Assembly (NCBI RefSeq): GCF_001457795.1
Contig: NZ_LN898210.1
Span: forward strand, 310,001 to 374,000
Reading direction: 5' to 3'
DNA length: 64,000 nt
From: Olsenella massiliensis
GTDB lineage: Bacteria > Actinomycetota > Coriobacteriia > Coriobacteriales > Atopobiaceae
Shown: one piece after another, positions 1 to 64,000 of the stretch
How positions within the stretch are numbered: position 1 is the first letter of the stretch
Layout of the letters: each line of letters begins with the position of its first letter
The notes under the pieces: model-generated
Told to the model about the DNA's origin: nothing
The model's input: only the letters and a program-made list of their open reading frames with translations
The model's database searches: none
Program-made: the position numbers and the translations under genes

Positions 1-2340
1 TGCCACATCCGTCCCGTCCAAGGCGTCGTCCCGCGCGCTCACGACGACGACGCCGCGCGCGTTGGGCCTCAGTCGTATCGTGCCCTGGTCCTTGGTGCAG
101 AGAAAGAGCGCCCGCGCCCCTTCGAGCGTCTCGCGACACGCTCGCGTGGGGTGATTGAACTTGTTGTTCTCTCCTGCGGAGGCCACCGCGACGTCAGGAG
201 AGAGGATGCGGGCCGTCTCTGGGTCGATGGACGCCTCGGAACCATGATGGCCCACCTTGAGCACGTCTATGTCACGAAGGCGGGCCCCCCGGACCGCGCG
301 GCGCGTCTCGTCGCGCTCGGCGTCCCCCGTCAACAGGGCCGTCATGCAACCCGCCGGCCCCTCGTAGCTCACGACGAGCTCGATGGAGTCCTCGTTGTCC
401 TTCCCGTCCACGGGGGCGGTCGGCCATATCATGGTGAGGGTGAATGCGCCCGCCTTGAGCGTGTCTTTTTCGGACATCTGTCGCGGGCGTCGTCCCGTGA
501 TGCGCCGGCTGCTTGCGACGACGTCCGCCGGCAGGTCATCGACGCCGCGCGCAACGACGACGCTGCCGCATCCCAAGGGCGGCGCGAGGTCGCGCAGGCC
601 GTTGATGTGGTCGGCGTGCAGGTGCGTGAGAACGACGGCGTCAAGGCGCAGGACCCCCAGCCGCGAGAGCTCACGTGAGCAGGAGGCGTCAGGCCCCGTG
701 TCCACGAGGATCGCATGGGGCCCGTCACGCACGAGGATGGCGTCCCCCTGCCCCACGTCGAGCACGCAGACCTCTGCGGGGGACAGGACGAAGGGCACGA
801 TGACAAGCGTAAGGACAAGGGCGAGGGCGCCCGCCGCGAGCCGTGCCACCACCGCGGGTCTCACGTCGTCCCAGCGCCACCAGAGCAGGGCGGCCGCGAG
901 GGCGCAGACGGCAGGGGGTAACGCCAGCCCCTCCGGGACGACGAGGGAGGCCCAGGGCAGCGCGCAGAGCAGGCGCAGGGGCATGAGGCAGAGGCGGGCG
1001 CAGAGCTCGGCCGCACACAGCGTCACCGAACCCAGCACGGGCAGCGAACATGTGAGGGCGGCACAACATCCCGCACCGACCAGCAGCGAGAACGGCAGCG
1101 ACAGCACCAGGTTGGCCACGGGCGCCACCAGGGAGAGCTCGCCAAAGGCGGGAAGGGTCAACGGCAGGGTGGCCAGCTGGCACACGAGCGTCGCGGCCAC
1201 GATTTCGCCCCCTCCCCTCACCAGGCCGCTCGCGACACGAGCGGGACGCGACCTCGACGCTTCCAGCCTGCGCCGCGGCCCCGCGAGTGCACGCCGGGCC
1301 AGATGAGTGGCCAGGGGCGAGAACACGCACAGCGCCGCGACCGAGCACAGCGAGAGAAGGAACCCGAGCTGGCCCGAAAGGCCGGGGTCCGCAAGGAGCA
1401 TGGCGGACCCGACGATCGAGAGGGAGGACAGGCCGTGCGAGCGCCTGCCCGCCAGCTCGCCCGCGCACGCGACCGTCGCCATGGCCCACGAGCGCAGCGC
1501 AGAGAGGGGAAGGCCGCAGGCCACGACGAAACAGCCGAGCGCAACCGTCAGGACGCCCACGCGCGCCGCCGGTCGCAGGCGCGAGCGGCGCAGCGGCGCG
1601 CTCATGAGGGCGGAGAGGATAACCAGGTGGCCCCCGGAGACGGCGACGAGGTGGGCGACGCCGGCGCGAGAGAAGAGCTCCCGCAGGGACCGCGCGGCCA
1701 TGCCGGGCGCGAAGCCCAGCACCGTGGCGGCGAGCAGCGCGCGCCCGTCAGACGAGGCGGGGTCGATTCGCGCGAGAGCGTCCCTTCTCCAGCCCATGAC
1801 ACGGCCCAACGGTCCCGACGCCTCGCTGCGCCCCAGGACGCGCACCACGCGCACCCTCCCGATCACCCCCTGCCGGGCGCTGCGCGCGCCCCAGTCGTCC
1901 TGCGCGTTGGGAGAGAAGCGCCCCACCACTCGCAGGCGGTCGAAGGCGGCAAGCTCCTCGGGCGCGCTCACCCACACGTTTGCCGCCTGGGCGCCGGGCC
2001 CGCGCAGGCGGCCCAGGCAGCTCCATCCCCGCTCGCCCGGGGTGGGGTCGCCCAGCAGCTCAAGCTCCCAACGTGCGAGGGAGTCATGACTCACGAGCCA
2101 CCCCGTCGCCTGGTCCGCCCCCACCCGCAGGCACGCCACGGCCGTGCCCACGCAGAGCGCGGCGAGCACGGCCAGGACGGATCGGGCGACGGACCCGTGA
2201 CGTCCGCCTTGAGGCGGCCAGCCTCCCAGAAGGAAGACCGCGGCGGCGCACCCGACGACAAAAAGGGTGACGATGACGACGGGCGCCACGTGGCCAGGCT
2301 GAAGGGACATGACGACGCACTCGGAGGATAGGACGCCCAC
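1..2340 (-). CDS. comEC: ComEC/Rec2 DNA uptake channel (3' end cut by window edge)
   Basis: Inner-membrane channel that carries single-stranded DNA into the cytoplasm during natural transformation. The reading frame is open for about 780 codons down to the left edge. It begins with hydrophobic segments, continues through a long multi-span competence domain, and ends in a metallo-beta-lactamase-like domain with a DVGQGDA motif (near 735-760) and a THLHADH metal-binding motif (near 605-625). That domain order is the full ComEC type. A GTG at 2340 behind a GGGGG stretch, or the in-frame ATG at 2310, could be the start. Only a short C-terminal piece should be missing. It lies 52 bp after comEA and in the same direction, as in most competence loci. 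Confidence 0.9.
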   Translation of the reverse strand, partial: MGVLSSECVVMSLQPGHVAPVVIVTLFVVGCAAAVFLLGGWPPQGGRHGSVARSVLAVLAALCVGTAVACLRVGADQATGWLVSHDSLARWELELLGDPTPGERGWSCLGRLRGPGAQAANVWVSAPEELAAFDRLRVVGRFSPNAQDDWGARSARQGVIGRVRVVRVLGRSEASGPLGRVMGWRRDALARIDPASSDGRALLAATVLGFAPGMAARSLRELFSRAGVAHLVAVSGGHLVILSALMSAPLRRSRLRPAARVGVLTVALGCFVVACGLPLSALRSWAMATVACAGELAGRRSHGLSSLSIVGSAMLLADPGLSGQLGFLLSLCSVAALCVFSPLATHLARRALAGPRRRLEASRSRPARVASGLVRGGGEIVAATLVCQLATLPLTLPAFGELSLVAPVANLVLSLPFSLLVGAGCCAALTCSLPVLGSVTLCAAELCARLCLMPLRLLCALPWASLVVPEGLALPPAVCALAAALLWWRWDDVRPAVVARLAAGALALVLTLVIVPFVLSPAEVCVLDVGQGDAILVRDGPHAILVDTGPDASCSRELSRLGVLRLDAVVLTHLHADHINGLRDLAPPLGCGSVVVARGVDDLPADVVASSRRITGRRPRQMSEKDTLKAGAFTLTMIWPTAPVDGKDNEDSIELVVSYEGPAGCMTALLTGDAERDETRRAVRGARLRDIDVLKVGHHGSEASIDPETARILSPDVAVASAGENNKFNHPTRACRETLEGARALFLCTKDQGTIRLRPNARGVVVVSARDDALDGTDVA

Positions 2341-2392
2341 AAGCCCCCAGAACGTCCACGGCGCCTCAGGCCTGAGAGGCGCGTCCGGTGAC

Positions 2393-3085
2393 CTAGACAC
2401 AGATCCTGTCCTTGAGCCTGACGAACTTCTTCTCGCCTATGCCCGAGACGCGCATGAGGTCCTCGATGGTCGCAAAGGGGCCGTTCGTCGAGCGGTCCCT
2501 CACGATGGTCGCCGCGGTCGCCGCCCCCACGCCCGGAAGGGTCTCAAGCGTGGCCTCGTCGGCGGCGTTGATGTTGACGAGCCCTGCCGCCTGGGAGGAC
2601 CCGGCGGCAAAGCCCGGGGCCGAGGCGACCGTCCCGGCAACAGGCGCCTCGCCCACCTGCGGCACATGCACCTTCTGCCCGTCAGCGAGCGGCGCGGCGA
2701 GGTTGACGGCAGTGCCGTCCGCATCCTCGGTGAGGCCCCCGGCAGCGGTGATGGCGTCGCGCACGCGCGGCGGGCTGCCCCTGAGCTCGATGACGCCCGG
2801 GGCGTTGACGGCACCGTCCACGTCCACGACGACAAGGGCGACGTCGCCGTCAGCGGACGGCGCGCCTGCGACGTCGGGCGAGGCGCCCTCGTCGGCGTCA
2901 TGCAAGGGCCGCTCCTGGCTCGTCTCGGCAGGGCCACCGTCATCGCGCATGACGAGCGTGCCGCTCGCCTGCGTCCCCGCGCCCACGACGATCAGGCAGC
3001 CCAGCGCCAGGGCGCCCGCAAGGGCGACGGCGCCCGTCACCGCTCGCGGCAGATTACCCCGCCTCCGTCGCCGCAGCTGTGCCAT
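2393..3085 (-). CDS. comEA: ComEA-type DNA-binding competence protein
   Basis: Membrane-anchored receptor that binds incoming double-stranded DNA and hands it to ComEC. About 230 residues: an Arg-rich N-terminus, one membrane segment (about residues 13-38), an acidic linker, an SLBB domain around residues 80-140 and a C-terminal pair of helix-hairpin-helix motifs (VNINAADEATLETLPGVG and a second VSGIGEKK hairpin). The ATG at 3085 is preferred over the GTG at 3094 because the G-rich ribosome site lies at the right distance from it. It forms an operon with comEC. No pilus genes are in view, so competence itself cannot be judged from this window. Confidence 0.92.
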   Translation of the reverse strand: MAQLRRRRRGNLPRAVTGAVALAGALALGCLIVVGAGTQASGTLVMRDDGGPAETSQERPLHDADEGASPDVAGAPSADGDVALVVVDVDGAVNAPGVIELRGSPPRVRDAITAAGGLTEDADGTAVNLAAPLADGQKVHVPQVGEAPVAGTVASAPGFAAGSSQAAGLVNINAADEATLETLPGVGAATAATIVRDRSTNGPFATIEDLMRVSGIGEKKFVRLKDRICV

Positions 3086-3221
3086 GCGAACCACCCCCCT
3101 CTCCAGTGTGGGACAAGGGAGGCGCGCAGGCGACGGCCTTGGTCACGCAAGCGAGCGCCAGTCTGGCGCCCAGCTTGCCGCGCCCCGTGCCGTCAGACGT
3201 CCTGCCGGGGAATATGTGCCG

Positions 3222-4463
3222 TCAGTTGCCTTCGGAGGCGGGCAGAAGGTCCCTGTGGCGAGCGCGCAGGGACGCAGGTGGGCGATACGAGGCGCACTGG
3301 TCAAAGTCAACGTACTCAACATCGCGCACCAAATCGTCAATCATGGCGTCGTGGTCGAAGGAGTCCCACGCCGCGTGCACCTCGGCGAGGCGGGCATGCG
3401 TCTCGGGCCGGCGCGGCATGAAGAGGGTGCAGCAGTCGTCAACTGACTGCGCGCTGAGGTCGTAGGTGCCGATCTGTTGGGCCCGACGCATGATCTCCTG
3501 CTTGTCGGAGCCGATGAGCGGGCGCAGGACCGGCATGGTCGCCATCTCGTTGACGGCGGCTATATTGTCGAGCGTCTGGGAGGCCACCTGCCCCAGCGAC
3601 TCGCCGGTGACGAGCGCCTTCGCCCCCTCGAGGGCGGCGATTCGCTCGCTCACGGCGAACATCACGCGACGATAGGTGATGATGCGCAGGCTCTGGGGAA
3701 CGGCAAGCGAGATCTCGCGCTGTCGCTCTCCGAAGGGCACCACGTAGAGCCGCCCGACCATCCCGGCGGGGGCCAGGGCGTCGACGATGTCGCGGCAGAG
3801 GTACTCGCTCGTGTCGGCGGTCATGGGCCTGCCGGAAAAATGCACGGGCACGCAGACGGCACCTCGCCGCCCGACCATCCAGGTGGCCACGGGCGAGTCA
3901 AAGCCGCTCGAGAGGAGCGTCACGACCTTGCCCGCCGTGCCGACGGGCAGGCCGCCCACGCCGGGCCCCGAGGTCGCGTAGACGTAGACGCCGTTGTTGA
4001 CGACGTTCACGTTGACCGTGACGTCCGGCTTGTGCATGCGCACCTGCTTGTCGGGAAACGCACGGCACAGCACGTCGCCCACCAGGCGGTTCATGTCGAT
4101 GGAGTGCAGCGCGTAGGTCGTGGACGACCGACGGGCATGCACCTTGAAGCTCGTGAAGTCACCCGCCTCGCCCAGTGCGCGCACGGCGGCGTCGCAGTAC
4201 TCCTTTTCCACGAGCGCGCAGTGAAAGGCAAGCGAGACGCGCGCGACGCCGGGGACCTGCGCGACGGCGCGGGCCAGCTCGTCGGTGACGGCGTCATCGG
4301 CGCAGCTCACCAGGAGGTGTCCCGAGATGCGCCTCACGTCCTTGACGGGAAACGCCTGGAGCGCCTTGCGCAGGTTGGTCACGAGCTGGTTCTCAAAGGT
4401 CGAGCGATTCTTGCCCTTGAGACCGATCTCGTGATAGTGGACCAGGCATACGCGTGCGCCCAT
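3222..4463 (-). CDS. thiI: tRNA 4-thiouridine synthetase ThiI
   Basis: Adenylates tRNA U8 and transfers sulfur to make 4-thiouridine; it can also feed sulfur to thiamine synthesis. The 413-residue protein has an N-terminal ferredoxin-like/THUMP region (residues about 1-165) and a PP-loop ATPase domain with LSSGFDSPVA near residue 190. The conserved catalytic cysteine region (SVDDCCTLF) is present. There is no C-terminal rhodanese domain, so it is the short form of most Gram-positives, which needs an external sulfur donor. The PP-loop reads SSGFDS rather than the usual SGGFDS. The gene starts 2 bp after the rpoZ stop, so the two are probably co-transcribed. Confidence 0.93.
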   Translation of the reverse strand: MGARVCLVHYHEIGLKGKNRSTFENQLVTNLRKALQAFPVKDVRRISGHLLVSCADDAVTDELARAVAQVPGVARVSLAFHCALVEKEYCDAAVRALGEAGDFTSFKVHARRSSTTYALHSIDMNRLVGDVLCRAFPDKQVRMHKPDVTVNVNVVNNGVYVYATSGPGVGGLPVGTAGKVVTLLSSGFDSPVATWMVGRRGAVCVPVHFSGRPMTADTSEYLCRDIVDALAPAGMVGRLYVVPFGERQREISLAVPQSLRIITYRRVMFAVSERIAALEGAKALVTGESLGQVASQTLDNIAAVNEMATMPVLRPLIGSDKQEIMRRAQQIGTYDLSAQSVDDCCTLFMPRRPETHARLAEVHAAWDSFDHDAMIDDLVRDVEYVDFDQCASYRPPASLRARHRDLLPASEGN

Positions 4464-4464
4464 G

Positions 4465-4758
4465 CTACAGGTTGTGCTCGACGCGCGTGTTGGAACCCTG
4501 GATCTTCTCGTCGAAGTCCTCCTTGACGAAGCTCAGGGTGCCCTCCTCGATCTCCTGCATGGCGACCGAGACGGTGTCCTCGCCGGACACGATGGTCGTG
4601 ATGTTGTCAAAGTCCTGCACCTCGGCGACGCGCAGGTGCATGCCGCGAATCATGTTGTTGATGTCGCAGGCGCGCTTGGACGCCACGGCGCACAGCAGGA
4701 AGGGGTTCTCCTCGGTCTGCGCCAGGAGGTCGTCAATCTCGGGCTTGGTTACTGCCAT
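4465..4758 (-). CDS. rpoZ: RNA polymerase omega subunit
   Basis: Small subunit that chaperones the beta-prime subunit into RNA polymerase. 97 residues beginning MAVTKPEIDDLL, with the conserved segment around NPFLLCAVASKRACDINNM (residues about 18-36) that contacts beta-prime. The start at 4758 has a GGAGGAG ribosome site 9 bases upstream and overlaps the 3' end of gmk by 26 bp, giving translational coupling. The order mIHF-gmk-rpoZ is the usual actinobacterial one. The C-terminal half is more acidic than typical but colinear with the family. Confidence 0.9.
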   Translation of the reverse strand: MAVTKPEIDDLLAQTEENPFLLCAVASKRACDINNMIRGMHLRVAEVQDFDNITTIVSGEDTVSVAMQEIEEGTLSFVKEDFDEKIQGSNTRVEHNL

Positions 4759-5338
4759 GATGGGGGTCTCCTCCATCCATCTCGTATGCGTTCAGAACTG
4801 ACGCCAGGTCTCGTGCGGCGGCGGCGCAGTCGTCGTTGACGATGCGGACGTCATAGCTCGCGGCGTGCTCAAGCTCGCGGCGGGCGTTGCGCAGCCGCAG
4901 CTCGACCTCGGCCTCGTCCTCGGTGTGTCGGGCGCGCAGGCGCCGCTCGAGCTCCGCCATGGAGGGCGGCTCAACGAAGATGAGCACCGCCTGAGGCATG
5001 AGGCGACGCACGTTGAGGGCTCCCACGACGTCTATCTCGAGAATGACGGACCTGCCTTGGCCCAGGATCGCCTCGACGTCAGCCTTGAGGGTGCCGTAGC
5101 GATGCCCATGGACGTCGGCCCACTCCAAGAACTCGCCCGCGGCCACGCGGCGGGCGAACTCGCCCTCATCCATGAAATGGTACGAGACCCCATCGACCTC
5201 ACCGGGACGAGGGGGTCTCGTGGTAGCCGAAACCGTCAGGCCCAGGCTGGGGTCCGCCTGCCTCACGAGCGAGACGAGCGTGCCCTTGCCTGCGCCCGAC
5301 GGTCCGGAGATGACGAAGAGTCTCGGTGACCTGCCCAC
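4733..5338 (-). CDS. gmk: Guanylate kinase
   Basis: Phosphorylates GMP/dGMP to GDP/dGDP in the cytoplasm. 201 residues with the P-loop GPSGAGKG at about residues 12-19, the GMP-binding TTRPPRPGEVDGVSYHF stretch at about 40-56, and the lid and EIDVVGA region after it. The start is GTG, placed directly after the mIHF stop codon (no spacer), and the 3' end overlaps rpoZ by 26 bp. The three genes therefore form a tight operon. Length is normal for the family. Confidence 0.95.
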   Translation of the reverse strand: MGRSPRLFVISGPSGAGKGTLVSLVRQADPSLGLTVSATTRPPRPGEVDGVSYHFMDEGEFARRVAAGEFLEWADVHGHRYGTLKADVEAILGQGRSVILEIDVVGALNVRRLMPQAVLIFVEPPSMAELERRLRARHTEDEAEVELRLRNARRELEHAASYDVRIVNDDCAAAARDLASVLNAYEMDGGDPHHGSNQARD

Positions 5339-5647
5339 TTACTTGGAGAGCACCTCGAGGAGCTGCTCGCGCTGACGGCCGCCCAGGCCCTTGACGCGAC
5401 GCGTGGAGGAAATGCCAAGCTCGTCCATGATCTTGGTGGCCTTGGCCTTGCCGTAGCCGGGCAGCGACTCGATGAGGGCGGAGACCTTCATGCGAGCGGC
5501 TATGGGATCGTCGGATGCGAGAACGTCCTGGAGGCTCGTCTCGCCCTTCTTGATCTTGTCGCGCAGCTCAGCACGAGCATGACGGGCAGCGGCGGCCTTC
5601 TCGAGAGCTGCCTTGCGCTGCTCATCGGTAAGCTGAGGTAGTGCCAT
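5339..5647 (-). CDS. mihF: Actinobacterial integration host factor mIHF
   Basis: Nucleoid-associated DNA-binding protein found in Actinobacteria. 102 residues: MALPQLTDEQRKAALEKAA at the N-terminus, a helical middle, and a helix-two-turn-helix/HhH-like segment containing LPGYGKAKATKIMDELGI (about residues 63-80), which in the mycobacterial protein contacts DNA. It always sits just upstream of gmk in actinobacteria, as here. It is distinct from the HU/IHF fold of proteobacteria. The upstream gap to pyrF carries a hairpin that probably ends the pyr operon, so mIHF likely has its own promoter. Confidence 0.92.
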   Translation of the reverse strand: MALPQLTDEQRKAALEKAAAARHARAELRDKIKKGETSLQDVLASDDPIAARMKVSALIESLPGYGKAKATKIMDELGISSTRRVKGLGGRQREQLLEVLSK

Positions 5648-5809
5648 TGTTCCTCCAAACGTAGGATGCGTCTGTAAAACGCCTTGCTCTGAAAGACTAG
5701 CAGGTAAGACGCTTGCGGACAAGTAGTTTGTGCGTTATGGCGCCGATTTGCAAGCAAAGTGGCCCACGAGGGCCCCCAAGGGACCCCGTTTCCATAAAAC
5801 CGCCCACAT

Positions 5810-5843
5810 TCGTGCGGCACGACAAGGCGGGCCTGCCGCACGA
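5810..5843 (-). terminator. Probable terminator of the pyr operon
   Basis: A perfect 10-bp inverted repeat (TCGTGCGGCA / TGCCGCACGA) with a 14-base loop lies 17 bp past the pyrF stop codon on the minus strand. A short GGTTTTA stretch follows about 10 bases later. The U-tract is not immediately adjacent, so it could act as a pause or RNA-stabilising hairpin instead. Confidence 0.5.
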
Positions 5844-5859
5844 CGCGGGCTCGCACGGT

Positions 5860-6603
5860 CTAGGCGGACGCGTCCGGCAAAGGGCCCTCGAGCTCCTCGA
5901 CGACGCTCTCGAAGGCGCGCACGACGTCAGGGGCCTGCGTGATGGGGCGCCCGATGACGAGCTTGCTCGCCCCCGCACCGATGGCGACCGCAGGGGTGGC
6001 GACGCGACGCTGGTCGCCGACGGCGGCGCCCAAGGGGCGCACGCCCGGCGTGACGATGAGCGCCTGAGGACCCAGAAGCTCACGCAGGCGCGCGGCCTCC
6101 TGCGGGGAGCAGACGACCCCGTCCGAGCCCGCCGAGACCGAAAGGCGCGCCAGGCGGTCCACCTGCTCGGCGACGGGAGCCTCGACGCCCACCTCGGCCA
6201 GGGCGTCCGGGCCCATGCTCGTGAGCACCGAGATCGCGAGCAGGCGCGTGCGTCGGCCGTCTCTCTTCGCGGCGGCTTCCTCGACCCCCGCACGCGCCTC
6301 CCTCACCATTGCCGAGCCGCCCGCGCCGTGGATGGAGAGCAGGTCGGCGCCCGTGAGCGACGCCGCACGTGCGGCGCCCCTCACCTGGAAGGGGATGTCG
6401 TGAAGCTTGAGGTCGAGGAAGACCTTAAGTCCCCGTGCACGCAGCGCCCCCACGATCGAGGGCCCCTCCGCGTAGAAGAGCGTCATGCCCACCTTGACCC
6501 AGCGGGCGCGCCCCTCCAGGCTTCGAGCGAGGTCGAGGGCCGTCTCGCGGTCGCAGTCAAGGGCGACGATGATGGCGTCGCGTGCGGCGTCGTCACTTAG
6601 CAT
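5860..6603 (-). CDS. pyrF: Orotidine 5'-phosphate decarboxylase
   Basis: Last step of UMP synthesis: decarboxylates OMP. 247 residues with the beta-barrel motif FLDLKLHDIPFQV (about residues 58-70), whose Asp-Lys-His-Asp array is catalytic, and TPGVRPLG near residue 182 for phosphate binding. This is the PyrF type 1 pattern. The ATG overlaps the pyrD stop codon, as expected for a coupled operon. It is the last gene of pyrR-B-C-K-D-F. Confidence 0.95.
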   Translation of the reverse strand: MLSDDAARDAIIVALDCDRETALDLARSLEGRARWVKVGMTLFYAEGPSIVGALRARGLKVFLDLKLHDIPFQVRGAARAASLTGADLLSIHGAGGSAMVREARAGVEEAAAKRDGRRTRLLAISVLTSMGPDALAEVGVEAPVAEQVDRLARLSVSAGSDGVVCSPQEAARLRELLGPQALIVTPGVRPLGAAVGDQRRVATPAVAIGAGASKLVIGRPITQAPDVVRAFESVVEELEGPLPDASA

Positions 6604-7523
6604 TCGAAGGCTCCAATCAGGTCGTTGACGTCATCCACGCCCTGGCTTGCGACCCAGGTTGTGAGCTCGTCAAGGATGCGGCCGGCAGCCGCGGGGTCAT
6701 AGAGGCTCACCGTGCCCACGCCGACGGCCGTGGCGCCGGCGAGGATGAACTCAGCCGCCTCCTCCCCCGTCGTGACGCCGCCGATGCCGCAGACGGGAAT
6801 GGACGTCGCGCGGGCCGCCTCCCATACCATGCGCACCGCTATGGGATGGATGGCGGGGCCGGACAGACCCGCCGTGGGCCGTGATAGCCTGCTTCTTCTG
6901 GTCCTGACGTCAATGGCCATGGCGGGAATCGTGTTGACGAGCGAGAGCGCGTCGGCGCCCGCCGCCTCGAGGGCGCGCGCCACCTCCGACACGTCATGCG
7001 GCGCCATCTTGACGATGAGGGAACGCGCGCTGCGGGGACGCACCGCACGCATGACCTCGGCCGCCTTCGAGGGCGTCGCGCCCATGGCGGCGCCTCCCTC
7101 GGACACGTTGGGGCAGCTGATGTTGATCTCGATGCCGGAGGCGAAGGGGGCAAGCTCCTCGTACAGCTCCACCGCGCGCACGTAGTCATCGAGCGAATGC
7201 CCGGCGACCTGGCAGATGACGGCGACGCCTCGCTCGCTCAGCCTCGTGAGATAGGCCCCGTTGTCCTTGACGAAGGCGCGGATGCCGGGGTTGGCGAGTC
7301 CCACGGAGTTGAGCATGCCGCTCGCCGTCTCCGCCATGCGACTGCCGGGGTTGCCCGGCCAGGGGACGGGCGCGCAGCCCTTGCAGGTGATGGCCCCCAG
7401 ACGAGACACGTCCTGGAAGCTCTCGAACTGCCAGCCAAAGCCGAAGGTCCCGGAGGCGGTGTTCACGGGGTTGCTCATGCGGATGCCCGCAAAGTCCACG
7501 GCCATGTTGGGAGTGCTCACCAT
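6597..7523 (-). CDS. pyrD: Dihydroorotate dehydrogenase, catalytic subunit (type 1B)
   Basis: Oxidises dihydroorotate to orotate with FMN. 308 residues, N-terminal NPVNTASGTFGFG, the NISCPN motif (about residue 128) and GGV/GVGT FMN-phosphate-binding ends. The type 1B enzyme works with PyrK, which passes electrons to NAD+. The immediately upstream gene is pyrK, overlapping by 7 bp. Because pyrK is frameshifted as sequenced, the electron-transfer partner of this enzyme may be missing or, more likely, the lesion is a sequence error. Confidence 0.95.
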   Translation of the reverse strand: MVSTPNMAVDFAGIRMSNPVNTASGTFGFGWQFESFQDVSRLGAITCKGCAPVPWPGNPGSRMAETASGMLNSVGLANPGIRAFVKDNGAYLTRLSERGVAVICQVAGHSLDDYVRAVELYEELAPFASGIEINISCPNVSEGGAAMGATPSKAAEVMRAVRPRSARSLIVKMAPHDVSEVARALEAAGADALSLVNTIPAMAIDVRTRRSRLSRPTAGLSGPAIHPIAVRMVWEAARATSIPVCGIGGVTTGEEAAEFILAGATAVGVGTVSLYDPAAAGRILDELTTWVASQGVDDVNDLIGAFEC

Positions 7524-8313
7524 GCCACCTCGCTTCCGTCAAAGACGGGCCCGTCCATGCAGCATGACGCGTAGCCGCCGTTGCGCAGCGGCACGTTGCA
7601 GCAGCCGCAGGCCCCGAATCCGCATGCCATGAGCTGCTCCAGGGAGACCAGGCAGCGCACGTGGGCCTTCTCGGCCAACGACGCGACGCCCGCCATCATG
7701 CGCGTGGGGCCGCAGGCCATGACGAGGTCGTACGGGCGCGCCGCCAGGCACTGAGCCATGGCGTCGGTCGTGAGCCCGCCCAGGCCGTAGCTGCCGTCGT
7801 CAGTGGTGACGAGCGTGTGGTGCGCCCCGAGGTCGCGCAGCTGCTGCTCGCCCCAGAGCCTGTCCTTGCTGCGTGCCCCGATGATCGCGTCAAAGGGCAG
7901 GTCATGCGCGGCAAGCAGCCCCGCCGCCGCCACGATGGGCGGGGCGCCGACGCCTCCCGCCACGAGCAGGGTGCGCCCGCCGTCGGGAAGCGGCCACCCC
8001 ACGCCCTCGGGGCCTCGGGGCCAACCGCGCTGACGCGCTCGCCGGCTCGTAGGTCCGCGAGCGCCTCCGTGCCCGCGCCGACCACCGCATAGACGAGCTC
8101 GACTGTGCCCGTCGCGGCGTCGGCGCGAGAGAACGAGAGAGGGATCCTCAGCAGCTGGCTCTTGTCACGAGGGACCCGCAGGCTCAGGAACTGCCCCGGC
8201 GCGAGAGCCTCGGCGAGTCGGGGGGCCCTCAGGACCATGCGAAATGTCTGTGCGGCCACGGCGGCGTTCTCCACCACCTCCGCCTCGTGCAGGCTCGGCC
8301 TCGGCTTGGGCAC
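7517..8313 (-). pseudogene. pyrK: Dihydroorotate dehydrogenase electron-transfer subunit, frameshifted
   Basis: FAD/2Fe-2S subunit that oxidises PyrD with NAD+. The N-terminal half (FAD domain, starting at GTG 8313 behind AGGAGG) reads in one frame up to RVSAVGPEAP. The C-terminal half (NAD domain from GWPLPDGGRTLLVAGG and the cysteine cluster CGFGACGCC...C of the Fe-S site) reads in another. The shift falls at a perfect 8-bp tandem duplication, TCGGGGCC at 8007-8014 and 8015-8022. Removing one copy gives VGPEGVGWPLP, exactly the family's GPxGxGW pattern. Either a recent slippage mutation or an assembly error. The gene is in the middle of the pyr operon and the rest of both halves looks healthy. 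Confidence 0.88.
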
Positions 8314-8372
8314 GATGCACCTCCTCACGTGCGCGGTGCCCGGCACGCCGGGCACCGCGGTTTGATGCGCGT

Positions 8373-9671
8373 CTAGGCCTGGGTGACGACGCCGCCCGTC
8401 AGGGTGCGCCTGCCGCCGACGAAGACGTCCGTCGCGGCGCCGACGAGCGACTGCCCCAGAAACGCCGAGTTCTTAGACTTGCTCTCAAAATAGTCGACCG
8501 TGACGTCCACCTCTTGCTCGGGGTCGATGAGCGTGAGGTCGGCCACGGATCCCGCCTCGACGCGCACGGGCGCGAGCCTCAGGACGCGACGGGGGTTGAC
8601 GGCCATGACCTCCACGAGGCGCGCCCAGCTCAGACGTCCGGTACGCACCAGCTTGGTGAGCATGAGGGGAAGGGCCGTCTCAAGCCCTATGGTGCCAAAG
8701 AAGGCGATCTCCCACTCGCAGTCCTTCTCGTGCTGGGCATGGGGGGCATGGTCGGTCACAAGGCAGTCGATGGAGCCGTCGATGAGGCCTTCCACCAGGC
8801 GCTCCATGTCATGGGCCGAGCGCAGGGGCGGATTCATCTTGAGGTTGGTGTCATAGGCGTCCGTGATGTCGTCCTCGTTGAGGAAGAGGTGGTGCGGCGT
8901 GACCTCGCAGGTGACGGGCAGCCCCTCCTCCTTCGCCTGCCTGACGAGCTCGAGGCCCTTTGCGGTCGAGATGTGCGCTATGTGCAGGGCGCATCCGGTG
9001 AGGCGGCAGAGCTCGATGTCACGGTAGATCTCGAGCTCCTCGCCCAGGGCGGGCCAGCCGAACATCCCCAGGCGGGTGGACGATCTGCCTTCGTTGATGA
9101 CGCCGTTGGCGGTGAGGGCCTCGACCTCGCAGTGCGCGATGGCGACGCGGTCAAACTGCGAGACGTAGTCCATGCACGTGCGCATCATGCCCGCGCTCTG
9201 GACGCCGTGTCCGTCGTCCGAGAAGGCGCTCGCGCCCTCCATCACCATGTCGCCGATCTCGGCCAGCGCCTCGCCCTTCTCACCGCGCGTGAGCGCGCCG
9301 ATGGGGCGCACGTGACAGAGGCCCGCCTGACGGGCGTGGTCGAGCTGGTAGCGAATCTCGGCACCGGAGTCCGTGACGGGATCGGTGTTGGGCATCGTGG
9401 CCACGTCCGTGAAGCCGCCGTGGGTTGCCGCGCGCGCACCGGTCTCGATGGTCTCCTTGTACTCGAAGCCGGGGTCGCGAAAGTGCACGTGCATGTCCAC
9501 GAGACCGGGAACCAGGTACTTGCCCGTGCCGTCGATGACCTCGACGCCGTCGGCGCCGTCGATGGCGGGCGCGACGCGGGCTATGGTCGAGCCCTCAATG
9601 AGGACGTCACGCACGTCGTCAAGGCCCAGCTGCGGGTCGACCACATGGGCGCCCCTAATCAGAAACGGCAT
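8373..9671 (-). CDS. pyrC: Dihydroorotase
   Basis: Cyclises carbamoyl-aspartate to dihydroorotate; zinc enzyme of the amidohydrolase fold. 432 residues with DMHVHFRDPGFEYKE (about residues 57-71, metal ligands), the HxA and HIAHIST histidine region, and VTDHAPH near residue 308. This is the class I multidomain-like form typical of Gram-positives. A GGGAGGAG ribosome site precedes the ATG, and the 5' end overlaps pyrB by 17 bp. Confidence 0.95.
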   Translation of the reverse strand: MPFLIRGAHVVDPQLGLDDVRDVLIEGSTIARVAPAIDGADGVEVIDGTGKYLVPGLVDMHVHFRDPGFEYKETIETGARAATHGGFTDVATMPNTDPVTDSGAEIRYQLDHARQAGLCHVRPIGALTRGEKGEALAEIGDMVMEGASAFSDDGHGVQSAGMMRTCMDYVSQFDRVAIAHCEVEALTANGVINEGRSSTRLGMFGWPALGEELEIYRDIELCRLTGCALHIAHISTAKGLELVRQAKEEGLPVTCEVTPHHLFLNEDDITDAYDTNLKMNPPLRSAHDMERLVEGLIDGSIDCLVTDHAPHAQHEKDCEWEIAFFGTIGLETALPLMLTKLVRTGRLSWARLVEVMAVNPRRVLRLAPVRVEAGSVADLTLIDPEQEVDVTVDYFESKSKNSAFLGQSLVGAATDVFVGGRRTLTGGVVTQA

Positions 9672-10590
9672 TGTTCTCTCCTCCCAGAAGCAGGTACATC
9701 TCGGCCATGCGGGTCAGGACGCCGGCATTGACCTGGTCAAGGATGCGCGAGCGGGCGCAGTCGGCCACGTCGGCGTTAATCTCCATGCCGCGGTTCATGG
9801 GGCCGGGATGGCAGATGATGGCGTCGTCCTTCATGCGGCCCACGCGACGCATGTCAAGGCCGTAGAGGCGGTTGTACTCGCGCCGGGAGGGAATGGCGGC
9901 GCCCTCCATGCGCTCAAGCTGAACGCGCAGCATGTAGACCACGTCCATGTCCTCGACGACGTCGTCGAGGCTGGCGGTCTGGGGGCAGCCGAACCAGTCG
10001 GGGTCGTCCACCTGGAACGTCGGAGGACCCACCAACGTCACGTGGGCGCCCATGGTCTTGAGGGCGGGGGCCAACGAGCCGCAAACGCGACTGTGGGCGA
10101 GGTCGCCCACGATGGCCACCTTGAGCCCGTCAAGATGGCCAAAGTTCTTGCGGATGGTATAGAGGTCGAGCATGGCCTGCGTGGGGTGCTGATGCTTGCC
10201 GTCGCCGGCGTTGATGACGATGGCGTCGGTGTTCTCGGTGATCTTCTGCGGCGTGCCGGCAAGGCGGGCGCGGCAGATGAACATGTCCACGTTCATGGCG
10301 TCGATCGTCTGAATGGTGTCGGCAAGGCTCTCGCCCTTGACGACGGAGCTCGTGGAGCCGCCCATGCTCAGCGAGTCGGCCGAGAGGCGCTTCTCGGCTA
10401 GTTCGAAGGAGCTCTTGGTGCGCGTGGAAGGCTCGAGGAAGAGGTTCACTATGGTGCGGCCCCTGAGGGCGGGAACCTTCTTGATGGCCCGGCTGTTGAC
10501 CTCCTCGAAGGAGGCGGCGGTGTCCAGGATCTGCGTGATGTCGTCGGCGGTGAGGCTGTACGTGTCGATGAGGTGCTTGACGGAGAGCAT
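9655..10590 (-). CDS. pyrB: Aspartate carbamoyltransferase, catalytic subunit
   Basis: Condenses carbamoyl phosphate with aspartate, the first committed pyrimidine step. 311 residues with the carbamoyl-phosphate loop FLEPSTRTKSSFE (about residues 51-63), GDGKHQHPTQAMLDLYT (about 130-146) and CHPGPMNRG near the end. No pyrI regulatory subunit is nearby, so regulation is probably through PyrR. The ATG abuts the pyrR stop codon. Confidence 0.96.
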   Translation of the reverse strand: MLSVKHLIDTYSLTADDITQILDTAASFEEVNSRAIKKVPALRGRTIVNLFLEPSTRTKSSFELAEKRLSADSLSMGGSTSSVVKGESLADTIQTIDAMNVDMFICRARLAGTPQKITENTDAIVINAGDGKHQHPTQAMLDLYTIRKNFGHLDGLKVAIVGDLAHSRVCGSLAPALKTMGAHVTLVGPPTFQVDDPDWFGCPQTASLDDVVEDMDVVYMLRVQLERMEGAAIPSRREYNRLYGLDMRRVGRMKDDAIICHPGPMNRGMEINADVADCARSRILDQVNAGVLTRMAEMYLLLGGENNAVSD

Positions 10591-11160
10591 CTACTCGGCA
10601 CCTCCCTTGCTGGTGGTGGAGGTAAGGTCCCAGATCTCCACGGCGTCGTGGTCGTCAAGCGGGCGCACGCAGACGCGGACGTCCTCGTCATGGGACGAGG
10701 GGACGTTCTTGCCCACGAAGTCTGCGCGAATGGGAAGCTCCCGATGGCCGCGATCGACCATGACGGCGAGCTGGACCGTGTGCGGCCGTCCGTAGTCCAT
10801 GAGCGCGTTGAGCGCGGAGCGCACGGTGCGACCGGTGTAGAGGACGTCGTCCACCAGGACGATGTCCCTGCCGTCAACCGTGAAGGGTATGTTGGTCGCG
10901 TGCAGCACCGGCTGGATGGCGCGCGACACGTCGTCACGGTAGAAGCTGATGTCCAGGGACCCCAGCTCGGGGCGGACGCCGACGATGCGCTCGATCTCGT
11001 CGGCCAGGCGATGCGCGAGGGTCTCGCCCCGCCGGATGATTCCCACGACCGCAAGCCTCTTTGATCCCTCGTTGCGCTCGACGACCTCATGCGCGATGCG
11101 CACGAGCGCCCGCGACAGAGCCGCCTCGTCCATGATGGTTGCCTTACAGCTGCCTTGCAT
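10591..11160 (-). CDS. pyrR: PyrR bifunctional pyr operon regulator / uracil phosphoribosyltransferase
   Basis: RNA-binding attenuator protein that senses UMP/PRPP, with uracil phosphoribosyltransferase activity. About 189 residues; the PRPP-binding motif VLVDDVLYTGRT lies near residue 100. The ATG at 11160 follows a GGGAGGAG ribosome site; a longer start at 11202 would read through the leader and is unlikely. It heads the pyr operon, and the leader upstream carries attenuator-like structure, so it probably controls itself and pyrBCKDF. Confidence 0.94.
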   Translation of the reverse strand: MQGSCKATIMDEAALSRALVRIAHEVVERNEGSKRLAVVGIIRRGETLAHRLADEIERIVGVRPELGSLDISFYRDDVSRAIQPVLHATNIPFTVDGRDIVLVDDVLYTGRTVRSALNALMDYGRPHTVQLAVMVDRGHRELPIRADFVGKNVPSSHDEDVRVCVRPLDDHDAVEIWDLTSTTSKGGAE

Positions 11161-11311
11161 CTGTCTCCTCCCAAAAAAATAAGGGCCCGCACCGACTTGC
11201 ACGGCACGAGACGCCTGATATCTGCAAAAAGGCAGCTATGGAACGACCCTGAGGGGCCGCGTCGCCTTACGGGCATCTCGTACCGCGTTTAAAGGACAGG
11301 GCCATTCTATA
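11161..11311 (-). promoter_or_regulatory. pyr operon leader, putative PyrR attenuator
   Basis: A TATAGAAT -10 candidate at 11304-11311 would give a leader of roughly 135 bases. Two segments, ACGAGATGCC (11272-11281) and GGCGTCTCGT (11206-11215), can form a 10-bp long-range stem with one G-U pair. Further down, CCGTGC/GTGCGG can pair just ahead of a run TTATTTTTTT (11172-11181) that ends right before the ribosome site. This is the layout of a terminator/antiterminator leader. I did not find a clean match to the PyrR-binding loop consensus. Confidence 0.55.
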
Positions 11312-11375
11312 CGAAACGGCCGCCGACATATGCAGAAATCGGCGACCTTCAAAACTTGTCCCGTTCACGGGCACC

Positions 11376-13211
11376 CTAGCGGGCCATGCGCCTGAGGTAG
11401 TCCTCCCAGAACGAGACGGACGTGAGCTCGTCCTTTGCGGCGGCCCAGCTGGCGGCCACCTCGTCGCCACAGCGGTCGAGCTTTGCCAAGACGCGGCGCA
11501 GCTCGCGCTCGAGCGCGGCGGCCCGACGGCGGTCGAACTCCCTCAGCACGCCCTCGTTGCCGTCTGCCGTGACGGCGAGGATGCAGCTGCGGTTACGAAT
11601 CTTGTTGGGGGCGTAGTCCTGCAGGAGCGTCACGGCAGGCTCGTCGCTCACGAGGAAGTCGGGCAGGCGATGTCCGTTCTCGGTAACGTAGTCGTAGAGG
11701 TGCTGGGCGCTGTTTCGACGCTTCTTCTTCTTGAGCTTCTCGGGCTTGAACGATACGCGCAGGACCCGGGGATCGTCAATCTCGTCGAGGGGGACGACCT
11801 TCTCGTTCTTCTTGCCCGTCTCGGCCATGAGCGCGGCACCGTCGACGCGCTTGAGGTACTCCGGGCCGCGCAGGTAGTCCTCGATGGCGCGGATGGCGAG
11901 CTCGCAGCCGTCGTAATAGAAGTTCTTGAGGTCAAAGCCAAAGACGATCCTGATCGCCCTCGTGAAGTCAACGCCCGGGTAGGCACCCGTGGTAGCCTGG
12001 CCGATGAGGGAGTTGCGCAGCACCTGATACCGGTCGAGGTTGGCGCGGAACTTGGCCGAGAAGGTCATGTGCCAGATGCAGATGCCGTTCATGGTCATGA
12101 ACGGCTCGTCGCAGCGTATGCCGTATTCCGTGTCGTCCCCGCGGATGAAGAGGGGCAACGGCAGGCCGACCCTCCTGATGACCGCCGTGGGAATGCAGCA
12201 GTACCACCAGCCCGCGTAGGCGTTGACCTTGGAGGCGCGCATCGTCTCAAGGCGGAGCGCCTCCCTGAGCGTCGCGACGCTGCGCTTCCTCTTGACCGGC
12301 TCAAACATGCCGTTCTCGTCAAGGTGGCCGATGTCCTCGCGGAACATGTCCTGCTGCTCGAGCGAGAGCATAGCCCCCGACAGCAGCGCCGACGCGTACT
12401 CGTCCCGCACGAGGGAGAGCAGGTTGAAGGTGCGCTTGACGCTCTCGGGCGACACCTCCACGTCGTCGTCCATGAGGATGACGTGCGTCGCCTGGGGCGT
12501 CTGCCTCAAGGCCTCGATCATGCCCCGGGCATAGCCGCCCGAGCCGCCCACGTTGGGGTTGGGATGCACGACCACGCAGCCCTCTGAGAGCCCCTGCGCG
12601 TCGAGCGTGCGGCCGTTGTCGATCACGTGCAGCGTGAAGTGCTTGGCAACCGGCTCGTCGCAGCCTCCCACCTCGCGCCGCAAAAGCTCGACGTTAGGAA
12701 GGATGTACTCCTCCTTCTTGAAGGTGGTTGTGGCGACGGCGAGCTCGACGGGGCGGATGAGGGCCTCGTCCACCTTCGTGTAGTAGTAGGCCTCGACCAG
12801 CTCCACGGGCGAGGCGGTCGCGACCTCAAAGGCGAGGAGGTCCCCCGCGATGGAGGGAAACTCGACGTCAAGATCCGCGACCTCGTCATGCCGGACCGTG
12901 CGAGTCAGCAGCTCCGCCCTCTTGGGCGACTTGTACCCCGAGTAACTCGTGAGCGTGAGCGTGAGGGAGCCCTTGACCCTCAGATGCAACCACACGTTGT
13001 CGATGGGCGTGTAGCGACGCCACTTGATGGACGAGAGGGCGTTGAAGTATGTTGCGAAGTCGTAGCGCTCGCTCGCGGGGTCGGCCAGGATGACGCTCCC
13101 CTTTTCCGTGGCCCTGGGAAGCCGGGACTGCCGCCAATAGAGGGAGGGCTGGGTGACGCTGCGCTCTGAGTCGCATAGCAGCACGTTTGCGAGCCTGAAG
13201 TTGACCATCAT
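11376..13211 (-). CDS. GlfT2-like galactofuranosyltransferase (GT2)
   Basis: Likely polymerises galactofuranose or a similar sugar onto a lipid-linked glycan. About 611 residues. A beta-sandwich N-terminal domain (about residues 1-165) precedes a GT-A domain with VILMDDDVEV (around residue 250), a GWWYCCIP stretch, GDDTEYGIR and a WHMTF histidine motif, followed by a long helical C-terminus. That architecture matches the GlfT2 family of mycobacteria. The ATG at 13211 lies 4 bp past the upstream glycosyltransferase stop. Its placement after Wzm/Wzt export genes suggests an exported cell-surface polysaccharide. The sugar specificity is inferred from fold resemblance only. Confidence 0.8.
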   Translation of the reverse strand: MMVNFRLANVLLCDSERSVTQPSLYWRQSRLPRATEKGSVILADPASERYDFATYFNALSSIKWRRYTPIDNVWLHLRVKGSLTLTLTSYSGYKSPKRAELLTRTVRHDEVADLDVEFPSIAGDLLAFEVATASPVELVEAYYYTKVDEALIRPVELAVATTTFKKEEYILPNVELLRREVGGCDEPVAKHFTLHVIDNGRTLDAQGLSEGCVVVHPNPNVGGSGGYARGMIEALRQTPQATHVILMDDDVEVSPESVKRTFNLLSLVRDEYASALLSGAMLSLEQQDMFREDIGHLDENGMFEPVKRKRSVATLREALRLETMRASKVNAYAGWWYCCIPTAVIRRVGLPLPLFIRGDDTEYGIRCDEPFMTMNGICIWHMTFSAKFRANLDRYQVLRNSLIGQATTGAYPGVDFTRAIRIVFGFDLKNFYYDGCELAIRAIEDYLRGPEYLKRVDGAALMAETGKKNEKVVPLDEIDDPRVLRVSFKPEKLKKKKRRNSAQHLYDYVTENGHRLPDFLVSDEPAVTLLQDYAPNKIRNRSCILAVTADGNEGVLREFDRRRAAALERELRRVLAKLDRCGDEVAASWAAAKDELTSVSFWEDYLRRMAR

Positions 13212-13215
13212 GAGG

Positions 13216-14406
13216 TTAGCGACCTTTCCTGGGGGCGCTCTTGGGGAGCCCCTTGCCCTGACCTTCCCCACCGTCGCGGCGCGGGCCGCGACGGTTCTGG
13301 TTGGCGCGCCTCCTGAGATAGCGCCTCGTCTGCGCGAGGGCAAAGCCCACGCCGTTGATGCCGAGGGAGTGTGAGAACTCGCGCACGAGGCCCCGGGCAT
13401 AGCCCAGGGCGGCGACGCGGGGCACCTCTCTGCCTGAGAGCCTGAAGGCCAGCTCCCTCAGGCGAGGCGCCACGTTGTCCAGCGAGAGGATCGTCTCGGC
13501 GTCCATGCGAGAGAAGATGGCGCCCATCCGCGCCCTGAGGTCGGCGTCCTCGAGGGCGCCTTGGGCCACGGCCTCGCCCGCGTAGCGAAAGCCCACGACG
13601 GCGAGGGCCCTGCGCACGCCCTCGTCCGTGACGCCAAGCCGGTCGCAGACGTCGCACATGTCCTGCCAGCGGTCGAAGGAGAGGGCGAGGTCGCGCGTGG
13701 CCGACGAGGAGCCGGGAAGGTCCTCCCGGTAGCAGTAATAGGGCGTGTCCAGGTAGACGATCGTCTCTGCCTGGCAGAGCGTCTCGTACCAGAAGGGGTT
13801 GTCCACCCATCCCGCCCCCGGGACCTCCTTGAAGCGAATGGAGCGGTCGCGAATGAAGCCGGCTCGGTACAGCGCGGACCAGATGGAGGGATGATGCTGC
13901 ACGAGGCGCGGGCAGTCGCCGAGCGTGAAAGGCTGGCGAGAGGGACGGATGCGCCGAAAATAGGCGCAGTTGAGCCGCCGCTCGTCAGGGGTCCCCGGCA
14001 TCCAGATGCGCCAGTACGGCGACTTCACGACGTCCGGGGGCGTCTTGAGGCAGAAGCTCCGGGCAAAGTCAAAGAGGTCGTCATACATATGCGGCTCGAC
14101 CCAGTCGTCCGGCTCCAGGATGGCAAGGTAGGTGCCGCGCGCCTCCGCGAATCCCCTGTTGACCGTCGCGCCGTAGCCCTGGTTGGGCTTGTCGATGACG
14201 CGCACGCGGACGTCCCTGGCCTCGTGGCGACGCATGATGTCCAAGGACCCGTCCGTGGACCCGTCGTTGAGGACGATGATCTCAAGGGAGACGCGGTCGT
14301 TCTGTTCGGCGCTCGCAAGCGCCTGGTCGAGGTATCGCTCCGTGTTGTAGCAGGGGACCACGACGCTGACGTCGACGCCTCCCCCGCGTTCGCCCTGCCC
14401 CGTCAT
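13216..14406 (-). CDS. Family 2 glycosyltransferase
   Basis: Probable sugar transferase for the surface polysaccharide made by this cluster. About 396 residues with a classic GT-A N-terminus: VDVSVVVPCYNTERYLDQAL (about residues 11-30), NDGSTDGS nucleotide binding, and EPDDWVEP as the DXD-like metal site. The C-terminal 200 residues are helical and end in a very basic tail. The ATG at 14406 overlaps the stop of the Wzt ATPase gene (ATGA), which fixes the start and shows coupling. Donor and acceptor cannot be told from sequence. Confidence 0.85.
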   Translation of the reverse strand: MTGQGERGGGVDVSVVVPCYNTERYLDQALASAEQNDRVSLEIIVLNDGSTDGSLDIMRRHEARDVRVRVIDKPNQGYGATVNRGFAEARGTYLAILEPDDWVEPHMYDDLFDFARSFCLKTPPDVVKSPYWRIWMPGTPDERRLNCAYFRRIRPSRQPFTLGDCPRLVQHHPSIWSALYRAGFIRDRSIRFKEVPGAGWVDNPFWYETLCQAETIVYLDTPYYCYREDLPGSSSATRDLALSFDRWQDMCDVCDRLGVTDEGVRRALAVVGFRYAGEAVAQGALEDADLRARMGAIFSRMDAETILSLDNVAPRLRELAFRLSGREVPRVAALGYARGLVREFSHSLGINGVGFALAQTRRYLRRRANQNRRGPRRDGGEGQGKGLPKSAPRKGR

Positions 14407-15194
14407 GCCAGATCCCCCAGGCTCCGATACGCCTCGCACACCTCGTCGGCCGCGCCCAGCATGCGCTGCCTGCCCTTCTCGATCCAGCAGACGCGGTCGC
14501 AGATGCGCTCCACGAGGTCGATGCTGTGGCTCACGAGCAGCACCGTCGTGTTGTCGGACCTCACAAGCTCCTGGATCCGGTCCTCGCACTTCTGCTGAAA
14601 GAGGAAGTCCCCCACCGAGAGGGTCTCGTCGACGATGAGGATGTCGGGCTCCGTGATGGTCGCGATCGCGAAGGCGATGCGCGCCACCATGCCGCTCGAG
14701 TAGTTCTTGAGCGGCATGTCCATGAAGTTCTCGAGCTCGGCGAAGGCGACGATGTCATCAAAGTGGCTGTCGATGAACTCCTTCCTGTAGCCCAGGAGGG
14801 AGCCGTTGAGATAGATGTTCTCCTTGGCCGTGAGCTCCATGTCAAAGCCCGCGCCCAGCTCGATGAGCGGGGCGATGGTCCCCTTGACCGAGCAGCTGCC
14901 CTCGGAGGCCTCCAGGACGCCAGCGATGATCTTGAGCATCGTGGACTTGCCCGAGCCGTTGGTGCCCACCAGGCCAAAGGCCTCGCCCCGCCTGACCTTG
15001 AAGCTTATGTGGTCGAGCGCGCGGAACTCCTTGAAGCGCAGCTCGTGGCGCATCAGCGCGATGAAGTACTCCTTGAGCGAGTTGAACTGCTCCGAGGCGA
15101 TGTTGAAGATCATGGACACGTCATCGACGTCGATGATCGTCTCGTCCTGGACGACGTTCGTCGTGAGGGTGCGAAAGAGGCGCTTCTCGGACAA
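14403..15194 (-). CDS. Polysaccharide ABC exporter ATPase (Wzt/TagH type)
   Basis: ATPase of an ABC-2 exporter that moves a lipid-linked glycan across the membrane. 263 residues: Walker A GTNGSGKST (about residues 76-84), signature YSSGMVARIA, Walker B ILIVDE and the H-loop SHS. There is no C-terminal carbohydrate-binding domain, so it is the short Wzt type. The start appears to be TTG behind AAGGGAG. Its permease partner is not adjacent: a block of phage-derived genes lies between them. Confidence 0.9.
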   Translation of the reverse strand: MSEKRLFRTLTTNVVQDETIIDVDDVSMIFNIASEQFNSLKEYFIALMRHELRFKEFRALDHISFKVRRGEAFGLVGTNGSGKSTMLKIIAGVLEASEGSCSVKGTIAPLIELGAGFDMELTAKENIYLNGSLLGYRKEFIDSHFDDIVAFAELENFMDMPLKNYSSGMVARIAFAIATITEPDILIVDETLSVGDFLFQQKCEDRIQELVRSDNTTVLLVSHSIDLVERICDRVCWIEKGRQRMLGAADEVCEAYRSLGDLA

Positions 15195-15419
15195 CGGGAC
15201 TCCCTTGCGGCTAGAAGAGGTGCGGCCCTTCAGGGTTTACAAGGTATCACAAGGCGCTCTAGCTTGCGATATGCATCACAGTACGCTCGCATGACACGCC
15301 CGCCTGGAGCCGTGCGCAACACGCCCGAGAGGCAAGATGCCCTCCTGCCCAAAGTCAGGAACCAACCACCTGATCCTCCGCATGGGGCCTCCTAACGCGT
15401 GAGGCCCCCGCGCGGGGCC
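15195..15419. other. Intergenic region at the phage-remnant/wzt junction
   Basis: No convincing gene. It holds the left junction between the phage-derived block and the wzt gene, and must carry the promoter or read-through path for wzt. I see no clear attachment-site duplication with the right-hand junction (18319-18623). Confidence 0.4.
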
Positions 15420-15423
15420 TCAC
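15399..15423 (-). terminator. Strong hairpin overlapping the HD-hydrolase stop codon
   Basis: Perfect 10-bp inverted repeat GTGAGGCCCC / GGGGCCTCAC with a 5-base CGCGC loop. It spans the stop codon of the HD gene and lies at the left end of the phage-derived block. No U-tract follows on the minus strand, so terminator function is uncertain. Confidence 0.45.
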
Positions 15424-15842
15424 GATAGCTCTGCCATTGCCTTCTGGTACTTTTCCAGGCGCTCAAGGTCTGACTCTGTGACCTCCGGCAGCCTCGACAG
15501 GTCGCTGTTGTGCGCGAGGTCGGCCAGCTTCACGGCACGGGCTATTGGGTTCGCCTTGATGCGCCGCACGTACTCCATGTACGGCGTCCCCGGCTCGTGG
15601 GTGAGCAGGCGCACGGCCTCAAGCACCTCGCTTGAGATGCCCGCCGCCAGCAGGTCGTCGAAGGTGACGCCCGTGTCCTCAACGACATCGTGGAGCCATG
15701 CAGCCGCCTTGGCGGCATCTCCCTCGACGTGAGCGGCCACGTGCGCCGGATGCTCGATGTACGGCCTACCGGCCTTGTCGAGCTGGCCCCTGTGCGCCGC
15801 CTCCGCCATGGATCTCGCGATTCCTTCCTGCGATGATGCCAC
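15420..15842 (-). CDS. Stand-alone HD hydrolase of RelA/SpoT type (candidate alarmone hydrolase/antitoxin)
   Basis: 140 residues that match the hydrolase domain of RelA/SpoT proteins almost end to end: AAHRGQLDKAGRPYIEHPAH (residues about 15-34), AAWLHDVVEDTG (about 46-57, the HD and ED metal/catalytic pairs) and VKLADLAHN near residue 116. Stand-alone versions (small alarmone hydrolases, MESH1-like) degrade (p)ppGpp or (p)ppApp. It starts at GTG behind AGGAGG and lies 73 bp after the scaffold-fused synthetase-like gene, same strand. Known toxSAS alarmone toxins are neutralised by just such hydrolases, so it is a candidate antitoxin. General HD phosphohydrolases are the alternative. Confidence 0.75.
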   Translation of the reverse strand: MASSQEGIARSMAEAAHRGQLDKAGRPYIEHPAHVAAHVEGDAAKAAAWLHDVVEDTGVTFDDLLAAGISSEVLEAVRLLTHEPGTPYMEYVRRIKANPIARAVKLADLAHNSDLSRLPEVTESDLERLEKYQKAMAELS

Positions 15843-15915
15843 GCGCGTCCTCCTCGTCGATCTCGTCCAGCCAGAGCTCCCCGATGAGCGTGTCCATCAG
15901 ATCGAGGTTCGTCAC

Positions 15916-16467
15916 TCACCTCCCGAGCGGGAAGCAGTACGTCTCGTAGACGCTGCCCGTATCGTCCATGCGGTGGACGTTCAGGCGCCCCTTGTCGGTC
16001 TCCTGCCTGTGCGATCTCTCGTAGAGCCTGTGGGTCAGGCCCTCCTTGACCCCAAGGCTCTCGGGCGTGTGGAACTGCAGATCGAACACGTACCCATCCG
16101 GCGTCAACACCTGGGCATTCACCCCACGGTACGCCCGCCGCTTGAACTGCAGGGTGTTCTTGACCTCGGCCATAGTGTACCCCGCGCCCTCAAGCGAGGA
16201 CCGCACCCGCCTGGACTCCTTCGAGAAGTCCCCGGCGTCTGCGCTGAACGTGTGCCTGAGCACGTCATGGACCGTGCCAGCCGCCTTGAGCCGTTCCTTC
16301 AGCTCCTCGACCTCCCTCTGCAGCGCCTCGGCGTTACCGGAGCGCGCGCGGGCGTCGTCAGCCTGCCTCTTCAGGCTGTTGACGGTCTCGGCGTGGGCCT
16401 CGATGATCTCGTCCGCCTTGTCATCCTCGATGCCCAGGGCCTTCAGCATCTTGCGTGTCAGCGCCAT
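15916..16467 (-). CDS. Phage scaffold N-terminus fused to a RelA/SpoT synthetase-like toxin domain
   Basis: 183 residues in two parts. Residues 1-63 (MALTRKMLKALGIEDDKADE, then a coiled coil) read like the start of phage capsid scaffolding/GP20 proteins. Residues about 66-160 have the spaced pattern DVLRHTF ... AYRGVN ... FDLQFHTPES ... HRLYE, which parallels the D-x-x-x-R-I, YRSLH, E-x-Q-I-R-T and EH/HW-x-YK blocks of RelA/SpoT synthetases. The fold assignment is inference. A clear GAGGAGAG ribosome site precedes the ATG. The neighbour downstream is an alarmone-hydrolase-like gene. A true scaffold would be longer and lack this C-terminus. Confidence 0.6.
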   Translation of the reverse strand: MALTRKMLKALGIEDDKADEIIEAHAETVNSLKRQADDARARSGNAEALQREVEELKERLKAAGTVHDVLRHTFSADAGDFSKESRRVRSSLEGAGYTMAEVKNTLQFKRRAYRGVNAQVLTPDGYVFDLQFHTPESLGVKEGLTHRLYERSHRQETDKGRLNVHRMDDTGSVYETYCFPLGR

Positions 16468-16569
16468 GCTCTCTCCTCGCTGTCCTGGTGCCTCGGGACA
16501 TCCAGGGGGCGTTGCCTTGCCCCTGCCTTATGTGCAAGGTGAGTATCAGCCGGCTGTCACGAGGCGTTT

Positions 16570-16989
16570 CTAGCCACCAAGGGCGTCACGCATGATCTGG
16601 GCGTATTCAGATGCATGGCCGGCCGCCGCGTCGCGCAGGAAGTGGGCCTTGCCGCCGTTCGGGTGTGAAAGCTTTTCGTCGAACTCGACGTAGGGCGCGT
16701 ACTCGACGTTGGTGCCGACGTAGGCGTCCTTGCCGTCCGTGGTATGCGTAATCGAGTTCCTGAGCCTGCCCGTGTCCACCGGCACGTCCGCCTTGGCGTA
16801 CCCCTCGGCGACGAGCCCTATGGTCTCCAGGCCTTTGGCGATGGCTGATTTGATCGCATTAGCTATCTGCTCGCGATTGTCCTCACGTATCTCTATCAAT
16901 CCGTCTACATCAGCATCAGTAAGGCCTCTGGTGTTGCTGGCGATCATGCCTAAATCAACGCCATGCTGATTGATTTCTCCTCTAGCCAT
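16570..16989 (-). CDS. HK97 gp10-like phage structural protein
   Basis: 139 residues resembling HK97 gp10/minor tail-head completion proteins: a helical N-terminus, then VPVDTGRLRNSI (about residues 70-81), YVGTNVEYAPYVEFD and a C-terminal FLRDAAAGHASEY segment. These motifs are typical of the family, which sits at the head-tail junction. GGAGGTG precedes the ATG by 7 bases. No neighbouring tail, portal or capsid genes remain, so it is probably a prophage leftover. Confidence 0.8.
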   Translation of the reverse strand: MARGEINQHGVDLGMIASNTRGLTDADVDGLIEIREDNREQIANAIKSAIAKGLETIGLVAEGYAKADVPVDTGRLRNSITHTTDGKDAYVGTNVEYAPYVEFDEKLSHPNGGKAHFLRDAAAGHASEYAQIMRDALGG

Positions 16990-17033
16990 GAAAAAACACC
17001 TCCACGCATGAGCATGGGGGTGCTGTCACGAGC

Positions 17034-17390
17034 TTAGAGCAGGTTTGTAATGCCGCTTGCCGTAGCGCTTACAGCGGCCGTTACTGCGTCCTGTGCAAGC
17101 GTTTGTATGGCCTTGTGTAGCGGTTTGCACTCCTGGGCATATTCAAGCCCCGCAAGCGTGATAGATGGCGAAGAAGACCGCCACAGCACGCACTGAGGGG
17201 CATTGTCTATGTCCTCCGTCGTGATAAGCCCCTCGATATAGCCCGCATTCTGCAGCTTAAGTGCCAAGAGGTCACGCGTTGCCTCGTCCGTCTTGAGCGC
17301 CGCAGGAGAGACGGCGGCCGCATTGAAAGGCTTACCGTCGTAGGCGCGAATAGCCGCAAGCAGGCGAGCGATGACGGTAAAGTCGTTCAT
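17034..17390 (-). CDS. YjcQ-like phage protein
   Basis: 118 residues with the pattern of YjcQ winged-helix phage proteins: an N-terminal helix (FTVIARLLAAIRAYDGKP), an LALKLQNAGYIEGL recognition-helix-like segment and an ITLAGLEYAQE tail. The function of this family is unknown. Its ATG overlaps the stop codon of the preceding small gene by one base (TAATG), so it is coupled to the toxin/immunity pair upstream. Confidence 0.65.
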   Translation of the reverse strand: MNDFTVIARLLAAIRAYDGKPFNAAAVSPAALKTDEATRDLLALKLQNAGYIEGLITTEDIDNAPQCVLWRSSSPSITLAGLEYAQECKPLHKAIQTLAQDAVTAAVSATASGITNLL

Positions 17391-17605
17391 TAGAAATCAG
17401 CCAAGTAGACCAAAAGGCTTCTGCAAAGCTCACCATATTCATTGAGGCCATCACCAGCATCATTTATGCCGTATATCTGCAATTCCTCAGAAATAACGTC
17501 ATCGATATGGTTGATCTCATCAGCGCTAAGCTCAGAAAAATTAGTGGGGAAGTTGAACTTTGAAAGCAGAGAAACTTGACTTTTGTTTAATGCCTCGCTG
17601 CTCAT
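17390..17605 (-). CDS. Small acidic protein, candidate immunity/antitoxin
   Basis: 71 residues, strongly acidic, AT-rich in base composition (the stretch 17461-17520 is 22/60 G+C, against 38/60 in a sample of dnaG at 21301-21360). No family recognised. Its ATG overlaps the stop of the MuF-toxin gene as ATGA, so the two proteins are made together. Size, charge and coupling are those expected of an immunity protein for the toxin-like domain encoded upstream. This is inference from context. Confidence 0.55.
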   Translation of the reverse strand: MSSEALNKSQVSLLSKFNFPTNFSELSADEINHIDDVISEELQIYGINDAGDGLNEYGELCRSLLVYLADF

Positions 17606-18318
17606 TCTTGCCTCCCGTACTTTTTTAGTCTCGATTTTCCTGTCGGATATACAGTGGTTATTTTACCCGTTTCGGGATTAACAACAGCCGTAGCATCCTT
17701 GCCTATGTAGTTCTGTGATGGTCTCCCATATTTGTCCACCTTAACTTCTGTTATATGCAGGGGGTTCTCTAGGGCATCTTTAATGCTTGTATCTGATATG
17801 CCACGTTCAACTTTCCTTTCTGCGGCATGTTTACTCATTTCTTGCTGCCTGCTCCTCGGCAGCGTCTTGAAGGCTCTGAGGTCCCTATAGCCTTGGTTGC
17901 GCATCTCCTCGCGCATGGCATCTGCGAGCGTCCTCACGCTCATGCCGGACTTCTCTATGCGCTTCTGCACGCTCGGAAGCTCCAGGAACCTCTCCAGGCT
18001 CCTGCCGCTTGCTGCTTCTGGTTGTTGCTCCCTAACGCCGCGCTTCCATTCCTCGTAGCTAAGAGAGCCTACAGACTGCTTCTCGCGGCCTGCCGTGACG
18101 TCATGGCCGGGGACGTAGGCGACGAGCGTGCAGCGGCAGTTATAAACCTCTGCTGCCGGTGCTTCGGGGTCGCCGGGGAACCTGCAGCCGTTGTCAAACT
18201 TCTCATCAGCTTTGACGTGCGTGCCGTCTAGCCTCCTGTGGGAATCGCGCGTGCGGCCGTCGAGGGAGGCTATCCACTGCTTGAGCTCGCGTCCGTAGCC
18301 TGCAGTGCTGCGGCGCAC
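17602..18318 (-). CDS. Truncated MuF-type phage head protein with C-terminal toxin-like domain
   Basis: 238 residues from a GTG start. Residues about 8-70 are the C-terminal half of a MuF/minor-capsid domain (KQWIASLDGRTRDSHRRLDG ... NGCRFPGDPEAP ... YNCRCTLV). Such proteins are normally a few hundred residues longer at the N-terminus; an in-frame TAG three codons upstream of the start rules out extension here. Residues about 150-238 (HAAERKVERGIS ... YIGKDATAVVNPETGKITTV) resemble small nuclease toxin domains of the barnase/EndoU/RelE type found on MuF toxins. Base composition drops sharply across this part. A coupled small gene follows, fitting a toxin-immunity pair. Confidence 0.7.
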   Translation of the reverse strand: MRRSTAGYGRELKQWIASLDGRTRDSHRRLDGTHVKADEKFDNGCRFPGDPEAPAAEVYNCRCTLVAYVPGHDVTAGREKQSVGSLSYEEWKRGVREQQPEAASGRSLERFLELPSVQKRIEKSGMSVRTLADAMREEMRNQGYRDLRAFKTLPRSRQQEMSKHAAERKVERGISDTSIKDALENPLHITEVKVDKYGRPSQNYIGKDATAVVNPETGKITTVYPTGKSRLKKYGRQE

Positions 18319-18623
18319 CCTCGCCTACGCGTGCGATGCGAGCTCGTGGCCACGAACCCGATGGACGTTGACTACCTCACGCCCTCCCGATCGACCTTAG
18401 TGAGGCGCGGCTTGGGGACATGATTGCTCGCCGAGCGAGAGAGGCTGTGGAAGGCATGCGCGGGTGCGCGGCTCGATCCCACGTTCCTGCTCATGACATT
18501 CGGAAGGCAGGGTCAGAGAGGCGCCCGGCCCGATGGAAGCCGGCGCGCAACGCGAGCCAGTTGGGACAAATGGGGGTGCAAATAAAACTATTAAGCCATC
18601 TACCTGCTAAGACGCAATCAAAT
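18319..18623. other. Intergenic junction between wzm and the phage-derived block
   Basis: About 300 bp with no convincing gene. The MuF frame is closed by a TAG just upstream of its start, and a short plus-strand frame here has no recognisable product. It probably contains remains of the deleted prophage. No tRNA or obvious direct repeat marks an attachment site. Confidence 0.4.
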
Positions 18624-19436
18624 TTAGATGAAGAGGATGAACTTGTGCTCATGGCGACGAAACACGACGTATCCCAAAAGCAGCGAGCCCAGCGCATAGG
18701 CGATGCAGGCCAGGTGCATCTGGGGCGAGGGGACGCTCTGAAAGAGCACGATCTGACGAAGGTAGGTCACGTAGCAGTACATGGGGTTGAAGACCTCGAG
18801 CCTGTGCAACCAGTCGGGAAGCAGCGTCACGGAGTAGAAGATGGGCGTGAGGTACATCCAGGCCGTCAGGACGACGCCCCACAGATGCATGACGTCGCGG
18901 AAGAACACCGAGAGCGCCGAGAGCAGAAGCGAGAGACCGGAGCTGAAGGCGATGAGCATGAGAAGCCACACCGGCCAAAGCAGCGCGGTGGGTCCCACGG
19001 GAACGCCCTCGAACAGCATGACGAGGGCGATCGCCATGATCGAGAACGCATAGTTGACGCCGGCGAACAGCGCCTTCTGGACCGGAAAGACATAGCGGTT
19101 GACCTTGACCTTCTTGAGCAGCGGCGCCGCGCCGATGATGGACCCCATGCCCTGGGACGTGGCGTCGGCCATCAGCTGCCAGGCGGTGTTGCCCAAGATC
19201 AGATACACGGGGAAGTTGCCGATCTCGGGGGCGCGATTGTTCATGAACGAGCCGAACACCGCTGCGAGGACGATCATCATGAGCAGGGGGTTCAGGACGC
19301 TCCACAGGATGCCCAGGGCGCTCCTGCGATACTTGAGCTTGAAGTCCTTGGTGACGAGCTGCCTGAGAATGAAGATGTCCTTCTGACCCGTCGGGTACCA
19401 GGCGTCCTTGCCAGAGATCTGCTGCGTCGCTTCCAC
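18624..19436 (-). CDS. Polysaccharide ABC exporter permease (Wzm/TagG type)
   Basis: Membrane half of the exporter whose ATPase lies at 14403-15194. About 270 residues with six hydrophobic segments and the ABC-2 pattern: ILRQLVTKDFKLKYRRSALG coupling helix, LGILWSVLNPLLMM, then FFRDVMHLWGVVLTAWMYLTPIFY and a terminal FRRHEHKF. A GTG at 19436 with GGAGG just upstream is preferred, because an extended -10 (TGCTAGGAT) overlaps the alternative ATG at 19484 and would start transcription inside it. Separation from its ATPase by phage genes is unusual. Confidence 0.85.
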   Translation of the reverse strand: MEATQQISGKDAWYPTGQKDIFILRQLVTKDFKLKYRRSALGILWSVLNPLLMMIVLAAVFGSFMNNRAPEIGNFPVYLILGNTAWQLMADATSQGMGSIIGAAPLLKKVKVNRYVFPVQKALFAGVNYAFSIMAIALVMLFEGVPVGPTALLWPVWLLMLIAFSSGLSLLLSALSVFFRDVMHLWGVVLTAWMYLTPIFYSVTLLPDWLHRLEVFNPMYCYVTYLRQIVLFQSVPSPQMHLACIAYALGSLLLGYVVFRRHEHKFILFI

Positions 19437-19482
19437 GTTGCCTCCGAGGTCAGGGCGGTGTCCGTCCTTGCGTGTCGTTAGC

Positions 19483-19491
19483 ATCCTAGCA
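19483..19491 (-). promoter_or_regulatory. Extended -10 promoter for the polysaccharide export operon
   Basis: TGCTAGGAT at 19483-19491 on the minus strand, about 45 bp before the chosen GTG start of the Wzm gene. No good -35 hexamer is visible. It shares the TGCTANNAT form with the sites before leuS, guaB and ileS. Confidence 0.45.
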
Positions 19492-19600
19492 TAGGCCCAT
19501 CATCGGGGTCCCTCCCCCAAGAATGAGCGGAAAAGCCCCATCGCCGGCGTTCGCACCCATCGAGGGGCAGACCCGCGCTCAGATTCGACGCAAAGGCAGC

Positions 19601-19631
19601 GAACCCGCCGGGCTTGCGGCCCAGCGGGTTC
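19601..19631 (-). terminator. Hairpin following tRNA-Asn
   Basis: GAACCCGC / GCGGGTTC inverted repeat with a further inner GGGC/GCCC pairing, about 14 bp past the tRNA 3' end. No strong U-tract follows, but the position suits termination of the tRNA transcript. Confidence 0.5.
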
Positions 19632-19644
19632 GAGGACAATCAAA

Positions 19645-19719
19645 TGGCTCCCCGGGCAGGATTCGAACCTGCGACACGCTGATTAACAGTCAGCTGCGCT
19701 ACCACTGCGCCACCGGGGA
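19645..19719 (-). tRNA. tRNA-Asn (anticodon GUU)
   Basis: Read on the minus strand it folds as a full cloverleaf: acceptor TCCCCGG pairs with CCGGGGA, the D arm holds GCGCAGTGGTAGCGC, the anticodon stem CTGAC... has loop CTGTTAA (anticodon GTT), and the T arm carries GGTTCGAATCC. Discriminator G and the CCA end are encoded in the DNA. It stands alone between rpoD and the polysaccharide operon. Confidence 0.96.
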
Positions 19720-19882
19720 ATGTCTGGTGCACGTGACACGAACAACTACTATAGCGGATTGAAGCTCGGGCGCAAGAGAAAAAATGGGCGATTTGCGCGC
19801 ACACATCAAAGCGCGAGGGACGGCGCCGACGACTGCGACGAAAGGCCGTCAAGGCACGCCCAGGTGCGCGACACGTGCCTCC

Positions 19883-21232
19883 TCACTCCTCCATGAAGTC
19901 CTTGAGCTTGGAGGAGCGTGAGGGATGACGCAGCTTGGCGAGGGTCTTGCTCTCGATCTGGCGAATGCGCTCGCGCGTGACGCCAAACTCGCGACCCACC
20001 TCCTCGAGCGTCCGGGGATGGCCGTCCTCAAGGCCAAAGCGGAACTTGATGACCTTGCGCTCGCGGTCCGCAAGCCCATCCAGCACCTGGCCGAGCTGCT
20101 CGCGCAGCATGGAGTCGCTCGCCGCCTCGGCGGGAACGACCGCCATGGAGTCCTCTATGAAGTCGCCGAGCTGGGAGTCCTCCTCCTCGCCGATGGGCGT
20201 CTCGAGCGAGACCGGCTCCTGGCTGATCTTCTGGATCTCACGCACGCGGTCGGCGGAGATGCCCATCTCCGCGCCGATCTCCTCTGACGTGGGGTCGCGG
20301 CCGAGGTCCTGCATGAGCTGCCTCTGCACGCGCACGAGCTTGTTGATGGTCTCGACCATGTGGACGGGGATGCGAATGGTCCGGGCCTGGTCGGCGATCG
20401 CGCGCGTGATGGCCTGCCTGATCCACCAGGTGGCGTAGGTGGAGAACTTGAAGCCCTTCGTGTAGTCAAACTTCTCGACCGCGCGGATGAGGCCCAGGTT
20501 GCCCTCCTGGATAAGGTCGAGGAAGAGCATGCCCCTGCCCACGTAACGCTTGGCGATGGACACCGTCAGGCGCAGGTTGGCGCTGATGAGCGCCTGCTTG
20601 GCCTCAAGGCCCACCTGCTCGATGCGCATCAGACGCCGCTGCTCGGCGCGCGTGAGCTCGATCTCGCCGTCCTCCGCGGCCTCGAGCTTGGCGCTCGCCT
20701 CGGTGCCCGCCTCGATCTTCATGGCAAGGTGCACCTCCTCGGAGGCGGTGAGCAGGTCCACCTTGCCGATCTCCTTGAGGTACATGCGAACGGGGTCGCC
20801 CGTGAGCATGACCGTGGAGCTGTCGGTCCTGCGGGCGCGCGCACGGCTGGAGCGCTTGTGCGTCTTGGCCTTGGGGGCGGAGCGAAGAACCTCGTTGGCG
20901 GCCTTGGCCTCCTCGCGCGCCTCGGTGAGCTCGGGGTCATCGCTGTCGTCATCGTCGTCGAGCTTGTCGTCGTCCAGGTCCTCGTCGTCGTCCGCGTCCA
21001 TCTTGGGGTCGTCCCCCTCGTTGGCGCTCACGATGTCCACGCCCTTGGATCGGACGGCGTCATACAGGTCAGAGAGCTCGTCGTCATCGACGTCAATCTC
21101 GGCGATGGCAAGCTGGACGTCATCCTCCGTCACCGACGAGCCTCGCTTTGAGCCCTTGGAGACCAGCATGCTGGCGACGGCCTGGAGCTCACGGGAGAGT
21201 CCTTCGAAGCCCTGAGACGTGTTTGTAGCCAC
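19883..21232 (-). CDS. rpoD: Primary RNA polymerase sigma factor (sigma-70/RpoD)
   Basis: Housekeeping sigma factor that recognises -35/-10 promoters. 449 residues. Region 1.1 is present in a shortened form, followed by a striking run of Asp/Glu (about residues 74-101) and a basic patch. Region 1.2 starts near [13 protein letters not shown]. Regions 2.1-2.4 contain [36 protein letters not shown] and the [10 protein letters not shown] melting motif; region 4.2 ends with [24 protein letters not shown]. The start is GTG behind AAAGGA. It follows dnaG, a classical order. Confidence 0.97.
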
Positions 21233-21283
21233 AAATATCCTTTCGTCGAGAGAGACGCAGGTATGATACCCAATTGTAAGGCC

Positions 21284-23116
21284 TTACACACCCTGCGTCA
21301 GACGTGCCGCCAATTCGTTGACGTGCTGCTGGACCTGGTTCGCCTGACGCATCAGGTCGGCCTGATCGCCCTCCCGAGCCGCCATGACGCGCGCCTTGAG
21401 CTCCTTAAGCCGCTGACGCGAGGTCCATAGGTCCATCATGTCCACCAGGAACTCCACCTGGGAGGCGGTGGGAATGTCGGCCGTCGAGGGCATGGTCCCC
21501 TCCGAAAGGATCTGCGGCGCCTCGGCGACGACGGCCGCGGCCGCGCCGACGACCTGCGCCGGCGTGCTGTCCGGGGGCGTCGCGAGCATGGCCCAGGCCA
21601 TCGCCTGGTCGCGGGCGTCCACCCACGTGAGAGAGCCGATCCTCTCCCCCTTGTCCCTGACCTGGTCGATGTCGGTCGTCATGATGGAGAGCAGCTCGCG
21701 CTCGACGGCCAGCTGGCGACGCTCGCCCTCGCTGAGCCTCAGGGGCATGCCCGCAGCCTGGCCGGAGAACGTCTGGACGGGCTCGTCATGCCGCGGGGCG
21801 GGCGTCTGGGTGGGACCGTCATGTTGACGCCCGGCGCGCCGGGCGGCGATGCGACGCTTTGCCTCGGCGACGTCAACGCCGACCAGGCCGGCAAGCTGAG
21901 TGGCAAACGCGTCCAAAAGGATGGAGTCCCCCAGCGGCGCCAGCAGGGACGAGAGGTCATCGAGCGCGGCCACCCGCTGGCCGGGGACCGTCACGTCAAA
22001 GCGGGCGAGGCGCTTCTCGAAGACGAAGGCCATCAGGGGGACGGCGGCCTCCAGCTGGGACCGAAGCGCCTCGGGGCCCTGCTCCTGAAGGAACTCGGCG
22101 GGGTCGAGCCCTCCCGGCAGCACCACGCACAACAGCTCGAGCGGCGTCTTGTCAAGAAATTGGATCGTGCGCTCCGCCGCTCGCTGGCCCGCCTCGTCGC
22201 CATCGAACATGCAGATGACGCGACGCTTGGCAAAGCGGCCGATAGCGGTCACGTGGTCCAGCGTCAGCGCCGTTCCCAGGGCCGCGACGGCGTTGGTGAA
22301 GCCGGCCTGATGCAGGGCGATGACGTCGGTGTAGCCCTCGCACACGACGGCCGCCCCCGTGCGGACCATCTCGTCCTTGGCGCGGTCGAAGGCAAAGAGA
22401 TGCTTCCCCTTGCGGAAGACGGTCGTGTCCTTGGTGTTGAGGTACTTGGGCTTGGCGTCGGTCAGGACGCGGCCGCCGAAGCCAATGGGGCGACCCTGCT
22501 CGTCGCTGATGGGAAAGATCACGCGGTCAAAGAAGCGGTCCCTAAGCCCGCCGCGCCCCTCCAGGGCGAGGTCCGCGGCGAGGAGCTCCTGGTCGCTGTA
22601 GCCCTTTGAGCGCAGATGGGCGACGAGCCTGCCGCGACCCTCGGCAAAGCCCAGGCCCCAGTCCCTGCAGACGGAGGAGCCGAACCCGCGCCCGGCAAGG
22701 TAGTGCCGCGCCGCGTCGGGGCCCTCCCCGCGACCGCGCATGAGCATGAGGGCGTAGAAATCACGGGCATCCTGCACGCAGGCCAAAAGCCGGTTGCGCC
22801 GGGGCCCTCGCCGACCGGCCCCGCGCTCCTCGGTCAGCTCGACGCCCGCCCGATCGGCCAGATAGCGAATGGCGTCGGGAAAGTCCAGGCTCTCGCGCCT
22901 CATCACATAGGCAAAGACGTCGCCTCCCGCGCCGCAGCCGAAGCACTTCCAGAGGCCCGTTTCGGGGTTGACGTGGAACGAGGGGCTCTTCTCCTGGTGA
23001 AAGGGGCAGCAGCCCCAGTAGTCGCGACCGCGGCGCTTGAGCTCGACCGTCTCGCCGACGAGCGCGAGAGGGTCGGTCGCCTGACGGACGCGCTCCTTGT
23101 CCTCGTCGCTGATCAT
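21284..23116 (-). CDS. dnaG: DNA primase
   Basis: Makes RNA primers at the replication fork. 610 residues: a CHC2 zinc finger (CPFHQEKSPSFHVNP ... KCFGCGAGGD, about residues 37-67), the TOPRIM domain with VVCEGYTDVIALHQAG (about 258-273) and FDGDEAGQRAAERT, and a C-terminal helicase-binding region. The ATG overlaps the ribF stop by 4 bp. Normal length; no lesions seen. Confidence 0.96.
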   Translation of the reverse strand: MISDEDKERVRQATDPLALVGETVELKRRGRDYWGCCPFHQEKSPSFHVNPETGLWKCFGCGAGGDVFAYVMRRESLDFPDAIRYLADRAGVELTEERGAGRRGPRRNRLLACVQDARDFYALMLMRGRGEGPDAARHYLAGRGFGSSVCRDWGLGFAEGRGRLVAHLRSKGYSDQELLAADLALEGRGGLRDRFFDRVIFPISDEQGRPIGFGGRVLTDAKPKYLNTKDTTVFRKGKHLFAFDRAKDEMVRTGAAVVCEGYTDVIALHQAGFTNAVAALGTALTLDHVTAIGRFAKRRVICMFDGDEAGQRAAERTIQFLDKTPLELLCVVLPGGLDPAEFLQEQGPEALRSQLEAAVPLMAFVFEKRLARFDVTVPGQRVAALDDLSSLLAPLGDSILLDAFATQLAGLVGVDVAEAKRRIAARRAGRQHDGPTQTPAPRHDEPVQTFSGQAAGMPLRLSEGERRQLAVERELLSIMTTDIDQVRDKGERIGSLTWVDARDQAMAWAMLATPPDSTPAQVVGAAAAVVAEAPQILSEGTMPSTADIPTASQVEFLVDMMDLWTSRQRLKELKARVMAAREGDQADLMRQANQVQQHVNELAARLTQGV

Positions 23117-24183
23117 GTTGGCACCTCCACGCCCGCGGAGCCGATGTTGTCCCTCACCCAGGCGACGTTGCCCAGCACGGTCCTCTCGAGCTCGCCGAGG
23201 GAGCCAAAGCGACGCGAGGCGCGCAGCCAGCGGCAGAAGAGCACGCTCAGGGCGTCCCCGTAGAGGTCTCCCGAGAACCCCACAAGATGCGCCTCGAGAA
23301 ACGCGGGGTCGGGCGAGGAGAAGGTGGGGGGCTTGCCCACGTTGACGGCAGCCGGCCAGGCCCTGCGCCCATGAACGACGACGCCGGCGTACACCCCCTC
23401 CCGAGGAAGGCAGCGCGTGGGGTCCACGACGACGTTGGCGGTGGGAAAGCCGAGGCGGGCCCCCTCGCCCCTGCCGTGCCCGACCGACCCCGAGACCAAC
23501 GGGAGCCTGCCAAGGAGCCGGGAGGCGCGCTCGACGTCCCCCTCATGGATGAGCCTGCGAATGCGCGTCGATGAGACCGCGACGCCGTCCGCGGCAAGGA
23601 GCTCGTGGCCCGTGACGGTGATGCCGTGGCGCTCTCCCAGGTCGCGAAGACGATCAAGCGTGCCCGCCCCGCCCCTGCCCAGCCGAAAGTTGGTTCCCAC
23701 GTGCAAGGCGCCCACCCTCATCAGCCGGGGCAGCGTCCGCGTGACGAAGTCCTCGTAGGTGGTGGAGGCCAGCTCGTCGTCAAAGTCAAGGACGATGACG
23801 GCGTCGAGGCCGGCTCCCAGCAGGGCCACGACCCGCTCTTCGCTGGAGAGCAGGCGATGGGAGCCTCCTGCGGCGCCAAAGAACTGAGCGGGCAGCGGCT
23901 CAAACGTGAGCGCCGCGGCCAGGGCGCCGTGACGGCGCGCGTCGTTCACGGTCTTCGTCACAAGGAGGCGATGGCCGCGGTGGAAGCCGTCAAATGACCC
24001 GACGCACAGCGCGACGTCACTCGTGGGTCCCAGCGCGACGCCCGGGCGCGTCCAGGACCTGCCTCGCTCAAGCTCCCGGACCTCAACGCCCGTGACGGGA
24101 CCCCGAAGCAGGGAGTCTCTCACCAGCCTGGACAGCTCACCGGAAGCGAGGGGGTAGCTCGGAAGGCCGTCATGGGCGCTCAT
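23113..24183 (-). CDS. ribF: Bifunctional riboflavin kinase / FAD synthetase
   Basis: Converts riboflavin to FMN and then FAD. About 356 residues: an N-terminal nucleotidyltransferase domain with GSFDGFHRGHRLL (about residues 61-73) and VSSTRIRRLIHEGDV, and a C-terminal kinase domain with GEGARLGFPTANV, GVYAGVV and NVGKPPTF. The ATG at 24183 overlaps the truB stop (ATGA), and the 3' end overlaps dnaG. Both link it to the translation/replication operon around it. Confidence 0.95.
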   Translation of the reverse strand: MSAHDGLPSYPLASGELSRLVRDSLLRGPVTGVEVRELERGRSWTRPGVALGPTSDVALCVGSFDGFHRGHRLLVTKTVNDARRHGALAAALTFEPLPAQFFGAAGGSHRLLSSEERVVALLGAGLDAVIVLDFDDELASTTYEDFVTRTLPRLMRVGALHVGTNFRLGRGGAGTLDRLRDLGERHGITVTGHELLAADGVAVSSTRIRRLIHEGDVERASRLLGRLPLVSGSVGHGRGEGARLGFPTANVVVDPTRCLPREGVYAGVVVHGRRAWPAAVNVGKPPTFSSPDPAFLEAHLVGFSGDLYGDALSVLFCRWLRASRRFGSLGELERTVLGNVAWVRDNIGSAGVEVPT

Positions 24184-25106
24184 GGCCTCACCCCCGCCAG
24201 GGGCTGGGGAAAGTTGAGGTCGCACCTGAGGCGCGTGCCGTCGCGGTGCCACACCCCCACCAGGCCGCCGTCAAGGACCAGGCCCACGCGCCGCCCCTCA
24301 CCCAGGCCCGCGGGGGCGTCGAGAGCCCGACCCTGCGCGGCAAGGGCGGCGACGCGGGCGTCCACGTGCCACGGGCGGGCGCCCAGCAGCTTGCAGGGGT
24401 CGAGGAGCCGGCCTTCGAGGGCGGCGGGACCGTCCTTCGCGAGGCGCTCGAGCGTGACGCAGTCGCTCAGGCTCACCCCGCCGGAGGCGGTGCGCCGAAG
24501 CTCGCACAGGTGCGCCGCCGTCTTGGCCATGCGGCCAAGGTCGCGGGCGAGAGCGCGGACGTAGGTGCCCTTGGAGACCTCGAAGCGGCAGCGCCACCTG
24601 AGAGGGTCGCCGGGCTCGATGCCCATGAGCGTCGCCTCGTACACGACGACGGGCCGCGGCTCGAGCTCGACCGCGCCGCCCGAGCGGGCGATGTCGTAGG
24701 CCCTGCGGCCCCGCACGGAGATGGCGCTGTAGGCCGGGGGAACCTGGAGCGAGCGTCCCGTGAGGCTCGCCAGCAGCGCCCGGGCGCGCGCGACGTCACG
24801 CAGCGCGCGCGGAACGTCCGCGCTGACCGTGGGCGTGCCCTGCGCGTCGTCCGTGTCGGTCTCAAAGCCAAACTCGACGCACGCCTCGTACGACTTCCGG
24901 TCGGCGGCAAGCAGCCCCAGAAGCCGCGTGGCCTGCCCCACCCCGACCACGAGCACGCCGGTGGCGGAGGGGTCGAGCGTGCCGGCATGGCCGACCCGCC
25001 GCTCGCCGAGGGCGCGGCGCACCGCCGCGACGGCGTCATGGCTCGTCATGCCCGTCGGCTTGTCAAGGCCCAGAAGGCCGTTGATGAGGCTCGCCCTGCG
25101 TCGCAC
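24180..25106 (-). CDS. truB: tRNA pseudouridine-55 synthase
   Basis: Isomerises U55 in the T loop of tRNAs. 308 residues; catalytic GHAGTLDPSATGVL (Asp45), the KSYEACVEFG motif (about residues 71-80) and the RALARDLG C-terminal motif are all visible. The GTG start shares one base with the nrnA stop codon (TAGTG). The truB-ribF pairing is common in bacteria. The C-terminal extension beyond residue 235 looks like a short PUA-related tail. Confidence 0.95.
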   Translation of the reverse strand: MRRRASLINGLLGLDKPTGMTSHDAVAAVRRALGERRVGHAGTLDPSATGVLVVGVGQATRLLGLLAADRKSYEACVEFGFETDTDDAQGTPTVSADVPRALRDVARARALLASLTGRSLQVPPAYSAISVRGRRAYDIARSGGAVELEPRPVVVYEATLMGIEPGDPLRWRCRFEVSKGTYVRALARDLGRMAKTAAHLCELRRTASGGVSLSDCVTLERLAKDGPAALEGRLLDPCKLLGARPWHVDARVAALAAQGRALDAPAGLGEGRRVGLVLDGGLVGVWHRDGTRLRCDLNFPQPLAGVRP

Positions 25107-26143
25107 TATTGGAGGCTCCCCGTCCCGTCGCGCCAGTCGGACACGTCCACGAGGTCGCGCAGCTTGGGCAGGACGGTCGCCAGGGTCTCGTCGACCGTCC
25201 CGTCAACCGTGAACCCCGCGGCGGCGACGTGCCCGCCGCCGCCCAGCGACGCCGCGACCGAGGACACGTCGTGCGTGGTCTTGGACCTGAGGTTGCCGCG
25301 CACCTGGCCTCCGGGTATCTCCTTGAGGAAGAGGGCGACCTCGCTGCCGGCGACGCTGCGGACGACGTCGATGAGCCCGTCGCATTCGTCAAGGCTCGCG
25401 CCCGTGCGCTCGAGGTCCTCCTGGGTGGCGTAGCTGTAGGCGATCTTGCCGCCCGCAAACGTCGTGATCCTTCCCATGACGGCCGACTCAAGGTGCAGGT
25501 AGCTCAGGCTGAAGCTTTGGTACACGTTGAGCGAGACCTCCGAGGGCGACGCCCCGGCGTCGACGAGCAGCGAGGCGACCTGGAAGGACTCGGGGTCGGC
25601 GTTCTGGTACTGGAAGCGGCCCGTGTCGGTGACGATGGCGCAAAAGAGGCACTGGGCCATGGCGGCGTCAAGCCTGACGCCCAAGAACAGCGCAAGCTCG
25701 GTGACGATGACGCCGCTGGCGGCGGCGGAGGGCCGGATGACGAAGGCCTCGCCCGTATGAGAGAGGCAGGGGTGATGGTCGATGATCGCGTGATGCCGGG
25801 AGCGCGCGAGCACCGCCTCGCCGTCATTGAGCCGTGCGTCAACGGACAGGTCAACGCTGACGAAGAGGTCGGGACGTCCCTGGTAGGCGCACGCGCGGAC
25901 CATCTGGTCAGCCCCGGGAAGGAAGGCGTAGATGCTCGGGACGGGAGCGTCGTCGGCGAGCAGGTTCCAGACGCGCTTTTGTGGCCATGCCCGACGGATG
26001 ATCATGCCCAGCGCGAGGCCGGAGCCTATGGCGTCCCCGTCGGGAGAGGTGTGGGCACAGATGGCGACTTCGTCGCTCGCCTCGATGAGACGGGCGATGT
26101 CGGCGAAGGCCTCCTCCTGCTCGCGATTGGATGTGAGTCCCAT
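25106..26143 (-). CDS. nrnA: DHH/DHHA1 phosphoesterase, NrnA-like nanoRNase/pAp phosphatase
   Basis: Degrades very short RNAs (and often pAp or c-di-AMP-derived pApA). About 345 residues: HTSPDGDAIGSGLAL (about residues 31-45), a VDLS motif, the IIDHHP DHH motif (about residue 117), and TDTGRFQ, with the DHHA1 domain's GGGGHVAAAGF near residue 309. The ATG at 26143 is chosen over an upstream frame inside rbfA. rbfA-nrnA-truB-ribF is a standard order in Gram-positives. Confidence 0.92.
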   Translation of the reverse strand: MGLTSNREQEEAFADIARLIEASDEVAICAHTSPDGDAIGSGLALGMIIRRAWPQKRVWNLLADDAPVPSIYAFLPGADQMVRACAYQGRPDLFVSVDLSVDARLNDGEAVLARSRHHAIIDHHPCLSHTGEAFVIRPSAAASGVIVTELALFLGVRLDAAMAQCLFCAIVTDTGRFQYQNADPESFQVASLLVDAGASPSEVSLNVYQSFSLSYLHLESAVMGRITTFAGGKIAYSYATQEDLERTGASLDECDGLIDVVRSVAGSEVALFLKEIPGGQVRGNLRSKTTHDVSSVAASLGGGGHVAAAGFTVDGTVDETLATVLPKLRDLVDVSDWRDGTGSLQ

Positions 26144-26147
26144 GCGG

Positions 26148-26570
26148 CTACCGCCCGCCTTCCTGGGTGTGGTCCCGCGCGGCGGCGGCGTCGTCGAGGG
26201 GATAGCCGTCCGCGTCCTTCTCGACCGCAAGCGTGGGCGGCACGTTCGTGAGGGCCTTCTGGATGCGCTCGGCGTCGTCGGCCGTCGTGTCGATCTGGAA
26301 GATCAGCTCCGGCGTCACGCGCCAGCCCAGCGCATGGCCCAGAAGCGAACGGATGCGGCCTCGGGCCCGGGCAAGCCCGGCCGAGACCGACTCGTAGCGA
26401 TCGGGCTCGCAGCTCACGTACGCGCGCAGCACCGACTTGTCCACCGAGACCTCAACGCCCGTGATGGTCACGAGCGCGAGGTCGGGATCGGACAGCTCGA
26501 ACAGCAGGATGGAGGCGAGCTTCTCGCGGGCCTGCCGATTGACGCGACGCGAATTCTGATTCTGCTTCAT
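26148..26570 (-). CDS. rbfA: Ribosome-binding factor A
   Basis: KH-fold factor that assists 16S rRNA 5' helix maturation in the 30S subunit. 140 residues, starting MKQNQNSRRVNRQAREKLAS, with SDPDLALVTITGVEVSVDKS and the RIRSLLGHALGWRVTPELIFQ core (about residues 73-93). The C-terminal tail is acidic and extends about 20 residues beyond the core. It lies 3 bp after infB. Confidence 0.95.
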   Translation of the reverse strand: MKQNQNSRRVNRQAREKLASILLFELSDPDLALVTITGVEVSVDKSVLRAYVSCEPDRYESVSAGLARARGRIRSLLGHALGWRVTPELIFQIDTTADDAERIQKALTNVPPTLAVEKDADGYPLDDAAAARDHTQEGGR

Positions 26571-26573
26571 GTC

Positions 26574-29201
26574 TTACTCCGTACGTGCGACTTCTTCGAC
26601 TCGATAGGCCTCGATGGTGTCGCCCACATGGAAGTCCTGGAAGTTCACGAGGCCGATGCCGCATTCGAAGCCCGCCTTGACGCTCCTGACGTCGTCCTTG
26701 AAGCGACGCAGCGAGGCAAGCCTGCCCTCGTAGACCACGATGCCGTCGCGGACGAGGCGACACAGGTCGTCGCGGGAGACCTCGCCCTCCTGGACCATGC
26801 AGCCTGCGGCGACGCCCACCTTGGGCACCTTGAACGTGTTGCGGACCTCGACCGACGCGGTCTGCACCTCCTGCTCGGTGGGCTTGAGCATGCCGATGCG
26901 CGCGGCGTCGATGTCCTCGATGGCCTTGTAGATGACGCTGTAGGTGCGAATCTCGACGCCCTGGCGCTCCGCGGCAGAGCGAGCCTTGGACTCGGGGCGC
27001 ACGCCGAAGCCGATGATGATGGCGTTGGAGGCGTCGGCGAGCGTGACGTCCGTCTCGGAGATGGCGCCGACGGCGGAGTGGATCGTGTTGATGCGCACCT
27101 CGCTCTGGTCCATCTTGTCGAGGGAGTCCTGCAGCGCCTCGATGGAACCTTGGACGTCGGCCTTGATGATGAGGTTGAGCTCGCGCACGTCGGACTCCTC
27201 CATCGTGGAGAAGAGGTTCTCGAGCGTCACGTGCTTGACCTTGTTCTGCTCCTCGATGCGCGCCTTGAGGGAGCGCTCGTCCGCGAGGCTGCGGGCGTCG
27301 CGCTCGTCCTGGAACACGCGGAACTCGTCACCGGCCATGGGGACGCTCGAGAGGCCCAGGACCTCGACCGGGTCGGAGGGGCCGGCGGCGTCGACGCTCT
27401 CGCCGTGCGGGTTGACCATGGCGCGAATCTTGCCATAGCACATGCCCGCGACGATTGCGTCGCCCACGCGCAGGGTGCCGCGGTTGACGAGCAGCGTCGC
27501 CACGGAGCCGCGACCGCGGTCGAGCTTCGCCTCGAGGACGTTGCCCGAGGCGAAGGTGTCCGGGTTGGCCTTGAGCTCAAGGACGTCGGCCTCAAGCAGG
27601 ACCGCCTCAAGCAGGGCGTCGATGTTGAGGTTGCGCTTGGCCGAGATGTCGATGAACATGTTCTGCCCGCCCCACTCCTCGGGCATGACGCCGTACTCCG
27701 AGAGCTCCTGACGGACGCGGGTGGGGTCGGCGCCCGGCTTGTCGATCTTGTTGACGGCAACGATGATGGGGACGTCGGCCGCCTTGGCATGGTTGATCGA
27801 CTCGATGGTCTGGGGCATCACGCCGTCGTCCGCCGCCACGATGAGGATGACGATGTCCGTCACGCGCGCGCCGCGGGCGCGCATGGCCGTGAAGGTCTCG
27901 TGGCCCGGGGTGTCGATGAAGGTGATGACGCGGTCGTTGATCTTGACCTGGGAGGCGCCGATGGCCTGCGTGATGCCGCCCGCCTCGCCCTCGGCCACGC
28001 CCGTGTGCCGAATGGCGTCAAGCAGCGAGGTCTTGCCGTGGTCGACATGGCCCATGACGGTGACCACGGGCGGGCGGGACTTGAGGTCCTTGGGGTCGTC
28101 ATAGAAGGTGAAGGAGTTCTCCTCCTCCTTGCTCATGACCTTGACGTCGGCGCCGAGGTCGTCCGCGACGAGCTCGATGAGCTCGTCCGACATGGACTCG
28201 GTCACCGTGAGCGGCGTGCCCAGAAGGAACAGCCGCTTGATGATGTCGTTGGCCGGCACGCCCAGAAGCTTGGCGAGGTCTGCGACCGTGGAGCCCTGGG
28301 GGACCTTGACGGTGTCGAGCTGGGAGAGGTCCTGGTCGTTCTTGATGGCCTCCTGGATGCGCTCCACCTCGGCCGCCTCCGCCTGCTGCTGACGGCGACG
28401 CTCCTTGCGCTTCTTGCGCCGTCCGGTGGACTGGCGGGCCTCCTCGATGGCCTCTCGAGCCTCCTCAAAGACGTGGCTCGTGCGCGTGTACTTCTCGGCC
28501 TCGCGCGCCATGCGGCTGTAGCGGTCCTCGCCCTGGGCGCGCTTGGAACCCTTGCGGCCCCTGCCGCGGCCGCGGCCGTCGCCCTCGTCAGGGCGGGCCT
28601 GGCTTGCGCCCTCGCCAGAATGCGGGGCAAAGCGGGAGCCGCGACGCTCGCCGGGCGTGGCGTCCTTGCGGGCGGAGCGGGCGTCCTCGCGCTTGCGCGC
28701 CCTGTCCTCCTCGCGCTGCTTGAGGACCTTCTCCTGCTCGGCGATCTGGTCAAGGAGACTCGTGAAGCTCGTCGTCGTCCGGGGAGCGGTGTCCTTGACG
28801 CGATTGCGCTCCTCCTCTTCCTTGCGCTTGCGCTCCTTTTCGGCGCGGCGCTCCTCCTCCTCGCGACGGGCCTCCTCGGCCGCGAGGCGACGGGCCTCCT
28901 CCTCGGCGCGCTCTTTCTCGCGACGCCTCTCCACCTCGATGCGCTTGCGCTCCGCCTCCTCGGCGGCAGCCTTCTCGGCCGCCGCCCTGGCCTCCTCCTC
29001 GGCGCGCCTCTCTGCCTCGATCTTGGCGGCGTTGGCCTCGAGGATGGGCTTCATCTTCTTGCGGATGATGGAGATGTAGGCCTCCTCGAGCGACGACGAG
29101 GCCGACTTGGCCGGAATCTTCATGTCGGAGAGATACCCGAGCATCTCCTTGCTCGTGACGCCAAACTCCTTGGCCAGGTCGTGAACTCTCATTTTGGGCA
29201 T
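26574..29201 (-). CDS. infB: Translation initiation factor IF-2
   Basis: GTPase that brings initiator tRNA to the 30S subunit. 875 residues: an IF2_N domain ([17 protein letters not shown]), a long Ala/Glu/Arg-rich low-complexity arm (about residues 50-280), then the G domain with [14 protein letters not shown] (about residue 383), DTPGHE and NKIDKP, and domains II-IV to the end. The ATG at 29201 has GGAAGGTGA upstream. Position between nusA and rbfA is the usual one. Confidence 0.97.
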
Positions 29202-29254
29202 TGAATCACCTTCCGTACTCTTCGCGAGCGGGACTGTCGTTGTCAGGTCGCCCG

Positions 29255-30514
29255 CTAGCGCAGGGCGTCGGCCTCGGCGGACTGTTCGTCCTCGATGCCG
29301 TGGTGGCTCTCATGGATGCCGCAGTAGTTGGAGCCGGGTCGCGCCAGGTTGCGGCACTTGATGCCGGTGGGGCCGACGTAGTGGCAACGACGCTCCTCAG
29401 CGCCGATGAGGTCAAGGTCGGCCCCGAGGCCGCCGAGGATGTCGTCGGCGAGCGTCTCGTTCTTGATGTCGATGTGCATGCCCGTGAGTCGGGCGGCCAG
29501 GCGGGCGTTCTGCCCCTTCTTGCCGATGGCGAGCGTCAGCTGGTCATCGGGGACGATGACGGTGGCGTGCTTCGTCTCGGGGTCCACCACGACCCTGCTC
29601 ACCCGTGCGGGAGAAAGCGCGTTGGCGACGCACCTGGCGGGGTCATCGTCCCAGAGGACCACGTCAACCCGCTCGCCCTTGAGCTCGCTCACCACGGTGC
29701 GGACGCGGCTGCCCTTGGGGCCGACGCAGGCCCCCACGGGGTCGAGGCGCGGATCCACGGACGAGACGGCCACCTTGGAGCGGACGCCGGCGTCGCGCGC
29801 GACGGAGCGGACCTCGACCACGTGGTCGTAGACCTCGGGGACCTCCAGCTCGAAGAGGCGCGTGATGAGATTGGGATGTGTGCGCGAGAGGACGATGGTG
29901 GGGCGCTGGCGCTCGCCCTTGATGGGCGCCTGCTTGGAGTCGGGGTCGCGCACGTCGATGATGATGGCGCGAATCTGCTCGTTGTGGCTGTAGCGCTCGC
30001 CGGCAGGTCGCTCGTTGCGCTCGTCGGGATGGCGGGTGAGGTCAAAGTAGGGCAGCTCCGCCTCGACGCCCTCGCGAATCTTGACGAAGGTGAACTCAGG
30101 TGTGGTCTGCAGCACGGTACCCGTGATCAGCTCGCCGATGCGGTCCTTGAACTCGTCAAAGATCTGCCGGCGGCTGGAGTTGCGAACCATCTCGTTGATG
30201 ACGCCCTTGGCATGCTGCGCCGCGAAGCGGCTGGCGTCGGAGGGCGTCACGTTGCGCTCCGTGAAGCGTGTGTACTCGCCGTAATGCTCGTCCTCCTCGT
30301 CCAGGATCATGGAGTCGTCGTCTGGGACGAGCTCGTACACGTAGACGCTGCCGGACTCCCGGTCGATGGTCACCTTCGCGCCAAACGGGAGGCGCAGGAC
30401 CTTGCCGTAGCTCTCGGCCAGGGACTCCTCCAGGTTGTGGATGAGCTCGCCCTGGTCGATGTGCTTCTCCTCGCAGAGCGCCATCAGGGCGTTCATCATG
30501 TCGGATGCTGCCAT
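29255..30514 (-). CDS. nusA: Transcription factor NusA with an extra zinc-knuckle-like tail
   Basis: Controls pausing, termination and antitermination. 419 residues: N-terminal polymerase-binding domain, S1 domain (about residues 125-200), KH1 with DPVGACVGPKGSRVRTVV (about 258-275) and KH2 with LAIGKKGQNARLAARLTG (about 330-347). After KH2 comes an unusual tail with Cys-x9-Cys-x10-Cys-x2-His spacing (about residues 375-402), which looks like a small zinc knuckle. ylxR, which usually follows nusA, is absent here. Confidence 0.94.
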   Translation of the reverse strand: MAASDMMNALMALCEEKHIDQGELIHNLEESLAESYGKVLRLPFGAKVTIDRESGSVYVYELVPDDDSMILDEEDEHYGEYTRFTERNVTPSDASRFAAQHAKGVINEMVRNSSRRQIFDEFKDRIGELITGTVLQTTPEFTFVKIREGVEAELPYFDLTRHPDERNERPAGERYSHNEQIRAIIIDVRDPDSKQAPIKGERQRPTIVLSRTHPNLITRLFELEVPEVYDHVVEVRSVARDAGVRSKVAVSSVDPRLDPVGACVGPKGSRVRTVVSELKGERVDVVLWDDDPARCVANALSPARVSRVVVDPETKHATVIVPDDQLTLAIGKKGQNARLAARLTGMHIDIKNETLADDILGGLGADLDLIGAEERRCHYVGPTGIKCRNLARPGSNYCGIHESHHGIEDEQSAEADALR

Positions 30515-30543
30515 GTGTTGCTTTCCTTTCCTCGGCGGCGGGC

Positions 30544-31014
30544 CTAGAACGTTGGCTTCAGCTTTGCGGACTTGACGTCCTCAAGGTCAAGCGAGAAGGT
30601 CTCCCTGTCGCACTCGACGACGACCTTCCCGCCGGCCAGCCCCTTGAGGCGTCCGGTATAGCGGCTCCTTCCCTCGGCCGCCGTGGTCTTGATGACGACC
30701 TGCTCTCCCGCGAAGCGCTCGAAGTCGCGGGGCCTCGAGAGGGGCCGGTCGAGGCCGGGGGATGACACCTCGAGCGTGAACGGGCCCTCGATGGGGTCCG
30801 CCGCGTCGAGCGCGTCCGAGATCCAGCGGGTCTGCTGGGCCACCTCGTCCAGCGTGATGGCGGGCGACCCCTCGTCGGAGTGGTCAATGCGCACGCGCAC
30901 GCAGGGCGCCTTGCGCGAGGCGGTCACCTCGAGGTCGACGAGGTCGACGCCATGATCGGCGGCCAGCGGCTCGAGCAGTTCCAGCAGCCGCATCTCCAAC
31001 TCGGACGAAGCCAT
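30544..31014 (-). CDS. rimP: Ribosome maturation factor RimP
   Basis: Needed for early assembly of the 30S subunit. About 156 residues, two domains: VDLVDLEV and VRVRIDHSD in the first, then the VSSPGLDRPL motif (about residues 84-93) and a C-terminal SH3-like barrel. The ATG at 31014 is preferred because GGAAGGGGA sits at the right distance; an upstream ATG (31035) would put the ribosome site inside the gene. It heads the nusA-infB operon. Confidence 0.93.
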   Translation of the reverse strand: MASSELEMRLLELLEPLAADHGVDLVDLEVTASRKAPCVRVRIDHSDEGSPAITLDEVAQQTRWISDALDAADPIEGPFTLEVSSPGLDRPLSRPRDFERFAGEQVVIKTTAAEGRSRYTGRLKGLAGGKVVVECDRETFSLDLEDVKSAKLKPTF

Positions 31015-31194
31015 GCAGTCCCCTTCCCGGCACAACGTACCTGCATACTAAAAGGAAGCGGGGCAAAGGTTCTGCCCCACTTCCTCGAACGATCACGATT
31101 AAGCTCCACATACTATACGTCAGCCGGACGACAAAGGCAAGCCGGGCGCGGCGCACACAGCTCCTGCACGTCCGCTGCGATTGGCGTCAGGGCG

Positions 31195-33756
31195 TCACAC
31201 CGCGACGACGTTCACGAGCCTGCCCGGGACGACGATGACCTTCTTCACGTCCTTGCCCTCGATCTGGGCGGCCACGGCCTCGCGCGCCAGGAGCTCGAGC
31301 TCTCCCTTCGAGATGTCCGCAGGCACGGTGATGCGCGCGCGGTTCTTGCCCTTGACCTGGACGACGATCTCGACGCTGTCGCTCTTTGCCGCCTGTTCGT
31401 CAAACGCGGGCCACGGCTCGTCGTAGACGGAGCCCTCCCTGCCCAGCGCCGCGTGAAACAGCTCCTCGGCCCAGTGCGGGCAGATGGGGGCGAGCATGCA
31501 CACGATGTCATGGGCGACGCGGCGGCACACGGCGGCGTCGCGACCCGACGCATCGACCGCGAGGAGGTACTTGCTCGCGGCGTTCACGAGCTCCATGCAG
31601 GCCGAGATGGCGGTGTTGAACTGCCCGCGGTCAAAGTCGGCCGTGCAGCGCAGGCCGAGCGCGTGCAGGGTCCGGTAGAGCTCAGCCGCTCCCTCGTCGA
31701 GGGAGGAGGGGTCCACCTCGCCCGCAGCGCCTGCGGCGCTCAGCTCCCACACGACGCGCCAGGCGCGCTTGATGAAGCGGTTGGCGCCGGCGACGGCCTC
31801 CACGTCCCAGTCGAAGTCCTTCTCGGGAGGGGCGATGAAGAGGATGGCCAGGCGCATCGTGTCGGCGCCGTAGGGCTCGATGACGCTCGCCGGAGGCACG
31901 ACGTTGCCCTTGGACTTGCTCATGACGTCGCCATGCTCGTCCTTGACCATGCCCTGGCAGAGCAGGTTGGTGAACGGCTCGTCAAAGCCGACCATGCCCT
32001 GGTCGCGCAGGACTTTGGTCCAGAAGCGCGAGTAGAGCAGATGCAGGATGGCGTGCTCGATGCCGCCGATGTAGTTGTCCACGGGCATCCAGCGGTCTGC
32101 GGCCTCGCGCGAGAAGGGCGCCGCGTCGTTGTGCGGGTCGCAGTAGCGCAGGTAGTACCAGCTCGAGCAGGTGAAGGTGTCCATCGTGTCCGTGACGCGC
32201 CGGGCGGGCCTGCCGCAGCGCGGGCAGGTGGTCTCATAGAACGGCGCGTACTGGGCGAGGGTCTCCCCCGCTCCCAGGTCGAGGCCGTCAGGGAGCAGGA
32301 CGGGCAGGTCCTCGAGCGGCACGGGGACGTCGCCGCAGTCGTCGCAGTGAATCATGGGGATGGGGTTGCCCCAGTAGCGCTGGCGGCTGATGAGCCAGTC
32401 GCGCAGGCGGAACTGGACCTTCGCGCGTCCGCAGCCATGCTCGCCCATCCACGCGACGATGGCGTCGACCGCCTCGGAGTGCTTGCCGCCCTTAAGTCCC
32501 GTGAACTCCCCCGACTGCACGAGGAACCCCTCGGCGCTCATGGCGCGCTCCCAGCTCACGGAGCGCACGCGCAGCTCGCGCTCGTCCTTGAGCTCGTCAT
32601 AGAGGGGGTCGTCCTTCTCGCAGATGATCGGGGCGATCTCCAGGCCGTACTTGCGGGCGAAGTCAAAGTCGCGCTGGTCGCCGCAGGGGACGCCCATGAC
32701 GGCGCCCGTCCCGTAGTCCATGAGCACGTAGTCCGCGACCCAGACGGGCACGGGGCGCCCGTTGACGGGGTTGATGACGAAGCGGCCGGTGGGGACGCCG
32801 TGCTTCTCGCGGTCGGACCCCTGGCGCTCCACGGAGCTGACCTTCTCGGTTGCCTCCCTGAGCTTGCGGTAGGCCGGCTCGTACGCGGTGCCGGCCACGA
32901 GCTCGGCGGCGAGGTCGCTCTCGGGCGGCAGGACCATGAACGACACCCCGAAGATCGTGTCGGCGCGCGTGGTGAACACCGACACGACGCGGTCCGTGGG
33001 CGTCACGCCGTCCGACGCGGCCAGCCTGAAGTCGATCTCGGCGCCCTCGGAGCGCCCGATCCAGTTGCGCTGCTGCGCCTTGACGTTCTCGGGCCAGCCG
33101 TCCAGCTGGTCGAGGTCGTCCAGCAGCTCCTGGGCGTAGTCGGTGATCTTGAGGTACCACTGCGAGAGCTTGCGCTTCTCGGGGACGGAGCCGCACCTCC
33201 AGCACCTGCCGTCAACGACCTGCTCGTTGGCAAGCACGGTCTGGCAGGTGGGGCACCAGTTGACCGGGGAGGTGTCGCGGTAGGCCAGGCCCCGCTCCCA
33301 CATCTTGATGAACATCCACTGGCCCCAGCGATAGTACTCGGGGTCGCAGGTGTTGAACATGCGGTCGTAGTCATACGAGAAGCCCATGCGCCGCATGGTC
33401 TTGACGGCCTGGGCGATGTTCTCACGCGTCCAGGCGCCCGCCTGAGTGCGGTGCTTGATGGCGGCGTTCTCGGCCGGCAGGCCGAAGGCGTCGAAGCCCA
33501 TGGGGTGCAGCACGTCATAGCCCCTCATGCGGGCCTGGCGTGCCATGGCGTCGCCGATGGTGTAGTTGCGGGCGTGGCCCATGTGCAGGTCGCCCGAGGG
33601 GTACGGGAACATCTCCAGGACGTACTTCTTGGGCTTGGAGGGGTCCTCGTCGGTCGCGTAGCGGCCCTCCCGGTCCCAGACCTCCTGCCACTTGGCCTCG
33701 ATGGCCTGGGCGTCGTAGGTCGGACAGCCCGTGCTTTCGCTTACGCTCTCACTCAT
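31195..33756 (-). CDS. leuS: Leucyl-tRNA synthetase
   Basis: Charges tRNA-Leu. 853 residues: the HIGH-type motif YPSGDLHMGHARNY (about residues 52-65), the CP1 editing domain with TGAVMGVP, the KMSKS motif VMSKSKGN (about residue 615), an anticodon-binding domain and the C-terminal VPGRLVNVV tail. GGAAAGG precedes the ATG. It has its own promoter: an extended -10 (TGCTAGAAT) lies about 40 bp upstream. Confidence 0.97.
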   Translation of the reverse strand: MSESVSESTGCPTYDAQAIEAKWQEVWDREGRYATDEDPSKPKKYVLEMFPYPSGDLHMGHARNYTIGDAMARQARMRGYDVLHPMGFDAFGLPAENAAIKHRTQAGAWTRENIAQAVKTMRRMGFSYDYDRMFNTCDPEYYRWGQWMFIKMWERGLAYRDTSPVNWCPTCQTVLANEQVVDGRCWRCGSVPEKRKLSQWYLKITDYAQELLDDLDQLDGWPENVKAQQRNWIGRSEGAEIDFRLAASDGVTPTDRVVSVFTTRADTIFGVSFMVLPPESDLAAELVAGTAYEPAYRKLREATEKVSSVERQGSDREKHGVPTGRFVINPVNGRPVPVWVADYVLMDYGTGAVMGVPCGDQRDFDFARKYGLEIAPIICEKDDPLYDELKDERELRVRSVSWERAMSAEGFLVQSGEFTGLKGGKHSEAVDAIVAWMGEHGCGRAKVQFRLRDWLISRQRYWGNPIPMIHCDDCGDVPVPLEDLPVLLPDGLDLGAGETLAQYAPFYETTCPRCGRPARRVTDTMDTFTCSSWYYLRYCDPHNDAAPFSREAADRWMPVDNYIGGIEHAILHLLYSRFWTKVLRDQGMVGFDEPFTNLLCQGMVKDEHGDVMSKSKGNVVPPASVIEPYGADTMRLAILFIAPPEKDFDWDVEAVAGANRFIKRAWRVVWELSAAGAAGEVDPSSLDEGAAELYRTLHALGLRCTADFDRGQFNTAISACMELVNAASKYLLAVDASGRDAAVCRRVAHDIVCMLAPICPHWAEELFHAALGREGSVYDEPWPAFDEQAAKSDSVEIVVQVKGKNRARITVPADISKGELELLAREAVAAQIEGKDVKKVIVVPGRLVNVVAV

Positions 33757-34092
33757 AGGGAAGACCTTTCCTGCACGCGGACATACGCTGGTTGATTCTA
33801 GCAGGTATGCGCCGCGGGAGCGCCTGTGCGCGACGAGGCGAAAAGACGGGCGGCCGCAGGCTCAGCGAGGGGGCGGCGCCCCGCGCGTGAGACGAGCGGG
33901 CTGAGAGCCCGTCCGTGGCGGGCAGGGGGACCATATGTAAGCGGATCGTCAGGCATCGGTACGGGTTTGGGCAAATGCGCTCATTTGGCCCGAGTTTACC
34001 GACGCTGCGCGCGCGGCGCGCCTCCCCACCGCTACACTGATGTCACAAAAGCACGCGAGGTGCCCGTCGGCACCCGTCATCGGGAGGAACAC
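33757..34092. other. Divergent promoter region between leuS and telA
   Basis: About 336 bp with no gene. It holds the leuS promoter and, on the plus strand, a weak TACACT -10 candidate near 34033 followed by the GGGAGGA ribosome site of telA. A short GC-rich alternating tract (GCGCGCGCGGCGCGC, about 34008-34022) lies upstream of that site. Confidence 0.5.
33795..33803 (-). promoter_or_regulatory. Extended -10 promoter of leuS
   Basis: TGCTAGAAT on the minus strand, about 40 bp upstream of the leuS ATG. No TTGACA-like -35 is visible at 16-18 bp, so recognition probably rests on the TGn extension. The guaB promoter has the identical nine bases. Confidence 0.5.
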
Positions 34093-35241
34093 ATGTCAGA
34101 CGCCTTTGAAGACATCAAGCTTGACGTCCCGGAGCCCGAGCTCGAGTTTGGCTCGCCGGCCGCGACGCCCTCCGAGCCCTCAGGCGCGTCGCCGGCACGC
34201 GACGAGGCCCTCGTCTCGTCCCTCACGCCCGAGGAGCGCGCCAAGGTCAGCGAGTTCGCCCGCAAGATCGACGTCACCGACACGGCGGGCGTCCTCGCCT
34301 ATGGGGTGGGGTCCCAGCGCAAGGTCTCGGAGTTCTCGGAGCGCGCGCTCGCAGGCGTTCGCGGACATGACCTGGGCGAGGTCGGCGACGACATCAACGC
34401 GCTCGTCGTGACGCTCAAGAACTTCGACCCCAACCAAAAGGACACGGGCCTCTTGGGGCTCTTCCACAAGGCCAAGAACAACCTCGAGGCGCTCAAGGCC
34501 CGCTACAGCGAGGTCGAGAAGAACGTCGACGGCATCTCGGGCATCCTCGAGACCCACCAGAGGACGCTCCTCAAGGACATCGCCCTCCTCGACCAGCTCT
34601 ACGACCTCAACGAGGCCTATTTCAAGGAGCTGACGATGTACGTGGCAGCCGGCAAGGAGAAGCTCGCCACCGTGCGCAGCGAGGACCTCGCGGCGCTTCA
34701 GGCCAAGGCCGCCCAAAGCGGTCTCGCCGAGGACGCCCAGGCCGCCCGCGACCTCTCCCAGAAGTGCGACCGCTTCGAGAAGCGCATCTATGACCTCGAG
34801 CTCACGCGGCAGGTGGCGCTCCAGACGGCCCCCCAGATCCGTCTCGTCCAAAGCTCCGACGCCGTCATGGCCGAGAAGATCCAATCCACCGTGGTGAACA
34901 CCATTCCCCTGTGGAAGAACCAGATGGTCATCGCCCTGGGCGTTGAGCACGCGAACCAGGCAGCCCGCGCCCAGCGCGCCGTGGCCGACATGACGAACGA
35001 GCTCCTCAGGAAGAACGCCGACCAGCTCAAGATCGCCTCCGCCGAGGCCGCCCGGGAGGCGGAGCGCGGCGTCGTTGACATCGAGACGCTGCAGCACACC
35101 AACGAGCAGCTCATCTCCACCCTCGACGAGGTGTCGCGCATCCAGACGGAGGGTCGCGAGAAGCGGCGCCTTGCCGAGGCTGAGCTCGCCAAGATAGAAG
35201 GCGAGCTCAAGACGAAGCTCCTCGAGGCGTCACGACACTAG
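34093..35241 (+). CDS. telA: TelA/toxic anion resistance family protein
   Basis: Member of the TelA family, linked to tellurite and other stress resistance and to cell-envelope stress; the exact biochemical role is unknown. 382 residues, almost wholly helical, with a variable acidic N-terminus and a long coiled-coil body. Conserved stretches include LLGLFHKAKNNLEALKARYS, VNTIPLWKNQMVIALG and DIETLQHTNEQLI. GGGAGGAA precedes the ATG at 34093. xpaC lies next door in the opposite direction, converging on it; the two families are commonly neighbours. Confidence 0.9.
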   Translation: MSDAFEDIKLDVPEPELEFGSPAATPSEPSGASPARDEALVSSLTPEERAKVSEFARKIDVTDTAGVLAYGVGSQRKVSEFSERALAGVRGHDLGEVGDDINALVVTLKNFDPNQKDTGLLGLFHKAKNNLEALKARYSEVEKNVDGISGILETHQRTLLKDIALLDQLYDLNEAYFKELTMYVAAGKEKLATVRSEDLAALQAKAAQSGLAEDAQAARDLSQKCDRFEKRIYDLELTRQVALQTAPQIRLVQSSDAVMAEKIQSTVVNTIPLWKNQMVIALGVEHANQAARAQRAVADMTNELLRKNADQLKIASAEAAREAERGVVDIETLQHTNEQLISTLDEVSRIQTEGREKRRLAEAELAKIEGELKTKLLEASRH

Positions 35242-35309
35242 CCTCGCCGCCGCCAAGACGGTCACAAGCGACGGGGCGGGCAGCAGGCCCGAAAGGCGTC
35301 GGCGACGCT

Positions 35310-36368
35310 CTAGGGCCGGGGCCTCAGGGCGTCGCCGTCATCGACGAGGCCGTCCTGCTCGAGCATCGTGCGCATGACGCTCATGTCACCGGCGAGGTCC
35401 CACGACTGCTCGGTGAGAAGCTCGTCCGACAGCTTGGAGAGTCCGGCACCCACCTGTTTGAACGTGCCCTTGAGCTCGCCTAGGGTCGTTCGCGCCGTCA
35501 CGCTCTGGGTGCCGTGCGACTCCAGCTCGGCGAAGGAGTCCGCCAGCTTGAGCGTCGTGGGCAGGTAGTACGAGGTGACGCGACGCATCCGCGAGGCGGT
35601 CTGGGGATGCGCCCTCACGTAGGCGGTGATGCCCTCGACCCTGGCGGCTATCTGCCCCAGAAGCGCCCGCGCCTCCACGTCCTCGATGCGCTCGCCCACG
35701 GCCCGAACGCTTCGCACGAAGGAGTCGCACGCGCCCAGCACGTCCTCTGTGCCGCACGACTCGTCCCTGACGACATGAGCCTCGTCCCATGAGCGCGAGC
35801 TCAGGAAGAGGGTCTCGGCGCCCTGAAGCATGCCCAGGTGGCCCTGCGGGATGAAGCCGCGGTCGATGGCGTCGTCCACGAGCGGGCGCAGACGGTCCTG
35901 GGTGACCTCCACCCGTCCCGCCAGCTCCCTCAGCGTGATGAGCTCCGTGTCGCCGAGCTCGTCCGACATCGCCTTCAGCAGCTTGGTCATGCGTCGTCGG
36001 CCGACGCCGCGCCCGACGAGGGTCTTTGCCCCCCACCCTGCCGAGGCTCCGAGAGCGATCACCACGATCCCGGGGCCCTGCAGACCGGCGGCGACGAGGG
36101 AGATGCCCAGGGTCAGCAGGGGAAGCGCCACCAGGCCCGCCATGAGGCCGCCCGCAACCTCACCGGTGCCGCGCAAGAGCGCGTCTCGCTCGCAGATGAT
36201 GTAGGGAGAGGGGTCGCGCCTTGCCAGGCCCAGCTCCTGGGCGACGTCTGCCGCCGTCTTCGCGAGCGAGGCGGCCATGCCCTTGAAGTCGATCTGGGCG
36301 AGGGCGGCGTCAACCTCGTCAAGCAGGTCGACTTCCTCGTCGTCGTCCCAGCCGTTCGTGTCAGCCAT
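35310..36368 (-). CDS. xpaC: XpaC-like (5-bromo-4-chloroindolyl phosphate hydrolysis) protein
   Basis: About 352 residues. An acidic N-terminus is followed by two hydrophobic segments (about residues 72-110), then a helical cytoplasmic part with the family's SYYLPTTLKLADSFAELE motif (about residues 270-287). XpaC proteins accompany TelA proteins and are thought to act with them in envelope stress. The start at 36368 (MADTNGW) is chosen by homology of the acidic N-terminus. It converges on telA with a 68-bp gap. Confidence 0.82.
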   Translation of the reverse strand: MADTNGWDDDEEVDLLDEVDAALAQIDFKGMAASLAKTAADVAQELGLARRDPSPYIICERDALLRGTGEVAGGLMAGLVALPLLTLGISLVAAGLQGPGIVVIALGASAGWGAKTLVGRGVGRRRMTKLLKAMSDELGDTELITLRELAGRVEVTQDRLRPLVDDAIDRGFIPQGHLGMLQGAETLFLSSRSWDEAHVVRDESCGTEDVLGACDSFVRSVRAVGERIEDVEARALLGQIAARVEGITAYVRAHPQTASRMRRVTSYYLPTTLKLADSFAELESHGTQSVTARTTLGELKGTFKQVGAGLSKLSDELLTEQSWDLAGDMSVMRTMLEQDGLVDDGDALRPRP

Positions 36369-36409
36369 CCCCACCGCCTCCCCCGCGACGTCGCCTGACC
36401 AAGGGTGCG

Positions 36410-37927
36410 CTAGGACCTGAACTGAACGTTGGAGTCGGCGTCCTTGAGAATCACGTCGTGGGCGCCGCCCTCGACGAGCGAGGTGGCGGACACGAGGGTG
36501 ATCTTGGCCTTCTCGCGAAGCTCCGGCAGGGTCAGCGCACCGCAGTTGCACATGGTGGAGCGAACCTTCGTGAGCGAGGTGTCCACGTTGTCCTTGAGCG
36601 GGCCGGCGTAGGGAACGTAGGAGTCAACGCCCTCCACGAACGAGAGGCCCCGCTTCTCGTCCCCAAGGTCATAGCGCTGCCAGTTGCGCGCACGGGCCGA
36701 GCCCTCGCCCCAGTACTCCTTCACGTAGGAGCCGTTGACGTTGAGGCGGCGCGTGGGCGACTCGTCAAAGCGCGCGAAGTAGCGTCCCAGCATGAGAAAG
36801 TCGGCGCCCATGGCAAGCGCGAGCGTCATGTGATAGTCGTAGACGATGCCGCCGTCCGAGCATACGGGCACGTAGATGCCGGTCTCCTCAAAGTACTCGT
36901 CACGCGCGCGGCACACGTCGATGAGGGCGGACGCCTGACCGCGCCCGATGCCCTTCTGCTCGCGCGTGATGCAGATGGAGCCGCCGCCGATGCCCACCTT
37001 CACGAAGTCGGCGCCGCAGTCGGCGAGGTAACGAAAGCCCTCGGCGTCCACGACGTTGCCGGCGCCCACCTTGACGCTCTCGCCATAGCGCTCGCGCACC
37101 CAGCCGAGCGTGAGCTTCTGCCACTCCGAGAAGCCCTCAGACGAGTCGATGCACAGCACGTCCGCGCCGGCCTCGACCAGCTTGGGGACGCGCTCGGCGT
37201 AGTCGCGGGTGTTGATGCCCGCGCCCACGACATAGCGCTTGCGTTCGTCGATGAGCTCATCGGGGCGGGACTTGTGCGCGTCATAGTCCTTGCGAAACAC
37301 GAGGGACGAGAGCCTGCCCTCGTCGTCGATGACGGGCAGCGAGTTGAGCTTGTTGTCCCAGATGATGTCGTTGCACGTCTTGAGCGTGCTTTTTACGTTG
37401 GTCGTGATGCACTCCGCCGCGGGGGTCATGAACTCGCGCACGAGCTTGTTGCGGTCGTCGCGGGAGACCCGGTAGTCGCGGCTCGTGACGATGCCCGCGA
37501 AGCGGCCGTGGGGCCTCCCGTCGTCGGTGACGGGCATAGTGGAGTGTCCCGTGCGGTCGCGGATGTCCAGCACGTCCTGAAGCGTCATGTCGGGGGCGAG
37601 CGTGGAGTCGGACACCACGAACCCGGCCTTGTACGTCTTGACCTCGCGGACCATGGCGGCCTCGTCATCGGGCGACTGGGAGCCATAGATGAACGAGACG
37701 CCGCCCTCCTGGGCGAGGGCGATCGCAAGGCGCGGTCCCGAGACGGCCTGCATGATGGCCGAGACAAGCGGCACGTGCATGGTGAGGGCGGGCTTCTCGC
37801 CCTTGCGGAAGCGCACGAGCGGGGTGTCGAGCGACACGTTGGCGGGGACGTTCTCATGCGAGGAGTAGCCAGGGACCAACAGATACTCAGAGAAGGTGTG
37901 GGACTCTCCCTCGAAGAAAACCGCCAT
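36410..37927 (-). CDS. guaB: IMP dehydrogenase
   Basis: Oxidises IMP to XMP, the committed step to GMP. About 505 residues: a (beta/alpha)8 barrel interrupted by a CBS pair (about residues 110-225). The catalytic loop [17 protein letters not shown] carries Cys319. The flap contains the [18 protein letters not shown] region. The [11 protein letters not shown] form differs from the usual GPGSICTTR and marks a divergent IMPDH clade. AAAGGAG precedes the ATG, and an extended -10 lies 45 bp upstream. Confidence 0.94.
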
Positions 37928-37971
37928 GGACGACTCCTTTGCCAGTCGGATACAGGGGTGGGCTAGAGAGG

Positions 37972-38001
37972 ATTCTAGCATCTATGGCTGGCGTGGGTCA
38001 T
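37972..38001 (-). promoter_or_regulatory. guaB promoter
   Basis: Extended -10 TGCTAGAAT (37972-37980) with a weak -35 ATGACC (37996-38001) at 18-bp spacing, about 45 bp before the guaB start. Confidence 0.5.
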
Positions 38002-38105
38002 GCCCCCGGGCTGCCGGAAGCTGACAACTTGAAAACCCGACGCACGACGCGGCGTGCCCTCGTGGGCGCACGCCCTCCTTCGACGAGGCCGCCCGGCGCC
38101 CTCCC

Positions 38106-39398
38106 CTACTTGGCGCCCTCCCCCACGACGTCATCAAAGTTCACGGCGATGTCGTGCTTGGTGGGGACCCACTCGACCTTCTTGAAGAGGGCGGCGATCG
38201 TGATGGGGATGTAGGTCATCATGAAGATCGGGAAGGTGAAGAGGTTCGTGACGACGCGCCAGCGCTTGGTGACGTGAATGTGCTTGCGCTCGCTGATGGT
38301 CGTGATGAGGGCCAGGATGAAGAAGACGACATACATGGAGGCAAACGTCATCACCAGCGACGCCACGCACATGGCGAGCTCGGCGTTCGTGGCGATGAAG
38401 CCGTGGCTGAGCGAGCCGATGACGAGGTAGGTGGCGTTGACGATGGCGGAGACCAGCGTGAGGATCATGCCGGGCGCCACGGTCATGAGCATGTCGTAGG
38501 AGGCGAACTGGCCTGAGCGAATGCCGTGCACAAGGTTGCCGCAGTATGAGAAGAACACCTGATAGAACCCCTTCGTCCATCTCATGCGCTGCGTCCAGGA
38601 CGCACGGAAGGTGACCGGCTGCTCGTCAAAGAACTCCGCGGGGGCATATCCGATGCGAATGCCGTGAGCACAGCAGAAGGCGGAGAACTGGATGTCCTCG
38701 GTGAGGGTGTGGAAGCGCCAGCCGTGCATGCCGCGCACGATGCTCGCGGCCACCATCCAGCCCGACCCCGATATGGCGCAGCTCGTGCCCATGAGCATGC
38801 GCGCGTTGTTGAGATATTTGGCCTCGCGCAAGAACCAGGTGGCATACGCGGAGCTGATCCAGCTGGAGTCGAAGTTCTTTGAGTTGCGGTAGCTCGTGCA
38901 GACCAGGTAGCCGGCGTCAAACGCCTGGTTCATGATCTTGACGTAGTCGGGGGCGACGATGTTGTCGGCGTCCATGACGAAGAACGCCTCGTACTTGTCG
39001 CCGTACTCGTTGAGGATGCGGTCGAACGCATAGTCGAGCACCCAGCTCTTGCCCTTGCGCGCGAGGTCGTTGCGCTCCCAGGTGATGGCGCCCGCCTCCT
39101 TGGCCATCTGCGCCGTCTTGTCCGTGCAGGCGTCGGCGATGACGAAGCAGTCGATGAGCCCGTCGTAGCGCTGGGTGAGGATGGACCTCACGAGGTTGCC
39201 GATGACCGGCTCCTCGTTGTGCGCGGCGATCACGAAGGCGTAGGAGTGGTCCATCTCGGCCTCGGGAAGGCGCACCTCGCCGTGCAGCCAGACGCGAATG
39301 ATGTAGACGACCTGGTAGAAGTACGCAAAGGTGAAAAACACCCACATGACGGCGTTGAAGATGACGATGGGCGTGACACCGACCTTGAGCATGTCCAC
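38106..39398 (-). CDS. Membrane processive family 2 glycosyltransferase
   Basis: Integral-membrane polysaccharide synthase-like enzyme. 430 residues: two N-terminal membrane helices (about residues 8-35), a cytoplasmic GT-A domain with FVMDADN, TEDIQF and the QRMRW (Q-x-x-R-W) motif near residue 265, and four further membrane helices after it. The D, DxD, TED, QxxRW set is that of processive synthases such as PgaC/BcsA/HasA. The product is unknown; it stands alone, without modifying or export partners. Confidence 0.85.
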   Translation of the reverse strand: MDMLKVGVTPIVIFNAVMWVFFTFAYFYQVVYIIRVWLHGEVRLPEAEMDHSYAFVIAAHNEEPVIGNLVRSILTQRYDGLIDCFVIADACTDKTAQMAKEAGAITWERNDLARKGKSWVLDYAFDRILNEYGDKYEAFFVMDADNIVAPDYVKIMNQAFDAGYLVCTSYRNSKNFDSSWISSAYATWFLREAKYLNNARMLMGTSCAISGSGWMVAASIVRGMHGWRFHTLTEDIQFSAFCCAHGIRIGYAPAEFFDEQPVTFRASWTQRMRWTKGFYQVFFSYCGNLVHGIRSGQFASYDMLMTVAPGMILTLVSAIVNATYLVIGSLSHGFIATNAELAMCVASLVMTFASMYVVFFILALITTISERKHIHVTKRWRVVTNLFTFPIFMMTYIPITIAALFKKVEWVPTKHDIAVNFDDVVGEGAK

Positions 39399-39423
39399 AA
39401 CGAGCCTCTTTCGCGAGCGGGCG

Positions 39424-40446
39424 CTACAAGACGCGTCTCGCGAGCCGGGGACAGATGTCCTGTCCCGCCCGGGTGCGCCCCATGGAACGTTCTGTCAGTG
39501 ATTCTAGTACAGCGAGCAGGTCATCGGGGAGCCGGTCGGCAAAGACCAGGTCCTTGCCTGTGACGGGGTGGGTGAAGGCGAGATGCCAGGAGTGCAGGAA
39601 CTGTCGGGTCAAACCCAGGTTCCGGAAGGCGTTGCCCATGCCGTAGAGCGAGTCTCCCACCACGGGATGGCCGACGTGACGCATGTGCACGCGAATCTGG
39701 TGGGTGCGCCCCGTGTACAGGTGGCACTCCAGCAGCGAGAAGCCCTCGTCGCGCCGGGTCGCCTCAAAGCGCTCGAGCGTCCTGAACGTGGTGATCGCCT
39801 GACGGGCCAGCGGGTCGTCCGTGACCGCCATGCGCAGGCGGTCCCGCGTGGAGCGGGCGATGCCGGTGGTGATGGTCGCCTCCTCGACGGCCACGTAGCC
39901 CTGCACGAGCGTCACGTAGCGACGGTCGAGCGTGCGCAGGCGTATGAGGTCCTGCAGGGCACGCTGGGTCGCGTCGTCCTTTGCCGCCACCATGAGCCCG
40001 GAGGTGTCCATGTCAAGCCTGTGGACGATGCCCGGGCGCTCATCGCCCTGGAGAAGCCCGAGCCTGCCGTAGCCGCAGCGGGCGACGAGGGCGTTGGCGA
40101 GGGTGTCGTCCACATGTCCCGGGCTCGGGTGGCACACGAGGCCGGCCTGCTTGGACAGGACGAGGAGATGATCGTCCTCAAGGCGGACGTCCAGGGCGAT
40201 GTCCGGGTTGGGGGCGAGGGGGCCCGTGGCCTCGAGCACCGGCACGCGCGCCCGAACGCGGTCGCCCAGAAGCAGGCGTTCCGACTTTGACGTCGCGGCC
40301 GTGCCGTTGATGCTCACGTCGCCGGACTCAATGAGGCGGACGCAGGCCGAGCGCGAGGGAGCCCCCTCGAGCGTCGCCAGAAACGCGTCAAGGCGCAGGC
40401 CGTCCCCCTCGGGCCCCACCAGGCCCTCGACGAGCCTCTCTGCCAT
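39424..40446 (-). CDS. rluD: Ribosomal large-subunit pseudouridine synthase, RluD family
   Basis: Makes pseudouridines in 23S rRNA (RluD/RluC type). 340 residues: an N-terminal S4 RNA-binding domain (about residues 17-68) and a catalytic domain with HRLDMDTSGLMV (Asp145), the GRTHQIRVHMRHVGHPV motif and GMG. The C-terminus carries about 20 extra residues. It follows lspA, its usual partner in Gram-positives. Confidence 0.94.
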   Translation of the reverse strand: MAERLVEGLVGPEGDGLRLDAFLATLEGAPSRSACVRLIESGDVSINGTAATSKSERLLLGDRVRARVPVLEATGPLAPNPDIALDVRLEDDHLLVLSKQAGLVCHPSPGHVDDTLANALVARCGYGRLGLLQGDERPGIVHRLDMDTSGLMVAAKDDATQRALQDLIRLRTLDRRYVTLVQGYVAVEEATITTGIARSTRDRLRMAVTDDPLARQAITTFRTLERFEATRRDEGFSLLECHLYTGRTHQIRVHMRHVGHPVVGDSLYGMGNAFRNLGLTRQFLHSWHLAFTHPVTGKDLVFADRLPDDLLAVLESLTERSMGRTRAGQDICPRLARRVL

Positions 40447-40511
40447 GGTTCACCTCCTGCGGCGCCGCGCAGGGGTCGGGCATGCGCCTGCGGGCGCGCC
40501 CCCGCCCCTCG

Positions 40512-41015
40512 TCAGCCGCGCTCGTCCTGTCGGGCACGCCGCACGTCCCAGACCCACCAGCCCACGAGCGCGCAGCCGACGCCCAGCGTCACGAAGACGT
40601 CCGCGACGTTGAAGACCGGAAACGACACGAACGAGAGGGAGAGGAAGTCCGTCACGGCCCCCAGCGCAAGCCGGTCGATCATGTTTCCCAGGCCGCCGCC
40701 GGACACGAAGCCCAGGGCGATCGCGAGCGTCAGGGGCAGCTCCTGCGTCCAGACCAGATAGCAGCAGACGACCACCGTGAAAAGCGCGATGGCGACGAAC
40801 AGCAGCCCCTTGCCCTCTCCCACGCTGAATGCGGCGCCCGTGTTCTGCACCCTCGTGAGGTCCATGACGCCGGGGATGAGCCGCGCGTGCGCGCCCTCGG
40901 GCACACGGGCGCGCACGGCAGCCTTCGTGGCCTGGTCGACGAGGACGGCCACGATGATGACGAGCCAGAAGCTGACGGCGCGCAGCCCCCGGACCGAGGC
41001 GGGACCGTGTCCCAT
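40512..41015 (-). CDS. lspA: Lipoprotein signal peptidase
   Basis: Membrane aspartyl protease that cleaves prolipoprotein signal peptides after lipidation. About 167 residues with four hydrophobic helices. Catalytic signatures NTGAAFS, GNMIDRL (first Asp) and FPVFNVADVF (second Asp) are all present. The start is uncertain: ATG at 41015 (used here) or GTG at 41027, since a G-rich stretch overlaps both. The order ileS-lspA-rluD is widespread. Confidence 0.94.
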   Translation of the reverse strand: MGHGPASVRGLRAVSFWLVIIVAVLVDQATKAAVRARVPEGAHARLIPGVMDLTRVQNTGAAFSVGEGKGLLFVAIALFTVVVCCYLVWTQELPLTLAIALGFVSGGGLGNMIDRLALGAVTDFLSLSFVSFPVFNVADVFVTLGVGCALVGWWVWDVRRARQDERG

Positions 41016-41072
41016 GACCTCACTCACCCCCCCTGCGCCCGGACGCCCGGGCAAACGCGACGCGGCACGGCA

Positions 41073-43880
41073 CTACTGCGCGCTGATGACATCGTGGCAC
41101 CTCTCGCACAGGCCGTCCTCGCCAAGCTCGTGCCAGGTCCAGCAGCGGGGGCACTTCTCGCCGCGGGCGGGCAGCACCTCGCAGGCGAGCTCCTCGCCCT
41201 CGCTCACGTTGACCTCGGCGCACACGAAGGCCTCGGCGAGGTCGGGCGCGGCGTCGCCACTCAAAAGCTCGAACATGTCATGCGGCAGCACGAGCTCGGC
41301 GCGTGTGGCGGAGCTGCTCTTCTCGGTGACGACGCCCGACTCGAGCGCCCGGTCGTACGCCTTCGTGAAGGCCGAGCGAGCCTGGCCGAGCGCCTCGTAG
41401 GCAGGCAGCAGCGCCTCGTAGGCGTCCCTGTCGAGAGGCGCCTGGAACCAGTCGAGCAGGGCGGCGAACTCCTGCCCGTCCTTGAGCGAGGTGGGCAGGT
41501 AGGCCATGACCTCGTCGGTGGTGTAGGCGAGGATGGGCTGGAAGTCGTGGACGAGCATGGAGAGGATGTACGACCAGGCCGTCTGGGCGCTCCTGCGGCC
41601 ACGGGATCCGACGGCGTCACAGTAGGTGCGGTCCTTGGTCGCGTTGAGGTAGTCGTTGGAGAGCTCGGTGATGATGTAGTCGTAGAGCGTGCGGAAGACC
41701 ACGTTGAAGCGATAGCCCTCGTAGGCGGCGGACACCTCGTCGTGCACCTGGCACAGGCGCGCTACGGCGAGCTTGTCCAGAGCAAGCAGCTCCTCCACCG
41801 CAAGGCCGTCCGCCGCGAGGTCAAACTGGCCCTCAAGCTCGCCCAGCAGGAAGCGGAAGGTGTTGCGGACCTTGCGGTAGGCGTCGCCCACGTGCGAGAG
41901 GATCGCGTCGTCGCAGGGGACGTCGGCGGAGGTGTCCACGGAGGCCACCCACAGGCGCAGCACGTCCGCCCCGCGGGTGTCGCACTCCTTGTTGGGGTCG
42001 ATGACGTTGCCCAGGGACTTTGACATCTTGCGCCCCTGGCCGTCGAGGGTGAAGCCCTGGCTCACGACGGCCTTGTAGGGCGCGACGCCATAGGCGCCCA
42101 CCGACGTCATGAGCGAGCTCATGAACCAGCCGCGATGCTGGTCGGAGCCCTCGAGGTACAAGTCGGCGGGGAAGGCGAGGTTGGGTCGGTGGCGGCACAC
42201 GGCGGTGTGCGAGACGCCCGAGTCCCACCAGACGTCGAGGATATCGCGGTTGGGCTTGAGGCGGTGCCCGCCGCAGGAGGGGCAGACGCAGGCATCTCCC
42301 AGGTAGTCCTTGGGGTCGTCCGTGAACCAGGCGTCCGAGCCCTTCTCGCGAAAGAGCGTCACGACCCTGTCGAGCGTGGCGTCGCTCATGACCGTCTCGC
42401 CGCAGTCCTCGCAGGTGTAGGCCGGGATGGGCACGCCCCAGTTGCGCTGGCGCGAGATGCACCAGTCCGGCCTGCCCTCGACCATGGAGCCGATGCGCTT
42501 GACGGCGTGCGCCGGATAGAAGGCGACGTGGGAGAGGGCCTCGAGGGCCTCGGCACGCAGGTTGGTCTTGTCCATCGAGACGAACCATTGGCTCGTGGCG
42601 CGGAAGATGACCGGTCGCTTGCAGCGCCAGCAGTGCGGATAGCTGTGCGTGATGTCCTCGTGCAGGATGAGCGTGCCGCGCTCCTCGAGCCACGCGATGA
42701 TCTTGGGGTTGGCCTCGTTGACCTCCATGGCGCCCCAGGGGCCTCCGCTGCCGATGGCGTCGCCCTTGAAGAAGACGCCGTCGTCGTCCACGGGCATGAT
42801 CACCGGGATGCCAAACTTGACACCGGCGACGTAGTCATCCACGCCGTGGCCGGGCGCGGAGTGGACGATGCCCGTGCCGTCGTCGAGGGTGACGTAGTCG
42901 GCGAAGATGAACTCGCCCGTCTCGCCCGCGTCGCCGAAGACGGGCTGACGATAGCGATTGTGGGCGAGCTCCGCCCCGCTCATGCTCCAGACCTCGCCCG
43001 CCGCGTCGCGCGCGAGCTCAAAGCGCTCGTAGCCAAACTTGGCGCAGCAGCGCTCATGGAGGGCCTCTGCCATGATCTCGGCGCGGCCGTCCACCACGAC
43101 GGCCACGTAGCGGGCCTCGGGATGGAGGATGACGGCGGCGTCGGCGGGCAGGGTCCAGGGCGTCGTCGTCCAGATGTCAACCCAGAGCCGGCCCGCCCAG
43201 CCCTCGAGCCCCTCGGGCACCGTCGTCATCTCGAAGCGCACGAATATGGCAGGCGAGACCTCGTCCGCATACTCTATCTCGGCCTCGGAGAGGGCGGTGT
43301 GACAGTGACTGCACCAGTGGACCGGCTTGCGTCCGCGATAGATGGCGCCCTTGTCGAAGATGGCCTTGAAGATCTCGACGTCCGTCGCGTCATAGTCGTT
43401 GACGTAGGTGAGATAGGGGTTGTCCCACTCGCCGAGGACGCCCAGGCGCTTGAAGCCCTGGCGCTGCGTGTCTACCTGCTCGACGGCCATCGTGCGGCAG
43501 AGCTCGCGAATCTTCTCGGTGGGAAGCTCGTTGAACTTCGCGGTGCCGAGCGCCTCCTCCACCTTGTGCTCGATGGGCTGGCCGTGGCAGTCCCAGCCGG
43601 GCACGTAGGGGGTCTGGAAGCCGCGCATCGCCCAGAAGCGGTTGATGATGTCCTTGGAGATCTTGTTCTGGGCATGACCCAGGTGGATGGGGCCGTTGGC
43701 ATAGGGGGGGCCATCGTGCAGGACGAACTTGTCATGCCCCTCGTTCTTGGCCATGAGCTGCTCGTAGACCTTGTTGCGCTCCCAGTCCCGCAGCCGCGCC
43801 GGCTCGTTCTGGGCGAGGTTCGCCCTCATGGGAAACTTCGTCCTGGGAAGGTTGGTCGTGTCCTTGTACCTGTTTGCCAC
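41073..43880 (-). CDS. ileS: Isoleucyl-tRNA synthetase
   Basis: Charges tRNA-Ile and edits valine. 935 residues from a GTG start (protein begins VANRYKDTTNLPRTKFPMRA). This start is chosen because AGAAGGG lies 9 bases upstream, whereas the ATG at 43889 is only one base from it. HIGH-type motif GPIHLGHAQNK (about residues 56-66), CP1 editing domain, KMSKS motif GRKMSKSLGN, and a C-terminal zinc finger (CPRCWTWHE ... CERCHD). A T-box riboswitch precedes it. Confidence 0.96.
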   Translation of the reverse strand: MANRYKDTTNLPRTKFPMRANLAQNEPARLRDWERNKVYEQLMAKNEGHDKFVLHDGPPYANGPIHLGHAQNKISKDIINRFWAMRGFQTPYVPGWDCHGQPIEHKVEEALGTAKFNELPTEKIRELCRTMAVEQVDTQRQGFKRLGVLGEWDNPYLTYVNDYDATDVEIFKAIFDKGAIYRGRKPVHWCSHCHTALSEAEIEYADEVSPAIFVRFEMTTVPEGLEGWAGRLWVDIWTTTPWTLPADAAVILHPEARYVAVVVDGRAEIMAEALHERCCAKFGYERFELARDAAGEVWSMSGAELAHNRYRQPVFGDAGETGEFIFADYVTLDDGTGIVHSAPGHGVDDYVAGVKFGIPVIMPVDDDGVFFKGDAIGSGGPWGAMEVNEANPKIIAWLEERGTLILHEDITHSYPHCWRCKRPVIFRATSQWFVSMDKTNLRAEALEALSHVAFYPAHAVKRIGSMVEGRPDWCISRQRNWGVPIPAYTCEDCGETVMSDATLDRVVTLFREKGSDAWFTDDPKDYLGDACVCPSCGGHRLKPNRDILDVWWDSGVSHTAVCRHRPNLAFPADLYLEGSDQHRGWFMSSLMTSVGAYGVAPYKAVVSQGFTLDGQGRKMSKSLGNVIDPNKECDTRGADVLRLWVASVDTSADVPCDDAILSHVGDAYRKVRNTFRFLLGELEGQFDLAADGLAVEELLALDKLAVARLCQVHDEVSAAYEGYRFNVVFRTLYDYIITELSNDYLNATKDRTYCDAVGSRGRRSAQTAWSYILSMLVHDFQPILAYTTDEVMAYLPTSLKDGQEFAALLDWFQAPLDRDAYEALLPAYEALGQARSAFTKAYDRALESGVVTEKSSSATRAELVLPHDMFELLSGDAAPDLAEAFVCAEVNVSEGEELACEVLPARGEKCPRCWTWHELGEDGLCERCHDVISAQ

Positions 43881-43889
43881 CGCGCGCAT

Positions 43890-44182
43890 CCCTTCTACCT
43901 GGGCGCCAAAAAGGCGCCCGTCCCTTGTTGCTGGGACGAAGCGCCCTGACGGTCGGACTTCGTTGAAACCACCCAGCAAGCGGCCATGTGCCGCAACTCG
44001 GCTGGCCTGTCTCGGCGGCCACTCCGTCGGCGCCTACTGGCGTCACCGGCGCCTGGCGGGCGCGCTGACACGTTGGGGCCGCAGCTCCGGGGTGATCTTC
44101 CTCGGGGGCCGCTGGCGGGATCTCACCCTCCCCGCTCTCTGTGCAACGACCGGTCCCTCGTACTGTCCCCTTCACAGCATTG
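43890..44182 (-). ncRNA. T-box riboswitch of ileS (isoleucine, transcription-terminating)
   Basis: Leader read on the minus strand. AGTA at 44161-44164 and AGAGAG at 44135-44140 followed by GGGTGAGA are conserved stem I elements. The specifier is ATC (Ile) at 44094-44096. The antiterminator pairs GCTGGG and ACGAAG (5' arm, 43959-43977) with CTTCGT and CCCAGC (43930-43940). Its bulge TGGT at 43968-43971 complements the ACCA end expected of tRNA-Ile. A competing terminator follows: GGCGC-TT-CGTCCC pairs with GGGACG-G-GCGCC and is followed directly by TTTTT (43908-43912). Actinobacterial ileS T-boxes usually act on translation, so a terminator version is of note. Confidence 0.9.
43908..43945 (-). 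terminator. Rho-independent terminator of the ileS T-box
   Basis: Stem GGCGC-TT-CGTCCC / GGGACG-G-GCGCC with an 8-base AGCAACAA loop, ending in five U residues. Its 5' half overlaps the 3' half of the antiterminator, so the two folds exclude each other. Confidence 0.85.
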
Positions 44183-44188
44183 GGGAGC

Positions 44189-44197
44189 ATGATAGCA
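44189..44197 (-). promoter_or_regulatory. Extended -10 promoter of the ileS T-box leader
   Basis: TGCTATCAT on the minus strand. Transcription would begin near 44182, just before the first conserved T-box elements. No clear -35 is seen. Confidence 0.5.
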
Positions 44198-44744
44198 CGG
44201 CGGCGGGCTTCGTGCCTTGCTCCGACTTCCTGTTCCGATCCCTACCGCTCCGACACATGCCACGCCGTGCGCCCCGCACTAGGCCCCGGCACCCACTCCC
44301 CCGGCGCTCGTCGGCGCCCCCTTCAGCACTCGTCTTGTGTTATTGCTCACTTTTGCGTCGATTCGGCTCCGATTGTGTGTCAAAAGGCAAGATGAGCATG
44401 GCAATTTGTTGCGACCTGCAACATCAAGACCTGACGGCATGAGACATCCAGGCAGTACGACATGACGCGCGCCTCGGGAGGGCGGCAAGAAGCGTGGGAG
44501 TCGCGACAGCTGCGCTCGCACGTGCCCAATATGATCGAGCCTGTCTCCAGGCACTTTTTTCGAAGTCTCTGTCATTGGGTCAGCGCAGCACAATGTGCCT
44601 GCTGAGCCAGTCAGGCGCCAGCTTGCCGCATGTCACGCATGACGAATGTTCGCGTTCGTCGCCAGTCGATGCCGAGACGGTCCCATACTGAGAGGTCACA
44701 TGGGCACGTAGGGGAGCATGTGCCAGAACGGAGGAGAAGCCGTC
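44198..44744. other. Intergenic region upstream of the AbiEi-like gene
   Basis: About 550 bp with no recognisable gene. It contains repeat copy 1 (44329-44398) and the AbiEi-like gene's promoter area. Open frames through it on the minus strand translate the palindromic repeat and look spurious. Confidence 0.45.
44329..44398. repeat. 70-bp palindromic repeat, copy 1
   Basis: Aligns without gaps to 45871-45940 with 56 of 70 bases identical. The ends form an imperfect inverted repeat (CTCGTCTTG near the left, CAAGATGAG at the right) around a conserved CGATTCGG core. Confidence 0.8.
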
Positions 44745-45809
44745 ATGTCAAAAGTCGCTGACGCACGAGCCGAGGCCCTTCTCGACGAGGCGGAGGGCTC
44801 GAGAAGAGCCTGCATGCCTGCAAGCAGGGCGGACAGGGAGAAGATGCGGCGGCTGCGTGCCACGGGAACGGTCATCTCGCCTGCAAGAGGCATGTACGCA
44901 CGGCTCGGCACCTGGCAGGGGCTTGGCTGGCGCGACCAGGCGCTATGGCTGATGCGCGCCCTTTCGCTCAAGCATCCGTCCTGGGTGTTCTGCGAGGCGA
45001 GCGCGGCCATCGTGCACGGGCTCTCCGTGTCAGTCAGGGAGGGACAAAGGCTCCATGTTGCCACGCCTCCCCGGCGTCCCGCGCAGAGCACGAGCCTGGT
45101 CTGCCGCCATCGCATACCGGCACGTCACAACAACCAGCGGATAGATGGGGTCACGGTCACGAGCCTCGAGAGGACCGCATTTGACTGCCTGAGGCGGATG
45201 AGGCTGCCCGAGGGGCTGGCCCTGGCAGACTCCACGCTTCGCGCAATGGGACACGTGAGCCCCGGAAGCCTCATCGACCGCATGTGCGCGCTCCATGCAG
45301 GAGAGCGGGGGCTCAAGGGGGCGCTGGCAACGCTTTAGTTTGCTGACGGAAGAGCAGAGAGCGGTGGCGAATCCATCGCGCGGGCCACCATGCTCGAGCT
45401 GGGCTTTTCTCCTCCCAGGCTGCAAGTTCCCCTATGCGACCCCTTTGTTCCAGGAGTGGTCTACAGGGCGGACTTCCTCTGGGACCTTCCCGACGGGAGT
45501 CGCGTCGTCGGCGAGCTGGACGGGCGCGAGAAGTACGTCAACCCCGCCATGACAGGTGGTCGTAGCAGCATAGACATCCTCGCGAACGAACGGCTGCGCG
45601 AGTCTCGGATCAGCGCCACAGGTGCCCGCGTCATGCGCTTCTCGTTCATGGATGTCCTTGACAGGGACTTCTTCTCTCGTCTTCTTGCCAGCTACGGCAT
45701 CGAGCGCACGAGGGACGTCCGTGGCTATAGGTGCGAAGCTCACCGCATGACGTTGGGGGCGTGGCACCTCGAATGGGGTCGGGTGAGGCCTCCCTATCGC
45801 CTGCGATAA
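44745..45809 (+). pseudogene. AbiEi/DUF559-like antitoxin-regulator family gene with an internal amber stop
   Basis: Resembles the actinobacterial fusion of an AbiEi-type winged-helix regulator with a C-terminal endonuclease-like (DUF559/VSR-fold) domain. The N-terminal ~197 codons end at a TAG (45336-45338). The same frame then continues at once with FADGRAESGGESIARATMLE and a complete C-terminal domain (YRADFLWDLPDGSRVVGELDGREKY, VMRFSFMDV) to 45809. The junction is exactly where homologues run straight through, so one nonsense change (for example TCG to TAG) has split an intact gene. GGAGGAG precedes the ATG at 44745. No toxin gene is adjacent. Confidence 0.75.
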
Positions 45810-45815
45810 CGATGA

Positions 45816-45873
45816 GCGCTTGCCCTCCACGCTCGCGCTCTCGCGCTTGCCCTCGCGCTTGCCCTCCACGCTC
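45816..45873. repeat. Short direct repeats (GCGCTTGCCCTC unit)
   Basis: The 19-mer GCGCTTGCCCTCCACGCTC occurs at 45816-45834 and 45855-45873, with the first 12 bases again at 45843-45854 between them. Confidence 0.85.
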
Positions 45874-45940
45874 ATCTTGCCTTTTTACTCACATTAGGGG
45901 CGATTCGGCACTGATTCTGAGTCAAAAGACAAGATGAGCA
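45871..45940. repeat. 70-bp palindromic repeat, copy 2
   Basis: Same orientation as copy 1, about 1.5 kb away, on the other side of the AbiEi-like pseudogene. Arms TCATCTTGCCTTTTTACTC and GAGTCAAAAGACAAGATGA pair at 17 of 19 positions. Confidence 0.8.
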
Positions 45941-46140
45941 CCTGCGGGCGGGCGCTCGGGCCTGCGATCGGGCCTGCGGTCGTAGGGGCGAACGGGAGGG
46001 CATGCGCCGCCGGGATGGTCGCTGGCGGCCGCTGATGGACACCCACGATCGTGCCATACGCCACCTTGCTACCGCGCACGGAAATTCACAGCTTGCGCAT
46101 TGAGGCGGGAGGCTCACTCTGTCACAAGTGGAAATTAGAT

Positions 46141-46191
46141 AACGTGACGCATAGATAGACGCATAGATAGACTCGTAGGTAACGTGACGCA
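46141..46191. repeat. Nested short repeats upstream of fbp
   Basis: AACGTGACGCA at 46141-46151 and again at 46181-46191, with two GCATAGATAGAC units between (46150-46172). Possibly an operator-like array about 40 bp upstream of the fbp start. Confidence 0.7.
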
Positions 46192-46229
46192 CGGGAATAA
46201 CGCGTCCCGCCCCGCGCAAGGAGGACCAC

Positions 46230-48137
46230 ATGTCGCAGCATCCTCAGCACGACGACCCCGACCAGCTACGGTACCTACGGCTGCTCTCCCAGAGCTTCCC
46301 CACGCGCCAGGCCGCCTTCACCGAGATCATCAACCTCGAGGCCATCCTCAACCTTCCCAAGGGCACCGAGCACTTCCTGAGCGACGTGCACGGCGAGTAC
46401 GAGGCCTTCGAGCACATCCTCAACAACTGCTCGGGCGTCATTCGCGAGCGCGTTGACGCCCTGTTCGCCGGCGAACTCGACGCCGCCGAGCGCGCCGACC
46501 TGTGCACCCTCATCTACTATCCCAGGCAGAAGCTGCGCCAGCTCCACGCACGACAGACGCTTGACGGCAACTGGTACGAGGCCCAGCTGCTGATGCTCGT
46601 GCGCCTGGCGCGCACGCTCTCGGGCCTCTATACCCGCTCCAAGGTGCGCCGCGCCATGCCCGTGGACTATGCCTACATCATCGACGAGCTCCTGCACGCC
46701 TCCGCGGCCGGCGAGACGAGCCGCCATGAGTACCACGTGCAGATCATTCGCTCCATCGTGGGGACGGGCGCCGCAGACCACTTCATTCGCTCGCTCGCCG
46801 CCCTCATCAAGCGCCTGGCCGTTGACCATCTCCACCTGATCGGAGACGTCTTTGACCGCGGGGCGCATGCCGACAAGATCATGGACCGCCTCATGGAGTA
46901 CCACTCCCTTGACATCCAGTGGGGCAACCATGACATCTGCTGGATGGGAGCGGCCGCGGGATCGCAGGCCTGCATCGCGGCGGTGGTCCGGACCAACGTG
47001 CGCTACCGCAGCTTCGACATGCTTGAGAGGGCCTATGGCATCTCCCTGCGCAATCTCGCCCTCTTTGCCGAGCGCACCTATCGGCCGGACGGGGGCATCT
47101 CCCCCATGGAGAAGGCCATCTCGGTCATCCTCTTCAAGGTCGAGGGCCAGCTCATCCTGCGCCATCCCGACTTTGACATGACGTCGCGGCTGCTTTTGGG
47201 ACAGATGGACCTCGCGGGCGGCACGGTGCACGTGGGCGGTCGCGACCTGCCGCTCTCCTCGACCGACTTCCCCACCGTGGACCCCGAGCGTCCCTATGAG
47301 CTCTCGGCCGAGGAGGGCGACGTCCTCGCCGAGCTTGAGCAGGCCTTCTCGCAGAGCGAGCGGCTTCGTCGTCACGTGGGCTTCCTCTACGAGCGAGGCT
47401 CCGTCTATCAGGTGTCCAACGGCAACCTCCTCTTCCACGGCTGCATCCCGCTGGAGGCCGACGGCACCTTCTCCACCGTCATCTGCGAGGGCTACCCCTA
47501 TTCGGGCAGGGGCTTCATGGACTTCTGCGACCGCATCGCGCGGCGCGCGTGGAACGTGGGCGACCAGATGGCGCTCGACTGGATGTGGTACCTCTGGTGC
47601 GGCAAGCACTCCCCGCTCTCGGGACGCGTCGTCAAGACCTTCGAGCGGAGCTTCGTGAAGGACCGCTCGTCCTGGGCCGAGCCGCAAGACCCCTACTTCA
47701 CGGCCACCCGCCTGGGGGCCGTCTGCGAGGAGATCCTGGAGGAGTTCGGGCTGGACGACGAGCACTCCCACATCATCAACGGCCACAAGCCCGTCAAGGC
47801 GATCGACGGTGAGAGCCCCATCAAGGGCGAGGGACGGCTGCTCGTGATCGACGGGGGCTTCTGCGAGGCCTATCACAAGACCACCGGCATCGCGGGCTAC
47901 ACGCTCATCTCCGCCGACGACGGCATGCGCATCAAGGCGCACCTGCCCTTCATGGGGGTCGACGCGGCGCTGGGCGACAACGCCGACATCCTGAGCGAGT
48001 CAACGACCATCGAGAGGGAGGTACCGCACCTGAAGATCAAGGACACCGACACCGGCGACGACATCAGGACCCAGATCGCGGACCTCAGGGCGCTCCTTGA
48101 CGCCTACCGCTGCGGCACGCTCAAGGAGCGCAGCTAG
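46230..48137 (+). CDS. fbp: Class III fructose-1,6-bisphosphatase
   Basis: Gluconeogenic phosphatase of the metallophosphatase fold, common in Firmicutes. 635 residues with metal-binding motifs SDVHGEYEAFEHIL (about residues 51-64), IGDVFDRG (about 204-211), WGNHDICWMG (about 230-239) and INGHKPVK, all in family order. AAGGAGG precedes the ATG. About 60 bp of this gene (47038-47100) reappear at 51420-51482 behind a sequencing adapter; that copy is an artefact. Confidence 0.95.
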   Translation: MSQHPQHDDPDQLRYLRLLSQSFPTRQAAFTEIINLEAILNLPKGTEHFLSDVHGEYEAFEHILNNCSGVIRERVDALFAGELDAAERADLCTLIYYPRQKLRQLHARQTLDGNWYEAQLLMLVRLARTLSGLYTRSKVRRAMPVDYAYIIDELLHASAAGETSRHEYHVQIIRSIVGTGAADHFIRSLAALIKRLAVDHLHLIGDVFDRGAHADKIMDRLMEYHSLDIQWGNHDICWMGAAAGSQACIAAVVRTNVRYRSFDMLERAYGISLRNLALFAERTYRPDGGISPMEKAISVILFKVEGQLILRHPDFDMTSRLLLGQMDLAGGTVHVGGRDLPLSSTDFPTVDPERPYELSAEEGDVLAELEQAFSQSERLRRHVGFLYERGSVYQVSNGNLLFHGCIPLEADGTFSTVICEGYPYSGRGFMDFCDRIARRAWNVGDQMALDWMWYLWCGKHSPLSGRVVKTFERSFVKDRSSWAEPQDPYFTATRLGAVCEEILEEFGLDDEHSHIINGHKPVKAIDGESPIKGEGRLLVIDGGFCEAYHKTTGIAGYTLISADDGMRIKAHLPFMGVDAALGDNADILSESTTIEREVPHLKIKDTDTGDDIRTQIADLRALLDAYRCGTLKERS

Positions 48138-48360
48138 GCGCCGTTGGCCCCGCAGGCTGCGACCGGGCACCGTTTGTCCCGCAGGCTGCCGCAGGTCTCG
48201 GCCGGACGGCGCCGACGACGGGCGGCCGGCGCGGGTTGTCCCCAATCTGCGCAGTTTGAGGACGCCGGCGTGCGGGTCCGGCCCAATGGGTATGAGTGAC
48301 CCACGCGCCATCGCCACGCGACGGGCGCAGGGAGCAGACGACAAAGGAGCCAACACCGCA

Positions 48361-50250
48361 ATGGAGATGGACGACAACAAGAAGCGCAAGTCAATGGCGC
48401 TCTATATCGTGATTGCCCTCATCGTGATGCTGACCGTGAGAACCTACCTCTATCCCAGCATCATGGCAACGCAGATCAAGGATGTCAGCTACAGCGAGTT
48501 CCTCGCCAAGGTCGACGCCCGGGAGGTGAAGAAGGTCACCTACGACACGAGCGCCAACCAGATCCGCTTCACCACCGGCGCCGGCGCCGACTCCCAGGAG
48601 TTTCGCACCACCGCCTGGCCCAACGACGACAGCCTCGCCCAGAAGGTGGAGGCGTCCGGTGCCGAGATGGTCGCCGAGATACCTGACGCAAGCGCGGGCC
48701 TGTGGCTCTACCTCCTCATCAACCTGCTGCCCTTCGCCCTCATCCTCGGCGGCGGGTGGCTCCTCAACCGCCGTCTGCGCAAGTCCATGGGCGACGCCCC
48801 CTCCATGAACTTCGGCGGAGGGCTGGGCTTCGGCGGCGGGCTGGGACGCTCCGGCGCCAAGGAGGTCAAGGGAGAGGAGACGGGCATAACCTTCAGGGAC
48901 GTCGCCGGGCAGGACGAGGCGAAGGAGTCCCTCGAGGAGATCGTCTCCTTTCTGGAGCATCCCGAGAAGTACAACGCCATCGGCGCGCGCTGCCCGCGCG
49001 GCGCCCTGCTCGTCGGCCCTCCCGGCACGGGAAAGACGCTGCTGGCCAAGGCGGTCGCCGGCGAGGCGAAGGTCCCCTTCTTCTCCATCTCGGGCTCCGA
49101 GTTCGTCGAAATGTTCGTGGGACGCGGCGCCGCCAAGGTGCGCGACCTCTTCAAGCAGGCCAAGGAGAAGGCGCCCTGCATCATCTTCATCGACGAGATC
49201 GACACGGTGGGCAAGCGCCGTGACACGGGCCTCAACACCAACGATGAGCGAGAGCAGACGCTCAACCAGCTCCTGGCCGAGATGGACGGCTTTGACAACC
49301 ACAAGGGCATCGTCGTGCTGGCCGCCACGAACCGTCCCGACTCGCTTGACGCGGCGCTCCTGCGCGCCGGGCGCTTTGACCGTCGCATCCCCGTGGAGCT
49401 GCCGGACCTCGCCGGGCGCGAGGCCATCCTCAAGCTGCACGCCAACGACGTGAAGATGGAGGGCGGCGTGGACTTTGGCGCCGTCGCCCGCCAGACCCCC
49501 GGCGCCTCCGGCGCCGACCTTGCAAACATGATCAACGAGGCGGCGCTCAGGGCCGTGCGCCTGGGCCGCACCCGCGTCACCCAGCGTGACATAGAGGAGT
49601 CCGTTGACGTCGTCATAGCCGGCGAGAAGAAGAAGTCCACGGTGCTCTCGGAGCACGAGAAGGAGATCGTCGCCTACCACGAGACGGGCCACGCCATCGT
49701 CGCCGCCGTCCAGGACGGCAGACAGCCCGTGTCCAAGATCACCATCGTGCCGCGCACCTCGGGCGCCCTCGGCTTCACGATGCAGACCGAGGAGAGCGAG
49801 CGCTACCTCACGACGCGCGAGGAGTACAAGCAGCAGATCGCCGTGCTCTGCGGCGGTCGTGCCGCCGAGGAGCTCATCTTTGGCCAGGTCACCTCCGGGG
49901 CGGCCAATGACATAGAGAAGGCGACCAAGATCGCGCGGGCCATGGTCACGCAGCTGGGCATGTCGGACACCTACGGCATGATGGCCCTCGGCGAGAGCCG
50001 CAACCGCTACCTGGGCGGCGGCATGGAGCTCACCTGCTCGGAGGGCACGGCGCGCGACGTCGACGAGGAGGTCAGGGCGCTCGTCGAGGAGGGGCGTCAG
50101 ACGGCGCTCAAGACCCTTCGGGACAATCGCTTCAAGCTGCACGAGATCGCTCACTACCTCCAGAAGAAGGAGACGATCACGGGCGAGGAGTTCATGCGCA
50201 TCCTCAGACGTGACGACGGGTTCGCACCCACCCTGCCCACCCGATCCTAG
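48361..50250 (+). CDS. ftsH: Membrane AAA protease FtsH
   Basis: ATP-dependent zinc protease that degrades membrane and regulatory proteins. About 629 residues: a membrane segment (about residues 13-32), an extracytoplasmic domain, a second membrane segment (about 116-135), a Gly-rich linker, the AAA domain with GPPGTGKT (about 219-226), IIFIDEID and the second region of homology [18 protein letters not shown], and the peptidase motif HETGH near residue 440. AAAGGAG lies upstream of the ATG at 48361. Confidence 0.96.
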
Positions 50251-50275
50251 CGTCAGGACCCATGTCCCACCGCGT

Positions 50276-50318
50276 GCCGTGTCGGCCGGGGACCCCCACG
50301 GACCTCGGCCGACACGGC
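50276..50318. terminator. Bidirectional hairpin between ftsH and the SpoU methyltransferase
   Basis: Perfect 13-bp inverted repeat GCCGTGTCGGCCG / CGGCCGACACGGC with a 17-base loop, placed between two converging genes. No strong U-tract on either side. Confidence 0.65.
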
Positions 50319-50327
50319 GCTGAGGCC

Positions 50328-51176
50328 CTAGGGACGCGACGCCGGGGCGTGAGGGCGCCCGAAGAGCTCCCAGCAGGCGACGGCGACTGAGGCGGCCACG
50401 TTGAGCGAGTCCACGCCGACGGCCATGGGGATGACGGCGTGGACGTCGCACGCCGAGAGGGTGCGCGACGACAGTCCCGCCCCCTCGCTCCCGAAGACGA
50501 GGGCCATCGGTCCGCGTGCCTGGGGCAGCCTTGACAGCTCGCCGAGCGGGTGCGCCTCGGGCGTGAGCGCCAGGGCGACGCGCCAGACGCCGAGCCCGGC
50601 CATCTGCGCGAACGCGCCCTGCGGCCAGGGCCCCTCCGCCCTCGCCCACGGCAGCTGGAAGACCGTGCCCATGGACACCCGCACCGCGCGGCGGTTGAGG
50701 GGGTCGGCGCAGCCAGGGGCGAGCAGGACCCCGTCGGCCCCGAGCGCCGCCGCCGACCTGAAGGCGGCCCCGACGTTGCTGACGTCCGTCAGCCCCTCAA
50801 GCACGACGAGGCGAGACGCCGCGCGCAGCAGCCGCTCCTGGGGAAGGGGGCGGGGGCGTCGAGCTTCGGCGAGATAGCCGCGCGTGACGGAGAACCCGCA
50901 TATGCCGCTCAGGACCGCACGGCTCGCGCAGAAGACCTCCACGTCGGAACCGTCGAGCTCGGGGATGTCCGCGAGCAGCTTTTCCACGTGACGCTCGTCC
51001 ACCAGCACCGAGCGGACCTGCACGCCCTCCCTGAGGGCCGTCCTGATGACGAGCAGGCTCTCGAGGATGACGACACCCTCGTCGGGCTCGAGGCGACGTT
51101 GCAGCTGGCGGGAGGTAAGCCGGGCGTACGAGCGCACGCGGGGGTCCGAGATGTTCTCGATGCGTGATGTTGTCAT
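50328..51176 (-). CDS. SpoU/TrmH-family RNA 2'-O-methyltransferase
   Basis: Methylates ribose 2'-OH in tRNA or rRNA; substrate not assignable. 282 residues: an N-terminal RNA-binding domain and a C-terminal SPOUT knot with motif 1 NVGAAFRSAAALGADG (about residues 134-149), motif 2 LVFGSEGAGLS and motif 3 IPMAVGVDSLNVAASVAVA. Divergent from the L,D-transpeptidase gene, sharing a short promoter region. Confidence 0.9.
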   Translation of the reverse strand: MTTSRIENISDPRVRSYARLTSRQLQRRLEPDEGVVILESLLVIRTALREGVQVRSVLVDERHVEKLLADIPELDGSDVEVFCASRAVLSGICGFSVTRGYLAEARRPRPLPQERLLRAASRLVVLEGLTDVSNVGAAFRSAAALGADGVLLAPGCADPLNRRAVRVSMGTVFQLPWARAEGPWPQGAFAQMAGLGVWRVALALTPEAHPLGELSRLPQARGPMALVFGSEGAGLSSRTLSACDVHAVIPMAVGVDSLNVAASVAVACWELFGRPHAPASRP

Positions 51177-51285
51177 CAGATGACACCCATTCCTTACGCC
51201 GACGGGGCATGGGTACTATAGTAACCACCTACGTACGCTGGATGGACGATGCGCCCTCGGGGCGCGACGGATAAGGAAGTGTCGA

Positions 51286-52917
51286 GTGAGCGACAGCACG
51301 AGCGACGAGGGCGGCAGGGACGTGCGCGACGAGGCGAATGACACGCCCCGGGGCAAGCACGCGGCGCCGCGGGGCGAAGGGCCGTCTCTTTTACACATCT
51401 AGATGTGTATAAGAGACAGGCATCCCCCTGCGCCATCTCGCCCTCTTTGCCGAGCCCACCTATCGGCCGGACGGGGGCCTCTGGACGGCTCCGGCACGTC
51501 CGGCCGCGTCAGGCTCGCGCTCAGGGCCGCGGCGGCCCTGCTCGGCGTCGTCGCCGTCATCTACCTCGTCGGCGTCGCAGTCTTCTCGCGGCGCTACGTC
51601 CCAGGCACCACCGTCAACGGCGACGACGTCTCGCTCAAGACCCCCGCGGAAGTGGCCGAGGACTACGAGAGGGCGGCGGGCGGCTATGAGCTGTCCGTCT
51701 CGGGCCAGGGCGTCTCCTGCTCGATCTCGGCGGAGGACGTCGGTCTGAGCTACCGGTACGCCGACACCCTGGCCGAGTCGTCCCTTAGCTCCACGGCCTG
51801 GAGCTGGCCGGTGCTTGTGACAACGGGCAACGCCCTTAGCGTTGACTTCTCGCCCGGCTACGACGAGGGCAGGCTCGCCTCGGTCGTCCAGGGCGTCGTC
51901 GATGACGCCAACCGGGACGCCACCCAGCCCACGAACGCCACCGTCAGCTATGACGAGGACGGCTCCTCCTTTGAGATCGTGCCCGAGAGGACGGGCACCG
52001 CGCTTGACGGCGCCATCGTCCTCGACAAGGTGAAAGAGGCGCTCTCGACATCGGCACGCACGCTCGAGCTGGGTCCCGACAGCCTCATGGCGCCCTCGGT
52101 CCTCTCCACGGACCCAGCGCTGGCCGGCGCCCGCGACCGGGCCAACGCGATGCTCGCCGCCACGCAGACCCTCACCGTCAACGGCACGACCGTCGCCACG
52201 GTCTCGGCCGCCCAGATCGCCGACTGGGTGCGGCTCGACGACGACCTGACCCCCGTCGTCGATGAGGGGGCCGTCACGGACTGGGCCCGGGGCGACTTCT
52301 CCGCCGCGACGGACACCGTCGGCGCGACGCGCCGCTACACCACGCCCTATGGAAAGTCCGTGACCGTCGCGGGCGGCACCTATGGCTGGGTCGTCAACGG
52401 CGCTGCACTGGCCCAGGCCATCGCGGCCAACATCACGGCCGGCAGCGCCGCCACCGTGGAGATTCCCTTCTCGTCCTCGGCGGGCAGGTACAACCCCGGG
52501 GGCGCCGACTGGCCCAGGCGCTACGTCGACGTGGACCTGTCCGAGCAGCACGCGCGCATGTATGACGACGACGGCAACCTTGCCTGGGAGTCAGACATCG
52601 TCACCGGCGACTCGACCAAGGGCTTCAACACCGCGACCGGCGTCTACGCCATGAACTCGTACCGCGGGACCAACCAGACCCTGCGCGGCCTCGACCTCGA
52701 CGGGGACAACAAGCCTGACTACATCAGTCATGTGACCTACTGGATGCCCTTCGTCGGCAACCTGGTCGCCTTTCATGACGCGGGATGGCGCGGCTCGTTT
52801 GGGGGGACCATCTACCGGTCACGGGGCAGCCATGGCTGCATCAACCTGCCTTTTGCGGCCGCCCAGCGGCTCTATGAGCTCACGCGCGTCGGTGACGTCG
52901 TGGTCGTCCACGACTGA
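51286..52917 (+). CDS. L,D-transpeptidase (YkuD) with PG-binding region, interrupted by an adapter artefact
   Basis: Cross-links peptidoglycan stem peptides outside the membrane. The true start is the GTG at 51286 behind AAGGAAG; its first 32 codons give an acidic/polar cytoplasmic tail. After the artefact the frame continues with a membrane helix (LALRAAAALLGVVAVIYLVG), a putative peptidoglycan-binding region (TVSYDEDGSSFEIVPERTGT) and a C-terminal YkuD domain with HDAGWR and the catalytic SHGCINL. An in-frame TAG at 51400-51402 lies inside inserted adapter sequence. The frames on both sides agree, so the real gene is almost certainly intact; the bases between 51381 and about 51480 are wrong. 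Confidence 0.88.
51382..51419. other. Nextera mate-pair junction adapter (sequencing artefact)
   Basis: 38 bases made of two back-to-back Tn5 mosaic ends. 51401-51419 matches AGATGTGTATAAGAGACAG exactly; 51382-51400 matches its reverse complement with two mismatches. Not genomic DNA. Confidence 0.97.
51420..51482 (+). other. Misplaced copy of an fbp fragment
   Basis: Aligns without gaps to 47038-47100 in fbp with 59 of 63 bases identical. It directly follows the adapter, as expected if both ends of one circularised library fragment were read through. Confidence 0.93.
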
Positions 52918-52965
52918 GGGCGGCACACGCCCATGACCGCAGGCCAGGCCCGCAAGGCTAGGCTC

Positions 52966-54363
52966 CTAGAAGGGCAGTCGGCCGCCGGGCGCACCGAGGT
53001 CGCCCATGCCCATGTTGCGCATCATGCCGCGCATCTGGCGCAGGGACTTCCTCGACCCGCCGCCCATCATCTGGCGCATCTTGCCCATCATCTTGTTCAT
53101 CTCGCCCCACTGCCGCAGGACCTGGTTGACCTCCTGGACGCTGTGGCCGGAGCCCGCGGCTATGCGTCTGCGCCGCTGGCCGTTGATGGTCTTGGGCTTG
53201 AGGCGCTCCTCTCGTGACATGGAGCGGATGATGGCCTCGACGTCGGTGAGCTGCCGATCGTCGAGCCCCGCGGCGCCACCTGCCTGTCGCATCATGCGCT
53301 CGCCGCCCGGCAGCATGCCGATCATCTTCTTGAGGCCGCCCATCTTGCGGATCTGTTGGAGCTGCGCGAGATAGTCGTTCATCGTGAAGCCCTGCGCGAG
53401 CATGCGCTCGGCGTCGGCGGCCTCCTGCTCGCCCGCCACCTTCTGGGCCTGCTCGATGATGCCGTAGACGTCACCCATCCCCAGGATGCGCTTGGCCATG
53501 CGGTCGGGATGAAACACCTCGAGCGAGCTGGGCTTCTCCCCCATGGACACGAACTTGATGGGCTTGCCCGTGACCTCGCGCACACTGAGCGCGCCGCCGC
53601 CGCGGGCGTCGCCGTCGAGCTTTGACATGATGACGCCGTCAAAGTCGACGCGGCGGGCGAACTCCGAGACGACGTTGACGATGTCCTGGCCGGTCATGGC
53701 GTCGACGACCATGAGGATCTGGTCGGGCCTCACCGCGCCCTTGATGTCCACCGCCTCGGCCATCATCTCCTCGTCGATCTGGAGGCGGCCGGCGGTGTCC
53801 ACGATGACGACGTCGTTGAGGCGTGCGACGGCCTCCTTGACGGCGCCCTTGGCCACCTGCACGGCATCCTTGCCGTCGCCGCGAAACACGCGCACGCCGA
53901 TCTCGCCGCCCAGGGTCTCGAGCTGGTCCGCCGCCGCGGGCCGATGCGTGTCGCAGGCGGCGAGCAGGGGGTTCTTGCCCTGGGACTTGAGGAGGAAGGC
54001 GAGCTTGGCCGCCGCCGTCGTCTTGCCCGAGCCCTGCAGGCCCACGAGCATGATGACGTTGGGCGTGCGGTTCTGGGCGAGGACCAGGCGCGACTCGGTC
54101 GAGCCGAGCAGCTCCGTCAGCTGGTCGAGAACGACCATGACCACGTTCTGCGCCGGCGTGAGGGACCCAAGCACGTCCGCCTCGAGGCAGCGCTCCTTGC
54201 AGCTGGCGACGAACTCCTTGACGACGCGGTAGTTGACGTCCGCCTCGAGCAGCGCCATGCGAATCTCGCGCATGGCCTTGCTGATGTCGTCCTCGGTGAG
54301 ACGCCCCTTGCCCCTGAGACCGTCAAAGGTTTCCTGGAGTCGGTCGGAAAGGCTGTCAAACAT
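52966..54363 (-). CDS. ffh: Signal recognition particle protein Ffh
   Basis: SRP GTPase that binds signal peptides of nascent membrane proteins. 465 residues: N domain, G domain with GLQGSGKTTAAAKLA (about residues 107-121), DTAGRLQ and SKLDGDARGGGAL, then a methionine-rich M domain (about 300-465, for example MGEMNKMMGKMRQMMGG-like stretches). Adjacent to ftsY, its receptor. Confidence 0.96.
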   Translation of the reverse strand: MFDSLSDRLQETFDGLRGKGRLTEDDISKAMREIRMALLEADVNYRVVKEFVASCKERCLEADVLGSLTPAQNVVMVVLDQLTELLGSTESRLVLAQNRTPNVIMLVGLQGSGKTTAAAKLAFLLKSQGKNPLLAACDTHRPAAADQLETLGGEIGVRVFRGDGKDAVQVAKGAVKEAVARLNDVVIVDTAGRLQIDEEMMAEAVDIKGAVRPDQILMVVDAMTGQDIVNVVSEFARRVDFDGVIMSKLDGDARGGGALSVREVTGKPIKFVSMGEKPSSLEVFHPDRMAKRILGMGDVYGIIEQAQKVAGEQEAADAERMLAQGFTMNDYLAQLQQIRKMGGLKKMIGMLPGGERMMRQAGGAAGLDDRQLTDVEAIIRSMSREERLKPKTINGQRRRRIAAGSGHSVQEVNQVLRQWGEMNKMMGKMRQMMGGGSRKSLRQMRGMMRNMGMGDLGAPGGRLPF

Positions 54364-54366
54364 GCG

Positions 54367-55272
54367 CTATCTCCCTTCGTCGCCGCCCACGAGCGCCTGG
54401 CAGAACGCATGCGCGTCAAACGGCTGGAGGTCGTCGATGGTCTCCCCGACGCCCACGCGAAAGATGGGGAGGGACAGGTCATGGGCGATGCGGACGGCGA
54501 TGCCGCCCTTGGCCGTGCCGTCAAGCTTCGTCAGGATGATCCCGTCAAGTTCGAGGGCGTCATTGAACTCCCTCGACTGGTTGAGGCCGTTCTGGCCCGT
54601 GGTCGCATCCACCACCAGCACCACAGAGACGGGCAGGCCGGAGCGGCGGCGCGTGACGTTGACCACCTTGGCGAGCTCGCGCATCAGATCAGAGCTCGTG
54701 TGCAGGCGACCGGCGGTGTCAATGAGCACGAGCTCGGCCCCGTCGCGCTCCGCGCGTTCGCACACGTCAAAGCAGACGCTCGCGGGGTCGGCGCCACGCT
54801 CGCGCGTGACGACCTCGACGCCGGCGCGCTGACCCCACACCTGCAGCTGCTCAATGGCGGCGGCACGGAAGGTGTCGGCGCCGCCGATGAGGCAGGACTG
54901 ACGCCGCGAGGCGGCGACGCCGGCAAGCTTGCCGACCGTCGTGGTCTTGCCGGCCCCGTTGATGCCCACGAAGAGCACGCAGGATGGCACATCGTCAAAG
55001 GGGTCGCGCTCGGCCTCGGGAAAGCAGCGGGCGAGGCGCTCGACGAGGGCGCGGCGAAGCTGCGGCGCAGTTCTCAGGTTCGCGCGCGCGGCCTCCTCCC
55101 GAAGGTCATCGGCGACCTGCAGCGCGACCTCGCCGCCCATGTCAGCCATGACGAGGCGGTCCTCGAGGTCCTCCCAGAACCCCTCGTCCACCTCACCGCC
55201 CATGTAGAATATCTCGGAGAGCGCCTCACGGGAGCGCGAGAGGCCCCTTCTCAGTCGGTCGGCCAGCCCCAT
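54367..55272 (-). CDS. ftsY: SRP receptor FtsY
   Basis: Membrane-associated GTPase that docks SRP. 301 residues: short N-terminus, N domain, and G domain with GINGAGKTTTVGKLA (about residues 107-121), DTAGRLHTSSDLM and TKLDGTAKGG. Lacks the long acidic A domain of proteobacterial forms. Its ATG shares one base with the smc stop (TGATG), so translation is coupled. Confidence 0.96.
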   Translation of the reverse strand: MGLADRLRRGLSRSREALSEIFYMGGEVDEGFWEDLEDRLVMADMGGEVALQVADDLREEAARANLRTAPQLRRALVERLARCFPEAERDPFDDVPSCVLFVGINGAGKTTTVGKLAGVAASRRQSCLIGGADTFRAAAIEQLQVWGQRAGVEVVTRERGADPASVCFDVCERAERDGAELVLIDTAGRLHTSSDLMRELAKVVNVTRRRSGLPVSVVLVVDATTGQNGLNQSREFNDALELDGIILTKLDGTAKGGIAVRIAHDLSLPIFRVGVGETIDDLQPFDAHAFCQALVGGDEGR

Positions 55273-58200
55273 CAGGCATCGACCACCTTTCCGCTTTGCT
55301 TGTCCAGACGCTGGCTGACGACGTGGCTCACGCCGTCGGCGCGCATGGACACACCATACAACACGTCAGCCTGCTCCATCGTCCTGCGCTGATGCGAGAT
55401 CACGATGAGCTGCGTCGTCTCCTTGAGACGATCGACGGCGTCCAGCAGCTTCGAGAGGTTGGCGTCGTCGAGCGCCGCCTCCACCTCGTCAAACACGTAG
55501 AAGGGCACCGTGCGTGCGCGATAGACGGCAAAGAGCAGCGCCAAGGCGGTGAGGGACTTCTCTCCGCCGCTCATGAGCGTCATCTTCTGGATCTTCTTGC
55601 CGCGCGGCTGGGCGACGATCTCGATGCCCGTCTCGTCCAGGCGCTCGGGGTCCACGAGCTCAAGGCGGGCCGTTCCGCCCGAGAACAGCAGGGAGAAGAT
55701 CTCGGCGAAGTTGGCGTTGACCCTGTCAAAGACGACGACGAACTGCCGGCGCATCTTGCGCTCGATGGCGGACGTGATCTTGCGCAGCGCCTGGCGCGCC
55801 CGCTCGAGGTCCTCGACCTGCTCGGCTATGTAGTCCACGCGCCGCCTGAGCCGGGCGTACTCGTCCATGGCGACCTCGTTGACGGGCCCGATGCCCTCGA
55901 TGTCGCGACGAAGCCCCTCGACGCGTCGCTCGACGGCCGCACGGTCGTCCGGCGCGGGCAGCGAGAGGGCCTCCTCGAGCACCCAGCCCCCCTCCCTGAT
56001 GCGCGAGAGGGCGTTCTCCACCTGGATCTCGAGCTTGCCCTTGCTCACCTTGACGTCCGAGAGCTGCGCCTTGGCGACCTCGAGGGCGGCGGCGGCCTCG
56101 CTGACCGCGGCGCGGGCGTCGCCGATGGTCCGCTTGAGCGAGTCGGAGTCCGCCTCGGCCAGCGAGGCGCGGTCCTTGAGACGGGCCGCCCAGGCGAGGG
56201 CACGCTCGTGAACGGCGTCGTACCGGGCGTGCAGGGGCTCGACCCTCAGAAGAACCACGTCAAGCGAGGAAGCCGCCGAGAGGGCCTGGGCGCGGCGCCG
56301 CTCGCTGTCGGCGGCCGTGCGCCCAAGCTGCCTCTCGAGGGTGTCCAGATGGCTTGCGCGCTCCTTGACGGTGGCATGTCGGAGCTTGGCGGACGCCAGC
56401 CTCTCGGATAGTTCGCGCTCCTCGCGCGAGGCCTCCGACCGACGCTCGGTGAGCTCCCGGATCTGCGCGTCGAGCTCCCTCACGTGCGCCTGCGCCGCGT
56501 CGGCCTCCTCCTTGTGACGCCTGACCTCCTCGCGCGCCGTCGCGCAGCGCGCACGCGCCGCCTCGCGGCTCGTGACGACCTGCGCCTGCTCAGACTGGGA
56601 CTTGCGCAGCTCCGCCTCGAGGCGCCCCTGCTCGGACGAGAGGGACTTGAGCTCGCCGGCGAGGCGCGCGACCTCTCCGCGGGCGGCGTCGTCACGCTCT
56701 CGCGCCTCGCCGAGGCGGCGCTCTATGTCGGCGAGGGCGTCGCCGGCCTGCCTGTGGTCGCGCTCGAGGCGCGCGAGCTCCTCGGCGCCGCGCCTGATGC
56801 GTCGCTTGCGCTCGAGGGCCCCCTGGTCGAGGTCGGCGGGGGCTCCCACGCTCGTCCTGCCGTCCGGTCTGACGATGACGCCCTCCCTGGTCGCGAAGCA
56901 GAGCGTGGGATGCGCCTCATGGGCCCGAAGCGCCTCCTCCAGGCTCTCGACGATGCGCACCCGGCCCAAAAGGCGTGCGGGGACGTCACCGGCATCCGCG
57001 CGCAGGCGCAGGCGCGAGAGCAGGGAGAAGCCGGGCGCGTCCTCGGATGGGACCTGCGCCTCGGACGTCGGGAACACCATGGTCGCGCGGCCCTTGTCAC
57101 CCACCGAGAGGCCTCGGCTCGTCAGGGCCCTGACGTCGTCGGCGTCGCGCGTCACGAGGGCGGCGAGGTCGTCGCCCAGCAGCAGCTCGACGATGCCCTC
57201 AAGCTCGCTCGGAGCCTCCACGAGGTCGCCGACGCGCGCCATGATGCGCGCCCGCTCCTCGTGGGCGAGGGCGGCGACGAGCCGGTTGGCGTTCTCAGCG
57301 CGCTCGTCGAGGGCCTTGAGCGCCGAATGCGTCGCCCGGGCGCTCGCGAGCCGATCCCTGCAGGACGCCTCGCGCTCGCGCGCCTGCCCAAGCTCCTTCC
57401 CGAGCGTCGCCGTGGCGAGCCGCGCCTCCTGGGAGCGCTCGCGGGCACAATCGAGCTCGCCCTCGAGACGCTCGCCGCGCGACCTGCAATCGTCGAGCGC
57501 CGCCTGCGTCGTGGCGAGCGAGTCCTCGATCTGCGCGAGACGGCTGCGGAACAGGTCGTCTTCGACCTCGGCGTTGTCGATCTGGTCCCTGAGCTTCGCG
57601 TAGGCGAGCAGCCCCTTGTCGGCCTCGCGTTGGCAGTCGCGCTGGTCAGCCGTCATGCGGGCGAGCCGGGCGCCCAGCGAGCGACGGCGCTCGCCTGCGG
57701 CGGACGCCTCGGGACCGAGCCTCTTGAGCACGGCGTCGAGCTCTCCCTCCTCGCGACGGGCGTCGGCAAGCTCGCCCGACACCCGCCGGCGCTCCTGGGC
57801 GGCCTGCGCCTGGCCGCGCTCGAGGGAGGAGAGGCTCGCGCGCAGCTGCGAGACGCGCGCGACCATGTTCTTGCCCTTCTCCTCGAGCAGCCTCATGTCG
57901 GACTCCATGCGGCCCAGGACGCTCTGCATGCGGCGACGCTGCTCGCCCAGGTCGCCGACGAAGATGCCCTTCTGCTCGAGAAGCGACTGGTACTTCTCGA
58001 GGTCCTTCGTCTTGGCGTCAAGGCGCCACTGGGCCAGCTCGACGGCGGCGTCGGCCTCCCGCTCCCCTCCCTCGAGGCGGGCGTAGCCCTCCCTGAGGGC
58101 GCGCAGGTCGTCCACGGCCAGCACGCATGAGAGGCGCGAGAGCTCGTCGGCGAGCTCGCGGTGGCGGCGCGCCTTGTCAACCTGGCGCTCGAGCGGCCTG

Positions 58201-58805
58201 AGCTGCCGCGTGACCTCCCGCTGGATGTCCTTGGCCCGCGTCAGGTTGTCCTGCATGGACGCGAGCTTGCGCTCGGCGCGCTCCTTGCGCCGGCGATGCT
58301 TGGAGATGCCCGCGGCCTCCTCGATGAGCGAGCGACGCTCCTCCGGTCGGCTGGCGAGAATGGCGTCGAGCTTGCCCTGGCTGATGATGGAGTGGGTGTC
58401 CTTGCCCAGGCCCGAGTCGTGGAGGATGTCCGTGATGTCCCTCAGGCGGCACGAGGCGCCGTTGATGAGGTACTCGGACTCCCCCGAGCGGTACATTCGA
58501 CGCGTGATCGCGATCTCGGCGAAGTCGATGGGCAGGGTGTGGTCCTCGTTGTCGAGGGTGAGCGTGACCTCCGCGAGGCCCACCGCCGGCCTACCGGAGG
58601 AGCCCGAGAAGATGACGTCCTCCATGGCCTGGCCGCGCAGCGTCTTGGCGCTCTGCTCGCCCAGGACCCAGAGGATGGCGTCGGATATGTTGGACTTGCC
58701 CGACCCGTTGGGCCCGACGACGACGGTGAGGCCCGGGTCGAACGACAGCTGCGTCCGGTCGGCAAAGGATTTGAAGCCCTTGAGGGTGAGGGACTTGAGA
58801 TACAC
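55272..58805 (-). CDS. smc: Chromosome partition protein SMC
   Basis: ATPase that compacts and segregates chromosomes with ScpAB. 1177 residues: Walker A GPNGSGKSN (about residues 32-40), two long coiled coils, a hinge (about 500-640) and the C-terminal head with the LMSGGEKSLTALALLFA signature and Walker B FYVFDEVEAALDD. The order rnc-smc-ftsY-ffh is conserved across Gram-positives. Confidence 0.97.
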   Translation of the reverse strand: MYLKSLTLKGFKSFADRTQLSFDPGLTVVVGPNGSGKSNISDAILWVLGEQSAKTLRGQAMEDVIFSGSSGRPAVGLAEVTLTLDNEDHTLPIDFAEIAITRRMYRSGESEYLINGASCRLRDITDILHDSGLGKDTHSIISQGKLDAILASRPEERRSLIEEAAGISKHRRRKERAERKLASMQDNLTRAKDIQREVTRQLRPLERQVDKARRHRELADELSRLSCVLAVDDLRALREGYARLEGGEREADAAVELAQWRLDAKTKDLEKYQSLLEQKGIFVGDLGEQRRRMQSVLGRMESDMRLLEEKGKNMVARVSQLRASLSSLERGQAQAAQERRRVSGELADARREEGELDAVLKRLGPEASAAGERRRSLGARLARMTADQRDCQREADKGLLAYAKLRDQIDNAEVEDDLFRSRLAQIEDSLATTQAALDDCRSRGERLEGELDCARERSQEARLATATLGKELGQAREREASCRDRLASARATHSALKALDERAENANRLVAALAHEERARIMARVGDLVEAPSELEGIVELLLGDDLAALVTRDADDVRALTSRGLSVGDKGRATMVFPTSEAQVPSEDAPGFSLLSRLRLRADAGDVPARLLGRVRIVESLEEALRAHEAHPTLCFATREGVIVRPDGRTSVGAPADLDQGALERKRRIRRGAEELARLERDHRQAGDALADIERRLGEARERDDAARGEVARLAGELKSLSSEQGRLEAELRKSQSEQAQVVTSREAARARCATAREEVRRHKEEADAAQAHVRELDAQIRELTERRSEASREERELSERLASAKLRHATVKERASHLDTLERQLGRTAADSERRRAQALSAASSLDVVLLRVEPLHARYDAVHERALAWAARLKDRASLAEADSDSLKRTIGDARAAVSEAAAALEVAKAQLSDVKVSKGKLEIQVENALSRIREGGWVLEEALSLPAPDDRAAVERRVEGLRRDIEGIGPVNEVAMDEYARLRRRVDYIAEQVEDLERARQALRKITSAIERKMRRQFVVVFDRVNANFAEIFSLLFSGGTARLELVDPERLDETGIEIVAQPRGKKIQKMTLMSGGEKSLTALALLFAVYRARTVPFYVFDEVEAALDDANLSKLLDAVDRLKETTQLIVISHQRRTMEQADVLYGVSMRADGVSHVVSQRLDKQSGKVVDA

Positions 58806-58819
58806 GCGTCTCGACCTTC

Positions 58820-59581
58820 CTACGTCTCGTCGCGCTCAAGGCGCTCGTCGTCGTGCGTCTCATCCGCAACGCGCGCGAGCGAGCCATGGGCCGCGCCCAG
58901 CCGCTCCAGGGCGTCAAGCGCCGCCGCCGACTCGGCCGCCTTCTTGCTGGCGCCGCTGCCGCGTCCCGTGCGGATGCCCCCCACCAGCACGACGCTCGTG
59001 AACGTGGGCCTGTGTGCCGGCCCCTTCTCGCTCACGAGCTTGTACTCGGGGCCGCAGTGGTAGTCGCGCTGGGTCACTTCCTGAAGTCGCGACTTGGGCG
59101 AGACGGGCCTCTCGGCGAGCTCAGGCGAGACATGGGGGCCCAGGGTGCGCCTCACGAACTCGTGGGTCGCCTCATAGCCGGCGTCGAGGTACAGCGCCCC
59201 GACGATCGACTCGTAGACGTTCTCGAGGGCGGAATGGAGCCCGCGGGCGCCGGTGCCCCTCTCAGAGTCGCCGAAGACGATGTGCTCCGCGATGCCCAGG
59301 GCGTCGGCGACCTCGCTGAGGGTCTTGCCCGACACGAGCGAGATCTTGAGGTTGGTGAGCTCCCCCTCGTCCATCCCGGGGAAGCGCTCGAAGAGGTCCG
59401 TGGCGACCAGGGCCCCCAGGACGGAGTCGCCCAGGAACTCGAGGCGCTCATAGGACGCCGACACGGGTCGCCCCTCCACCGCGGAGGGATGGGTCAGCGC
59501 GGCGGTGATGAGCTGCTTGTCGCCAAAGGTGTGTCCGACGATTTCCTCGACGGCGCGGACATGCTCCTGAAGTCCCACCAT
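58820..59581 (-). CDS. rnc: Ribonuclease III
   Basis: Cuts double-stranded RNA, maturing rRNA and other transcripts. 253 residues: the RNase III signature ERLEFLGDSVL (about residues 45-55), a second catalytic acidic region in ALENVYESIVGALYLD, and a C-terminal double-stranded-RNA-binding domain (RLQEVTQRD ... GSGASKKAAESAAA). 9 bp after acpP. Confidence 0.96.
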   Translation of the reverse strand: MVGLQEHVRAVEEIVGHTFGDKQLITAALTHPSAVEGRPVSASYERLEFLGDSVLGALVATDLFERFPGMDEGELTNLKISLVSGKTLSEVADALGIAEHIVFGDSERGTGARGLHSALENVYESIVGALYLDAGYEATHEFVRRTLGPHVSPELAERPVSPKSRLQEVTQRDYHCGPEYKLVSEKGPAHRPTFTSVVLVGGIRTGRGSGASKKAAESAAALDALERLGAAHGSLARVADETHDDERLERDET

Positions 59582-59589
59582 GCGGCCCC

Positions 59590-59829
59590 TCAGGCTCGTG
59601 CCGCTTCGATGGCTGCGACGGCGTCAGCGATGGTCACGATGGACTGAAGGCCCTCGTCGTCCAACGTCGCGGCAAACTCGTCCTCGAACGCCGACACGAG
59701 CTCGAGGAGGTCGAAGGAGTCCGCCCCCAGCGCCTTGAACTCGCTGCGCTCCCCCAGCGACGTCGGGTCGAGCTCGAGCTGCTCGGCGGTGAGCTCGATG
59801 ACCTTGTCAAGAATGGCGTCATGGTCCAT
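59590..59829 (-). CDS. acpP: Acyl carrier protein
   Basis: Carries fatty-acyl intermediates on phosphopantetheine. 79 residues from the ATG at 59829 (MDHDAILDKV), with the modified serine in LGADSF (Ser38). The usual D-S-L is D-S-F here, a conservative change. Very acidic four-helix protein. Sits between plsX and rnc, the standard place. Confidence 0.93.
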   Translation of the reverse strand: MDHDAILDKVIELTAEQLELDPTSLGERSEFKALGADSFDLLELVSAFEDEFAATLDDEGLQSIVTIADAVAAIEAARA

Positions 59830-59903
59830 GCGTGCCTCCAATGTCTTGCGCCGGGTGCGGGCGGCGCATGCCGCCCGCACAATTGTACCCTGAGGCGCGT
59901 TGC

Positions 59904-60896
59904 CTAGCTGCCCGGGGAGATCTCATGCCCGATCTTGTCCACGAGCCGCGTGCGCACGAGGCGGGCGCACGCGAGGGTGCCGTTCTTGACGGCGTCGGCG
60001 GACGTGGCGCCGTGACCTATGAGCACGGGCGCCTTGACGCCCAGAAGCAGGGCACCGCCGAGCTCGTCGCCCGACAGACCCGCCGCCACGCCGCGAAGCG
60101 CGGGCTTGAGCAACAGCGCCCCCAGGGCGGCTCGCCGGGAGTCATGGACGGCGCCCTTGAGCTCCCCGAGGATGAACCTGGCGCAGCCCTCGATGGCCTT
60201 GAGGGCGACGTTGCCCGTGAAGCCGTCCGTGACGATGACGTCGAAGGTCCCCGCCAGCAGGTCGGTGCCCTCGCAGTTGCCGCAGAACCATCCCCTTCCC
60301 GCCTCCGCCAGGGCGGCGTGCGCCGCCAGGGCCGCCTGGGAGCCCTTCGCCTCCTCGCTCCCGTTTGACAGCAGGGCCACACGCGGCGCGACCGCGCCGA
60401 CGACCACCGTGGCATAGGCACGTCCCATCTGGGCAAACTGCACGAGCATCTCGGGGCGGGCGTCGGCGTTGGCGCCCATGTCCAAGAAGACCGTGGGCCT
60501 GCCGGAACTGCCGGGGATCGTCGCCGCGATGCAGGGGCGCCTGACGCCGCGGATGCGGCCGACGCCCAGGGTGGCCGCCGCGAAGACGGCGCCGGTCGAG
60601 CCGGCGGAGAAGAAGGCGTCCGCCTCATGGGCGCCCACGCTGGCGAGGCCGCGGACGATGGACGAGTCGCGCTTGGCGCGCACGGCGTCCGCAGGATGCT
60701 CGCCCATGCCAATGACTTGGGTCGTCACGAGGGCGCGCGCCCGCTCGTGACGGGCGCAGAACGGTACGACGACCTCCTCGTCTCCCGCGACGAGGACGCG
60801 GATTCCCTCGTTCTGTGCGAGCGCCGCCTCGACGCCCCGCAGCACCACCTCGGGCGTCTCGTCGCCTCCCATGGCGTCAACGCAGACCGTGCACAT
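59904..60896 (-). CDS. plsX: Phosphate acyltransferase PlsX
   Basis: Makes acyl-phosphate from acyl-ACP for membrane phospholipid synthesis. 330 residues beginning with VDAMGGDETPEVVL, then GSTGAVFAAATLG (about residues 97-109), LDMGANAD and VIVTDGFTGNVALK. These are the family hallmarks. Followed by acpP, its substrate carrier. Confidence 0.95.
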   Translation of the reverse strand: MCTVCVDAMGGDETPEVVLRGVEAALAQNEGIRVLVAGDEEVVVPFCARHERARALVTTQVIGMGEHPADAVRAKRDSSIVRGLASVGAHEADAFFSAGSTGAVFAAATLGVGRIRGVRRPCIAATIPGSSGRPTVFLDMGANADARPEMLVQFAQMGRAYATVVVGAVAPRVALLSNGSEEAKGSQAALAAHAALAEAGRGWFCGNCEGTDLLAGTFDVIVTDGFTGNVALKAIEGCARFILGELKGAVHDSRRAALGALLLKPALRGVAAGLSGDELGGALLLGVKAPVLIGHGATSADAVKNGTLACARLVRTRLVDKIGHEISPGS

Positions 60897-60936
60897 GGCC
60901 CCTCCTTCGCAAGGGTCGCTTCATGTCCCAAGACGA

Positions 60937-60968
60937 AGGAAGGCCGACCCCCTGGGGCCGGCCTTCCT
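60937..60968 (-). terminator. Hairpin between rpmF and plsX
   Basis: Perfect 10-bp inverted repeat AGGAAGGCCG / CGGCCTTCCT around a 12-base loop, 24 bp past the rpmF stop. A weak U-rich stretch (TTCGTCTT) follows. It may partly terminate transcription to set L32 above plsX levels. Confidence 0.55.
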
Positions 60969-60991
60969 GGCCGTCAGTCGCTACCTGCTGC

Positions 60992-61171
60992 CTACTCGGT
61001 GACAACGACCTCGCGGTCCTTGTAATAGCCGCAGCTGGGGCACACGTGGTGCGGAAGCTTAGGGGCGCCGCACTGGGGGCACAGGGAGCGTGCCGACGCG
61101 GCGAGCTTGCTGTTGGCCGAACGGCGGGTGTGCGTGGCGCCGCGGCCCTTCTTCTGCTTAGGTACTGCCAT
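60992..61171 (-). CDS. rpmF: Ribosomal protein L32
   Basis: 59-residue 50S protein: MAVPKQKKGRGATHTRRS at the N-terminus and a zinc ribbon of two cysteine pairs (CPQC and CPSC) in the C-terminal half. The Zn-binding (C+) form. It lies between the DUF177 gene and plsX, as in many bacteria. Confidence 0.96.
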   Translation of the reverse strand: MAVPKQKKGRGATHTRRSANSKLAASARSLCPQCGAPKLPHHVCPSCGYYKDREVVVTE

Positions 61172-61318
61172 GTTGAACCTCTCTTTTAAGCCTCTCACGC
61201 CCGAAACGCGCAGACGGTCGTTCCTGCAAACATACGAATTGGGACTATAGCACCTCCGTGACGTCCTCGCAAGCAGGACGCGCACGGCGCCAAAACACAT
61301 AGGGCGCGCATATGGGGC

Positions 61319-61897
61319 CTAGGCGTCCGACGACTCCCCGTCGCCCTCCTCGGGCCTGAGCCTCCTGAGCGCCGAGAAGGGGCCCGCGTCCAGACGCTCG
61401 CGCTCCTCGCGTCGCAGGGCGAGCTCGGCGTGCCCGCAGTCCCCCTCGTTGAGGTTGGCGCCGCAGACGGGGCACAGGCCCTTGCAGTCCTCGTCGCACA
61501 GGACGATGTAGGGCGTGTCCATGAGCAGGGCGCTCCGGATGGCCTCGGTGAGGTCGACCGTGTGGTCGTCACCGACGAGCGAGAAGTCCTCCTCGTCAGC
61601 CTCCGCGCCCTCCTCGGGCTCGCGGAACAGGTAGTACTCGTCGAGCTCTCCCGTCACGTCAAAGGCGGCGGGCCCAAGGCAGCGGTCGCAGCTGCCCGTG
61701 ACGCGGGCGCTCACGATACCCGTGGCGAGGATCCCGTCCCCGGCGTTGGTAAGCATGAGGTCATAGCTAAGGCCCGCAGGCAGGGCAAAGTCGTGGCTCC
61801 CAAGACGGTAGCCGTCCTCGTCAAGATGGCCGGCGACCCTGAGGGAGTCGCCGGGGTTCTCGAGGCGCTCGTCGATGACGGCCCGAACCTGCTCCAT
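61319..61897 (-). CDS. DUF177/YceD family protein (23S rRNA accumulation)
   Basis: Conserved protein coupled to rpmF across bacteria; YceD members are implicated in 23S rRNA accumulation. About 192 residues with a CDRCLGP pair (about residues 70-76) and a second cysteine cluster CDEDCKGLCPVCGANLNEGDC (about 134-154, split here by position: C, C, C, C, C spaced along the loop) that could bind zinc. The ATG at 61897 or a TTG at 61909 may be the start. Confidence 0.88.
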   Translation of the reverse strand: MEQVRAVIDERLENPGDSLRVAGHLDEDGYRLGSHDFALPAGLSYDLMLTNAGDGILATGIVSARVTGSCDRCLGPAAFDVTGELDEYYLFREPEEGAEADEEDFSLVGDDHTVDLTEAIRSALLMDTPYIVLCDEDCKGLCPVCGANLNEGDCGHAELALRREERERLDAGPFSALRRLRPEEGDGESSDA

Positions 61898-61902
61898 GGC
61901 CT

Positions 61903-62400
61903 CTACCAAGGGACGTTGTTCGTCTGGTTGCGCGGACCGGAGTTCTCGTCGAGCGTCTGGCGCACGCGCCCGACCGAGCTCGTCAGGGACTTGAGGTTGT
62001 CCTCGAGGTGGGCCAGCACGGTGTCGGCATACTCCTCGGCGTTGTAGCGGGTGTCGCGCTCGTACTGGGAGGCCTGGTCCCGGATGTCATCGGCCTGCTG
62101 CTGGGCGATGCGGACGACCTCCTGGTCGCCCGCCAGGATCATGGCCTGCTGCTGGGCGTCGGCAATGATGGCGTCCGCCTGCTGCTGGGCGCGGTCGAGG
62201 GTCTCGCCCTCCTCCTTGACGATGCGTCGGGCGTCGGCGAACTCCTGAGGGAACACGCGCCTGATCTCGTCGAGGATCTCGTATACCTCCTGGGCGTCGA
62301 CGATCCTCTTCTGACCGCCGCCGCCGAAGGGGACCTTGCCCTCGCTCACGATCTGCTCGAGCTCGTCAACCAAGCTCTCGATTTCCTCACCCGGCTGCAT
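61903..62400 (-). CDS. SepIVA-like DivIVA-family cell-division protein
   Basis: 165 residues of mostly coiled coil, with Q-rich heptads (RAQQQADAIIADAQQQAMIL, about residues 69-88). Resembles the DivIVA/ATP-synthase-B-like proteins that in mycobacteria (SepIVA) act in septum formation. The neighbourhood SepIVA-DUF177-rnc is the actinobacterial one. Start at 62400 (MQPGEE). Role inferred from neighbourhood and predicted coil. Confidence 0.75.
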   Translation of the reverse strand: MQPGEEIESLVDELEQIVSEGKVPFGGGGQKRIVDAQEVYEILDEIRRVFPQEFADARRIVKEEGETLDRAQQQADAIIADAQQQAMILAGDQEVVRIAQQQADDIRDQASQYERDTRYNAEEYADTVLAHLEDNLKSLTSSVGRVRQTLDENSGPRNQTNNVPW

Positions 62401-62599
62401 GCGGGCTCCTTTCGAATTGCGATCGACCTCATGCGCCGACACGAAGTTCCAGCACAAGCGTAGCCACCACATCGTAGCAGATTGATGTCGGGCACACGCG
62501 GGTGCGCGTCCACGCGCACGTAAAAAGGACTGAAAGCCCGCCCGTGCGCATGTCCCGGCAAACGTCGCCGAGGCTGGTCGCCACAGACGGCAGACGAGG

Positions 62600-63109
62600 C
62601 TAGGGCCTCGCGTGCTCCTTGAGCCGGGACTTGACGCAGTCCGTGACCAAGAACGAGATGTCGCCGCCCATGGAGGCGAGCTCGCGCACGATGGACGACG
62701 AGATGTAGCCGTAGGTGGGGCTGCCCATGACGAAGATGGACTCGACCTCGGGCGCCAGGTGATAGTTGAGGTCGGCCTGGCCCAGCTCGTACTCGAAGTC
62801 GGTCATGGCCCTGAGCCCCTTGACGACCGCCCCGGCGCCCAGCTCGCGGCAGAGGTCCATGAGCAGGCCCGAGAAGGGCAGCACGTCCACGCCGTCGTCG
62901 AGGCCCAGCTCCCGCAGCGACGCGCTGACGAGCTGGACCCGCTCGTCCAGGGAGAAGATGGTGCCGGTGCCGTTCTTGGAGACTGACGCCGCGACGGCGA
63001 CGGTCACCTTGGGAAACATGTTCCTCGTGCGCGCGATGACGTCAAGGTGGCCTAAGGTGACCGGGTCGAAGGTGCCTGGCACGACGACGTGCTCGATGAT
63101 CTTACGCAT
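62600..63109 (-). CDS. coaD: Pantetheine-phosphate adenylyltransferase
   Basis: Fourth step of coenzyme A synthesis. About 169 residues with PGTFDPVTLGHLD (about residues 11-23, T/HxGH nucleotide motif), VKGLRAMTDFEYE and YGYISSSIVRELA. All catalytic regions are present. Start at 63109 (or 63115); its 5' end overlaps the rsmD stop. rsmD-coaD is a conserved pair. Confidence 0.95.
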   Translation of the reverse strand: MRKIIEHVVVPGTFDPVTLGHLDVIARTRNMFPKVTVAVAASVSKNGTGTIFSLDERVQLVSASLRELGLDDGVDVLPFSGLLMDLCRELGAGAVVKGLRAMTDFEYELGQADLNYHLAPEVESIFVMGSPTYGYISSSIVRELASMGGDISFLVTDCVKSRLKEHARP

Positions 63110-63680
63110 GCGCATCCCCCATCTCGAGGAGCGTGACGGCCGTGATGCCCCGCTCCCTGTGTTTGACGACCGTGAGCCCCGGCAGGGCGAGCCCGGCGGC
63201 GTCCTTGCCCCGTTCGTAGAGTACCAGGGCCCCGGCGCTCAGGAACGAGGCGTCGCGCAGGTCAGAGACGAGCGTGGCGACGCGCTCGGCGGCGAGCGCG
63301 TACGGGGGGTCAAGGACCACCAGCGAAAAGGGGGCCCCCGGCAGGGGCCCGTGCGCCGCCGCGGCAAAGACGTCGCCGACGACGAGCCTCGCCCGGCTCC
63401 CGGCGCCCAGCTCGCGGCAGTTGCGTCGAACGACCTGCGCCACCCGGCGGTCGCGCTCCACGAAGGTGCAGCATGCCGCCCCCCGCGAGAGGAGCTCGAG
63501 CCCCAGGGCGCCCGACCCGGCAAACGCGTCGAGCACCCGCACGTTCGACAGGTCAAGGTCGAAGGCTGACAGGACCATCGAGGCGAGCGACTCGCGCAGG
63601 CGGTCCGTCGTGGGTCTGGTTGTGCGCCCCTCGGGGGCCTCGAGGGATCGCCCGCGCCAGCTGCCGCCTACGATCCTCAT
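63102..63680 (-). CDS. rsmD: 16S rRNA (guanine966-N2)-methyltransferase
   Basis: Methylates G966 of 16S rRNA. About 192 residues beginning MRIVGGSWRGRSLEAPEG, with the SAM motif VLDAFAGSGALGLELLSRG (about residues 47-65) and the catalytic LDPPY motif near residue 124. Its 5' end overlaps recG's stop by a few bases. Standard order recG-rsmD-coaD. Confidence 0.95.
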   Translation of the reverse strand: MRIVGGSWRGRSLEAPEGRTTRPTTDRLRESLASMVLSAFDLDLSNVRVLDAFAGSGALGLELLSRGAACCTFVERDRRVAQVVRRNCRELGAGSRARLVVGDVFAAAAHGPLPGAPFSLVVLDPPYALAAERVATLVSDLRDASFLSAGALVLYERGKDAAGLALPGLTVVKHRERGITAVTLLEMGDAHA

Positions 63681-64000
63681 CCTTCCCATGCGCGCTCGAC
63701 CTCCCCAAAGTAGGCACCGAAGCGCCGGCGCGCCTCCAGGGCGAGCGGCGCGTGAAGCGCGTCCTGGAGGGCGGGGTCCTCGGCGGCGATGACGCGGGCG
63801 TCCTCGTGCGCCGCCGCCACGAGGTCCGCGTCGCCCGCCAGGTCGGCGATGCGCAGCGAGATGCCGCCCGACTGACGATACCCCAGCACCTCGCCCTCGT
63901 GACGCAGTTTGAGGTCGAGCTCGGCGAGCTCGAAGCCGTCGGAGCTCCTCTCGAGCGCGGCGAGGCGCCGGCGCGCCGGCGAGCCCTTCCGGGCGGCGCA
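63677..64000 (-). CDS. recG: ATP-dependent DNA helicase RecG, C-terminal part (cut by window edge)
   Basis: The last ~107 codons of RecG, a branch-migration helicase that remodels stalled forks. The visible part carries the family's end: LERSSDGFELAELDLKLRHE, LGYRQSGG and LRIADLAGD. The helicase core lies beyond the right edge. The stop overlaps the start of rsmD. Confidence 0.92.
   Translation of the reverse strand, partial: CAARKGSPARRRLAALERSSDGFELAELDLKLRHEGEVLGYRQSGGISLRIADLAGDADLVAAAHEDARVIAAEDPALQDALHAPLALEARRRFGAYFGEVERAWEG

Follow-up and report, generated by a model that had tools for sequence, protein, structure and literature searches.

A Nextera mate-pair junction adapter and a displaced fbp fragment within an assembled contig of Olsenella massiliensis

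The hyperactive Tn5 transposase recognises a 19-mer called the mosaic end. As described for the program NextClip (Leggett et al. 2013; PMC3928519), Nextera mate-pair libraries carry 19-bp tags that become joined by circularisation, the adapter may sit at any point of a read and must be trimmed, and inserts reach 12 kb. The same layout of junction-adapter reads, with the same need for trimming, is described for Skewer (PMC4074385), and unclipped junction reads are known to mislead assembly (PMC3928519, PMC4074385). The junction 38-mer that we used in our searches, CTGTCTCTTATACACATCTAGATGTGTATAAGAGACAG, has also been printed as a circularisation ('ring') adapter (PMC7357533). In one bacterial pipeline (PMC5552949), Nextera mate-pair libraries of 1.5-11 kb were prepared with no size selection and sequenced as 2 x 251-base MiSeq reads. 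Trimmed and untrimmed data were both assembled in that study, and gaps were then closed with GapCloser.

The window analysed here is a stretch of 64,000 nucleotides from contig 12 of the Olsenella massiliensis assembly, which comprises 1.82 Mb in 13 contigs with a completeness of 97%. It contains 101 bases, positions 51382-51482, that are a leftover of the sequencing kit and not DNA of the organism, and thus are not a biological feature. The relevant elements are as follows.

51382..51419, no strand assigned: Nextera mate-pair junction adapter made of two 19-bp mosaic ends placed back to back, with 36/38 identity
51420..51482, + strand: displaced fbp copy, putatively where the circularised fragment began; its right edge can be placed only to within about 4 bases
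47038..47100, + strand: the true source of the 63-bp copy in the genome, within intact fbp
46230..48137, + strand: fbp, Firmicute-type fructose-1,6-bisphosphatase, 635 aa, intact (Pfam FBPase_2, E 2e-257)
47038..51381, + strand: inferred genomic fragment, tagmented and circularised, as suggested by the positions of adapter and copy and by the same geometry at seven other junctions

The adapter reads CCGTCTCTTTTACACATCT-AGATGTGTATAAGAGACAG, which is two joined mosaic ends. Its second half (51401-51419) is perfect at 19/19, and both mismatches of the 38-mer lie in the first half, CCGTCTCTTTTACACATCT (51382-51400). The fbp copy begins at the first base past the adapter and aligns to its source without gaps on the same strand at 59/63, with an offset of -4382 bp. 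The two form the sole strong direct repeat (at least 40 bases) in the window, and the 63-mer has one second copy in the whole genome and no third. The alignment closes with four bases, one mismatch and then TCT, and therefore the right edge of the copy could fall anywhere in 51478-51482. Chance is excluded as a source of either match, since the expectation in the window for the 38-mer at up to 3 mismatches is zero and the next best ungapped placement of the 63-mer, on both strands of the window, reaches only 34/63. The earlier note had proposed a circularisation adapter followed by 63 bp of fbp, and had derived a fragment of 4344 bp from 47038 to 51381. Realignment returned the same figures for both matches, and the length is correct.

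That note also called for a genome-wide search with AGATGTGTATAAGAGACAG. At up to 2 mismatches, the 19-base mosaic end has 29 matches in the assembly versus none for the reversed control. When these half-adapter matches were combined with a looser scan of the regions around adapters, about 16 sites with near-complete 38-mers emerged in 1.82 Mb, including the window site.

Contig 10: C10:97615 and C10:127456
Contig 11: C11:184952
Contig 12: C12:154672, 175744, 193144 (exact match), 195601, 226603, 305933 and 361382 (the window site)
Contig 13: C13:223715, 277065, 277187, 388180, 403962 and 594835

The genome scan also found that contig C9 starts within an adapter (C9:1-27), and it picked up a few degraded adapter halves. 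At up to 2 mismatches, the 38-mer is absent from the 139 other genomes of the family that were searched. The copies at the 16 sites carry 58 mismatches in 608 positions, as expected of low-quality read ends, and the errors differ from copy to copy. Most junction flanks have a G+C content of 70-84%, a little higher than the 65-70% around them.

Two further sites were observed during the scan. At C13:277065-277224, two junction adapters stand 84 bases apart and the intervening piece has no match nearby; perhaps a gap was bridged there by two junction reads. At C13:764716-765003, a 262-bp copy (1 mismatch) of 762128-762389 is followed by an N, the only one among the regions examined, and then by a degraded mosaic end. 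The direction of this copy is opposite to that which circularisation would give, and the site is probably a different misassembly.

If a junction arises by circularisation, its right flank should copy upstream sequence or its left flank should copy downstream sequence, always on the same strand. A clear copy flush with the adapter is present at 8 of the 16 junctions, and all eight fit this strand and direction.

C12:154672, left flank from downstream, +3595, 62/62
C12:175744, right flank from upstream, -3944, 106/106
C12:305933, left flank from downstream, +9640, 68/68
C12:361382 (window site), right flank from upstream, fbp copy as above
C13:223715, right flank from upstream, -2885, 47/54
C13:388180, left flank from downstream, +4165, 49/52
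C13:403962, left flank from downstream, +2407, 42/42
C13:594835, right flank from upstream, -4508, 52/52

Best scores on the opposite strand are at chance level for these eight flanks. The implied fragments are about 3.6, 3.9, 9.6, 4.3, 2.8, 4.1, 2.4 and 4.5 kb, and this range of 2.4-9.6 kb falls inside that of Nextera mate-pair libraries (up to about 12 kb; PMC3928519). Thus, the order of fragment end, adapter and fragment start that had been predicted for the window site agrees with every junction that has a detectable flank copy. Speaking against this reading, no clear displaced copy was found within 10 kb of the other eight junctions, two of which (C10:127456 and C13:277065) show weak 20-base candidates whose direction fits. 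Flanks that are short, noisy or trimmed, chimeric circles, or missing genome might explain these cases.

The 59/63 match to fbp is real, and one might ask whether the 63-bp repeat is a natural partial duplication of the gene that adjoins the adapter by coincidence. However, the copy is flush with the adapter's last base and has no functional relation to its host gene, and the seven other junctions show equally flush copies of unrelated sequence. On these grounds we rejected a natural fbp duplication, for which the remaining probability is negligible.

The outer adapters of mate-pair libraries are of the TruSeq type. One junction, at C12:193144, has kept the outer end of a library molecule, which is now part of the contig (C12:193089-193181). 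At this site, 22 bases separate the perfect 38-mer from a preceding CGCTCTTCCGATCT, which is the 3' end of the Illumina TruSeq adapter. The match to the TruSeq 3' end is 28/33 overall, 25/27 over the last 27 bases and 14/14 over the last 14, and within 1 mismatch the genome has no second instance of this 14-mer, CGCTCTTCCGATCT. For the 21 bases beside the 38-mer, the matches in the rest of the assembly are weak, with 3 mismatches; the explanations offered above for junctions that lack a copy might apply here too. The order of TruSeq end, 22 bases and 38-mer is what a short library molecule would give if sequenced from the TruSeq adapter into the junction. No TruSeq end was seen beside the window's own adapter site.

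This junction also bears on whether the window contains ordinary Nextera paired-end read-through, in which an adapter is read at the end of a short insert. Paired-end libraries do use the same 19-bp mosaic end, but read-through gives one mosaic end and then an index adapter, rather than two joined ends followed by genomic sequence from kilobases away. Moreover, the outer adapter that is present is TruSeq and not a Nextera index adapter. Read-through is therefore vanishingly unlikely.

A mosaic end could also be left in the organism itself, either as the scar of a real Tn5-type insertion or excision or as the remains of a laboratory transposon. The identity of the 19-mer is what such a scar would predict. 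However, the two mosaic ends are directly adjacent, with no cargo or transposase between them, and none of the 16 sites has a 9-bp target duplication: 1/9 flank bases are identical at the window site and at most 6/9 elsewhere. A scar would also leave unexplained the displaced copies that lie 2.4-9.6 kb away with a fixed direction, the errors that differ among adapter copies, and the TruSeq adapter end. We consequently rejected a real transposon scar, lacking as it does both target duplication and cargo, and regard it as extremely improbable. There is next to no likelihood that the chromosome of the strain truly contains pairs of synthetic mosaic ends, such as laboratory transposon work might leave, and that these mark real rearrangements.

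The adapter, the displaced copy, the geometry and the genome-wide recurrence support the proposal of the earlier note that an untrimmed junction read was built into the contig. We are almost certain that the insert is an untrimmed Nextera mate-pair junction read, which probably served the assembler or a gap closer as a bridge across a G+C-rich spot that was probably poorly covered. In this mechanism, the transposase would have placed a 19-bp tag on each end of the fragment 47038-51381, and circularisation would have fused these tags to form the 38-mer. A read over the junction would then run from the fragment end through the adapter into the fragment start, and the assembly would have retained it as genome sequence. 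More generally, single noisy reads and gap filling appear to have bridged poorly covered spots. A pipeline such as that of PMC5552949, which is not necessarily the one applied to this genome, offers a plausible route by which junction reads might enter contigs.

The artefact interrupts a gene near its start and creates a false reading frame.

51286..52917, + strand: L,D-transpeptidase gene with YkuD and PG_binding_4 domains, broken near its start by the artefact
51403..52917, + strand: false ORF of 504 aa, with its ATG in the adapter

The GTG at 51286, which has AAGGA upstream, is likely the start of the L,D-transpeptidase gene. The frame from this codon meets a TAG at 51400-51402, inside the adapter, which is the false stop named in the earlier note. 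The false peptide beginning MCIRDR, also named there, was found as the ORF that starts at 51403, and an adapter GTG at 51405 opens a further short ORF beginning MYKRQ. On both sides of the 101 bp, the gene is read in one and the same frame. Because 101 is not a multiple of three, this cannot be a clean 101-bp insertion in a complete gene, unless the right edge shifts by a base or two. Either true bases are missing at the join or its edge is not sharp. Relatives of the protein occur in Olsenella and other Coriobacteriia, with the nearest named ones at no more than 55% identity, and the length of the N-terminal linker is too variable among them to serve as a guide. In a comparison with 4 other genomes of the genus, the DNA upstream of the insert matched none, so that no relative supplied the true sequence at the site.

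These observations are relevant to data quality only and serve as a warning. Each of the roughly 16 adapter sites inside contigs can break a gene on paper, and each can yield false proteins (MCIRDR..., MYKRQ...) and put a spurious second copy of part of a gene kilobases from the original. Those who use this genome as the representative of its species should mask the sites.

The exact 38-mer is also present in five plasmid records (NZ_KY978628.1, NZ_CP032357.1, NZ_MT039157.1, NZ_MF589339.1 and NZ_MF918372.1), where it is likely the same contamination; in NZ_KY978628.1 it occurs at 9001-9038 and 9530-9567. Unlike this genome, the Cronobacter plasmid record examined has no displaced copy beside its adapters. 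Among IMG/VR viral contigs, the exact 38-mer lies in seven stretches of six contigs, within 10 bases of the stretch end in four of them. One viral stretch (L058) contains a second, inverted copy, 97 bases long, of the sequence to the left of its adapter. No copy of the 38-mer turned up in a search of E. coli complete genomes. Its sparse occurrence in plasmid and viral records fits a widespread, low-level contaminant.

The junctions described here resemble those known from Nextera mate-pair data (PMC3928519, PMC4074385) in their two joined 19-bp tags, in the read order of fragment end, adapter and fragment start, and in inserts that lie in the library range. Mismatches, of which most adapter copies carry one or more, may have helped the reads to escape trimming. 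Unlike the cases treated with NextClip and Skewer, the junction reads here are located inside finished contigs, and this has happened about 16 times in one 1.8-Mb genome.
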